Positions 1 to 64,000 of a stretch of 64,000 nucleotides of DNA are shown here, piece by piece. Source of the stretch: Nautilus pompilius (taxonomy: Eukaryota; Mollusca; Cephalopoda; Nautilida; Nautilidae). The notes below the pieces were generated by a model. That model was not told where the DNA came from, did no database searches, and worked only from the letters and a program-made list of their open reading frames with translations. How positions within the stretch are numbered: the stretch's first letter is position 1; every line of letters begins with the position of its first letter. Both the position numbers and the translations under genes were made by a program. Location: NCBI GenBank assembly GCA_018389105.1, contig JACATO010002140.1:229501-293500 (forward strand). Direction: 5' to 3'.

Positions 1-3000
1 GTTATCTGTAATCGTTTTTTTCATTGACGAATTCGCGGTCAAACTTTACCAAATCAATTTATTTCAGTTTTTATTTGAAATGTAAAAAAACAAAAAAAAA
101 CAGCAAAAAATAAGATTAACATCCCGCAGTGATTGATCACGTGTCTGAATGTTCAAACATTACAGATTGGCTCCAGGGAAGTAACTAAAATTAAACTTTT
201 ATCAAGAAAAAGACACATTTTACAATATTGAAACTAGCAGAAATAGCTTAAAATGACGATTTTTCCACTGGTAATTCTGGCATCCAAAGTCAATAAAAAA
301 ATACAATGTAAGCCTACCGAAACGGTTTTACCCGATACGAATTTGGCTTCGCATTCAGTGCAAGAATACCTTCACTTTTCGCCTTTTCGCTTCTGTTTGA
401 GGAAAGCTATCTTTTCTTTTCTTCATCTGCAGTTAGCATAAAGTCAAAGCATTAGCAAGAAAATTATGTTGAAAATGAGCGACAATAGACGGCGCGAGCA
501 GGATGAGAATTCCAAAGCAAACTCTTCCAGACACTAAATCCTGATGCTGAGGAGGACAACTGAAGGGCTTCGAAACGTACCTTTGATGGTAATTTATCGT
601 TAGTGACGCAAAATGTTCGACTTCAACCCACCTACTTTTTCTGTGATATATGTGCATGGAATAATATTCATGATATAACATCACTGGACTAGTTTCCCTA
701 AAAAGATGAAAATTAAAGTAGTTAAAAGATCAACTAAATGTAATTAAGACTGCATCCATTAAGGTAGTAGATGACACCTTGGCAAAAACAAAACGACCGA
801 ATTACGGATTTTCGATAGACTTCTCGTAGTTCCTTCAGTTTTCATGCCAACCACGTTCATACGAAAATAGATGAATGGAAAAGATTCAAAAAGCCATATT
901 TTTGGACGCGATTATCCATTGGCTGCAGGCTGTAGAAATCTGTAAATCTTGGGCGTTAACTCAGTTCTTATATTTATCAGTTTTTATGTAAATGGAATTT
1001 TTCTCTTTGTAACATAAATATGTACACCTGTAGTCTATTTCGCCAGCACGTGCGCTAATATTGTTAGTTTTTTTATTGTGCGGAAGTTTTGGTTTGACGG
1101 AGATTGTAACCTACTTAATGATGCACTATTACCCCTGTCAGTCATCAGTGGATACTAAAAATACGTCTGAAGAAGTCAAGGGAATAAATTGTTGGAATGG
1201 AGTATTTAAAAGTTCCAATGACGAAGGTAATAATGTATTGTTAATAGTTCTTTGTTATTCTGGTTTAGATGTTAAAGTGAACATAAAATAAATCCAGCGC
1301 AAATGTTAATTAAGCAAAAAACTTTCAAATTTTATCATCTCTTCGTGCACAAATCATTCATTAAACCATGTGAGCAGTACATGGCACTGAAGTAGAAACC
1401 CATGATGAAAAAGACATCAATGTCTTACAGAAACGTTCGGTGTTTTTCCAAATTTCTGATGCTTTGGTTGCCCACCAGGACCAAATGGATAGTTAAGTTG
1501 TGACGTGATCAAAGTATTTAAAATGTATTTCTGGCAAAGAACTTTCCTCTATAAACAAATATTTCTCTTTAATAAATCAGCTAGATTTATACGCCCATAC
1601 AAATAGTTTTTAGAAACAAATATTTCTCGCGCTTGCAGCGCACTCTGGTGGTGATGGAGGGGATCCGGATACTGTTTGGTTCTATTTGTTAGGCTCTTAA
1701 GAAAAATTAAAGATTACTTTTCATTAATGGTTGCCAGAAGTCTGTTTGATTTAGGGAAGTGTCCTGCTGTTTTGAGGGATGAATGACTCAAGTTTTGTGG
1801 TCATAAGGCAGATTTGTGGTTAAGATTACACAACTGAGAAGTCAGTTATTTTTATCCGCCTTAACTTGGTCGTCTTTCAGTTTTTACCGACTGTAACATC
1901 GTGGTCGAGTTTGTCAGAAATGCATCTCGACCCCGAAATTCTTAACATTCCAAGCCGGTACGTTCTCGAACGTGTCGAGATGGCCCAGGGACTCGACACA
2001 TCATTTCTAAGATACAAAACAGAATAAATGAACTTTATTATATTCTGATATCGGTTGAAAGAACCAGAACCGAATATGAACATTTTATGTTCGTTTAAAG
2101 ACATTAGATGCGGTATTTTCGAGAACCAAGATATCTTAATACTTTGATTTGGACAGCTGTCATGGGAGTTTTGGAATTTGTATTACTAATTTACGCTTTT
2201 TGTAAATGAAATTGGAAGCAAAGCTTGCTTATAGATTAGATGAAAAGATGCAGGTGGAAATTTGGAGATTTTATTTGTTGAACTTTTTGTGGAATGAAAT
2301 CTGTAAACTTGAAATGGTCTTCATTTTTTTTATTGATTTCGTGATTACTGAACTCTGGAAAATTGGTAATAATTTACACTTTCAGAATATTCAACGGTCT
2401 TGGTAAATTCATTAAAATAGCTACAAAATTTTGTTTCATTAGTCTTTTATACGAATACGAAAATTGATTTATCGCTACTTTTAATTAGATTTTATATCGA
2501 TTTTATAATAAATTTTATGGAATATCAGAAAGATTATACTTGTAATGTTTTAAATTCTTGATTATATATTTTATTTTAATTTCCTTTATTTGACTTTTAC
2601 CGTTTCAAAATCATTAATTTCCTTTTACTGTTGTAAAATTGTCCCTGTAAGGAGCTAAGTGTCAGGGAAAACATCAGATTTTTTTTTAAAGCAACCAACG
2701 ACTACGGTCACTAATTTAATTCTAATTTCAATACCAATTAAATGGTTTTGGATGGCCCCGTTTCGGTATGATTTTATAATCCTGACGCATTCTCTCGACT
2801 GGAAATTTTTGGTTCGCATAGTATTCATAAACAAGCATGTAAGTAGGGCATCTCGTCAAGGTTTGCTAAGTATATAGAGTGATTTGTTTTCTTAGGCTGT
2901 CTGTCATCAGGTGATATTTAATCGACTGATCTATCGCTAGCACACGGCATCGTCAAACGGAAACGCGAGACCGAACGAAGAAGTCAGATTCCGACCGCTA

Positions 3001-3089
3001 TTGGTCGGTTGGTCAACTCTTCTCCTCGACCTGATTCCAGTTTTCCGTGCGGTTAAGTAAGACAAGTCAGATCTCTCCCCATCCGAAAG
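1..3089. other. AT-rich DNA, no gene recognised
   Basis: No open frame here exceeds about 76 codons and none shows a recognisable domain. Stop codons are dense in all frames, as expected for this base composition. I see no tRNA-like boxes, terminal repeats or tandem arrays. It could be intron or intergenic DNA; nothing decides which. Confidence 0.6.
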
Positions 3090-3262
3090 TAAAGAGTTCT
3101 ATTCAGCTTTCCCGAGTACGTGTGGTGGAGTTTCGTCAGGTAACTCTTCACTGCCTTGCACCTTGACCAAACCTCTAGAACCCGCTCTTAGGTAATTCGG
3201 CTGCTCATCAAGGCTGATACCTACTATCTCATTCATCTCGCTGTCGTGAGACGACCTTATCA
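3090..3262 (-). repeat. Dispersed repeat family R1, copy 1
   Basis: This GC-richer stretch resembles the stretch at 5594-5790 in the same orientation. Shared blocks in order are a GTGGTGGAG/GTTGTGGAG block, a GGTAACTCT-like block, an AGGTAA block, AAGGCTGATACCT versus GAGGCTGATACCT, and a CTCGCTGTCGTGAGA versus GCACTGTTGTGAGA block. The minus strand has an open frame of about 110 codons across it. The two copies do not share a conserved protein, so I read it as a non-coding repeat, probably the body of a SINE. Confidence 0.55.
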
Positions 3263-4486
3263 GTCGAAATATGGACAGGGTTCTCCAAGAAGCAGAAAAG
3301 TACAGTACTAGATATTTCTGTTTGTTTTGTTGTTGTTGTTGTTTTTTTGTATTGAAAGTACAGATCAAACTTACAATTGACAGTTCTTGCAGTCTTTCAG
3401 GACACGTCACCGAAAACATATTGCAAACGTCCGGCATTGTCGCTTCCTCGGGAATTTTCCGACCTGTATTTTACCTACGTGGAAATTACTAAAGCTAATT
3501 TGCATTCATACCTACTTCTTTTATGGGGTAGTGAGGTGCTGGTTTGCGATGATCATCAGATAATGAAATGAGTAAGAAGTCCATAAGTTAGTACATATCT
3601 TTGAAAATTAAACCGATATTACATTTACATTTTTCAAAATATTTTCCAGTACACAGCCGTACAAAGTCATTTGACAGATTTTTGTGCCATAGATAGGAAA
3701 AATTTCTACACTCGAATTAAACGGATATTTGTCTTCATTAGCCTAGGAAAGTTGTTACCATTTATAAAAGATTCCATCGGTTGAAAGCGGTCCATACCGA
3801 CAATTTCCTTTCTTGTAGACTTTCGTGAGGAAGTGTCATGATGCTGAGGAAAGCGGTGTGTTGATGCTGATTTTGGTTAAGCACGACTGCTGAGGAGTAA
3901 AAAATACAGTGAATCCAAAAGTTTTCAACAAACTCATCAATCTTCAAGGTACACTTCCGCATTTCTTGATGCTGTTTGGTTTCCATAACATAATTTCGTA
4001 GCTAAATTATTTAAACAAACGATTCTGACCGAATTCTTTGCAATTTAAATGAGATAGGTTAGTATGCTAAAAGGTTTCTGGCCACAATCACACCTGACTG
4101 TTTTATAAATATTTGTTGAAAAGCGATTTTACAATAACATTTATAAAAAAATTACAACGCCACTTTTTACAGTTGGTGGTAATTATACATGAGGGAATCA
4201 ACAAGAATTCTAGCGTCGTACATGACTGTTTAAAAAGAGTGTTAAACGGAGAGATGTTGCTGATGTAATTAAAAGCTTAGTTTTATCATAAAGTTTAAGT
4301 TTATTATGCATCTTAAAACTGCTAAGTATACGAAGTTTAAAAAAAATTGTTTTCAACAGATCAGACCGACAACAGCTCCAACCTACCCACGGCAGCTGAG
4401 ATTTTTGTCTGCTACCTTTTAACGTTTTTTTTTTGTTTTTTTTTTCGAAAGAAGAGACAGGCTGAAAGGTTTGGAAAAAATGTTTC
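3263..4486. other. AT-rich DNA, no gene recognised
   Basis: Only short open frames without recognisable content are present. A short TTG/T-rich run lies near 3323-3350 and a T-rich run near 4420-4445. Confidence 0.55.
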
Positions 4487-4700
4487 CTAGATTAAGATCC
4501 CAGTGACTGACAACAGTTCAATACTCACATCGCCTGGGAACTCCTGAACTAAAGGCTTTCGCACGTAACCCGATTCAAGCCTTGCCATTTGGGTTTGAGA
4601 CCATCTGCGACATGATGGGAGAGTTGTAACGACGCCTAGCGGTGGTGGCACGTAACTTACATTCCACCTATCTCCGCGGTTCCGCATCTAGCGGCAAAAA
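4487..4700. other. GC-richer patch of unknown nature
   Basis: This stretch is visibly richer in G and C than its surroundings and has a 66-codon open frame on the minus strand. I recognise no domain and found no second copy in the window. It may be the remnant of a mobile element or a diverged exon. Nothing in the sequence settles which. Confidence 0.3.
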
Positions 4701-4770
4701 AACTCTCGATGACAGTCTCTATCATTAGAGAAGAGCTGGACCCTGAGTTGATAAAACTTTACTGACATCG

Positions 4771-4840
4771 TCTCTCTCTCTCTCTCTCCTCTCCTCTCTC
4801 TCTCTCTCTCGCTCTCTCTCTCTCTCTCGCTCTCTCTCTC
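4771..4840. repeat. CT/GA microsatellite
   Basis: A nearly pure CT dinucleotide tract of about 70 bases, interrupted by a few CCT and CGC units. The minus-strand open frame across it translates as arginine-glutamate repeats and is not a gene. Confidence 0.95.
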
Positions 4841-5593
4841 GTTTTGTATCTTGCGATAGCAGTTGAAGCAAAAAAGAATGTGCCGCTAAGATGATAAGAA
4901 TAAAGAATTTTCCAATGGCAGGATCTGTTTTAAACAGACAAAAAAAATAGTATACAGTATAGATTTTTTTAAATCCATAATTAATTAGAACATAAAGTTC
5001 TAAGTCCCTACAATTCTTACGATAAGCAGGTAGTAGTTTAACCATGTTAAACAATATTTTTTGTGATTTAACGGTTCATGCTAATTCAAATTTGATCAAA
5101 GAGTTTGTAAACTTATCCTGTATGGTTCATTTATTTGAAGTGATTGTAGTAAGGAATCCATTTATCTAAAAAGAGGTTTTTCAGGGGTTTTTTAAATTAG
5201 CTTGGAGGAACTTTTCAAATCGTAGAAGACTGTTGTTCCTGAATGCAATTTCGGATTATCTAACGATCTGTGGTTTCTTTCCTTTCCAGTCTGTCTGGAT
5301 TACTTTATTTTATTTAGTGAAATAACAGTGACACTGGATGCCTTGCTTCAGAAGAGTTTTTCACACCTGATTTAGCTCCCCTTTTTTCCGGATGGACAAG
5401 AGTGGTTAATGAATGCTTGTATATTTTCATGCTCCGGTGCAATGTCACAGTTTTAAAGATATCATAATAATTTTAGCACAGTTACAAATAAATTGGTGTT
5501 CGATAAAATAAACATCAGTAAAGCATGCAAAAACAAACAGGAAAAATAACTGGCACACAGCATTAATTTAATTTACTCCCACATCTAAAACCG
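4841..5593. other. AT-rich DNA, no gene recognised
   Basis: No coding, RNA or repeat signal could be supported. The open frames are short and cross the neighbouring microsatellite. Confidence 0.55.
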
Positions 5594-5815
5594 GAAAGTT
5601 CTGATAGGGTTGTTTTCCGGGTAGAAGTTGTGGAGAGTCCACTGGTAACTCTACCGCCACAGACTCCATGGCTCTCCCCCCGACCCTGCCCAGGTAAATT
5701 CCTTGGTCACGTGAGGCTGATACCTTTGACTTTTCCTCTTGTAGCTCACTGTTGCACTGTTGTGAGATATCCGCAGAGCCTGATGGTCTGGTCAGGGGAT
5801 CGACAGAAAGAAGAT
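5594..5815 (-). repeat. Dispersed repeat family R1, copy 2, probable SINE
   Basis: This is the second copy of the repeat at 3090-3262. On the minus strand, near 5795-5810, a GTCGATCCCCTGACC stretch resembles a degenerate RNA polymerase III B box (consensus GGTTCGANTCC), followed by the shared body. I therefore infer a tRNA-derived SINE on the minus strand that has lost its A box. A 148-codon minus-strand open frame covers it but is not conserved as protein in the other copy. Confidence 0.5.
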
Positions 5816-6692
5816 TGTAGAAATTTCTCAGACAGGGGTAATTGAAGTAAATCAGCAACGAAACTAAAAGCCTAAACATTGTATTAATCATCGCACAGTT
5901 GGATTGGAATTTAGCAACAGCAAAGAATATCAGAAATATTTTGGATATTACAATAACTTTGACCATCATAGTAATGTCATGTAACTTGCAGCCTAAAGAT
6001 GGTCTTTGGGGCATTTGTCAACAATTAAAGCTGAAGTAAAAATTACTTTTTATCTTGTGCATGGCGCAAACCTCAGCGATACAAGAGGACAGAAGGCAAT
6101 GGAAAGATACAAGTAAAAGCAAGGGTGAGATAGAGGTCAATTAACGAAAGTACAAAATTACCAGGACAGATTTCTTCTGGGAGGTGCACATTAGTCAGTT
6201 CTTTATATATCTAACTCGACCAGCCGAGTCTTTTATATCAGATATACTATAGCAGTTGAACTCCGATCTCATCATCTTTGGTTTTCGAGATATCCCGGAA
6301 CATCGCCTCGTCTTGCACTTTCCTTTTGTCTTCAACAGGTTGTATGACCGGATAAAAGTCTCCGAGTGAACATCTGAGCTGCCTGATGCTCGCATTTCAA
6401 TTCAGGCAGATTTTGCCTCGACTTCCTATTTCTTTCCCAAAATCAAGTTTACGCGTAAAATATCACAACCGCTTCTGAAAGCAACCAGGTAACGCTGGAC
6501 TGAAGTTCATCTTTAAAGACTGTCGACTCTCTCGTGGCATTTACACGATCTTTCGTCACTTTAATGTTTAATGAAAATAAATACCAGGTAGAGATGGTAC
6601 TATAACTGTTTACTGTTAGATGTGGAAGAGAATCGACACGGCCAGACTGTGAAGAGCGAGAAGAAACTATGCCAGGTAATTTAGCAAATGTA
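5816..6692. other. AT-rich DNA, no gene recognised
   Basis: Contains only short minus-strand open frames without recognisable domains. Confidence 0.5.
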
Positions 6693-6768
6693 GGCCGGTT
6701 CCGAGCGGGAATCGAACTCGTGGTGTCGGCCTTGGCAGACCAAAAGACTAACAAATGGGTTAACGGCC
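6693..6768 (-). repeat. tRNA-like SINE head, glycine-tRNA-like
   Basis: Read on the minus strand, this 76-base piece has a B-box-like GAGTTCGATTCCC and, upstream, a seven-base CTGCCAA stretch placed like the anticodon loop of tRNA-Gly(GCC). The outermost bases, GGCCG and CGGCC, could pair. The D arm and anticodon stem do not pair well, so a functional tRNA is unlikely. It is best read as the tRNA-derived head of an old SINE whose body is not recognisable. Confidence 0.5.
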
Positions 6769-8989
6769 GTCTGTTTTTAAAATTACAGATGAGACTTCCT
6801 CAAATGGTATTTGAAAACGTGTAGTTTACCGAAAACGTAAGCAGGTAATATAGTTAATCACCTAAACTACTGCAGTATAATTCGTGTAGGCCACTCACTT
6901 ATGAGATGATGCTATATGTATGTACTGAATATTATATATGTGGGGGAAGACCATTGTTTATTTCACTGCGTGATATTATTGTATTTAAATTCGGGTAGCT
7001 TTCATGTGTTTGCTGACAACAACATTTCTATTTATCTTGAAGAGGCGTAGACTTCCTCACGCACGTGGATAGGATACACGTGGCTCGCTTTACAAAGAAA
7101 TGAATCGATAATAATTTTTTTGTAAATTCTAGAGCAACGCCATAGAATAGTCACACTGTGAAGACAAGATATTTAAGATCACTGTTTAGGACGAAACTAG
7201 GGTAGTAAACTTAAAATCCTGTTTACTCTCATCTTACTTTGGTGCAATAGTGCATAATTTCGTATTTAAAATATTTAGAGAGGATAGCGATGATATATAA
7301 GGTTGAAGTCTCACATGACGTATGTTTTAGACTATATCAGTTAGAACATCGTATTTGTTTCGGACGTTTCATTGTCTTCATAAAAGAAAATCAAAGCCCT
7401 TTTTGAAGTGAATTTTCTTGTTCTTAAATTGTATTTATCCCATGTATGAAATGGATCACACTAACAAATACAAAATAAAAACTTGATTTCCATAATGTTT
7501 TCTTTTGTTTTTTAAGAGCATGAGAACTTTCTCATGTCGTATCACGTTATTTAGTGTGTGACTGTAATTCTTCACATATCATAGGTTAGTATGCTGAAAT
7601 TGACTAGAAATTTACACTTTCGGAAGCAGTACAAATATACAGTGTATGTAAAAATCAAAGTAAGAAATGTTATCCATTCACAAAATGTTTTAAGCATACG
7701 TAGGAAAAAAAAACTAAATTACCTACAGAAGATTTTTAAAAGTTACTTTTAATGAGTCGAGACATAAGTGAGATTTAGTCCACTCAATGCATTCATCGAT
7801 GGCCCCCCAACATAATCTTTCTTAATTTTCATTATTATAGTCAGAATACTTATTCCATGTAGCATAATAAAATGATTAACAGCTTAAATATATTTCTTTC
7901 TTCATTCAAAAATTATAGAAATTGTATTTATCCATTTAGTTAATTGTTAATAGATCTTCTACAGCTAAAACACGTTTTATAGGTTATATTTCTTAGTGTT
8001 GATCGATATACTATATTGTTAAGAGTGCATTCTGTTACTGTGCTGGATTAGAAGTGAAAATAGGTAGAAGTCAAGATTCACTGCTTTTTAATTGATAAGA
8101 TTATTTTTTTATAATTCAGATGGTTTTAAATTTGGAATGCAGCGTGACCAAAGCTTGTGAAATAAACTGTAACAAGAAGTTTTTATATTGGTTTGGAAAT
8201 ATTGGTTTATAAGTCGTTGAATTTTGTGGTTTAAAGACCTGCAAAATTAACAAAAGAAAAAAATGAAACAGAAAAATATAAGAAATCCCAATGATACAAT
8301 GTTCAAACAGATAGTTTCAAATTCAATAAGAAAGGAATTAGTCATGTACCTCAAACAGCTAAAGTGAAAACTGTGTCGGAGTAATTTCGCATATTCAATA
8401 TGCTTACAAAGTTAACAACCTGCCATCTTTTGTTGAATGTCAGGTATATTGTATACTTTTACTTACTACGTTTGTTAGAATTAAAAATTCTCCAAAAGAC
8501 TTCTTAATGCTTCTTCGGCAAATTTACATGCTCAGAGATACATTCTAGCTGTTTTACTATGGGCAAAAACTTTGAAAGAAAAACAAATATTTCGACAAAT
8601 ATTCAAATAGAAATAGTATAACCAATTTATTTCTCGCCATAACTTAGGAAATTTAAGACTCAATATATGACGGGAAAATATACATATCTAATAAAATTTG
8701 ACTTAAAACTGTCTTTCATTAAAATACACCACTTCTTTGTGCTACAGAACTCTGAGATATTAAAAGTTTCCTGGAGACTTCCAGAACATACATTTATCAA
8801 TGTGACATAGTTTCAGTGAATGAGAAATTGGTCAATAAAATAATGCCACTTGTAACATAATATAGCTTCAAATTTCAAATTCGCAGAATGACACGAACAC
8901 TGAACTATGAAAATAGAATAAAATATTTTTAAAAGTCGAAACGTAGAATTTTTGTGCTTAGACATGTTGGAGAACGCTTATCAAAATAG
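6769..8989. other. AT-rich DNA, no gene recognised
   Basis: Strongly AT-rich, with no open frame of note and no repeat or RNA signal that I can support. Confidence 0.6.
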
Positions 8990-9320
8990 TGTTTTTCTTG
9001 CAGTTAAACATGGAGGATGCAGCATAATGGTTCGGAGATAATTCTGTTACCATTAATAGAACATTGAAAAATAGGGTGCTATTAAGTGTTCTGCAAAGAC
9101 ACGCAAATCCTTCTGGTAGTCGATTAATAGATGCAGAGCTCTTTCTGCAACATCAAAACGACCGTAAGCAAACATAAAAATGATGCAGACAATTTGTGGA
9201 GAATCAAACCAAGGCAGGGCATCCTACAGAGCCTGGTTTAGCCACTATATCCACCGGATTAATGTAATCACCCATTGATCTCTTACGGGATAAACTATAA
9301 ATGGCAAAGCTACTTGATAA
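8990..9320 (+). pseudogene. Tc1-type transposase relic
   Basis: Tc1/mariner transposases cut and paste DNA using a DD34E RNase-H-like catalytic core. This relic shows the family landmarks in order, but in shifting frames. A VKHGGCSIMV block (usually KHGGGSVMVWG) lies at about 9003-9035. LQRHANPSGSRLID lies near 9090-9130, followed by FLQHQNDRKQT where functional copies have QQDNDPKHT. A PIDLLRDKL block near 9275-9300 stands where PIELLW normally holds the final acidic residue. The second catalytic aspartate is replaced by glutamine, several stops interrupt the frame, and no terminal inverted repeats were found. It is an old fragment and looks like a different lineage from the three related copies at 22, 34 and 41 kb. 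Confidence 0.7.
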
Positions 9321-12300
9321 CTCATGGAAGTTGCATCACAACGAAGGGAATTTATTCTGATGAACTGATGTCCAAATTTAAAGTTTATTTGGTATGTGTA
9401 TATTTTGCATCCATCTAATGAAGTTTACATTTACTGTGTTATGAAGAGAAATTAATTGGTTATAAACTTTTATTTTTAGTAATTGTCCTTCATACTTATG
9501 GTATTATTCTAAACTTTTGGCCTGTAGTGTATATGTATGTGATCTTGTTCTCCGCCGACTGCGGCGCGCATGTCGTTTTACAATAGCTGCATGTACCTGC
9601 GTTGGAGAAAGAGTGGGGGCTGGTTCTCAGGTAATTGTCCCCCACCTTCCTGAAATTGCCACAGAAGACCAAAAAAACTGCCATAATCACAAAAATGCTG
9701 TTTAATGATGCGAGTTCCAACTTTTTAGCTGAGAGTGGCATAAGCCCAAACGCAAAAAAAAAAAAAAATATGAGAAAAGACCGACTGACAACTGTCGCCA
9801 GTATCGATCAGTGAGAACTACCAAACTTACCGCCATGGACGGTGAGAATTCTCCTGTCTACAAGTACTGTCGGGTCTACCATAGAACCCATCTAACAAGC
9901 AGAAACAATTTTACTGGATAATATCCGGAGACTCGCGACGCAAATCAAAGAGCTTAACACTGATAAATAACTCACACATGATAAATATTGTAAATATTGG
10001 AACTAGCGAATCACTTGTAAGAACCGTTATTTTCTGTTTACGGTTAATAAATTAAAGAGCATTTTACGAATGTCCCCACGCTAGAAAATGCAACTATTAG
10101 GAGTTTAATGGACTGGATACCACTCTCATCTTTATCTAAAGCATTTAACTAGCAAACACAAAGCCTTGATTTGTTAATCGTTTATCAATGCAACTTAACC
10201 GCCATGTATTGATTTATTCTGTCCTATGTATGCCTATTCATATAAACAGATATGGCGCTGGCAAACTTACATTTACAAAATCAATAAAAACAAGGAAGTT
10301 TTATCTACGTATGTAATTATACTCGCATTTAGAAATAAAATGTTAGCTTTCCAAATACTGAAATGTAGTGTTTAAATATACTTTACTTCAAATTTACTTG
10401 GATTTACAATACAAGATAAACTTTTCGCAAAAGAAATCTTGGTGTTTACATGCACTGAGATTTATAGATATCGATGAACTTTGCGTTGACATTTACTGAA
10501 AAAAAGAAATTCTACGTTTATTGAAAACGTTTATAGAGATTAATAATATTAGTCTTGTACTTTTTTAGTGATAGAGTATTAAGAGAATATTTTATAGATT
10601 TCTTTGCTAACATCAATAATTACAAGTGTAGAAAACAACGATGAATTGGTTACACTTCTCTAGGCCTTGACACTGGGTAAGTGTATGGTAACAGACTTGT
10701 TGGCCATGACAGAGTAACTGGCTTAGAAACGATTAGAAACCATACAAATATGATTTTATTTTTGTTTTCATTACTCTATGTAAACTAGTAAAAATTGCAT
10801 AAGAGACAATAGCCCCCTTTACTCTATAAAAATCCAAACAAAAGTGTAACGATAAATACTTACTATCTTTATTGCCGATGTTCACTTGACCGGACCAGTA
10901 AATCTAACAACCAAAAAACAATTTCACTGGTGAAATTCCTTATTTTAAAACCACCGAACTAGTAAAGTAAACTTATATGGGAATTAGACAAGCGTTTATT
11001 TCGCTTACTGTTGTCATAAGATGTTGTGCCAGTCATTGTATAGATGATTATTTTCCTTCGAAGCTCAGTGGGAAGATATGTTTATCGACGCGATTACATC
11101 ATGTTTGGTTTATTTTAGATAAATTATAAGCGTAGAAAGTCTGCTGATCTCAGCAGCAATTAAAACCAGTCCTGACGTTGAAATCTCACCAAACAGCGTG
11201 GGCATGACTTTCATTAAAGCTAATGGACTTCCACGTCTCTGCGAGGTGCCATTATTTGGTTGTTGCTCGTTTACGCCCTGGCTAGCCGGCTAAAGAACCT
11301 TTTGACATTTCGAAACACTCGAAGCGAGAGATGACAGCATAATGCGATTAAATGCGTTAAAAATCTCGGTTCGTGGGGTGAAGATTCTGTGTAAACAGGA
11401 CAGGTTAGAAAGGGTGGAATACGTGGGTTGACAAATAAAAAACCCATTACTTTGACACCGCCTGTTTACATAAAACGTCTGTCACAGATCACTGTTCCAA
11501 AACGTAATCTTCTTCACAAAGTAAGATTTTTAAAAATCAATAAATATGCCAAGGACGATTTATTTAAAATAGTTTTATTTCTCTCTATCAAAGTCAGTCG
11601 AATGCTGAAATAATTATAGATAATAGCTAAATTATTCTGATAGATGACCTTCAAATTACTGAATAATCTTATTTATTTAAATGTTTAAATAAAAAGCAAA
11701 ATCATGCACAGTTCATTGTTTGCTGGAGAGGAAAAGCATTTTAAATTCCTTTGAATATAAATTCAGCCGAAACTTTTCACTTTTGTATTTGAAGAAATTT
11801 TAGACACATGCCTGCCACATGAAATGCGTATCTTGAAACAAAAGCAACGTGTACGATGGAATTATTAATGGGTATCTGTTTTTCACTTTTGCTAAAATTT
11901 GACTATACAGTTGCATATATTTGGGCAAAATTGGTATGCTATCTTTTAAAAACAACTTACCTGTGATTTTCCCATAATACTATCTATAAAACATTTAAAT
12001 TTATTTCCTTCAAAGAAAACTGGAATTTTATCATTTTGGGACGTTTTTTTATTTATGAAAATTAAATTATCCATAGATAAGCGATATTATTGCATCGCCA
12101 TCAATAAATAGATACCATACTAAAATATGATGTTCTATTTACACGATAAGAATCTGATTATAAACTATGAGACCAGACACAGGTACAGACGACGTCTCAG
12201 CGAGTAGATGGCACCCGTGGTAAAAAAAACGAGGTTTGTGGAAATTGATGGACATTGAAAGAGATGCATAGTTTGGCAATAGAACTTTTGGAGAGGCCAG

Positions 12301-12874
12301 TGGGAAATCTCCAAGTCACTGGATATTCTGCTGTCAAACTTTAATAGAATAATTTCCCAGTTCAAAGAAATCTGCGAGACAACTGTTTATATCTGTCATA
12401 AATATCCATATTTCAAAAGAACCGAAACGTTGTGTTTTGAAAAGAGGCGGCGAAATATTTCAGGCAGGACATGAGCAAGTGTGGAAGGGAACCACCTGAC
12501 GTCATCTCAACAGCATGCGACGAGACGAAAACCACTTGTCACCCATCTCCAATCTTTTCGAGAAGTGATATCCTTTTCAGATGACAATTTTCATAGTTCT
12601 TAATTAGTGGCTGTATGCATCATGATCAATTTTTACCGAGCCATCTGCGAGCTATGTCAAAATCTTTTAGGCTCTGTCATGGTGTTGAAGTGCGATTTTG
12701 GCCACTGGACAGTCAAATCTCGTAGTCTGCAAGTGAACTATAACTTATGCCCAATATACCAATATTCCTGTCATAGAAGGGAAGATGCTACCCCCGCTCG
12801 TGCAACGCAAAGATAGTTTTGTAACATCACAACTTTGCGACAGCCTAGACAATCCTTAAACATAAAACAATATA
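9321..12874. other. AT-rich DNA, no gene recognised
   Basis: Only short open frames are present. A 15-base A run at about 9753-9768 follows a moderately GC-rich patch (9540-9660). It could be the tail of an old retro-inserted sequence, but no target duplication was visible. Confidence 0.5.
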
Positions 12875-12876
12875 TA

Positions 12877-14104
12877 CGAGGTCTGTCGAAAAAGTATCCG
12901 ACTTTAGTTTTTTCCCGTGGGAAGTAATGATGTTAGAGAGGGAAATGTGTGCATAGTGGAGCCGCATGCCTAGATGCGCATGCGTGGTTTTTGGCGGGCT
13001 TGCTGGATGCGTGAGTCGATGTCAGGCAGCCAGCGTGTGAGGTGCTGTACTACTTACTCGTCGCATTTTCATTTCGTCCGTGACGACAGAACGTTTGGAG
13101 CAAGGATCTCGCATCAAGTTTTGCCAAAACCTTGGAGATACACAATCGGAAATAATTCGAAAAATTCAGCAGGCTTTTGGTGACAATGCCATGGTCGTCG
13201 CCCAAATAAAAGTTTGATACAACAGGTTAAAAGATGGCCGCACATCGGTGGAGAGTGACCAACGTTCCGGGAGGCCGTCAACAAGCCGCAATGTAGTTGT
13301 TATCGAGAAAGTGCGGACCTTGATAATGGAGGATCGTTGTTTGATGGTGCGGGAAATTGGTGACGAGTTGAGATCAGTAAAGATTCTGCACATGCAATTT
13401 TAGAGGATTTGGGCTTTCGCAGAGGAACGGCGAAATTTGTGCCCAAGCTGCTTTCTCAGGAACAAAAACTTCTTGAGGTTGCTAAGGACCTGCTGGATAC
13501 TGCCAACAGGGATCCTGAGTTCCAGAATACCGTGATAACTGGAGATGAGACGTGGGTGTACGGGTACGTCCAGGAATCCAAAGCTCAGTCATCACAGTGA
13601 AAGTGCCCAACGTCGCCAAGGTCCGGAGAAAAATCAAGGTGATACTGACTGTTTTCTTCGACTGTCGAGGCGATGGAGTCCTATCAGGAAGTCCTCCGAC
13701 GTCTTCGTGAAGCAGTTCGGCGTAAGAGACCGGATCTGTGGGCCTCGCAAAACTGGAAGCTGCATCATGACAACGCCCCGGCTCATTCGTCACAGCTTCG
13801 CTCATTCGCCAGGCTCCCTACTTTCAAGACACGGCTCCTTCTGATTTCTGGTTGTTCCCAAAAATAAAGGTGCCATTGAAAGGCTCCCGCTTTGAGAGCC
13901 GAGAGGACATCATTCGGAATGCGATGGCAGAGCTGAGACCAATTCCGGAAGAAGCATTCCAGACGTGCTTCGAACAGTGGAAGGATCGCTGGTCTATGTG
14001 TGAAGGCACAAGGGCCTACTTAGAATGGGATTAGTAATTGAACCCCACCAAGTACGTAATTTTTTTCCCAGCTTAAGGTCGGATACTTTTTTCGACAGAC
14101 CTCG
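12877..14104 (+). mobile_element. Mariner element with both terminal repeats
   Basis: The element is 1228 bp. Its left end begins CGAGGTCTGTCGAAAAAGT and its right end is the reverse complement with one extra T in the central T run, giving inverted repeats of about 26 bases. TA dinucleotides flank both sides (12875-12876 and 14105-14106), the signature of mariner insertion. The plus strand carries a broken transposase between the repeats. Length and layout match a near full-size mariner. Near-identical ends with a degraded gene suggest a non-autonomous copy that may once have been mobilised by a relative. The flanking AT run makes the TA duplication less informative than usual. Confidence 0.93.
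13080..14034 (+). pseudogene. Mariner transposase pseudogene (D,D34D family)
   Basis: The reading begins at a GTG at 13080 where relatives have ATG, then runs through the N-terminal helix-turn-helix region. A TGA at 13215-13217 replaces the tryptophan normally found there, and the SVESDQRSGRPSTSR block follows. A frameshift lies near 13367-13373. The next frame contains GFRRGTAKFVPKLL and TGDETWVYGY, with the first catalytic Asp at 13544-13546, and ends at a second TGA (13598-13600), again in place of Trp. About 20 codons appear deleted before YQEVLRRLREAVRRKR. HHDNAPAH holds the second Asp (13769-13771). DTAPSDFWLFPK holds the third (13828-13830), but only 59 bases after the second instead of about 105, so some 15 codons are missing. 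The end, CFEQWKDRW, is intact to the stop at 14032-14034. The protein cannot be functional. Confidence 0.92.
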
Positions 14105-14106
14105 TA

Positions 14107-16003
14107 TATATATATATGCTATTCCCAACTGATTCCTGCCAAAGTGTCCGTGTAAAGCCAATTCCTCCAACACAGATTCTAACCTAGGAATAAGCAGTAA
14201 TCTTTCAGAGCAGGATTACTTATCCCGCCTGCAATATTTTAACTCGCTGCTACTTTTCTACGAAATATCAACTCTACCTATAATTTTACAGTGTTATGAA
14301 TAGTTCTAGATTAGCAAGTCTTCTTTTAGACTAAGTTGTCAGTTTACTTATGTCAGTCTATGTGCAACAAGATTATTGTATGTGCTTATATTACAGTTTT
14401 TAATGTATATATTTATTTACATTTTCCGCGCGTAATTCCAGTCTTCACTTTAAATTATTATTTGTCTGTTGATTGATATTTCTATCTGAGAAACTCTGCA
14501 TCACCATATAAATAGTCTTCCATGTTGTAAATTAATCCGATCCATTTCTTTTAACATCTTAATTGCGTTCAGTTTAATTTCCCATTCCGCCGTCTCCAAT
14601 CCCTACCCCCACACACTGGATCACTCTTGGTTATGTTACAAAGCAGCTCATCTGTCTTTTCTTTCTGCATCACAGTGCGGAATCTGTTACAGTCGTTACA
14701 ATACAATGGTACTTTTAAAAGTCTGAAGATCAGGAATATATGCAGGTTCTGTCATTGTCAGTATTCTTGCTAAATTGGAGAAGGAAGTATACCTGCTATG
14801 TCGAATATTGCAGGAAAGTGAATCCAGATCATGAATGTTTGTAAACAACACATGTGGCACCATCTCTGCCTGCTAGAAATCTAAGCGCCTGTCGGGTCAG
14901 AACGAAAGCCAAATACCCGAATCAAATTAGCAACTCTTGGTTTATCTCGCGGAGCCAGCATCTGTACAAAAGGCTAATGCAATTTAATAAAAGAAATTAT
15001 TTTTGTTCCCATCGAATGAACAGCTATTAGAGTCGATTAATTAGCGTTGAACATTTTTAAAAAAAAATCATTAAATAAAGAAAATATCAAAATGGACCAA
15101 GGTTTTTTTTTCTTTTTTTTTTGCTAATCAGTTTTAAAGTTCCTGCTAAATGACTAAACAAGAATCTACGATATAGTTAACATTTTTAATCGGGTGAGTA
15201 ATAAAATAAGAAAAATAGAATGAAAGGCCTCCATCAGGACGATGCTAAAGTGGTTAATTTTCAAAACTCTATAAGAAGTCATCTGATCTTAGGTATAATG
15301 ACAACACTATAGTAACAACGTCCAAGGTCGAACGTTATTCAAAAAAAAAAAAAAAAACAGTTTAGAATTATTTTCATCTTCTTAGTTCTAACATGTCTTT
15401 GTAGAAGCATGGATAATTAATTTCCAGAACCATTGGACCTAATTCACTACCAAGTGGAGTCCAATTTCTACCGTCTCAACAGTGAACAATATTTTAATAT
15501 CGGTTTGTCATGCAATTTTTACTTCACTTTGAATTCTTTGAGCTATTTTCTGTTGCTTTTGTTATTTGACAAACGTTATTTAAAATATACATCAAATATA
15601 ACTTAAACGTGTCTTAACATGATATTATATGTATTTTCAACAACGTTAAACAAATTAAAAACATCCACTTTACATTTTAAAATTTGAAGAAGTTAAGATC
15701 GAATACATACGTATATGATTAAAGCATTTGCTCATATCAATAAGAATATTATTTAAAAAGTAAATAGTTATTTATTAAATAGTTAGTTACGATGGTGATT
15801 TCCAATGATTTACATTCTAATAAAATTCAAAGAGAAAATATGAAATTTTGTGCTAATGACTTAGCCATAACTAATCGAAATAAAAGAAATTAGCTTATTT
15901 ATGACTATAATGTAATGTCTGTAAGATAATCTTTACTTGTACGTATGTAACGAACATAAAATTCCACCTTATGGTTTATCTATTTGTGTTTCTATACCTT
16001 ATT
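14107..16003. other. AT-rich DNA, no gene recognised
   Basis: Begins with a short AT run abutting the mariner. No supported gene or repeat was found. A run of 15 or more A residues lies near 15342-15358. Confidence 0.55.
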
Positions 16004-16095
16004 TAATGTTTATGGACTTTGTACTAATCCACCAAATGTTGCTCAAAGAATACCTGATATACTACCATACGATCCACTTAGTTCAGTTCATCAAC
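16004..16095. repeat. Dispersed repeat R2, copy 1
   Basis: The core CTAATCCACCAAATGTTGCT, followed by a GAATACCTGATATACTA block and a GATCCACTTAGTTCAGT block, is matched at 17858-17950 with scattered substitutions. No function is apparent. It may be part of an old transposable element. Confidence 0.55.
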
Positions 16096-17857
16096 TAATG
16101 TATATAGACTTTGATGTCTCGTGATTACGATAAATTTTATTCATTGGATAAAGTTTCAGCTCAAAGTTATTCAAAACCTCTTATAAAGACCAATCAGCAT
16201 TTTTAGATCATCTAATAGTGATATCATATTTGGTCTGTTATATCTAAATATAAAGACATCTGGGAAAACAGTACGGTTAGTAACCAGAAAAGTAGGCATT
16301 TTTGTATGTAGATATCTGTAAAATCAGCGCAGTTACCAAGTTGATAAATGTAAATTAATGGTGATGTGTTACGTATCAAAAGTAGAAGATTAGTTCCGAC
16401 ATTTTACATCATGTTAATGGAAAGAATTATAAAATCTACGTTTTATGGTCTTTCCCCTGTGGCTATTATCAGTGTGGTCTTGATAAAGATTAAGAAATCG
16501 ATTAATACATTTGGTCTCAAAAGCAAGATCCATTATTCACCAAGGGTAAAATTTACACCATTGCGTATGGCTGTGGTAAAAAATAAATTGATGAAACAAA
16601 GAACATCGACAAAACCCGAGTAGAAGAGCAGAAAACATCAGCAAGTCTTCATCAGCTAGAAAAGGCAGTATTAGCGGATTATGCATGGCCGTGTGAACTT
16701 CATGTAAAACGGGCAAAGTGCCTTCATCGATTGTGACCAGCACGACTATAAGAGGGAAAATAAGGCCTCTACGTGTCTCCGGAACCCAAAACATTGTCCA
16801 AAATCAGTGTTGGTGAACAGCTAGCAGCTTCAGTCTTATTTCCACACAAAGAGGATCCATATTTAAGATAAAATAATGGTTTCCGCTACTCTAAATAGTA
16901 ATAGATTTCTTTCAAGAGCTGTTAAGCTATTAGCCACATGTTTTTCTCGATAGAAAAATTTTAACTCAGGAATTTCCATTGTTTATAGTCTATCGTTAGT
17001 AAACAAAGTTGATACTTTTATTTCACCTTTTCAACAAATTCGCATTTCTTTTATTTTTGTTCTCATTCTCGTCGTTTGTTTAAAAATTTATATTATTTTG
17101 TCGGTAAAGTTTTCTATTAATATTTGATTTAATTTCATCCATTGACAAACATAAAGTATAACTGTGTGCAATGCTGTTAAGGCTTATGAATAAGTATTTT
17201 ATATATATAAATAAATATTTATATATTTTATTATTTTTCTAGAGAAATTGTTAATTAAAATTTTTCTAACCACCCTGATTTAAAATAAGGCAAGTTTATC
17301 TTTCTCTTTATTATCCGTTATATTTCATTAAACTCGCTGCATATAGCAAAACGGAGACCAATACACTTAGCTGTAGTGTGATGTGGTCGGCGGAGAGAGG
17401 AACTTTCCTCTAGTTATCTAACGACGGAAAGATTTCAGTAGGCTCTATATGTAAATCACGGGCAATGTTCAATAATCATCGGTTATGACTAAGAAATGTT
17501 TTCAGCTAAACTTCAAAACCATTGAATCAGTTCTGTTTTTTTTTCCATTGTTTTAGCGTCAGATGCTTTGACATTTCTAAATTTCACAATCAAGTTCAGT
17601 GATTTTTGGTGGAGAGTAGAGACATGGCGTCTGACCTACGACTTAGCTTCAATGAGAGCCCACTGTTTGTATCAGTCTGTCAGTAATTGGCATATCCGTT
17701 GTTTGTATGAGTATCCTTCTGTTTTTATTGTCTCAGCGCCAATAATTTAAGGTGCTTGAAGTATGACTAAAATGGTTTCTATTTCGATATTTGCATTCTT
17801 CCATCTATTAACCGTATCGTTTTTCTAGTTATACGGATGCCGGTATGGCGGAAAGGA
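16096..17857. other. AT-rich DNA, no gene recognised
   Basis: Contains an 85-codon plus-strand frame at 16366-16623 without recognisable domains. I see no other signal. Confidence 0.5.
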
Positions 17858-17950
17858 AATGACGTCACGCTGTGCTAATCCACCGAATGTTGCTCGACGA
17901 ATACCTGATATACTAATCACCATATATCCATTTGTTTCAATCTCTAAAAT
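17858..17950. repeat. Dispersed repeat R2, copy 2
   Basis: Second copy of the short repeat at 16004-16095 in the same orientation, about 1.85 kb downstream. The sequence flanking both copies is not detectably similar by eye, so this is a dispersed or very old repeat, not a simple recent tandem duplication. Confidence 0.55.
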
Positions 17951-20900
17951 AATATTAAAGATGTTCAAAAAAAATCCGATCGTATACCATTACGGCGATA
18001 CTATATCAGCTGGCTTTTATGGGAACGTCCCTAGTAATAGTGAACATTGTTAAACTTCCTGTATGTAAGATTAAAATTTATTTGGTATTTAAAGTAATGC
18101 TTAAAGATATTCAGAATATATAATGATCCATTCGGCTCCATCTCTAAACCTATGCTTAATGAGACTGACAAGCTATAAGTTGCATCTTAGTTAATGACAA
18201 AGGTAGCAGTCCATCATCAAATGGGTTACAGTCTCCGTTAAGCCAAACCTTCCGAATAGTGATGTATTTGATGTGTTGCAACTTGTCAAGCTTCTTTCAT
18301 CCCATTTGGCATTATAAAATTATCGACCTATTGCCGAACTGCTCCTGCCACCTTGCTGAGAATAGTTCTGACAAGAATTGTTCGGTTTGTCGCGAATAAC
18401 TTTCCTAATCGAGCACTCTGTGTACGTTTGACCACCGAAGCTTTCACCAATATTATTAAGAAGTTTGTCACGTTTTTGTTTTTCTTAAAGTCATTTCCGA
18501 AATTAAAAAGAGCGCAATTTTTTCCTGTTTCCACATTTAGCGCGCCAAGCAGAGGCGATTATATTAGGGCCACATGTAAGACCTTATTTTTATGTGATGC
18601 TGTTGTCTATGCAGGTTTTCTACAATGGTCCCGTGATCTCCTGCTGTCGATTCTATAACTTTCCAAGTCTTGCTGCTGTTCTGTGAAATTCAATCTTGAT
18701 TTTGGATTGGTGAGTTTCTTTATGTTTCCCATACTCCATTTACAAGTAAGTATTAACTTCCATCTCTCTCCCTTTGAGCTAACCAGTCAGAAAACTTCGT
18801 ACTGATAACCGTCACATAAGATAATCGACTTTAATAATTACTGTAGATCAGGCTTAATCATTATCTGACCATGCTAGTTGGATAGTGAGAAAGTTAAGCC
18901 TTATTTTAGACATTTCATCTTTTGCCCAGCCTTGTTATCCTACTAACCCGTAACAAGTTCTTACATAATGAAGTCACATAGCTTTCGCTACACAAACACA
19001 TCTGGCATAATTTTTAAAAAAGAAAAAGACTTCTGAATTTGACAAGGCGGCTTTACCGCTCAATATAGATGAGTGGTCCTACTCCTAGTATTGCCACGTA
19101 CAACATCTGCAGCTGATCTGCATAGATTGCATTTCAGATTGCCTTTTCCATTTTGACTCAAAGTATGGAGAAAGCTAAATTTAGATGTGACATATATCAT
19201 ATCTACCGTCAGAATTTTAAATAAAATATATTTCTGAAGAGGTATACTATATACGAACATATCAGGTTAATAAATTCTAGCACTAAGATCGCAGAGTATT
19301 ATCTGCCTTCCACATACGTGTATACGTATAGCTTGTTTCCAATGAATTCTGTCGTAATTTGGTGACATTCGTAAAATCTCAAGATTTTTTAATATCGTTT
19401 TTTTTTTCCTTCTGATTTATACAGCTGGTTTTACATTTTCAGATTCTGTAATCTTCAATGTATTGACGTAGGAATAGGTGACACGGAAAAAAAAGCAGTG
19501 CAGAGTATCCGCTACTGCACTACCTGATTATTGATGATAGTTATGCTTTGTCCAGAACTCGTGTGAGCACAGAGAGTTGTATGGTGGGCGTAACCACTTG
19601 AAATATCTCCCTGCTGCCAACTGTGCCAACATTACTACTATGACCTAAGATCCTAAGATATCTTCAAATCTATTATGATGAAAAACAGAAATCCGACTAT
19701 ATTTATTCATAAGCCGTCCATGTCCTATGCATCTTTTGAATGGACCAAAGATCATTTTAACAAATTATGCGTCTTGAGAGCTCTCCCATCAAAGAAAGCA
19801 ACTCGGGTATCCTTCCATATGAAAAAGCTTTGTGCGCCTGCATTAATGGCCTGATCTCTGCCTTGTTCATGACAGACTTCCCCATTCACATTAAAAAACA
19901 TGTTGATTGCTTAGCTTTATGACAATGAAATCTAAAAATAGAAAGTTCCAGAAAACATTCGCCGCCACTCAGGAATTAAGGGTCATTTCTGGGAGCATTA
20001 TTTCCGTCAGTCTCCTGTTGTGCAAGTCCACACTAGGCCATCATACCTGGTTACAATCCTTCCTGCCTCAACCACGTCGCTTCGTCAGCTCAACCATGTG
20101 ACTAGCGACATACCAAGTTAGGAAAGTTCTGATCGCTTAGAGACTCGGACATTTAAAGTTTGTCAATGTCAATGGTGGGAATTCCCAGCTCGAGACTGCG
20201 GTAGACACTAAACAACCTGATTGTGGTCATTCAGAGACGTAGGACCTAACCAGTGCACAACTTATACTAAAGAAGGATTTCTCGAAACCAGTTTGATTTG
20301 TGCTCGGAGATACTGCTTATCGGGTCCTCAATCGGCACAAGCAGGCTTGTGTCTGTAAACAGTCGGCATCTAGTGGTCTAGACTTTGTTAAGCATAAAGG
20401 TAGTAGCCCATAGGAATGTGAAACTACAGGTGCAAGTGCTACAGTGCTAAAACAGTAACAAACTGCCATTCCAGCCTCAGCTGTTCGAACTTAGGCGCTG
20501 ACATCAATGCAAATACTGCTTCGATAATCGGGGATTTAACTTTTATAGCTCTGAATAAAATAAGCATTAAATATTATTTTCCTGTCGTTATACACTACAG
20601 TTCACGAGTCTATAAGAATGCGTATCTACGTCAGACATCCAATTAATGCCTTCATTAATTTTGCTAGATAACCAAAGTCCTATTACACAACTATCAGAAA
20701 TACCAGTAATTACGAAAATGTCTGGGCACATCAAGAATAACGCATAATTCCCGAAACATTTGGAAGTTTCCCATAATTACTAGTCCCACGTTTTTACTGT
20801 TACATGTGTAAGCACTGACTTGCGATCTAATCTACTGCCTCTAAATTAATAGTTATGGACACTAATGACGTGTAAACGGTCGCTTTCTGGGATATTCTGT

Positions 20901-21220
20901 TCTGCTTTTAAAGAAATGCCTATAAGCTGTGATTATCTGCATATGAGCACAGCTTGATAGTATAATTTTATTTCGTTTTTATTATTCTCTAACGTTACAT
21001 TAATGTAAAGCGTATAAAAACACTGTCTTTCGAGTACAGCTTGGTTATTTGTAAATCGTAAATGAGTCTTTTAAGCGGTTTAACAAGAACGATAACCCGA
21101 CCTAAGGACCGCCATTATCCCAGTTTATTTTATAAATCATATATATACTTTTTCATTTGTTTTTATTTCTAAGTTTGCAGAAGGCACTCACCAGACGATA
21201 TTAATATGTAAAATTCGCAG

Positions 21221-21222
<2 letters not shown>
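17951..21222. other. Unassigned DNA, no gene recognised
   Basis: Slightly less AT-rich than the neighbouring sequence between about 19500 and 20500. Several short open frames (up to 101 codons at 18353-18658) have no domain that I recognise. No RNA gene or terminal repeat was found. Confidence 0.45.
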
Positions 21223-21277
<55 letters not shown>

Positions 21278-21408
21278 ACTCTCTCCATCTCTCTCTCTAC
21301 TCTCTCCATCTCTCTCTCTCTCTCTCTACTCTCTCTACTCTCTCTCTCTACTCTCTCCATCTCTCTCTCTACTCTCTCCATCTCTCTCTACTCTCTCTCT
21401 CTCTCTCT
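21223..21408. repeat. CT microsatellite with ACTCTCTCCAT minisatellite
   Basis: A 186-base tract of CT dinucleotides. Its downstream half is organised as repeated units of a CTCTCTACTCTCTCCAT type. The minus-strand translation (Glu-Arg with Met and Val) is an artefact of the tract. Confidence 0.95.
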
Positions 21409-22279
21409 AGAATAATCGTTACGATGACTACAAGAGAATAAATGACGCAATAGCAGCCAGACCAATCCGTCATTTTCGTTTTTAATTCCACAACACACTC
21501 AGGAACCATAGCCGCCAGGTACACCGAGGGAAAGTAATTTTCTCCTCCGACGTCTGGAGTCTGACATAATTGACCATATCGATCTCTCGGCTGGTTTTCA
21601 GCGGTATCAATCAGATAGAAGTAAACGATACTTCTGGCATCAAATTATCCGTACCTGGTGCTGAAATTAAACCAAGTGAATATCGCACACGCTGGTAAAG
21701 CATCGGGGGGATTAATTTTAAAAATCTGATGATTTTTATTGTTATGATTTATTTTGAAAAGATTTAAGTAAGAAACACGTAACAGAGTTACGTGTAATGT
21801 AGTTGTCAAAGACCAAAGACAGAATCTTTCCAGCCAGTTACTAATATTGATCAGCTACGCGGTGAAAAACCTATCGCACTACAGGTAGAAATATTTCATT
21901 TACCGACCCGTCAAAAGATAAAAAAAATATCAACTTATAGATTTAGTTAAGTGACATTCACTGCGGAGATACAGCTGACATGGCTTTTAACACAATCCGC
22001 TGGTAAAGATGACCTTTGTGCCATGTTTACTGACTTAGTTGTGCTGACCAACGTGGGTTTCGTTACCGGAAAATACTGAATTAAGTTCTTAATACGCGAA
22101 CAACAAAAGCTGAGTAAATTTGATCTAACGCGATATTTCGTGGCAGGCACTAATCCAAATGGATTCCTCATGTATACCTTCACTAACATTAAAAAGGAAA
22201 AAAAACTGAGTATAAAATGCATCATAGAATCTCATTTTGTATGTACCGTTAAAATTCTCCGTAATACAGTCACTTGATA
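21409..22279. other. AT-rich DNA, no gene recognised
   Basis: No supported feature. The 5' end of the Tc1-type copy that follows may extend back to about 22.1 kb, but no terminal repeat could be identified. Confidence 0.45.
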
Positions 22280-23322
22280 TCATTAAGGAAAGTGTGATGA
22301 ATACTATGGCTCCTGGGAAGGAAATATCACATGACGAGGGTATAGAAGCCAATGTCTTACCTGGTGAAGGCTGCTCCAGATTGCAGAACCCTGAGCAGGA
22401 TGTGCGAGACTGATTCGGTTGACAATAGACATGATTCAGGAAGAAACCACAAAGTTTTCAGAAGTGATTTTAAGTACTTCAGAGTTTGTTTTCTAAGCGA
22501 TAGACAACGACACATTTCGGATTTTAACGTTTTTTTTTTAAATTACTAGGATAAACATTAAAGTGAAGTGGTCTCGTTGAACGTGTAGCTTTCCGAAAAT
22601 CTTTACTAAATAAAACCAAACGTCTATGAAATAGGCAGCAGGTGCTCTTCACAGGTAAGTCAAAGTTTAAATTGTTTGGCAATAATCAACGGCAGTTCGT
22701 TCGAATGCGGACCCGGTTTAACAGTCAGTGAACAACAATTGCAGGTAAGCATAAAGGTTAATCAATACTTGTCCTGGGCTGCATATTAGCCAGACTATCG
22801 GAGTTGGCTTTCATCTATCATGCCATTTCATCAGAAACACATCTCACACGACGAGTGGGCATTCATTTTCCAACACGACAGTACCGCAGGCACACAGCCA
22901 GTGGTGAAAGACTATCTGCAATGTAAAAGGACTAATGGAACAGTCACGTAGACGACTTTTCGTGCGCGCAAAGTCCTGGTATGAGCACCACTGAAGCTAT
23001 ATAGCGTTATACGACAACTGAGACAGTCAAACGGCAACCAAACACCTTGGATGAATTGCGAAAAGAGCTAGAGAATATTAGGAACAGCAGTCCACAGTCG
23101 TACACTGATAACCGGTATGTGAGCATGAAAACAAAGTGTCAATATCTATATAAATCAAAAAGCTCACATGCCAAACAATAACGCACTGTATAATGTATTC
23201 ACTTTGTTTTTGTATATTTGGGGTAATAATTGACTAAACATGCATTACATACGTATTTCAGTTTCAATCACTCTTTATTGGTGCATATTTTGCATGTATT
23301 TACATAATTATTTCCATCACTG
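22280..23322 (+). mobile_element. Tc1-type element family T, copy 1, decayed
   Basis: This copy shares ordered blocks with those at 34.5 and 41 kb. A leader block with ATGGCTCCTGGG lies at about 22307. CCTGGTGAAGGCTGCTCC and a GTTGACAATAGACATGATTCAGG block correspond to the N-terminal DNA-binding part. EWAFIFQHDSTAG (about 22855-22895) holds the second catalytic Asp. VKRQPNTLDELRK (about 23025-23060) and SYTDNRYVSMKTKC lie near the C-terminus. The right end, ATAATTATTTCCATCACTG at 23304-23322 followed by TA, matches the terminal repeat of the 34-kb copy. Stops and frame changes are frequent, so it is dead. The left end was not resolved. Confidence 0.75.
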
Positions 23323-25423
23323 TATGTTTTGTTCTGTCCCGCTACCGTATCTTCATGACGCAATGTTTTTTCATCTGCGTCTTGGAAAACAGGCGGATGT
23401 GATGATGGTATAATGCCCATATATCGGCATAGCAAAGAAATGATGTAAGAATAAAAGGGCAGGGTAGACTCTGGATTTTATTCTTGGTTTTAATGAAGAG
23501 GTCTTCCCAAATAGTTTAGAAACCTTTTCAAAATAGAAACTGGCTTTTTCTGTCTCAGCGTCCTGGATGTAGGTTAGGTGGTTGCATTCCCAGAATACAC
23601 AAAGCTTTCTGCTGCACTTACTGGTCTGCAGTCGATGCGAACGTGTGGTTTAGTACAGACGGCTGAAACATCACGTCCGTCTTATTAAATCGGGTTAGGG
23701 TTAGTCGATGATTTTCTTGGGTGTGAAACACAAGGAGCAGTCATCCGCGAAATGGAGTATTCTCAGAGTATCGGTCCGTCAAGAAGATGAGGTATCTCTG
23801 CATTGCATGAATCCCGGTTCATCTCGTCATCACGAAACTGGCTCTGTTGAAAAATTTGTTTAGACAGCCAAATTTGAGAAACTGTTCCCAGAAGCCGACT
23901 TGTCCGGCGGCGTGTGATTGGTCACTGCAAAGGCTATACGAGTGGTCAGTGACATCTGTTCAACACTACTTCACCTGAGTCTCATTTAGTTTTCTTTTTC
24001 ATGTTCTCTATTTCATAGTGGTTATTTTTATTCATGACTTCTGTGATTCTTCCAATTCTATTCATCTGACTCCTGTTTATCATTTTTTACATTAGTGTAA
24101 TAAGTCTTATTTTTTTAGAGAAACACAAATCAGTACAATACAAGCCCTCAGGATTTTATGTTGTTGTGCCAAGAAATCACCAATAAAATTGTATTTAATT
24201 GCTCTATAAAATTTTCCGGAGTGGACTCGGGATTCACATCAACACATCTCCATTGAACAAGGTACGGCATTCAGACACACAACTCCATGAAACCGAAGGG
24301 AGCGTTTTTCACGTTCAATTGAAATATGGAAAAACGACGTCAAGATGAGCGATTCCTGAGACACAGAGAAATTTTGAGGAAAAAATCCACACGGGTGCCG
24401 TATACCAGATGCTACTCTGGAATGATCTATTTAAGATTGTTCAGAATGGCTCAGCGCAGCACGAATGAGTGGTTCTCCATTTGAAAAAGATAAATATTAA
24501 CTTACGCCTGCCTTGGTGAGCTCTCGACATCTTTCGAAAGCACAGAAGCGCTTCTTTTGAAAGCTGTTCGCAATAATACAATTGAAAAATGTATTAAATA
24601 TTCAAAAATAAATAACTGTAAAATAAAAAAGCAAAGTAAAAAAAGAATTAAAAACGAAAGGAATTAGTGAATGTGATTTTTCAAAGAATTTAAAACCAGT
24701 ACTTACGTTTCCGTTGCAGAGAATTTGGGATTAGACCGACTTGCAAGAATTGTGGAAGTAAAATTCTTACAACATCTGGAAAATACTTTAAAACGTACCG
24801 TTTCGTTCATATTATTAGGGTCAGAAAGCAGCAAACAAAAAGAATAGTAGTACAAAGACATATGTACAAAAAACGTACCAGAAGGAACAAAATACTGTTA
24901 TCGATGAGGAGGCTGTTAGGAATAAATTATATCTCAGCAGGACAATAGCTAGCATATTTCCAATTATTGGTGGGGTCGATGATAGAGCGGTTTCCAGTGA
25001 TCTAGATCTACGTGAATAGTTTGAAGAATGTATGAATTTGGGAGCAAAGTTAAGAAATCTTGTATCAGATAGTTTCTATTATCATTAAACAATAGAACTA
25101 AGCTGCAACTAGAAGTTTTAAAAGTTTAATTTGCTTCATGCATTGAATTTTAAAACTGCGCAAAGGGAGATAATCTAACAGTGAATATCGACAATCTATA
25201 GGTTTAGTCATCATGTCTGATCATTTATATGACAGGAGTTTCCAAACCGCGGTAACAATACGTGATTACAGCTTAAGGAGGCGGAGAATATTTTTTAAAA
25301 GTTTTAATTGTGTTTTTTCGTGGACGAAACGTCGGGTGGTGCACAGTTTACAGGTGTAGATTTAAGCAGCTACCTTCAACCAAACATTAATTATTCTAAG
25401 TTGAATGATACCCACAAACACAC
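23323..25423. other. AT-rich DNA, no gene recognised
   Basis: No open frame worth reporting. No tRNA-like, terminal-repeat or tandem signal was seen. Confidence 0.5.
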
Positions 25424-25783
25424 ACAGCACTACGAAACGGCCCGGTGGGGCAGGTGGTAGCGGGTTAGCTCCGTAAGGGGACCGTTGCTCCTGTACCGGG
25501 TTCGATCCCAGGCTGGGGTCGGAGGAGAGTTGTCGCTGATGATCGCCATAGCGTGAAACAGCTGTACGACATCTCCTTGGTGTCCGACGTGAGAGAGACC
25601 TCCCGGGTCCTTGGGGCCCACGGTGTCGGGGGAACGGGCCGTTTGTCGGCTCGACGAACATCTCTCAGTAACGAGGAGGACTCGACAGAGAACGGGCCAC
25701 TTGTCTTTACGGGATGCGATGCCATTGAAAGAACCTCGTTCGGAAGTCAAACTCGCTCAACAACAACAACAGCACTACGAAAC
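25424..25783 (+). mobile_element. tRNA-derived SINE with perfect target duplication
   Basis: The body (25439 to about 25770) begins with a tRNA-like head: GGCAGGTGGTAGCGGG in the A-box region and a clear B box, GGTTCGATCCC, at 25499-25509. A GC-rich body follows, ending in a short CAA repeat (about 25758-25770). ACAGCACTACGAAAC occurs directly before the head (25424-25438) and directly after the tail (25769-25783). This perfect 15-base duplication is the mark of LINE-driven retrotransposition and implies a fairly recent insertion. It is not a functional tRNA, because the stems do not pair properly. Open frames of 80-106 codons on both strands are by-products of its GC content. Confidence 0.92.
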
Positions 25784-27804
25784 AGGACCAAGTGTGAAGG
25801 GGTTTTAAAAGAAGGATCAACTGGTCCGTAAGCGGCAGTGCCAACATGAAATGCCCACATAAGGTAAGAGGAATGGTTGTAAGAAACTTGGATGTTACTG
25901 CGTTCGAGGTCATTCTCTTGACACTAGAAACATGGATCCCCGACTTTCCGAGGAAAGCGCAGTGAACGGACAGATCCAACGCTGACGTCAGCTACAGATT
26001 CGTTCCGAACAGTAACGGCACGAGGTAATCAGGTAGCTGTTTTTTCCAAGCCCCCCAGACCAACACGGTAGAAGTAGGAAACGCAGGTGTAGCGATGAAC
26101 TCACTTCAGCTTGCAGATCCCTTAGAACCCCAAAAGAATCTTCTGTCGGCCGTGTCTTCTGGTAAACTGTTTCAAATATCTTTAAAAGATTGGTTATTTC
26201 TGTTGTCTAGAGAGTTTTCACTAACTTTGTTTTAGTGAAATAGTTTCATTGCCATCCACGAACACGTAGACAGCTTGGTTACAGAGGATGCTAAACCAAA
26301 CCGTTAAAACCACCATCATCAGCAGTGATAACACCGCAAACATCTATAACGAACGACGAATACGATAAGCATCATGCGTTCATCGTTTCCATAAATCTAT
26401 TGTATGTATCTGCTCAACTGTTCCTAATCCGACAGTACAGTGTGACGTACGTACACGATCTGAGACGATCGGTTCGGAGATTAAATTGACGTAATTTTAT
26501 GTTAAAACGATGGAGGAAAACGAGCGGAATCTCTTAATTCCGTCAGTAGATATCGTTTTACAATAAAAAAAATTTCTGAAAATAATTAACGGATTAAGAC
26601 TGCCCTTTAAGACGACGTAGACAGAAGGTTTGTCTTACCCCTGGTAATGTCACCGAAAAGGGGTTTTCTAAGATCTTACACAATTCGAGGAATTCTGTTT
26701 TATCGAAAAGTAAAAAAAACAAACAGAAAGGTCACCGACCAAGTAAAGATAAATAAACCATTGATATTGCTATTTTCTTTCGTATAGTTTGTCTCTCACG
26801 TTTAATAAATCGTATTAACCAATACTTTCTCCTGAATGATGTAGAACCAGACATTTTGTTCGCCAGGTAAGTAATCCGAATCGTTTTCTAATGATTTTTC
26901 CTGAAAAGGGCAACGTGATGTGCATCGAAATAGCATTTCGGTTTTCTCTGCTTTCTGAAAATGAGATACGCGCTATGTGCCAGAAGCTAATGTTAAAACA
27001 GGTTTCAAGTCAGGGGAGTCTTTGAAGAAAGAGATCATTCGCTTCGCTGCATGTCCACCAAAAACATCAGACTATCCTCACAGCAGTGGGATATGCTACC
27101 ATGCCCTTTTCTCCATTTTGAGAGGTTAATTTTTCCGATGAGAGTGGGTGTACAGGGCAGTGACAGTGTACTGGTAAGGAACCATCCAGCAGTTAGATTT
27201 CCGTTAGACTGTCTGCAAGCGATGAAAAGCTGCTATCGCGTTGGGTGAGAGGAAATGGACAGTCACAGCTGGTGGTATGCGAAAGCACTATAATTTCTGC
27301 TTTATATGTTAACAGTAAGAGAAACGTATGCATGTATATACCATTGGTAGCTCTGTATAAACCGGAGCAAACATTATTTTACGGGAAAATGTTGCCCACA
27401 GCTACCATCCCCCACTGAAAATCGCAATGATAGAAAGTGGAAAAAATATTTGGGGCGTAGCAATTAATTCGGTTATGGACTGGTTATCTTTGACCGATCC
27501 ATGCAAAGATGTCTTCGCAAATCCTCTTCTCTGTACCGCGTAATACGTATTTTGAGTCAACAATGGACTTTAATTTCGCAGACGAGGATTATTGACCTCA
27601 TCTAGTGCCATCGACGCTGCTGTCTTGCGTAAGGCAGGGCTGAACCATACGGATGAACCTCTCAGATTTATCCAGTGCTTGTGTGGTTACAGAATAAGCA
27701 GGTGTTCCTTCAAACTCGGGTGACCAGTTTATTTCGTCCACCAATTTCTACAAGGGATACTACGTGTCGGCTTACTTCGGAAAAGAAATCCAGCAATAAC
27801 TCTT
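25784..27804. other. Unassigned DNA, no gene recognised
   Basis: Moderate GC in places (25800-26150). No recognisable coding domain, RNA gene or repeat. Confidence 0.45.
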
Positions 27805-27975
27805 ATTTTTATATATGGGAGGAAACCGGAAAACCCAGGAGAAATCTATGCAAACAAAAGACGAGAAAGAGCGAGATAAAGCCATGCAAAAAAGCCAAAC
27901 TAAGAAGACCGAGGATCCAACTCGAGCTGGTAGCTTTGAAAAACCAGTAGACTGACTACTGAGCCATCGGTCTTC
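27805..27975 (-). repeat. Old tRNA-SINE of a widespread metazoan type
   Basis: On the plus strand, GGGAGGAAACCGGA followed by AACCCAGGAGAAA and ATGCAAAC (about 27816-27855) resembles the conserved central domain of SINEs found across many animals. The region ends with TGACTACTGAGCCATCGG (about 27950-27968), the reverse complement of an A box of the TGGCTCAGTGGTTAG kind. GGATCCAACTCGAGC (about 27912-27926) stands where the B box should be and is diverged. The element therefore reads on the minus strand, head at the right, and is old. I recognise the type but cannot name the family securely. Confidence 0.7.
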
Positions 27976-28635
27976 GGAGTGTCTGTTTACTTATCTAATA
28001 CCTCGGTAAAAATAGATTTTACTACAAAGTTATGGCTAAATACTTAGAAACTGTTTACTTCAATACTTATCTCGTTGACATAGTTTGCACCAGTTGAAAG
28101 TATGAATGATGCATTTGTAACCCAGTGAATCAGTGAGTGAAAAATATGCAAGTATTTTCTGATATCACATTTTAAGGAATTTTATCGGTGGGCACTGAAC
28201 TGAAAAAGGCGGCACTTTTACTCACATTCAAAAAAAAATTAGAAATATATTTTTACAGATGAAAGAATGTTTCATGTATTCATCTACTGATTAATAATAT
28301 CGCATTTGTTTTTAAATAAATCTAGCAATTAGGTGCATCTAGAGATGTCCAATATTTCGAAGAAAAAAACATTTCACCCCCAAAAGTCTTGATGAGAATA
28401 AATTTATATATCAGTCTGCACGCTGTCTTCTGTCTCTGATTGAAAGAAGGTAAATGTGTAAGAAAGGCTGAGATCGTTGTTATAGTTGAATTTTCAGTTC
28501 CTTTCATACATATAAGGTTATCTACTATACGTTGTGCTAACCAGATATGATTGGCATCCATCTTTTCAGAAAGCCACGGACTTTTGCGTTTTCTTCTCGG
28601 TTATCAGTTTCTCGAACCTTTTTTTCCCCCACACA
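27976..28635. other. AT-rich DNA, no gene recognised
   Basis: No supported feature. Confidence 0.5.
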
Positions 28636-28855
28636 TTCTGGAAACCAGGCACGTGGTTAAACACCAAATCGATGACCTGGAGCTGGCGCCGTGTAAATCA
28701 TACCTGATGATGCCGTGATAATTGTTTTTCTTCGATAAAAATGGTAAGCACCGGGCTTGTCTTATTTTTTTTTTTGAAGTAGGTTAACAAACCTAATAGA
28801 TCAGCCCTCGAAATCTTCATCTCTGGGACTGTGGCAATGATGGGTTTTGAATCAA
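28636..28855 (+). repeat. Dispersed repeat R3, copy 1
   Basis: This segment matches the reverse complement of 48644-48878. Shared blocks in order are TTCTGGAAACCAG, ACACCAA followed by ACCTGG and GCCGTGTAAA, CTGATGATG, AATTGTTTTTCTT, GAAGTAGGTTA, CTCGAAATC, and CTCTGGG followed by a GTGGCAATGATGG or GTGGTGACGATGG block. I know no element with this sequence. It is a dispersed repeat of unknown class. Confidence 0.7.
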
Positions 28856-30238
28856 TAATCAATTATCGATAAGCAATGCATCAAATTTCAAAATATCTTA
28901 TCGACTGGTCACTCAAATATTTCCAAAGACTTTCATATCGTCGCGGCTTATTTCTGTTTTGGTGAATGCATTAGTAAGAACAGTTCCTAGACTGCCATGT
29001 GGCATTGCATTCCTGAAATATGCTTCTAAAACTGCTGCCAATCTGAATGCCGGATGATACGGTTAATTCTTGTAAAATCTTTTAAATTCTTTTTATTTCC
29101 ATAGCAGTGAATAAATCAAACATTTCTCCGTGATTAACAGGATCTCAGATGTGCAGATCAGAAGAGCTGCAGGATTAAACTTTGGTGTTTCGATACCTGA
29201 TCTTTGGCCAAGCATTGACAGATTAATTAATAGTCAGCAAATTCTGTCAAAAAATCGGAATGCAAAGAATAAGTTGAACCTGTCTCACAAAGGCAATCAT
29301 TGTATACATTATTCGTCCGGGTTACTAAGGGATTTGGCGTTTTCTGGATTATGCACCTTCAATATTCTAAGCAATGGTTACTTGTCACTGCCGTTTTCCC
29401 CATCACAAATCTATCTCGGCCGTAGTCTTACAGCTATATGAAGTTCAGATTTAAGTTGAGTAAATTTCAATATCTCCATTCTCTCTTTTGCCATTTGCTT
29501 TGAAATGGTTGTAATCTTTGAATATTCCCTGTATATATTCTCGATTTAAGAAGCGCTACGTTACATAGAGCTGCATGTCTTAATAAATTGACTCGTCCGT
29601 TCTTTTTTTTTTAATTTTGCAATATTCTGATCAGTTTTCCCTCTACCATCTTTCTTCTGATGCTGTAAACAAATGCGCCTCGTTATCATTTAGATCTGGT
29701 AACTCTCGCTCAGTGATTACCACATCTTGTTTTCCACACACACACAGTGGCTGTTGCACCAAAAGCTATTTGAAAGAAAGGGCATTTCACTATTTAAGAC
29801 ATCTTGCGGCAGAGTAATCAAGCCACGTGTCTCCGCGTTGTTTGTTTCAGCACGTGGCACCGTGCACCACACCCGAAAAACAGAATTAGGGTAGAAAAGT
29901 TGTAGTAAATACTCGAAAGTATTGCGTCGAAAAAACGGGGTGTACCTGTTTTAAAAATATATTTTTAGCGTGTAAAATTTAAGATGTTTCCCTTTTAATT
30001 GAACATCAGTCTATGTAACAAGGTAACTAACCCCCAGTTTCAACTCACAACTGTAAAAACGGAAATTCTGTTTGAAAACAGATGAACGAGGCTCTTCAAC
30101 GAAGTGCGAAATAATGATATAGAATAATAGCTGACATACAGTTTTCCAGCGTAGTAACGGGTGGCCATGGAAGGAGACTGTTAGTGGTGTCGCTTCATAA
30201 ACGATATAATTTTGGCAACTGCCGACGGAATTGGCAAA
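28856..30238. other. AT-rich DNA, no gene recognised
   Basis: Includes a 103-codon plus-strand frame (29130-29441) without recognisable domain. GCCACGTG at 29822-29829 and CACGTGGC at about 29851-29858 form a small inverted pair holding two CACGTG E-box sites. No gene could be supported. Confidence 0.45.
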
Positions 30239-30263
30239 ATTATTATTATTATTATTATTATTA

Positions 30264-30340
<77 letters not shown>
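30239..30340. repeat. ATT trinucleotide microsatellite
   Basis: About 33 copies of ATT with a single GTT interruption near 30266. Its translations (poly-Asn on the minus strand, poly-Tyr on the plus strand) are not genes. Confidence 0.97.
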
Positions 30341-33300
30341 GAGCAATTTACCGAAGGGAAATTATAAAATTACAACTGAAGAATTTTTAGTTTGGGGTAT
30401 TTATCTCCCCTCCCCAAACCAATTTATAAGTTATAAAATTCCATGGATCATCTCCCTATACTTGGCAAAAACGGGAGATAACTCCAAATTTTAAAAAGAA
30501 AACGTTTGCAAACAATGATTCCAAAAATGTTGCCACGACTGCCATTCATTTGCTCTCATGCGCAAATAATCATTAATGCAGGAAGATTCACGAAGTGCAT
30601 CTAATTTATTTTTAATGCATTCTGCGAAAAAAAATTTCACACTGGACGAACATTTTTCTGTACATCATCTTTAATGGCTGACGTACAAAAGATCATCGTC
30701 ACATGATATTTACGGGACATAAACAGGGAAAGATCGTAAATGTCATGCGATGGTGGCATTTGGTTTTTTATGTCAGTCAATGAAGATGAACTGTCATCGT
30801 GACTCTCAGAAATCTTGATGATAAAATAAAGGGTATAATAGTGCGTACGTAATAAGGCGTTAGATGAAAATGCTAAGCAATAAGAAGAAATCGCTCAATC
30901 GATAATAATAAATGCCAAACTTACTTGAATAAAAAGTACGTTAAAGAAAGAAAACACCACATTTGCATATCGTTTAATTTACATAAAATTTGTTGCATTT
31001 TAAAATCTGATGCCATGTAAAGAACACGTAAGGAAATTCTTTTTAGTTCTCCATAGAATTTGGCATAACTTCACTAAAGACGATACATGGCTCATTGTAT
31101 TCGGTAGATACAACTACTTCTTTACTTGTTACTTAATAAGCGCCCAAAATCACCGAAAACTGAAATGTATAGGGAATCAATGATGGCACCAAAGGAGCCG
31201 ACATTAATACTTAAATAAATTAATTGGTAATATAGTTACTGCCATAAAAACAAAACTTTACCTATATGGCGAATAATTTTATTCATTATTTCGTTTTGAT
31301 GTAGATTTCAGAATGGTCGACAAACCGATGGTGTGCGTATACCATCTCTCTCTCTCTCTCTCTCTTTGTTTTTAAAGCGTAAGTCAGAACTTCAAAAATT
31401 CCCACGTCGTGACAGTGGATAGTTTCACTTTCGGTTGCCCACCTGAGGAAAGTCGAGAGGATCTATCGTCATCGCGTACTGCCTCCGCACACAGGTAATT
31501 AGCGTTATAAACCGATTACTCTTTATGATATTAAACCGTGCATTGCTTATCAATTCGGAAAATGTCCGTTTAACTTATTAATGGTGGAGAAAGGATGTTA
31601 AGAGATCGATCATCTTTTATGATCGGCGCTAATTGCCGAAGTTGTGTGATTGCTTTTTTTTTTTAAAAAAAGAAATATATACTGCTCAGTTTTCTTTATT
31701 TCCTGTTCATTATAGCGTTTATTTTCCTTCTGCTTTTGTTCGCAGAATATTTTTTTGCGATATAGGCTATTTCTAAACATCACAATGCTTTTGATGTTAT
31801 GATCATAACTTCCTTCACAACATAAACATATTCTGCTGGACATTTAATATTAGCGATTTCCATAACTTGACATTTTTCTTTTTTGGTACAATAAAAATTA
31901 ATTATTTATTGATTATTCTTTTCTTTTGTACGTCTCTTCCAAACTCTGATTTACCGTTTGCAGACTGGCTACCCGGTGAGCAGCATGTTTACCTGTCTCT
32001 AGAGCAACACAATCAAGCATCTTAATCTCGTCGGTCTACCGCAACGTACTGCAACAGGAATTATTGTGAGCAATCGATCTTTGAGCGTCTTGCATGAAAT
32101 TGCTCTGTTTGTACATATTATTAAATAACCCGATACGACCTTAGAAAACAAATTTGGAACACTTTCTGGCTTACCGAAGGATATTACCAATAAAAGTAGA
32201 TGAAAAGATATAAATCACTTTTTTTTTTAAAGAAATACTTGTGCTAAATATGGTGCAGTAATGCCATCTGTGTTTCTTCATTTTAAAAATTAAATGCCGA
32301 CTTTATCTGTCTCTTGTAGAAGAATCAATATCTGTCAATAGCCAACAATTAAAAGCGATTAATAGCTTACGAAAACTTTTATTTCAAGCATATTTAGTAA
32401 GTTTATACTTCTGGTACCTTTCAAAATGTATATATGACGCCGTAGCTCACTGACCAGGTTATTGGCCGCCATTGTTGTTTAATACCTTATGGCGGTTAGT
32501 TCTGCACCATAGTTATGCATTGTGCAGTAGAGCTTTAAATAGTTTGCATCGAAGCCGGATTACAAATTTCCGTAATGTATTCAAACAGACGGCACCTGGG
32601 TGCTACTTTATATAACTAACACAGCATACGCCAGACACTTTTGTCTGCAGCTTTTAAGGGGCAAACTACCCAAAAATTTAGTCCTTTTGTTAAATAAGAA
32701 AAATAAACATGTTTCTCTACATTTCTGTAGATACTAATGGAAATCCAATACCATTAATGCCATTGTTTTGTTTTTGTTTAGCAAAATATCAGTTTGTAAC
32801 TTCTTTCCTTCCACGCCAAGAAAAAAGGAAAGATATAGGCTAAATATAGGTAAAAGAAAAAGTCATGAGAGATGATGGTGAGAAGAAATGTTAGCCCTAA
32901 TAACCATGGGAGTTAGCACAAGAATATAATGTCTCACACGGAACCAACTTTCGTGCATGCAACAAAACGATTTTATTAGAGGGAGTATCCGCTTGAACAC
33001 TTCTGACTCTTTGGCGTAAAAAAAACCGAAATATCCAGCTGCATCCCACGCGAACGGGCTGGTACAGAAGAGCCTTGAAAAGTCCAGACACCAAAAACTG
33101 ATCTATCGGAAAGTCGACATGCGAACAGTTGGGCAAACAGCAGATTCTACATCTGCACTAATCGGCCGATTCCGGTTAACAAAACGGGTGTGATAATTAT
33201 TTAAATTGCTACCATTTCTCTCTACCCTTTACCTTTCGCTGTTTAAACTTCTGAAGCGTAAATGACAAGCGACTCTTTTGCATTTAAGAAAATAAACAAG

Positions 33301-33614
33301 GTATGAGATTTTAAGAGACTTTGCTTATATTTCGAGAAATATTAATTTCTCTCTAACCCAGGAAGTCTACCAAGTAGAAGATGTAAACTGTTAAAGGTCG
33401 CTTGTAGTAGGATTGAAAATTTTATTGACTGCAATAAATAAGCAACGCTATGAGGTTTCCTACTTCGGTTTTAGAAATATTTTAAATTCCGTTGCCGTGG
33501 TGAGAGAAAACATTGTAAAAGACTATTTTGCTCCGGTTTTTTTCCTTTCAAAACTAGGTAATTTTTAAGAGTAACCGTATAAAATCCAGTGATAGATTAT
33601 AGTAATTTATGCCT
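30341..33614. other. AT-rich DNA, no gene recognised
   Basis: Contains a short CT microsatellite at 31345-31366. A weak tRNA-like phrase (GTAGCTCACTGACCAGGTTA near 32443) has no convincing B box behind it. No open frame is convincing. Confidence 0.5.
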
Positions 33615-33850
33615 AAAGGCGGAGCGGTACTCGGTAGCCATACTTGACTTCTATTGCTGAAATCACGCGTTCGTGTCCCGGTCGAGTCTCCCCCCAACTT
33701 TATTTTCTCGCTCTCCTTTCTTAGTCGAACACTCCTCGTTTTCCCCCATGTTTAATACTTAAGGGTTACAATCCATCAGGGATTTCCTTGACCTTAACTC
33801 TTCCAATCTCAAAAAGGAATCTTGACCCGTATCCATTTCTAATTTCGCAT
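33615..33850 (+). repeat. Probable degenerate tRNA-derived SINE
   Basis: GGCGGAGCGGTACTCGGTAGC (33618-33638) resembles an A-box region. About 45 bases later, GCGTTCGTGTCCCGG (about 33667-33681) resembles a B box with two changes from consensus. The spacing matches a tRNA-like head. The pyrimidine-rich downstream part could be the body. No target duplication was identified, so the right boundary is a guess. Confidence 0.55.
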
Positions 33851-34531
33851 TAAAAAGGAGGCTTCTCGTATAAAGAATGAAAAATTCATGAACTATAGTA
33901 AAGTTTAGAAAACCTTACTAAATATACGCACAGTTCACGTTCAAAATGTTTCTTTTCCCAAAATTATAATTTCTTTTTTTTAAAAAAGTGTAATTATACC
34001 ACAAATATTTCATGATTGAAGCATTTGACAAGTTTGACTTGTTTATGATTTATTAATTGCAAACTTTTCCCGGTATTAATATTCTTTAGTTACAAAGATA
34101 TTCCGAGGTGGTGGTTTATTGAACTTCACCGCTTTACCGTTCTATGGTTTCCTCACCGAAAGAGCCGTTATGGGAGCTAGTAAAGCATCCCTGTAAAGGT
34201 AAAACCATCGGCTTTATGTTAAAAATGGGTTTTTACACTATATCACACACACTCATACAAACACAATAAAAACTCCGGATTTATAAAGCATTTGTCAATG
34301 TAATAATTTTTTACCAGCACCCGATACAGACATTTACAACCGCACGTATGTGGTTAAACCTTATTGAGTCTGTTCTTAGAATTCTTTTCGCTTTTCTTTG
34401 AGAACCCGTCTGAACGGCGAGGTCTTGGGGATATGAGCCGGAAGGGAAAAAACAAAATGATTGATGGATTACCGTACAAAACGTAACAGATAAATGAGTT
34501 ATTTTTATAAGAAAAATACAAACATCAATAT
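33851..34531. other. AT-rich DNA, no gene recognised
   Basis: No supported feature. Confidence 0.5.
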
Positions 34532-35729
34532 AGATTATTGGAAATAATTATGAAAGGCACTATGTAGTGTCTACACAAAGTATAGTTAGAGATGATATAC
34601 AAAAAACAAAATGAATATGTATGATAGATAAATATCTAGCATGTCAACCGTTTGATTTTATAGAACATGACATCTTACTTTCGTGCTCCATACGGGTTAT
34701 CAGTGGATGACTGTAGAATGTTATTCCAAATATTCTGTAACACTTCCACAATTCATCCAAGGCGTTTGCTTGCCGTTTGACTTTTCCAGCAGCCATATTA
34801 ACCCCATAGAGCCTCATTGTTGGTAGTACCAGAACTGTCTGCAGGCCAATGCATCTTTGTGTGTGTTTCATCATTCTCTTTACATTCCCGATAATCTTTG
34901 ACTACATTGGATGTTTGCTTGGAGCACTGTCATGCTGGAAGATAAATTCCCGATCAATGAGTGTTTTTCTAAAAGAATAGCGTGATAGATGATAACCTCC
35001 CTCTCCCTGTTAGCAGTCATTATAACTCCGGAGTTTTATGAAAATTTCTAAAATCCTTGGCTGAAATGCAGCTACATACTTGTATTGATTCACCATCATG
35101 CTTTATTGTAGCTATTGTACACTGACTGTTATTATAATGCTCCCGGTTCTGCCTTCGAGCAAATACGTTTTATTTCTGCTGCTCATTTTGGCCTTGCTCC
35201 TACGTTGGCTCTTCCAACTAAAGTTTAAGTGTGTCTTACAGTTCTCGGGGAAATGTTAATACCTATAGTTGCAGCTAGGTCATCCTCAAGATCTTTATTG
35301 GCTCATCATTCATCACATAGGGAAAACACCTTGATGTAGTTAACATCACTTTTTAAAGAGTTAGTGGTTTTCTTCGTCGATCGCGTCTATTGTCAGCAGT
35401 ACCAGTTTAGCGTATCCTCCCTATTGTCTTGCATACAGCATCTTCTGAAAAATTAAGTCGGGGTGCAATCTACCCGCATGGAGCAGCCTTCACCAGCAAA
35501 GACGCTGATCTCTGCACACGATTGTCACGTGATGCTTCCATCCCAGGAGCCATAGCAGTCACCACACATTCCCCAATCATATTTCTGTTTATACTTTTAT
35601 AGTCCTTATGCAGGAGTGGCACTTTCTTATTGCTTGAATGACAACCACTCACCGAGTATTATATTAGCACGTGACGATACTCGCGCTTTATATTAATTTT
35701 TTCTGTTTCTATAATTATTTCCAATACTG
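34532..35729 (-). mobile_element. Tc1-type element family T, copy 2
   Basis: An element of about 1.2 kb, bounded by ATTATTGGAAATAATTATG at the left (about 34535) and the reverse complement of CAGTATTGGAAATAATTATA at the right (ending 35729, followed by TA). The minus-strand coding landmarks run from right to left. LNFSEDAVCKTIGRIR, then TGTADNRRDRRRKPL, form the N-terminal helix-turn-helix and basic arm (about 35460-35365). FIFQHDSAPS carries the second catalytic Asp (codon at 34929-34931). VKRQANALDELWK lies near 34745-34785. Frameshifts and stops split the gene. The longest unbroken piece is 76 codons at 34644-34874. It is inactive. Confidence 0.82.
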
Positions 35730-37568
35730 TAAATCATCCACTGATTAAATACGTGTTTTATTTAAAATAGTCAAAAGATGCGAAGAAAGTAGTCGATTTA
35801 TCATCCTGTAATAGGAATGAGGAGAATCATCAAGAAATTAATAAAGACAATGATACAATGTGTCAAAGATGACGAATTGGTCAAAACGCTATTATCAGCA
35901 AGGTATCGCGAGTAAGTTATAGCAAGATGTGAGATAGTCAGCAGCTGATAAATCCCATTTACAAGAATTTTGTCCAGCGTTTCTCTGAATCTATTCCATT
36001 GCAAGTTGCGTATTTTGTACCACCATCGTTTCATTTAAAGAACGAAGACTTTAATTTCATATTTCTGACCGTCACTTTTCAGTTATGCAAAAATAAAGCG
36101 AATGCGACAGAATCAATGCGGTGGAACTCTGTCAAACTTGAATTCATTTTTTTAATTGACTCGGTGCAAAAACACATATTTAATTATTGTATATATCATG
36201 GTAAGATTTAAAAACCTTGCACGGCAAACAGTCACGCGCGAATAAGTCAACTTTGCCACCTGTGACGTCATTGTTTTGTTTTACAAGAATTTCCTGCAAA
36301 TGAATGTACTTAACACTGCGGTCATTTTCCTAACCATGATTTGTTCGGTGTAAGTTTTATCAAGATATTAACCCTTTAAATCCACCACATCAAAGCACAT
36401 TCCGAATAAATTCCAAATTTTTTTTCTTTTATACCAAAATTTCATCAAAAATAAAACAATCACCATCAGACTTTTATTTACTTCCCTTTGTATCCGCATT
36501 TTTAACGTTAGATTTTTATTGCAGTAAATTATCCTTGAACATTTTTCGTCTTTTTTTCTCTAATTGCCCTTTATTAACGTTGGATAACTACAAGGATCTT
36601 TTTCTCGGACCTGGTTGTTACCTAAGCTGCTGCTTATTCACAAAATTGCTTATTTTCTGTGGATAATTTGTGTCATCCTACGAGGTATCTACGTCAAATT
36701 TAAAATCCTAGACAGACCAGTGAAAAAACGTCGCTGGTAGGAACGGAGTCGATCAATATTCCGCATACTGAAGAAAGTGAAGATGAAAATGAGAAATGTA
36801 GGGTGAGCTATTTCGGGGCTTAAGGGGGAAATTAATAATTTTCAGTTAAAAAGAAGTAATATATAAATGGCAAGTTTCTAAAGTATTTTCTACTGATTAA
36901 CAATTTCAGATGAAAGACATCTTTGATAAATTTTTCGTATTTTTTTTCCCCAAAATTTAGTGTCTATCATTCTGAATCGGATTTAATGTTGTCTTTCTTG
37001 TCACAGCCGACGATCGTTATTCAGACTGGAATGTGTACTTCTTAAAAACAAATCCCTTCAAGCAGTTTACAACGAAGATGTATAGATTCTTATTAGGATT
37101 TAAATACTTCACACGTAAACGTAGTTTAAAATGCTAGCGGAGACATATCTCCTCAACGTGTCCTACAAGCATTAGAAAGACTTTCGTATTTACCTACGCT
37201 CATTGTCATTAAGGAAGTTTCTAGAAGGCAGAGTTGGATATTTTTAGTTGGGAAACTGCGGGATTTATTGTTGATAGTTTTTGATGACTGAGACAAATAC
37301 CTGATCTTAACATAGCCAGAATGTTTGAAGTTACGCCTCGGGTGTGATAGAGAGGCGTCTTGATGTAGATCATCGAGTGAAGATATCTGTTGGTGTTGGT
37401 TTCTTCTTTTACATAGAACGACCAAGTACTGATACTGACAACTTCATCGCCATACCTACCACCTTGATGAAAACACTTTAGAAAGATGAGAAATTAAAAG
37501 GTGATGTATTCTCGAAACCGAAACCTATATATATATGAAGTTATAATTACGCGTTATTAACAGCAGAG
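35730..37568. other. AT-rich DNA, no gene recognised
   Basis: Short open frames only (up to 90 codons on the minus strand at 37153-37425) with no recognisable domain. Confidence 0.5.
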
Positions 37569-38047
37569 ATACTTTGACCATAATTCTGCAAAGTATTTCC
37601 GGTATTAACCAGATCTTAGGAGCGAGTTAGCCAGGATTTATCATCACAGTAGCGAAGAAATCTTTCGTCCCGGATAAGTGCTCGCCCTTTGTGGGCGTGG
37701 TCACTTTGGTTTCTGGCCTGGAGAGCGGAGTCCGGTACTCCGTGATGACGCACCAAGGATGGAAAGACCTCCGCTCGAAAGGGTGGAGGCGAGGGAAGCG
37801 ATCACTCGGCGGAAGATTTTCTGCCTGGGGTGTCGCCCAACCTTACGGAAGTCAGGGCTTTCGGCTCCTGGAACGGGTTTTTGAAGCCCATGTTCCAAAA
37901 GTGTTGGCGCAAGGCCATCATTAGGGTTACGGACCGTCATCCGTCCCACACAGGAGTCTTTGGACTTCAATAGGCTTCGGCCTAATCCCAGGAACTTTCG
38001 TTCCGCTGAGGTTTCGACCTCAATACCCACGCCCTTCTCTTCGGAGA
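37569..38047 (+). ncRNA. Chain of consecutive stem-loops, candidate structured RNA
   Basis: A GC-rich island in AT-rich DNA that folds as a string of local hairpins. Stems were traced by hand at 37569-37596 (8 bp, loop 12), 37653-37667, 37683-37697 (5 bp, all G-C), 37699-37718, 37726-37742 (6 bp), 37768-37789 (9 bp, GAAA loop), 37808-37825 (7 bp, GATT loop), 37853-37870, 37870-37896 (GGAAC/GTTCC enclosing a 6-bp inner stem), 37905-37917, 37924-37947 (5 bp plus outer GGG/CCC), 37953-37968 (6 bp, TTTG loop), 37971-37984 (5 bp, C-TTCG-G), 37991-38004 (5 bp, TTTC loop), 38007-38022 (6 bp, TTCG loop) and 38036-38047 (4 bp, C-TTCG-G). G-T pairs in several stems, and the TTCG and GAAA loops, make sense only as plus-strand RNA. 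No polymerase III boxes were found, and TTTTT runs inside argue against polymerase III. Function is unknown. Confidence 0.5.
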
Positions 38048-40597
38048 TGACCACGCATTCATGAACTTTCACACGCACCACACATGGCTATCACCACCCC
38101 CCAGAAAAGTCAACGAGACTGTCTAGAAGCCAGAGCCAGCATAGTGCGCTCATCCAAACAGTGGATAGTACTGCAAAAATACACTTACAATTAAAGGTTT
38201 CTTATTTGTAATTCGAGTTGGCGATACGCACAAAAACTTTACCGATGAATTCTACAGAAAACAACGAGTCTCATAAGGATCTGGGAGACCTATAAAATAC
38301 CTATAGCGAACAGAAATGAATTTTACCTAGCATTTTTAAAATTAGAGACAGTGAATTCGCTATTGACGGCGAGTTTCCACATTGACAGCAAGACAGAAAA
38401 AGAATTGTATGGTTGTTATCGCACGCGCACACACACACACACATATATATAATCTGCGTGTAATAATTATTTTTACTTCACAACAAAAAATTCTATCACA
38501 AATAACAACAATATTTAGATATCGCTGAATTAAGTCTTCTGTATTGGAGTTATTCCCCTTTATACTGAAATTATTTCCTTTATTGAGCAAAAATAATCAA
38601 ATTTTTCATAAGTAAAATATTCAAGAAGAATTATCACATTTAGACATAATTAGTGTGGATATATGTAGTACCAATAATTTTAAATTTCTGTTATGCGCGT
38701 GTGCATTTTATTTTTTTTTTTGTAAAATAAACTAATTTCAAAAGTTTTTAATGCTTTCATTTGAAATACCTTCTAGCTAGGAAAGAATGATAGAGCAGGA
38801 ATATAATAAAATAAGATAATATTTATATAAATATTCATTTAGATATTATTCGACTTTTATTTAACAAACTGAATAAAAATCCAAATATTTATTCATTCAA
38901 AAGACAGACAACTGTGGTGATTTAACTCATTTCGTTTCATTAACTCTTTGGTTCGAAGGTGCAGCTAAGATTAGGACATCGAAATTTATTTTGTATTATC
39001 CGTAACCGTTTTGAGAAGTCTAAGAGCGCACATAAAATAAATCAGCTACTTACTGCATCAAATTACGCAGAGATGATGTAGAAATCCTAAATGATGGTCG
39101 TGGTTGCCATTCGTTATTTGGCGCAATTGCGACTTTTCAAAACGAAATTCTTTCAAAGAAAAACAGAAGAAATAGTGAGAATAATTGCGAAAGGTCCGAT
39201 AATTTGTGGTAAAATAAGGCGCGAATTGCTAATCTAATTTGAATTGTATGGTGATAATACATTAAAAGAACTTAGCATTTTTTTCAATGGCAGTTGTTTT
39301 CAGAAGGCCGACAAATGCGCTCACGGCCCGAAAGCCATTTTGATAACAAGGAAACGGAGACAGAGATTGTATTACTAATTTTCTTTGGATTTCTCTCCAA
39401 ATTAGTTATTTTCGGCAACATTATGAACACTTAATTTTCCATACAAGATAGTGTTGCTAAGACCAGGTAACAGAAGTATTTCCAAATCGATAAAACTCCA
39501 CGTACAAGCTATCACAAAATAAAACGAACGAACGTTTCTGTCCACGGACAGTTTGGATGTGATCGACCATTCCTTGCCAATGTCATTCTTTCTTTTTTTG
39601 CCGACTTCGAAAATTTTAAGAAATTGGATTCTTACGAGTATTTTGCACCTGCTTTTGCTTGTAAGTTATCGGTGAAAAGACACCACGCGCTGTAAAGGCT
39701 TGAGCAAGTACCTTTTCGTTTTTTTTAAACCACCTTTCATTGAAAAATTGTATTGTGATACGGTTAAGCTTAATATTTACCCTATCTGAGCGTCAGTGTA
39801 GCTATGAGGCTCCTGATGACGTTAATCTGACGCAGAGAATCTAGGACTAGATGGAGACGTGACAACTGGATCGAGTGGGTATTAAAATTTTTATTCAAAT
39901 CGGCTTAAAAAATAAACAGATACGTAAAGTAGGTGTGGGGGGTATTCGATAACTTCTGATAGCCTTATTGGTAGTCATACAAATGGAGCCCACATTTCGA
40001 TAATCGATCCGTCATCAACATCGGGGTCAAGACCTGAAGCAATTTTGGTCCACTGATGATGATGATGTACAGTAGATGTTTCTTCAATAAGCGTTTTTTT
40101 TAAAAAAAATTTTTTTTTGGATTGTACAAGAGACTTCCGCTGAGCTTGAACCCGATACTTGATGATTGGTATATTTTTATGCGGTTTTCGAGCAACGTTT
40201 CCGTCGTGGAAAAGGTAATATAAAAATCAGTGCACTAAAGATTTATAAAACATAATTTGTGTGTGTGTAAATATATATATTATGGATTAAAACAAAGCTT
40301 TTTGTTGGAAGTTTAACAAACAAACACTTTATAACTAAAAACAAACATTTGCACAATACATGATAAATGGTACTAATTTTCTTGCTATGAACAATTATGG
40401 TACATTTGGTTTCGTTCCTTATTGTTCCTAATTTATACTATACGTAGACCATCAGTAGTCAGTATATGACCATTATCTATCATTTGGCAGACGTCAGACT
40501 AGCGAAAGTCCGAGCCCACCAGACGTCCGCTAAACGAGCGACGATATGTACAGGTACATACTACTCCCATTACTTTGGAATCAAGTTATTCTAATAT
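38048..40597. other. AT-rich DNA, no gene recognised
   Basis: Includes a small CA microsatellite running into TA repeats (38427-38450) and a T8A8T9-type homopolymer palindrome at about 40094-40118. No gene could be supported. Confidence 0.5.
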
Positions 40598-42045
40598 CAG
40601 AAATTATAACACACGCGACGTCAGTTCTATCGAGTTAACAATAATGATTCCAGATGTACAAAAGCAATGCTTTTTAATAATACATCACAAACAGAATATG
40701 CATGAAAAATCAATAATTTCAAATGAAATAAATAGAGTACGCACACTACACTATTGCAGGAAATATATAAAAATAAAAACAATACATTTTACAGTGCAAT
40801 AGTATTTGGTATGCGAGCCCTTTGGTTTATACATACAAGGCACCTTGTTTTCATGTTCCCGTACAGGTTATCGATGTATGACTGACTGTAAAATATTGAT
40901 CTAACTGTTCTATATCCCCCTCCCACAATTTATCCAAAGTGTTTGATTGCCGTTTCAGTTTCTCAGTAATCATATAACCCCATATAGCCACGATGATGTT
41001 CATAAAAGGACTCTGTGCGGGCCAAAGCATCTTATTTCAATAGCCTTCTTACATTCCAATTAGTTTTTCACTGCACTGGCTGTACGCTTGGGGTTAAGGT
41101 CATTTTGGAAGATACAATTCTGCATAATGGGATGTCTTCCTGAAAAAATGCTATGATGGATGGAAACCTGCTTGTACTTGTCAGCGGTTAGTATATTTTA
41201 GATTTTATGCAAGTCTTCGACATTCCTGACTGATGCTCAGCTCCACAATTGTATTGATCCATCCCCATGTTTCACTGCAGCTGCTGTACACTGGCTTTTG
41301 GGCCGGTCGTCGACCCGGCTTTCGAACCAACTACCGTTAATTTATTGGCAAACACGTCAGACTTGAACTCACCTGTAAAGAGCGCCTTCTTCTAGTCATC
41401 TCGCTGTTTATTTTCTCCTGCTCCATTTCAACCCTTCCAATCGGTTGTCTTTTCTCGGAAAATGTTTCGAGCATCCACACATCCACTGAGACCACTTCCA
41501 GCTAATGCCTATTTATCCATTCTTGGAGAAAAATGTTAACACCTGTACACACAGTCAGACCATTTGACTCATCGTCCAAAACAAAGAGGACATAACCTGA
41601 GATACGTAAAATCGTTTGTGAAGAGTTTGGGCTTTATTCATTCACCGTATTGGTTGTCAGCACTACCAGTTTCGGGTATCCTTTATAGTGTCTTCCATTC
41701 AGCTCTTTCTGAAACGTGAATTCCAGCCGCAATCTGCTGCATAGAGTATCCTTCACCAGGTAAGACGTTGATTTATATACACCATTGTCATGTAATATTT
41801 ATTCCCCAGGAGCGATAGTATTCACCACGGATTTCTCATTGATATCTCTGCCTATACTTTTATAGTTCTGATGCAACTGTGAAACATTCTGACTGCTTGC
41901 ATCACAACCAATCACAGTGTACTATATCAACACGCGACTGCGCTACAGTGGATTTAATTTTTACGTAGAAAATACCGTTCTATCACGTATTATTTGCATT
42001 TTATTCTCGGTTTTTCTTCTGGTCCCATAAGTATTTCCTATACTG
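40598..42045 (-). mobile_element. Tc1-type element family T, copy 3
   Basis: This copy matches the 34.5-kb one in the same orientation. The right end reads as the reverse complement of CAGTATAGGAAATACTTATG and ends at about 42045. The left end is less certain. A shortened CAGAAATTATAAC at 40598 is the best candidate, and the last coding stop lies near 40793. Landmarks on the minus strand are EGYSMQQIAAGIHVSE (N-terminal helix-turn-helix, about 41755-41705), a diverged second-Asp block ILQNDLNPKRTAS (about 41130-41085), WGYMITEKLKRQSNTLDKLW (about 41000-40930) and SYIDNLYGNMKTRC (about 40890-40845). Many stops and frame changes show it is inactive. Confidence 0.75.
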
Positions 42046-45000
42046 TATATAATAAAATGTGCTGTATAAAATGCATCATTAGCTATCATGAATTTCAGCA
42101 AAATTACAAGAAACATTCTCCATGTATAAGGTGGATTTACAGAGATTAACTGATGTTTCTGGTCTTAGAAATGTAGCCAAAGAATTCCTTCATCTCACGA
42201 AACTTGTTAAAATTATTATTTTGGCTTTTTTATTTTATACGCCCACAAAAAATAACGAAAAGGCAAAAACAAGCAGAAAAATTGATTACTAATTTTAAAA
42301 AATGTGTTTGAACAAACTATGCTAAAAGATCGATGAAACTTGACTTGCAGTGTACACTGGAAGATAAGGAGGCAAATAAAGGCAGGGAAGCAAGAAAAGA
42401 ACACGAGTGCATTAAATTTTATGACTGCCAGCTAGTTCTTGGTAAAGATGCATTATTAGCTGGCTGGCTGTCGAGCCCTCTAGTGCACAGTGCTGTAATA
42501 TTTTATTTTGGACTTGGACCACCTACCGGGCAATGAAAGCGCATCATGACACAGGAAACGATTCTCGAACAGGAAGTGACGCATTTACTATGCCTAACAA
42601 AATAAAACAAACCTGCTACAACTCTTCGGATTAAATGTGGGTTTGAAACTGGCCCTTTCATTCATGAGCAGCAAGTTAGCTCCGAAAAAGCTACTTACCG
42701 CTATCATTTTCCAAAACTTATTAAAGTAGTGTCTACTATTGTGACTGGGTGCTGTCTGAAGCTGGAACTATAGCAGGGGAAATATACGTAAACTGTGTAA
42801 GAAAAAGTACACTATGGACCAATTCTACGACAGCTACGTACGGGAAAAGCTTTAAAAATATCAGATTTTTCATTCATTTAACATTCTAACTTTAAATCTG
42901 TTTATTTTCCTTTTATATTGTTTCCTTATATGTGCGCCAGTGACTTCTAAGAACACAATCTGAGAACCTCTTGCCAACCCTGACTAATCCAGGACCGATA
43001 ACTCGCCCTTATACACTCTCAACGGCGGCAGATACAGTACTTTATTGTTCTAGCATAAAAGAAAGTTAAGTACTGAGGCAACTTCCGAAAGCTACGTCGG
43101 CGCCATAAGGAAACGACGTAAATAGGAGGGGGGATAAAAATTTTTTTTTGTTTTTTGTGCTTAGTTTAATTAAACTTAAGAACAAACGGCGATAAGAGAC
43201 GATCACAAACATTTTCAGCATAACTTCTGCGTGATGACTGAAAACAACTCAAAGACTGCCCACAGAGAGGCTGGCTTATGTCCACACTGATCCTAAAAGC
43301 GCAGATAGCAAAGCGTGCTGCTTCCAAGATGACAGCCTCCAGGCCAGAGCCAGACCGAAAAATGATCCATGATTGTGTGCAGCGATCGAGGATCAGCCAG
43401 GAAGAAAAAAGAATGGCAATTTAATCTAAATACGATGATGTGTCACGTACTGCACAGAACTGGAGACTATGAGTAATGGAAACCAGGTTCTGAAAGGAAA
43501 TCTGTGGATATGGTAAACAGAAAACGAACCGAGAGCCCACTGCCTACTTGAAGACGGGGCTGCAACATTTCAGACGAAGTGGGCTCCCAACTGAAGAGGA
43601 TAGAAGCTGTTAGTAGTTGTCCCCTGGTCGAAATTAACATTCGATATAATTGCTGAAACAAAAGAATGACGTAACTTTACTAACTTTTGGAACTTGCCAA
43701 ATTTCTTTCTTCTGCAATAGAGTGATCTTGAAAAACAGAAAACGTTTTTCCAAAGTATACCTCGGCTTAAAGCCGGAACTAATTTTAAAAATCCAAATAC
43801 GATAATTAGGATTATTTTTCTTTATAGTATTCCATGGTAGCTCCGAACAGAGTGATCCCCTTCTTTGCGCAACATCACATTAGGGGCTAATAGTTCTGGG
43901 CCGACCCAGCTGTTCGCCACTTACTGCTTTAAAAAATCGACAAATTGAAGCGAAGAAAATTAGTTTTGGTGTAAGTAAAAATCAACCACGTATACTGAAT
44001 ATCTATCCTATCAAGGATCCAATAGACAGATGTAAAAAAATATATGGAGAAATCCCCAAATATGGCTAAATATACCCGTCACCTAAAAAGGATCCAGACT
44101 CAAAGACAAACAGTCCGAAAAGCTGGAACAAACCCATTAAAATTAGCATGAAAATCGGATCTCGATTTATGGAAAAAGTATAGTAATTACCTCTTATTGG
44201 AAATAATACAAGAAAGAAATTAAGATATATTCATTCTACATCCTCAGTTTTGGACAATTTTCTATCTTAAAAGTAAATTAGCCAGTTCTCTTAAAGTTAC
44301 ATGAAAATTAAAAAAAAACAATAATTAACAAATATCATTAATCCAACAATAGTTTGGATAATTTACAACACAATGATAGATATTTTAATGCTATCTACGC
44401 TGGATTATATTAATTTATTACTTAAACTGTACAATTGTCTTCAGTGTTTTGTTTTCCCTATAGTTATAGCAATTTAGAAGGGCAGAGTTTTCAACATATA
44501 CAATCTTCATTTTTGAACTCATCTATTCAATGTATATTTAATTTATTGATCACGTCTTACTGAACAGTTGCATTAAAAGTACTGTTACATTCACCATTCT
44601 AATGTTTACTTTAAAAAACAATTACTTTATGCAGCCTACCATAAAGCTAATCAAATTTTATCATACCCTTTATACCATAAGATATTTTAACTAGTTCCTG
44701 CCCAGTAATAATTTAAATGTCTCAATTAGATTTTTACGTAGCTTTCGATGTTCAGGAGTAGTATATGCTGTATGTAAGGGCACTCAAGACTATTCCCAAA
44801 CCTATTAACACTATATTACACTCATTCTAAATTAGTATTATTTGTAACTAAATATAGACACCAAGCCTTGACTGCAAACTCTAAATGATTCAAACCTAAA
44901 AGACGTAAAACACCCAGTTCTTCACCCTAAAACCCAAGGATATAAAGAGTCTGTTTGACATACTTACCACATAAAACTGCCAAAGCGTGTTATATTCTGC

Positions 45001-48000
45001 ATCATACCGCAAACTAAATCAGAAATACGGTTTCTGAGATTGAATCGCAGTCTTTTTGGAGGACCATGACGGTACATAGTACTGAACTGAATAGTCCTTC
45101 CCGTGTCTGGTTTATTACCACTATTGTTAAATAAACATATTTCAAGAATTAAAAATATTTTATGTTGAGCATGAACATATCATACGAATGGATTTTCGCT
45201 CCGAAAGGTTAAAGCTCATTTGTCAATTAGCGATCCGTATGGAAATGTTGTAAGGAAATTTGTCTTATCTTTAATGGCCGATGTAAAGAACGGATAGAGT
45301 ATTGTTGCACAGTATTACATGATAACAAATATCAAAATTACTAAACGTCATGTAAAGATTCGTAATTTTAATCCCTTTTCATGTCAGTAAATAAAGATGA
45401 GATTTCGTTTGAAGCTAAGGAATACTGAATATGGCAATTTTTGAGCGAAACATCTACTTCTGAATAACTGTGAGTCATCTTAAATTCCTTTAGAATCTGC
45501 TTATTGTTACAAAAGACGAATAAACTCGAGCACTGCGTTGACCTTTTAAAAAATGTAGCTAATTAAACTTAAAAGTTATGAAAACCTCGCTATACATTTC
45601 TGAACAGGGGAATACACATAACGTACAAAGATGCAGCAGCTAGACTGTCGTAGACTGTGGTTTGGTCTGCTGATCGCCTGCCTTCAATTAGTTTGCCACA
45701 TTCTTTCCTTCGATCTCCATGGTGACATGTGCCTAATATGAGTCTTCCTAATAAAAGAAATACCCCCCAGCAGTAGCCTAATGAGATAACTTGTCCAAGT
45801 TAAAAATTAAACAAATGATATGTTATTGCATATAGTCAACGGTATCTTACTAATATCGGATTATTTCCACCTTGTTTTCCTTTTTTTTCGCTTTTGCCAG
45901 CTAACGATTTCCACGCTGTTGAATTTCAGCATTAAGTTTGATTAGACTTTTTATTATAAAGCGAAAATAATAATGAGAATGGAGATATATATATATTAAA
46001 TGTGACATCATTACACAGAGAATGAGTTACAGAGAGTTAGTGAGAAAGAGAGACAGAGAGAGAGAATAAAGTATGTAAAAAAGATGAAAGCGAAAACAAA
46101 AGATGGGAGAGGGGAAAGAGATGGCCAAGAAAGATGGTGAAAAAAGGGAAATGCGAAAGTCTGAAAACAATTTGGCAGCATTCAATTAAGCTACATTAAA
46201 ATTGCAGCACGTTGTCTGTATCGATAAATAAAACACGAGTAATAGCTGGACAGAAAGCTAAATATCGCAGAAATAAATCTCCGTGCATATTCTTGTGTTT
46301 ACGTGTAGTGTCAGGTGAATCGAAAAACATAATATGATCTGCGTAACACCTGCCTACGATTATTCATCAGGGACTATCATTCGAAATGGGCTCATAAAGA
46401 GATTTTTCTCCTACGTTACAGAAATGGAAGAACAGCTTTCGCAGAAAACCTTTATAGCTGGGAACTAAGCAATCAAGAGCCAGCCACGTCGTTACGGTCC
46501 GGAATTCTTTGGTGATTTCGTGTTCCATTGAAAATAAAAAAATGCCTCGGAAGCTGGCACGATTTAAAACCTTTTTGTACAAACCTCTATTCAGTTTATT
46601 CCTTCATGTTGTACGAATACCGATGAGTAAGATTAACAGTTAATCGTTTTCATGTAGAACAATCTAAAACTCGGCATATTTTTGGCTCGTTGGTTTTCTA
46701 TGTATGATGGCGTGCTGCCTACCGTGAGAACAATACTAAATGATACTTGCATTAGCTTTTTGTTCAGTGGATAGCGAGACTTTTCAGAATGTCGAATAAA
46801 TAAGATTATCTACTTCCTTTTTTCTATACCTATTCAGGGGCGCTCCGATAGCCCAATGTCAAGCAATGTTACATCATTAACAATACCCCTATGAGCCTTT
46901 TTAAAAAATGTTTTTTGCATATTGCAAGTTTATTCGCTGCAAAAGTAAACTTCATTAATCCGGCAGTAACTTGTATGTATTAATAAATCTATCTTTATCG
47001 ATAACTACTAGTTAATGTCCTTTCGAGTCGGTCTTTAACGGTAAATTATATCCTCGGATATTTTTAACCACAAATGCCAGCAAATATCCATGTAGGTATG
47101 TTTTCAGCTGTAAATTCCAGTAAATGTGATCTAAAGCTGGACCTTTTGATGAACAGGAGGTTTTCCTCATGGCTTGTTCCAAAAGGGTTGTCTGGCAACA
47201 GACTTTCTGGACTGGTTAATTATGCGATCTACGTCAGAGTTGATCGTTCTCTTTTTTCGGAATCCATTTAAAACTTTATCTATTTGAAAAACAAAAGGCT
47301 AATAAACACGAAATGGCTTTAATAAAACCAAGCACATTGTAAGGAGAAAGCAGTTTTTTTATGTTAGATCAGATATTCAACATGAAATCTATTTCTTACT
47401 TATTACTGCACTTAATTGTAAATAATCTTCTATTTGACTTATTAAATGAAACTGTATTGGCTGCCCTGTTCCGATCTTTAATAGAGCTTCGAAATTTATT
47501 GGAACCATTAACTTATAATTACGTAGTTGTCCGTTTACGATTTGTTTACGTTTTTTCTTGCTACTGAAATAAATCACTTCCAGTATTTAATTTAAAACAC
47601 CGGTTTAGCGGAATTATTGCAAACACTACCTTTTCCAAGCACATAATTACAAACCAAGAAGTAAATTACTTTTAGTACGAGATATTTTAGCAGCGTATAG
47701 CAGAGACAATGGAAAACTCTTTCTATTGTAATAGTATCTTTTAAATTTATACAGAATTCTAACACTTATTTTCCCTTTATCAGTATCCTCTGGTCGTTAT
47801 GTATACTGAACACAATAAGCCAGAATGTAGGATACATATTATCAAATTTATTACTAGCGACCGAGAGATAGACTACCATCAGTAGGTTTGAAATCTAACG
47901 TAGAATACACCAGAAGCAAGAGAAGCGGGTGTGATTTAAAAGTCCACGTGTATTCCAATGTGGGCACGATGTAGCCAACTGTAGATGGTATTCCGCAGAT

Positions 48001-48643
48001 ACTGTTCGAAGTTGCCTGGTTTCCTTCAAATACGAAAAAGTGAATTATCTGGCGAATTCATGCTGTTTTTTGCTTTGGAACCTGTCTTTCTCAACCGGAA
48101 CCATTTTAATCATGTAATTTACTGGCAGGTGATAACTTTATTGTTTGCAATTACGTTTACTGTCGAACTCGCGATATTTCCAACTACACACTTTGAAATG
48201 TGATACTTTATATTCGTACGCTGACGCCTCCAAGAAAGACAGACAGGATGATTAGCCGTTGTTCCTTATGAAGCTTCATTAACTATACGCCACGTGGGGG
48301 CCGGAACTTCCGACTTTGGCACGAAAAGCCTCGCTGAAACTCTTCAATTTTCAGCGGCTGGTTGGTGTAGAAAAGAAAAATAAACCATGCTGGTGAAGTA
48401 CGCCAAGGAGACTAATGTTTGTGCACTACAACAACTTTATTGGCCTGCACCGGTTCGTTAACTGCCTTCAAATGTAAATGAGCAGTAACCTACCAATGGA
48501 ATAGCCCGCCGCCCTCATTTATTAATGTTAAATGTGTTAACGTTTGTGTATTTACATTGGGGAAGTCGGCAAAACGTGCGAGACTCTGATCTTTGGAAAC
48601 ATTCGAGTGACCGTTTCGTGGAACATTTTTGGATTTTTGGTGT
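42046..48643. other. AT-rich DNA, no gene recognised
   Basis: A 6.6-kb stretch with no supportable gene. A patch at about 43240-43660 is less AT-rich and purine-rich and could be an old repeat, but I found no second copy. A small GA-rich run lies near 46030-46066. Confidence 0.5.
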
Positions 48644-48878
48644 TGTGACTCAGAGACCATCGTCACCACCGCCCCAGAGCTGAGGATTTCGAAGGTTGGC
48701 CCATTATCTTTGGTAACCTACTTCTACACACCAAAGAACAAAGACAGAACTGCTGCGTATTATTTTTCCGGAAGAAAAAGAAAAACAATTTCCAATGCCA
48801 TCATCAGGGTTTTTTACACAGCACCAGGTTCAGGTTTCGTTGGTGTAGTATTGAGCTGCATGTCTGGTTTCCAGAAAG
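48644..48878 (-). repeat. Dispersed repeat R3, copy 2
   Basis: The reverse complement of this segment matches 28636-28855 through most of its length. Its end, carrying TTCTGGAAACCAG, directly abuts the long GA microsatellite. The first copy has a run of C and T residues and CACA at the same border. The repeat may therefore carry a simple-sequence end that expanded here. A plus-strand open frame of 187 codons starts in this repeat and runs through the microsatellite; I do not consider it a gene. Confidence 0.68.
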
Positions 48879-48880
48879 GG

Positions 48881-49120
<240 letters not shown>

Positions 49121-52100
49121 GGGAGCGGAGGGAATTCAGGAAACAGGAAATCAGAAAAAGAGAAAACATGGAACCACAATCATATTTGGTAAGCACAACT
49201 TATGGACGATATCTTAGATATCTACCAGGCACTAGAGATACGACTACCACGTGGTGATCTCACTTTTTGACGTGTATCATTGCCGATATACAGGAGTCAG
49301 AAAGCCGGCTAATGAAGTAAGGACTTCTCTTGGGAAATGGGAATCAAAATCCAATTTCGACGTTGCCAGCCTTCATGGAAGTAGAAGGGGCACGAACGAC
49401 AAATTCATCACAGCCAGCAATCAAAATGCGCCACCCGCTGAAGGTGCGCAAGCAGTTCAACAGTCTGCAATAGAACCCTTCAATAATGGGGCCCCAACCT
49501 TTGCCAGCTGTTTCCGTAACTCCTGGGGTGATCCAAAAACCTGCTTGGCAGCTATTGTAACTCTATTGCCATACTCCATGCTTTCTGAAACAAAAAAAAT
49601 CGCCATATTGTAATCTTAATGTGGATGAACCCGCAGACATATGATGCGGGACTGACACATTCCTCTGAATAGAGTCGGCACAGCTCATCATTTTCCACGA
49701 CCTGTCATTGTCCACTTTCCGTCAGTCAACAGGAGACAACGTGAGGTCGGATACAGGCGTTTATTTTCTGTTAGAATTGTGTGAAAGAATTTATTCAGAA
49801 TACTGGGCACTTTTAGATCCACCTACCTGCGTCGTTAATCAGTAGATACATATGTGAGCCATTATTTCATTTGTAAAAAATCTATTTTTAATATTTCTGT
49901 ATTTGAAGTAAGTGTTTGTGTTTATTTTTTTTAATTCAGTACTCCATCTGTGAAAACTCTTTGGAAACTACTGCTGAATTCATCTATGCTAATTGTTACT
50001 CTCGCTTTTAAACGATTAAAAAAATTTTTAACATTTTTTGTTTTGTTAATTAGAGTTAGCTTTTCCTCATTTACCTCTAAAACAGCATTGTATACACATA
50101 TCAGTTATTTTACAAAAACTTATTATACTTGGAAACTATTTAAATGTGAAAGTAGTTTGGTTGTGAAGAAGTATTAGGCAGGCGGCTGAACGGATATGAC
50201 GTCAAACTCCGAGACACTCCATCTGAATTACTCCGAAAATTACAGCGACCTGACAGCTGAGAAAATACGAGATGTGTTTGTTTTTTTTTTCAACTGGATC
50301 AGGTTGAAAAATATAAATAATAACCTGTATAAAATCGAATTTTAATGGTCTAATTTACCAAAATACTGTTGTAGGCAGTCAACATAACGTTGTTAATTAA
50401 ATTGAGAATGACGTGTAATTAATGGATCGAGAAATATCAACAAGTTTTGTCTGTTTGTTCTATTTAATTATGTTTCCAGTTATTTTTATTTCAGTAAAAA
50501 TTGGATGCTTGTTTGAATTTGTTTGGAATTCACAGTTTTCAGCGATGTAGCTAATGGCAACTGAAGCCAGAGAAATTCTTTCGATAAATAACAAGTGCTA
50601 TGTATTTAATTGATCTGTATAAATAAATCAATAGATACTTATTTCTAGGAAATAATTAAGACGTTTTAAAATTGCCTCGTCTTTATAGAACCGCTTTATT
50701 TCTTCCATATAACAGATTACATAATGTATTTGTTTGTAATTGTATACCTTTAGCAATGGTTTATTATAATGTACAATCAGTTATCACGCATATAGTAATA
50801 TGTTAGGTATAGTCATTGTCTCATCTTTAATGGCTCATATATCTTTTGTGACCATGGTAAAATTATCATATATAGGTTTACAGAAACAATTAATTTTTAA
50901 AATCTTTTTACAATTTAAAATTTACTATGTTATCAAAAGAGCACATTTAAAAACAGTAAAAACTAATATACGGAATTTATTTTTTAAATGTCCGCAGTTT
51001 GAAATGGCCAGTTGTTTGTTTATAAGATTTTAAATTATAGTAGTATATTAGGTATGATCCATACCCGATTTCTGGATAAACCATACCTACAAAACTGTAT
51101 TTTTCAACTTTGATATTAAAGTACTGCGCAGTTTTTATGACCGTAATAAAATTATCGTCAGGGTATACGGGTGTTCAGAAGAAAAAAATAATAAATGCTG
51201 TCTTTTGATCGTATAATTTTGTAATTAATTATTTTACAGCAAAACCCCCTTATTTTTTTTTTAGAAATTGGACTGAATTTTATTTTAAACATTATTTCCT
51301 TAATGCATGGGTTCGTTCTATTATTACTGTCATATTAATTTCTTAATGGAACGAGTAATAGTAGAACGGTAAATCCTGTATTTACGTGTTCTAACATCAG
51401 AACAGTCAGGCACGGATGTTGGCATTAAATTCTACTTCACCTTTTGAACTATTAGGAAAAAGATAAGGTATTTAATGTTTTAGTATTTCGTGATGTATTA
51501 ATAGCTTTCGCGATAAGCACGCGGCACATGCACTGAAATTATGATTTTTAACCGATTGTACAAGTATTCTTTAATTTGTATTTCTGTCATCTGCAGTAGA
51601 ATTATAGGAAAACAGAGATTCGACTAGAATCTGAATCTGGAAGTCAGATTGAGTTTGCCTAGTAACGGTCCGTGTTACTTTTGACTCAGCTCGTATCGGA
51701 ACTATACGCATCGCGTGTAGACTAAGTGATCTGAAAGTCATCGTAAAACATCAAAACGATTTGGCATTTTCCCAAGTTTTGCCAAATTAGCGAGTTAAAA
51801 AAACTACCTTACATTTTTGGCACCACTGGCCTAAAAGATCCTCAGTTATTATTAGTTTCCAATTTTATAAGGCTATCATCTAAAAGCAATATTTAAAATA
51901 CAGCGTGGGGTGGGTGACACGTCTTTATCTGAGCAAACGCTTTTCACTTTCAGAACAGGATTTCGATATATCTCCTTAATTCCTCGGGTTTTCGAAACTT
52001 GTTCCTTTCTGTAATCCGGCGTGTGAAATTCTACAAATGAGAATAGATTTTTTAAAGGTCGTCTTGTGTTTGCTGCAACTACTTCTTAAGTCGTCACGCA

Positions 52101-53441
52101 TCCGTTTCTTAACATCTTGAATTCTTGTTCACGCTTCTGAAGTTTTTTTATTTTAAAAAAGGAATAATTTATTTTACTTATTTGGAGAAAAAAGAGTTTC
52201 ATTTATTTTCTCTGATATTGTCTACGCTATTTCCGCGTGACTCTTGAAATTCTTTCTCGTGTAAAAAATTATATAATCGAAACTAAATTAAAATAATTAT
52301 GAACTAAATATGACTTGCAATTAGTTTGTGCTCGACTGCTGATCATATAAGAAATATGTGGTGGTTCATCCAGGAAAACAACTAAAAATTGTAAATAATT
52401 TGTAAGAAATTTACATATGAATATTCCATTTAGTTCGTGGTTAAAATGTAAATCAGGACAGCTTAAGGTAATGAAAATAATATTTCTGATACATAGTGCA
52501 AGAGAGCCAACTCAAAGTTTAAAAAACGAATACACGAAATAAAACTACTGTATAAAAAATCCAATGTTTACGATTATCTCTGGATAAAACCTAATCCCTA
52601 CTTCATAATTAATGAATGATATTAATAACCAGGTGTCCATATTTACATGGTATTTACGTAACAATAAATGTGAAGTCTGGTATATGTTATATAAATGCAA
52701 TGCACAAATAGGCTTCCAGATTGTTAGGCCAATCATTGAAGATCAATTTTTGTCTTGTTTTCTACTGAATTACAGATGAAATAATCACATTTAAACATAG
52801 TTTGCACGTCATTATGGGTAACTCAGAATTAACTGGGCAGATTTTTAGCTATAAATTCTCGGATAAAACCCATATAGACGCGCCGAGTTTGTCTTTTTTT
52901 GGTCAACATAAGATTAAGAAGATCCATGGATGTAGTTTATTGTACTGTCTACACATACCTAGCGAAAGGATTCAATCAGAATTTAGAAAGGTTCAAACCC
53001 TGCATTAGAATTCATGCGACAGCCTACATTTTTCGGCTAATCCTTTGATTTCAAGAACAAGGATTCGCTGAACAAATAATTTCTGATCGGCTTCGCTGGG
53101 AACGTTTATTTTCATAATCGATAGCAGTTTTTAAAGCTTTTCGCTTTCCGCTGTGCGCATTCTACACAATATTCGAGTCCTGTACACCAGCAACGTCGAT
53201 AAAGGGTACACTCCAGTACTGAAAGGATGTGTGGGCTCGGGGTGAAATAAATCAGGTGCCTTTCTTTGTGTTTTTGAAATAAATTACTTTAGAAAGAGGA
53301 GCATTCGAAATCTTATAGATGGTGGTCACTGGGTAAAATTAAAAGCTGAAGACGACTGGGTATAGTTGCTATAAAAGTAAGTTTTTAATAGTGCCATTTC
53401 CTAGTTAAAAGCACAGATTAACTATTCAAAGTGCAAAAAGC
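49121..53441. other. Mostly AT-rich DNA, no gene recognised
   Basis: The part at 49250-49760 is less AT-rich and has a 120-codon plus-strand open frame (49251-49613) with no domain that I recognise. It might be a diverged element or an exon, but there is no support beyond length. The rest is AT-rich without features. Confidence 0.45.
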
Positions 53442-53569
53442 ATCACGTTGATTATAGCCCATCTATACGTTTAACTAATAATTACTCGCTCTGTAACAGT
53501 ATAGATGAGCTATAATTCACGTCATTTTAAGATCAAAGAATATCACGTCGATTATAGTTCATCTATACG
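53442..53569. repeat. Triple 25-base repeat, middle copy inverted
   Basis: CACGTTGATTATAGCCCATC and the bases that follow (53442-53469) recur as CACGTCGATTATAGTTCATC and the bases that follow (53542-53569), exactly 100 bases later. Between them an inverted copy, GTATAGATGAGCTATAATTC followed by ACGTC, lies at 53499-53523. The flanks of the outer copies are also similar, so the outer pair looks like a tandem duplication of about 100 bases. Copies one and two could form a stem of about 25 bp with a loop of about 29 bases. Confidence 0.8.
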
Positions 53570-54981
53570 ATTAATTACTACTAATGGTTATCTAACAACT
53601 TATTCCAGTAGCAACAACTAGTCCCGGTTGTGCTGAAGGATACCTTAAATTTGAAAGTAATGGCGGCTACCAAAAAATAAAATAACGTAATCCCTCTTGA
53701 ATTTAACAAACCGGTAATTATTAGGTTTGCAGATATAAGATGTGCAATGTTGCACTAACATAAAATAAAATCTGTAACATACGTTACTGTAAGCAATAGC
53801 AGAATTTTAAACTAATAGCGAGGTTTTCACCCTTCGCGTTAGTATAAAATCGACGCTGGTTTCACCTCTACTAAAATGGCTGCCTATTTTAGATCGATTT
53901 ATTAGGGAGGGCAGATTAGCGTGGCGCGTAGCGTCTAATCTCGTCGGTGCGGCTGCGGTACGATAGCAGGATTGTTGCCGGCTTTGACTGGCGTTCATCC
54001 ATCGATGTGGCTGGCATCTTTCCCCCTTCAGAAAACAGTCTGTCTGCTTTCGCATACTCCAGTTTTCAGTCGTTAATCATAAGAACGGTCTCGCAGACTT
54101 CGGTCCTCTTTCAGGTTAAAAAGAACAGAGAAGTTATTGGGGTCGTGCTACTTACGCAAAGTAGACACTTACATCGGCCGACGCCGCGGTGGAGAAGTAT
54201 GTTAAAGCGTTGCATCCCCGCAATAAAAACAGTAGTAAATCTTTAGTGAATCGGTGTGGCCGGTCTGCTGGGGCTTGGAGTCAAACTTCAACATTTCTTG
54301 CGAATCAACTCGGTTTGGTAAATCCCACCGTAGCGCGTTTTCTTTCCAGTCACTCGATGTTTTTTAAAAATTTCTCCGGGAACTTTGGTTTTCTTCTATA
54401 GCTAAACAGAAGGTTAAAGACGGAAGTGCCCAAGACCTACAGAAATGGTAGCGCTAGTTAACAGTAACCATGGTACTGAACTTATCTCTGATCTTCCAGT
54501 TAGTAGAGATTTGATATTTAGGTTACTCAAGTTACTTCGTATTTCATGTGATACCAATCCATTAAAAAATATCAGTCAAGCTTTTTCGTTTTGTTTTGCT
54601 TTTCTTAAAAAGATTTTAGTTGCATATGGCAGATCAAATATGGTATCTCAGAATAATTAAAGGTTGGTCAGCGTTCAGTGGACAACCAGTTATCTTATCT
54701 CTCTTGAACAGCTGTTGTAACGAACTAAAATGTCATCTTTATTTATCTACTTATGTATTTATTATATTTGCATCACATTAAATATTAAAGATTATAAATA
54801 CATGCAAATGTCAATTAGAGATGGTCTTTCGGCTCTTCAAGTTAATCATAAAAGTGACGTATATGAAAAATCAACTTTGACATTAATTATATTCATTTAT
54901 AACCCAGGCGGGAAGTCTCTGGTATTATCTTAAGTCACCGTCCTCTCAGAGTACCTGTCCAGCACTTTTACATATCTCCAC
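53570..54981. other. Unassigned DNA with a CpG-richer patch
   Basis: The sequence from about 53830 to 54260 is richer in CpG than its surroundings, for example GCGTGGCGCGTAGCG near 53918. It contains AAAATGGCTGCC (53873-53884), similar to a YY1-type ATGGC site. It could be a promoter or a GC-richer repeat. No coding sequence is recognisable downstream, and the remainder is AT-rich. Confidence 0.35.
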
Positions 54982-55261
54982 TAGGGTGGCTTTATTTTTT
55001 GACTTTTGATTTTTCTTCCTCGCAACCCATGAATTTGTTTGAATATATGTAAATCTGCGACACATACAATATGAAAGGGTTTTAAGAAAGTTTAGAGGTA
55101 GCTCAATGTACTTAAATCATTTTCTTTTTTAAGTGCAATTTTCACCACGAGTTAGGCCCCGTCCGTGATTGCATCACTTTTATTGCAAACATGTGTTTTC
55201 AATATGAGTAATTTGCATGACGTAAGCTCTCATAATATTGCGTCCCGTTTGATCGCAAGCC

Positions 55262-55297
55262 TATAAAAGGGGAAAGCAGGGAGTACATGTTTCAGTT
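55262..55297 (+). promoter_or_regulatory. TATA box and initiator
   Basis: TATAAAAG at 55262-55269 is followed by TCAGTT at 55292-55297, an arthropod-type initiator. Its A, at 55294, lies 32 bases after the first T of the TATA box, the usual spacing. Transcription would start near 55294 and run into the spliced leader. It fits the broken coding region downstream and is probably the element's own promoter. Confidence 0.65.
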
Positions 55298-55339
55298 GTT
55301 AAGTCTGAACTCGTTCAGTGCACATCTTAAAAATAAGGT

Positions 55340-55471
55340 GTAAGTACTTTACCTATTTTGTATCAATGTTCATCATTAGTTTTTGTGATAAATTATTTTT
55401 TCATCTATTTTTTTTTTTAATCTACATAATTTCTAATTCTATTATATTTAATCCTACTTGTTTCATTTCAG
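55340..55471 (+). other. Predicted 132-bp intron in the 5' leader
   Basis: The donor GTAAGT at 55340-55345 and the acceptor TTTCATTTCAG ending at 55471, preceded by a long T-rich tract (about 55397-55420), make a convincing small intron. It ends three bases before the first ATG (55475) and would remove an AT-rich spacer between the promoter-proximal leader and the coding region. Confidence 0.65.
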
Positions 55472-55474
55472 GAA

Positions 55475-57705
55475 ATGGATGGCTCCAAGTATAGTACCAA
55501 ATACGCGTCCTCAAACAAGTGTTTATCTGCTTGGAAGTGAAATTACGGGATCCAAGTTACCATCAATCAGACAAACTCATGGTCTTTTTCTTTATCGCCA
55601 CCACAATGTACTAGAAGAAGCCAGACGAGATGGATCAACCTATGTAATTCAGAAAATTCTGCTATTCTGGGAGAAAGGTAGAATATCGACAAAGGAAGTA
55701 CACCATTGCAAGAAGACGCTCGAGAGATCGTTCGAAAAGTGGAGGCTGCTCAAAAAGAACAACGGTCGAACATCAGTTACTCAAAAGTCTAAAGAAGAGG
55801 AGTCTATTCGTGTGGTCGATGATCTTTTTGGCATTGCGCATGCAGATGCCTTAAAAAGAATTTCTATCCCCGAAGATCGTGAATTTTCGATAGCACAACG
55901 ACAAAATGGGCGAGTCGGTTGTATGACTGGGGTTGATGCCGTTCTACACAAGAAAGAACAGAGATCTGTTTGGAGAAAAATGGACGCGCATCAATGACGC
56001 ACATGTGAAACTTCAAGGGTTAAAGTAATGATGTTTATTCAAGGAGTGAATCAGATCCCAAAGACAAATCTGATGAGTCCCAGAGTACTGCTGATTCAGC
56101 ACCTACCACAAGCGATCAGGGCCGTCGGCGTGGTGGAAAACGAGTCATTGCTTCTAACATATCTGCTGTTCTCGACCGTACTAGACTCTGACAGAAAGGC
56201 GACAATGGTAATACTTGGAACAGCTAAGGCCCTGGGTCATGATGTCACAGAATTGTCACTCAACCGGCAGACAATACAAAGTCCTCGTCAGAAATATAGA
56301 GACAACGTTTCATCTTATCAAAGAAAATTTTCAGGTAGAATTTCCTCTTAGTGCACTGGGACGGGAAAATTCTGCCAGTATTACTGGAAAACAATATTCT
56401 GAGCGTCTACCAATTCTCGTCTCAGGAAGCGGTATTTCTCAATTACTAACAGTAGCGAAACTACCTTCTCCAACTGGAGAAGCTCAATCTACTGCAGTCT
56501 GTAATGCACACAGAAAGTGGGAAATTGAAGAAAGGGTTCAAGGTATGAGTTTCGACACAACTAGTTCGAACACAGGAAGAACCAACAGGACTTGTTCCTT
56601 GAATGAACACAACCTCGGGCACAACCTTCTTTACTTTGCCTGCCGTCATCATATTTATGAGCTTGAAATATCAGCGGTTTTCAAACATTGCAAGGGAGAG
56701 TCGTGTGGACCAGAAATGCCCCTCTTCAAACGATTTGCATCTAAGTGGCATTGTCTTGACAAACAGAATTTCCAGGACGGTTTCACTGATCCCGTCATAT
56801 GCCAATTTATATCACAGAAGAAAGAGGAGATTATGCTATTCATCGATTCACAGTTTTCTGAAGCTCAACCGAGAGACGATTACTGAGAACTACTGGAGCT
56901 GGCAAGCATCTTCCTATTAGTTCCAGCAGCAGAAGGCGTCCATTTTATGACTCCAGGGGCCGTGCACCATGCCCGTTGGATGTCAAAAATAATTTACACT
57001 CTGAAAATATGCCTATTTTGTGGCCAGTTTCACATTTCTTCTCGCGAGGAGAAGGATCTCAGAGATATCTGACCTTTTGCAGTATGTCTCTTCATTAAAG
57101 CCTGGATCACTTGTCCTAGCGCACCCTGTGCTCCTGCAGATGACCTTCAATTCCTCATAGATTTGCTGGGTTACTCGTCAATACATCCAGGTATTGCACA
57201 AGTCGCCTCAGCCGAATTGTCTAACCATCTATGGTATCTTTCAGATGAATTGGTTGCGCTGGCCTTTTTGATGACAACACCTCTGCCTCGACTAAGATTC
57301 AGATGATTCACGCGCTGAATGCAAAAAGGTGTACGGAGAATGACAAAATGGCTCCTAAAAGAGTTAAAGTTGATCTAAAAATGTTTGAGTATAAGACACT
57401 ACAAAATTTCGTCACAAGAAGTTCACGCACTTTGTTTACAAATGTTAATCTATCTCAGGACTTTCCCAAGGAAAATCCAACGACCTGGAGTGAATTGGAG
57501 GATTATAAGCGAGCGGAAGAGAAGGTGAAAACCATCAACGTTGTTAACGACTCTGCCGAGAGAGCGGTTGCTCTCATTCAAGAATACAACACAACAAACA
57601 TCTTACAAAGAATGAAGAGCAGTTTCAGTTTCTTATACAAGTTGTCAACGAACACCGCCGTCGTTTCCCAAATACCTTGAGAATAATCTTTCTGCAGCTG
57701 AATAA
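55475..57705 (+). pseudogene. Broken RNase-H-like transposase-type gene, unnamed family
   Basis: The coding sequence opens with ATG at 55475 and soon changes frame (to the frame of ATG 55479). It then shows conserved-looking blocks: SEITGSKLPS, VVDDLFGIAHADALKRI with PEDREFSIAQR (about 55810-55900), DRKATMVILGTAKALGHDV (about 56190-56250), RLPILVSGSGISQLL with KLPSPTGEAQS, SFDTTSSNTG (Asp codon 56554-56556), CRHHIYEL (Cys 56641), QPRDDY, GAVHHARWMSK, HLWYLSDELVALAF (Glu 57247) and NDSAERAV. An Asp block followed by Cys-x-His-His and a late Trp/Glu block is reminiscent of hAT-like RNase-H transposases; catalytic assignments are inference. I recall similar long uncharacterised proteins in other invertebrate genomes but cannot name the family. 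Lesions include stops at 55995-55997, 56884-56886 and 57070-57072, a one-base loss in a T run near 57267, and several other frame changes. It is not functional. Confidence 0.75.
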
Positions 57706-57706
57706 A
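57701..57706 (+). terminator. Polyadenylation signal overlapping the stop codon
   Basis: AATAAA at 57701-57706 overlaps the TAA stop (57703-57705) of the transposase-type pseudogene. A second AATAAA lies at about 57793. An overlap of this sort leaves almost no 3' untranslated region and is typical of compact mobile elements. Confidence 0.55.
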
Positions 57707-57913
57707 TTTAGTTTTTCATGTGTATTCATTTTAGGTATATAATATACAAAATGTTAAAACTTCATGTTGCTTGAGCTACCTAAAAATATTGGAATAAATG
57801 GTTCAAAATTTATATGCAATGTGTTTTTTTTTTCACCAATTAAAACTATTTTGAGGGTTGTGATCACAAAGATGTTTCGAATAATTTTTCTGCCCTATAT
57901 CAGGGCCACCCTA

Positions 57914-60900
57914 ATATACTGAAAGTAGAAGTACATTCCTTCCTCTATTATTAAAATACGCTTACGAACTAAGGTTTTATAAAAGATTGTAATCTCCCCT
58001 GTTGTTTGAGAGCACGTGAGAGCAATAAAGTTCAGAATAACTAACTATTTTCTTTTTCTTCAAATTATTCATGTAAAACGTCCGTGTATTCTCTCCGAAC
58101 TATCCTCACTCTTAGTAAGGAATGGGCACCAAGCGTGGACGATGCACGTCGGTGCTTTAAACAAGGGAACAGTCATCTCTGGCTTCCTCAAGCGGAACAG
58201 TTCTGTTCAGTCACCTGGGATTCCGTCACCTACCTACCGTCTCACTACGCCGCCTATCCACTTAGAGTTCTATTGCATAGTCGTGCCGAGATGTTCCCCT
58301 TCTCAACCATATGTTAATAAGCCACGCTGCAGGTAGTGGCATGATCATCGCGACCTGTATGGATACATTAAGGTGTGCTGCACCAAAACTGCAGGCCACA
58401 TAAGATGTTTCGGCAGTGTACCGCACCATCCGGTCCAACAAACTTTAAATCGATGCGAATATGCAGGAAGGAAACATTTTAGATTAAATTTCCCATCAGC
58501 TAGCTCGCGTAAATGGAGATCGGCGCTGGGACAGATGACACCAGAGCCGTTCTAATGAGGCCAGTCTGGAATAGAATAAAACTTCGTGATCGTGTCCATC
58601 CGGGAACTCCATAATAAATAACATCCCAAATAAAACTGAATCAGGGGAAAGTAAAAGGGTTCTTTTGGTAGGAGATTACGTACAGGTTTATATCAGGTAA
58701 GGAAATACACAAAAATATTCCTCCCATAATTAAAATTTTGTTCACCTAAAGACTGACACAAATTCCTCTGCATGTAGCAACTTATTAAAATTCTAATAAA
58801 TATTCAAATCAGAAATCGATTTGTGGAGTGTAGAGGAAAACAAGTGGGCCCAGAGAGAGAGAGAAGACGTAATTCTAGCATAAAGGATTAAACAGAAACT
58901 AATTAGAGGCAGTCAGCAGACGGTGCGGTCCCGCCTGGCGCCAATGCACGATGTTTATGACCTCCTGTTTATATTGGCTGTTCAATGGAATACGGACCAT
59001 GAGTAATCTTACATAGACCCGTTTTTAATGCAGCCTCCTGCGTATGGCTGAGGCTGATGCCAGTCTTCTTGTGGCCGGGGAGACATCAGAAGCAAGCTGG
59101 ATCGGTGCTGACGTTCTGTTTTTCCGAGCCGAAAGTGACACAGCGATTGTCTTCCGGAGTTGTAGGCCGTGTTCCACTCAGAACTGTTGTCTAGACAGTA
59201 TCTCCACGTCCAGTCGAAATATTCACCGTAGCCGAGAAACCACACTTCTTTTCGTATTTTCTATTCCGTCGCCCGTGACCGTCCAGCCTCTATCCTACCA
59301 GCAGTCCTCCACCTTAGAGAAACTTCCGGTTACATGTCTGCGATACTGCCCTTCAAAACGAACATTCTAACAAAGCCAGAACTGATATAAAAAAAAAAAA
59401 ACAGGACAGTTTATTTATATTCTATCAGTTTAGAAATTTAAACCCTCTCCGCTTTGTTGCCCTTTTATATCATATGCAATAATTTTCTCTTTTTGTTTTG
59501 TCGTATCTATTGTTTTATTTTACTTTATATATTATTCTTTCGTTTGGTCATTTTTCTTTCAGTGCCCCCTCCCACTCTCTGCCGACCAACATCGAACTTG
59601 GTAAAACTAAATATATTTCATCTTCACGTAACATTATACAGAAATTTGAAAATAAAGCTGTATTTTATGTAGTTTTTATTGACGCTCCTTTTATTTGACA
59701 TTTACTAGTATTTATTCATGAAGAAGAACGATACAGGGTGATAATTAACTTTGCAAATAGAAACAGAGTTCATCGGATGTAGAAAGAAATTATTTGATAT
59801 TTGTTTTGCGATGACGAATTTCTTCGATGCATTAAAAAGTTGAAACTGGAGTGGTGATGGTTCTCGCTCTTGCTTCTGCCAAGTTCTTAATCCCTTTTGA
59901 AACTTCCATTTGTTAGAGTCCGTTTTTTCAGCTTGTAAGGATAATATCGGCTTACCAGATCGATTGATATTTAGGCACTGAAATTGTAACGAGATTTGGC
60001 GTACTCTGGATTAACCCTCGCAGAACAGACAGGTTCAGAGGATCGCCGGGGTCGGCGCAGAACTACCGAGCCAGGAACCGATCAATGGCCAAAACCTTAA
60101 CGAGCAAGCGCACTACATCAATAGAAATGCGAAAATAACAGATTAACAGCGACCTGACAAATTTCTCTTCCGATACAGGTAATCCAATATGTTACATATG
60201 CCGAAATGGTTAGTTAGAAAAATAATGAAAAATTCTAACTTTCGAAAACTTTTCCTTACCAGCTTCATTCGGGTTGAGTTTTCACTAAAGGTTTGCATTA
60301 AGTGTTTCTATCCTTTAGTTTGTTTCAGTGATTTCAGTTGATCTTTAATCCGATAAGATTTTATTCTGTTTTTGCATCATCGCTTTACCTTACTGTGCCA
60401 GATAAACTTCCCAATCTGATATTACCTTTTTTGTGGATGGTTAAAGTTTCGTATCAGATACCATAGGTATCTATGGTAGATTTCTTACATTTTCTTTAAA
60501 TAGCTGCGCTGCTCATGATTACTGACGGAGCAATCTGTACTACTTGACAGCGATTACATGGCCATACATGGTCCGATGACCTGTGAACTTTTATTCTGCT
60601 CTTTTGTGGGTTTCTGTGCCTTGTCAATGTATGTCCTACCGTAGCCAGAAAAGACGAAGCAAGCTGTATCCACGGCAGACCCCTGGGTCTTGCTTTAGAG
60701 CCAAAACATCAACTGAGTTCTTACTGTTACAATGCTTCGGTGGATCATATAGAAGTACTTAAAGCCTGGGCTTAAGGAATAAAATTGTGGTGGTATTTGG
60801 CTCCGTTCTGATAGCTATTTATTGGCTCATCTCTGCTGTGGTTCTGATAAACTGCGCAAGTTAGCCACTGTCCTCGAAGCCGAAAATCATCTTAGTTCCG

Positions 60901-61440
60901 CACAACTTTCTTTACCATGCTGTTACACGCATTTTTCCGTTTTATTTCGACTTCCAATGGACTTATATATTGTAGAAAGCAACCAATGTGTGCTTCTCCC
61001 TTCTAACACCAGTCAGCAGTTTGACTACAAGAAAGTGGCTATTACGTTTCTTCACCATGGTAAAATGTGACAATTCGGTGAAAGTTCAGATAACTTAGAG
61101 TGATCTCCCCTAACATACGACCAGATAAGGAATGCGTCATCCAGTGGTCATGTCTATGGATTCTTGTTAGTAGATATTATTGCTGGGCCTTATGTGAATA
61201 AATTTTCGATGTTAAGGCTGATTGTGTATCTGAATGTTGGACAGACCAGTTCCTAATATTGTCTAATAAATTATAAGTTTTATGTATGCAGCGCCGCTCT
61301 GTCGAAAAAGAGAAACCAGAACTTTCTAAAGATGTTTTTGGCATAAAACGGTGCGCTGATCCACGGTAACTTATCGTGAGTCTCATTGTATCATTAATCT
61401 TCGTCAGACCTATGCAGGAGGTGGCTTTTTATAGTAATGT
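57914..61440. other. Unassigned DNA, no gene recognised
   Basis: Two less AT-rich patches, at 58070-58580 and 59030-59370, have open frames of 77-108 codons without recognisable domains. I saw no tRNA-like boxes or matching second copies. The rest is AT-rich. Confidence 0.45.
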
Positions 61441-61702
61441 GATTCATTTTTGCGGCGTGGCCTAACGGGTAGCAAGTTAGCTTGTGAACCGGAGGGTTGC
61501 GGGTTCGATCCCCGGTGAAGTCGGAGGTGCGTGCAGCTGCTGCTGAGAGCCAACAGAGCTTTAAAAAGCTGTACAGGATGATGGCATTCACTTACCTCCC
61601 TGCTAACTCGCACTGGGCCAGCGCGGCAGGGTTTGTCCCATTTCTCCTCGTACAATCTGTCCAACAACGGACTTCAACTGGCTGGTGACGTGACGATTCA
61701 TT
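61441..61702 (+). mobile_element. tRNA-derived SINE
   Basis: The head starts at about 61451. TGGCCTAACGGG (61458-61469) fits the A-box consensus and GGTTCGATCCC (61502-61512) is a clear B box. Between them, TTGTGAA sits where an anticodon loop would be, suggesting a histidine-type (GTG) origin, although the stem does not pair well. A GC-rich body of about 180 bases follows. GATTCATT is found just before (61441-61448) and just after (61695-61702), a possible short target duplication. The body shares CGGAGG and GCTGTAC phrases with the 25.4-kb SINE, so the two may be distant relatives. Confidence 0.8.
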
Positions 61703-62019
61703 CTTACCTATTTCATCTTAGGTTTCTTCCAGTCGGTATTGTTGAATCCTTAGACATCATTTTGTAGTTTTTTGATTTTATTTCATTATTACCAATTGGT
61801 TAATTATAACTGCGGCTTCCCCCCGTTGAACCTGGAAGGACTATGGGAGCTCTTATCCCTCTTTACCTGCACATTATGATATTGAAGCTGCAATATTTAC
61901 AGAATAATCCTGGCTTATTAAAGAAATACTCATTCCTGACGTCTTCGCGTCATCCGGTTCTAACTTCGAGATGGAAGACGTGTCGCAGAAATGAGTTAGA
62001 AAGGGAAGGTACCAACTTC
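61703..62019. other. Unassigned DNA
   Basis: Contains no feature that I can support. Part of it may be the far end of the neighbouring minus-strand SINE. Confidence 0.4.
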
Positions 62020-62256
62020 AGTGAGTTACCTCGGTGCGGTTGGAAGGATCTCGGCCGTGATCAAGATAAAATCCAGTGGAAATTTGCCGGTGAAACATTT
62101 ACTACAAGCATCCGAAAAATCTCTACTAGAATTATTAAACCAACGTGGGTCGCGTAGTGAAAGAGAGAGAAAGGGAAAGCAAATAAACTGGTCCAGACCA
62201 GGATTCGAACCCAGGCTATCATACCATGCCGACTACTACTGGACTGCCGCGCTGCA
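62020..62256 (-). mobile_element. tRNA-derived SINE on the minus strand
   Basis: Read on the minus strand from about 62256, GCGGCAGTCCAGTAGTAG is A-box-like and GGTTCGAATCC (plus-strand complement at about 62200-62210) is a perfect B box at the correct distance. A pyrimidine-rich stretch and a body of uncertain length follow. The left boundary is a guess, since no target duplication was found. Weak pairing in the stems argues against a real tRNA gene. Confidence 0.7.
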
Positions 62257-64000
62257 TAAATAGTTGGCTTAGAAAATCAATTTCGCATTTTTATCAAACT
62301 TAAATCTAAATTACAAATTCTTGCATGGCGAACTGGTGAATAAATTTAGAATATAGTTAAAATTTCGTTCAGAATTTCGATTATACTGATATTCCTATAC
62401 ATTTTCTCCTACAAGATAAAAAGTATTAATAAATCGAAATGGGAGATAACTCTAAAAATATCATTTTACTTTCGGGCCGCAATTCAATTAATTTTTGACA
62501 GTGATTCTCATCTAAGGGAAACCATCATTAAAGTAAGGTAATGTATGGTCCAGTTATATATATATGTACACATGTACACGGTTACCACGTGACAAAATCT
62601 TGAAATGCCGTTATCTCTAGAAAGGAAAACAATTAAGATATCAAAATCAACTTGATAAATAATAGATTACCATGGTTCATGTCCGTGTATTGACACTTTA
62701 TCAGCATGATGAATAAAATAATATTAATTTTTAAAAATATATATAATAATACGTTGACTATACCCACTTTTTAGTATTCGGTTTTTCTATCCAATGAAAG
62801 CCTTGCAAGTGGTGAAAGGGTCTTTCTTGTGGAATCATTTTCACATTTATTAGTGTGCATGTAACCGTAAACAGACAAAGGAAACGAAATTGTATAAAAA
62901 ACAGTTTTAAGCTTTATAAAAATATTCAGCACTTATTTAAAAAAAAACTGCGTGACATTTTAACTAAAAATCAAGCATCTCACAGAAATATTGTTGTCAA
63001 AGCAGATAAATCCTGGTTAATTACCTTCAATTTAAGATGCGTCATTATATCTAATTAGTAATATGCAAAATAAATATCCCCTAACAAAAGGAATTTTTTT
63101 TTTTGCCTTTGGCGACAATCATAAGGAACCAAAACTGCCATCTTGACGTGGCATTTACCTTAGATGATAGGCGAAAGCAAGATAACGTAATGGAAATGTC
63201 GTTTAGAGATGGTTTATCGTAATCGTGGTAAAGGTATCCTAGCTATTTTTAACGACTTTCATTTCGGTTCATGTTCTACACGCGAAACACATGCAGCCTT
63301 CGTAAAGAACGGAAGTGGCGGGGTAGAAAGGCAGGGGGACGGGTGGTAAGTAAAATTTTTAAATGACGTCACGGCGACAATGTTCTCGTGCTTGTTGCTT
63401 TGTTAGGAACCTGCGAAACCAGGTGATATAACTTAGCAGTTGGGAAGGCTCGGCGAACCACTGTTTGGGTTTCGAACAAATAATCAATTTGCCATCGCTG
63501 TTCTATCGATTTTTGCTTATTGTTTCTGAAAAAATGGAGTTGTTTAGAAAACCGGAAGTGCGCTTTTATCGGTTTCCAGTTTATGACTTCCGGGTGAAAT
63601 CAACATTTTAAATGCAATAAAAAAAAAACTTTATTATTATTATTATTATTATTATACAGTCACAGAGATAGGCGAAATATTTGTCATTCAGATCAGCTGC
63701 AGTTTTTATGAAATAACATATTTGTTAAGGGATTTTAAGTATTTAAAGGTAAATATAAATAAATAAATGAAAATATTATCAGATATTTAAAATGTTTCTG
63801 GCATCATATGAAAATACAATAGTATCAGGTCGTTGCAGAAGTTTTGTCAGTTTTTATGTTATGTCAATTTGGGGTTCATTTTTTGCATACTTGTGAAAGT
63901 GTATATAGATAAGTTATATATCGTTTTGTAGCGTGTCCTTTGGTATACGATATTATGCAAAACCTACCTTTTAAAAATAATTAAATGTATATTTGTTTCA
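62257..64000. other. AT-rich DNA with a small ATT repeat
   Basis: No gene recognised. A TTA/ATT microsatellite of about eight units lies at 63631-63655, directly after a run of A residues. The patch at 63300-63440 is slightly GC-richer and has no identifiable content. Confidence 0.5.

Follow-up and report, generated by a model that had tools for sequence, protein, structure and literature searches.

The window analyzed in this study is a stretch of 64,000 nt from Nautilus pompilius (assembly GCA_018389105.1, contig JACATO010002140.1, positions 229,501 to 293,500 of the forward strand). Positions 37667 to 38108 of its plus strand are occupied by a retroposon copy that is truncated at the 5′ end and terminates in a CA-rich tail with a short A-rich end, its extent being taken from the alignment to other copies and its right end from the sequence itself. 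The copy carries a chain of RNA hairpins, 14 in number and all on the plus strand. Hairpin 1 (CGCCC-TTTGT-GGGCG) lies at 37683 to 37697, hairpin 2 (CGGAGT-CCGGT-ACTCCG) at 37726 to 37742, and hairpin 3, whose 9-bp stem with a GAAA loop had been pointed out in an earlier sequence-only reading and includes G-T pairs, at 37768 to 37789. Next comes a joint (37787 to 37798) between GGCGAGGG repeats, where about 110 nt of internal sequence kept in copy L018 and others are missing from the window copy, according to the alignment as counted by hand. Hairpin 4 (GGCGGAAGATTTTCTGCC) is at 37808 to 37825, hairpin 5 (TGGGGT...ACCTTA) at 37826 to 37845, hairpin 6 (GGAAGT-CAGG-GCTTTC) at 37847 to 37862, and hairpin 7, a two-part stem (TGGAA...TTCCA), at 37869 to 37897. 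Compensatory changes were seen in hairpin 8 (37901 to 37921; in other groups of copies), hairpin 9 (37924 to 37947; GGG..ACGGA...TCCGTCCC), and hairpin 10 (37953 to 37968; loop TTTG). The chain closes with hairpins 11 (37971 to 37984; TTCG), 12 (37991 to 38004; TTTC), 13 (38007 to 38022; TTCG), and 14 (38036 to 38047; a 4-bp stem with a TTCG loop), so that the last five loops are exactly those listed in the sequence-only reading. The single-stranded CA-rich tail and A-rich end (…CACCACCCCCCAGAAAA) follow at 38048 to 38108, with a 3′ end common to the copies; the feature thus reaches somewhat past the interval first delimited, 37653 to 38047.

We counted nonoverlapping hairpins with a stem of 5 bp or longer and a loop of 3 to 6 nt in 37653 to 38047 and compared them with 300 dinucleotide shuffles. 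The plus strand contained six Watson-Crick hairpins, the number originally claimed, against a shuffle mean of 1.44 (sd 1.07, maximum 6), which agrees with the earlier estimate that chance would give one or two perfect stems. When G-T pairs were allowed, 14 hairpins were found, close to the "about fifteen" first proposed, against a mean of 7.9 (sd 1.7, maximum 13). The minus strand contained 6 Watson-Crick hairpins (shuffle mean, 1.6) and 9 with G-T pairs (mean, 6.05). Folding of both strands against shuffles, a check that had been suggested from the outset, supported the structure: the plus strand folded at -164.5 kcal/mol compared with -142.3 for shuffles (sd 6.6; z -3.37; 0 of 100 shuffles equally good), and the minus strand gave z -2.85. 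With the element's own limits (37667 to 38080) the scores were -2.86 and -2.0. The tetraloop end alone (the five hairpins in 37953 to 38047) reached only z -1.1, an unexceptional stability, and the weight therefore rests on hairpin number and conservation, not on energy. The segment is indeed a GC-rich island, with a GC content of 0.559 versus 0.368 across the window; 0.16% of 395-nt windows taken at a step of 25 nt were equally GC rich.

The window also contains repeats of other kinds. Copies of one repeat lie at 35390 to 35675 and 41654 to 41938, and copies of a further repeat at 22857 to 23171, 34951 to 34639, and 41083 to 40761; in both sets the copies within the window are about 73 to 75% identical. 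Besides, a run of long open stretches of up to 224 amino acids occupies 55452 to 57677, and the four that were tested had no Pfam match above the cutoff. A degenerate gene is one possible explanation of this run, and a mobile element is another. A second copy of the hairpin chain was not found within the window, where one of the models used spans hairpins 8 to 14 only.

We searched the feature against known families. In Rfam, nothing in the window exceeded the gathering score, and the chain therefore corresponds to no known structured RNA family there. At permissive limits, the single match listed for the region was mir-129, with 17.2 bits against the 48.6 needed (E 3.9), a chance match. ARAGORN found 0 tRNAs in the window. 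Among other copies of the element, L010, L015, L017, L018, and L022 had no match at the gathering score, and L052 and L053 matched 18S rRNA only, both searches having low power for diverged heads. No tRNA, 5S, or 7SL head was therefore found by ARAGORN in the window or by Rfam in the window and copies, a search that is weak for diverged heads. A protein-coding reading of the island was rejected, its two longest open stretches having no Pfam match. A phage blastn search and a search of viral contigs for two exact patterns returned nothing, and the GC content can be explained without invoking an acquired sequence, one of the origins originally offered. A literature search found no description of this hairpin-chain family, which may already stand in Dfam or Repbase.

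When the genome (assembled into 2558 contigs totaling 728 Mb) was searched for copies with window positions 37600 to 38100, as had been proposed, a dispersed family emerged. Among 523 candidate places, 40 were scored, giving 64 aligned pieces of 74 to 100% identity, with the window itself included; not every copy among those listed entered the alignments described below. The left ends of the copies vary, L017, L018, L019, L020, L021, and others being cut at different points. Most copies share the right end, namely, the last hairpin with a four-base loop, the CA-rich tail (...CACCACC), and an A-run; L019 stops short of it. One left end, (TC)AAGTGTGGC, is common to L028, L037, and L038 and nearly so to L036, from which we take the full-length unit to be about 600 nt, short and noncoding as in a SINE.

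Flank-to-flank repeats were scored in 24 copies and in 552 mismatched pairings of flanks. Scores of at least 9 were obtained in 5 of the 24 copies versus 1.1% of the mismatched pairings. Four copies (L021, L037, L038, and L052) have well-placed target site duplications of 9 to 14 nt at both ends; L020 also scores at least 9, with a misplaced duplication, and L045 has a weaker one. A clear, well-placed duplication is absent from 20 of the 24, including the window copy, for which no convincing one was found. The family as a whole thus displays the features of target-primed retroposons: dispersal, 5′ truncation, a common 3′ end with an A-run, and duplications of variable length at some copies. 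In a separate observation, the places L009 to L016 (contigs C1199, C1758, C1506, C2438, C2393, C1614, C2201, and C132) belong to a recently multiplied stretch of several kilobases or more that contains one C-type hairpin unit, the compared pairs being about 93 to 98% identical over kilobases. A tandem array of about 60 units of 36 bp is present in L010 and was seen in L009, L011, and L012 too.

A second group of units, D, was reached through a diverged piece in L023 and yielded 309 candidates, of which 40 were scored; some rows of this search are copies of the first group. We assigned the units by eye to groups A (including the window copy), B, C, D, X, and Y. Units of different groups occur joined in one locus: A-D in L023, with the second unit cut short; X-D dimers in L050, L052, and L053; and a Y-X-D trimer in L057 with L049. 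A unit tail also precedes the D unit of L047. In these multiunit loci the units are arranged head to tail with A-rich joints, and the following unit starts with GATCAAAG or a variant of it. The second unit of L053 is a mosaic whose 5′ half resembles D and whose 3′ half resembles X. In L056 (C303), read on the minus strand, the first 520 nt are nonunit sequence upstream of an X unit (L056:402-921); this stretch has no readable open reading frame, terminates in a CA-rich tail plus A-run that resembles the element's own tail, and is a possible upstream part of a longer element.

Such arrays raise the alternative that an autonomous LINE carries the units as its structured 3′ untranslated region, in several tandem variants, and that the monomers are LINE insertions truncated at the 5′ end. 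The Y-X-D and X-D arrays, the varying 5′ truncation, and the nonunit stretch of L056 with its CA-rich tail and A-run would all fit this explanation. However, several monomers (L028, L037, L038, and nearly L036) share the unit start, which is unlike random truncation, and no reverse transcriptase was recognized upstream of the units in L052, L053, and L056, a point examined in translations by eye only and hence poorly tested. We regard an origin in a LINE 3′ untranslated region as unlikely.

One X-D dimer is joined to rRNA sequence. On the minus strand of L052, at 140 to 1801 of that locus, the 3′ end of 18S rRNA (a match to RF01960) and ITS1 precede the dimer, and the whole chimera is flanked by a AGCAGTTAT duplication, which lies within 3 nt of the 18S piece. 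The placement of 18S and ITS1 directly before the unit might be taken to mean that the unit belongs to the internal transcribed spacer of host pre-rRNA. The rDNA itself speaks against this: L055, in which Rfam recognizes 18S, 5.8S, and LSU, is 96% identical to the L052 piece for 601 nt, the match stopping at an A-run within ITS1 beyond which L055 has other sequence, and no hairpin unit was found between 18S and 5.8S in either L054 or L055. The element is thus not the ITS1 of these two rDNAs, and a spacer origin is highly improbable. The simplest account of the chimera is that reverse transcriptase jumped from the 5′ end of the unit to the A-run of a pre-rRNA, although insertion of an element into a single rDNA copy, followed by joint transcription, would serve as well. 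rDNA had been suspected as the source on two occasions. The suspicion from the array-bearing places L009 to L016 was dropped after Rfam was negative for L010, L015, and pieces of C1758, C2438, and C2393, and that from the 18S piece of L052 was rejected for the rDNA examined (L054 and L055). As a side observation, the assembly contains two classes of rDNA, represented by L054 (C429:11900-14400) and L055 (C1860:2400-6400). The L055 class has an expanded 18S 3′ domain and a long ITS1; the L054 class has an ITS1 of about 200 nt, is spaced at about 26 to 31 kb in four contigs with two copies, and may come from a second organism present in the sample or be a diverged class of the host.

We then consider whether the structure has been conserved among copies. 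Because the consensus that RNAalifold returned for the whole alignment was mixed and long range, scoring was done directly on the window copy's 14 local hairpins. Over 87 pairs in 26 copies (alignment A1), standard pairs fill 1884 of 2025 stem cells (93%). The plus strand had been proposed as the RNA strand, and it is supported as such because G-T or T-G cells outnumber A-C or C-A cells, by 253 to 50 in these copies and by 125 to 53 in the wider alignment A4. Whole hairpins were gained in L007, L022, and L023 and lost in L010, L014, L044, L041, and L042, as judged from the alignment.

Compensatory changes, for which the sequence-only reading had suggested a test, were seen in counts of events, whereas pairwise covariation gave nothing significant. 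A pairwise covariation test with a tree-based null found none of the 68 stem pairs significant at E<0.05 among the 26 copies; the test has little power because independent events are so few. After this null result, we adopted a different statistic, a count of events on the branches of a FastTree tree of the 26 copies, for 68 pairs in well-filled columns and with 400 rescattered histories as the null; the count favors paired cells because its structure comes from the window copy. Internal branches showed 6.0 double compensatory changes versus 0.49 under the null (maximum of 3 in 400) and 12.5 pair breaks versus 34 (minimum of 22). The six doubles are not independent, as four of them share one branch, leading to L010, L014, L027, L044, and L045. 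On terminal branches there were 3.0 doubles versus 2.05 and 55.5 breaks versus 66.5, and 3% of null histories had as few breaks, so that these branches are not fully neutral. Among changes from the paired state, pairing was retained in 72% of those on internal branches and in 47% of those on terminal ones (p 0.008 by Fisher's test, with counts rounded).

Two further alignments were examined. A2 comprises 19 rows, seven of the 26 rows of A1 (L007, L014, L021, L022, L023, L041, and L042) having been dropped for hairpin gains or losses or, in one case, as a near-duplicate; three of five pair measures exceeded every shuffle in it, and two did not. A4 comprises 36 rows from 32 sources, with diverged groups included and with near-identical L009 and L011 to L016, as well as L046 (the same place as L052), left out. 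Here, changes on both sides occurred in 30 of 42 pairs versus 12.6 in shuffles (sd 2.1), and the covariation score was 0.251 versus 0.141 (sd 0.005), counts that lean toward structure because A4 was fitted to the model. Since compensatory doubles are held by internal branches and terminal branches look near-neutral, the hairpins were probably kept in source lineages rather than in dead copies.

The better preservation of structure on internal than on terminal branches would also be expected if the copies were retropseudogenes of a structured, polyadenylated host noncoding RNA that is not itself mobile. Retropseudogenes of this kind have been proposed for the WEIRD RNA of Magnaporthe, and chimeras of noncoding RNA, SINE, and LINE (WEIRD, Mg-SINE, and MGL) are described in Magnaporthe grisea, which are explained by template switching of the LINE reverse transcriptase and of which a tripartite one has 14-bp direct repeats (PMC2104539). 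The resemblance lies in copies of a noncoding RNA fused to copies of other transcripts, and the L052 chimera with another RNA accords with it; the Nautilus case differs in that the switch occurs at A-runs, the partner is pre-rRNA, and the structured RNA forms an abundant family. Against an immobile host RNA, several diverged multicopy groups suggest that, as in a SINE, there were several source lineages, and we consider this explanation quite improbable.

SINEs are derived from tRNA, 7SL, or 5S RNA and mobilized by LINEs, Alu being a dimeric example. The present element is like SINEs and Alu in being short, noncoding, A tailed, and dispersed, with duplications at some copies, subfamilies, and A-rich linkers between units. 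It differs from them in that no known small-RNA head was detected, in that the unit of about 600 nt consists mostly of hairpins placed one after another, 14 of them in the window copy, and in that dimers and trimers combine units of different groups. A stem-loop in the 3′ untranslated region of L1 and Alu has been proposed to act in retrotransposition (PMC5135761); the likeness is a structured RNA near the priming end, whereas the Nautilus element has a whole hairpin chain instead of one stem and no joined LINE was found.

Taken together, the island is a mobile repeat of unusual shape and not a one-off RNA gene. We think it likely that it is a dead genomic copy of a SINE-like, noncoding, A-tailed retroposon, which is filed here as a SINE-like retroposon, probably LINE mobilized and of unusual hairpin-chain design, and not as a proven SINE. 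Among the origins first offered, part of a mobile element is upheld, and a structured noncoding RNA fits the source RNA; a stand-alone gene at the site seems not to be the case, because the window contains a single 5′-truncated, internally deleted, and diverged copy without a convincing duplication. The readings as retroposons overlap (all but the ITS1 one involve target-primed retroposons), so that their likelihoods need not add up to certainty. The source RNA would be about 600 nt long, with short local hairpins strung one after another and then a CA-rich tail that leads into an A-run. A LINE reverse transcriptase might act in trans on this RNA by target-primed reverse transcription, with the A-run serving for priming where the target is nicked. 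If the enzyme also jumped from one A-rich template to another, the dimers, the trimers, and the 18S-ITS1 chimera would result. As for the hairpin chain, our guess is that it has a protective role for the RNA or serves to present it to the LINE protein. A bolder possibility, which we put forward as an unlikely one, is a class of retroposons without a tRNA, 5S, or 7SL ancestor, in which interchangeable hairpins are gained and lost singly, A-joined heteromultimers such as Y-X-D form, and the chain itself is the function, through either stability or capture of the LINE protein.

The family is of interest as a mobile RNA whose structure was probably kept during multiplication and in which the comparison of internal with terminal branches separates upkeep from later decay. 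The multiunit copies and the pre-rRNA chimera preserve template switching at A-runs as a natural record. Should the head prove unrelated to tRNA, 5S, or 7SL RNA, the element would widen the range of cargo carried by LINE reverse transcriptases.
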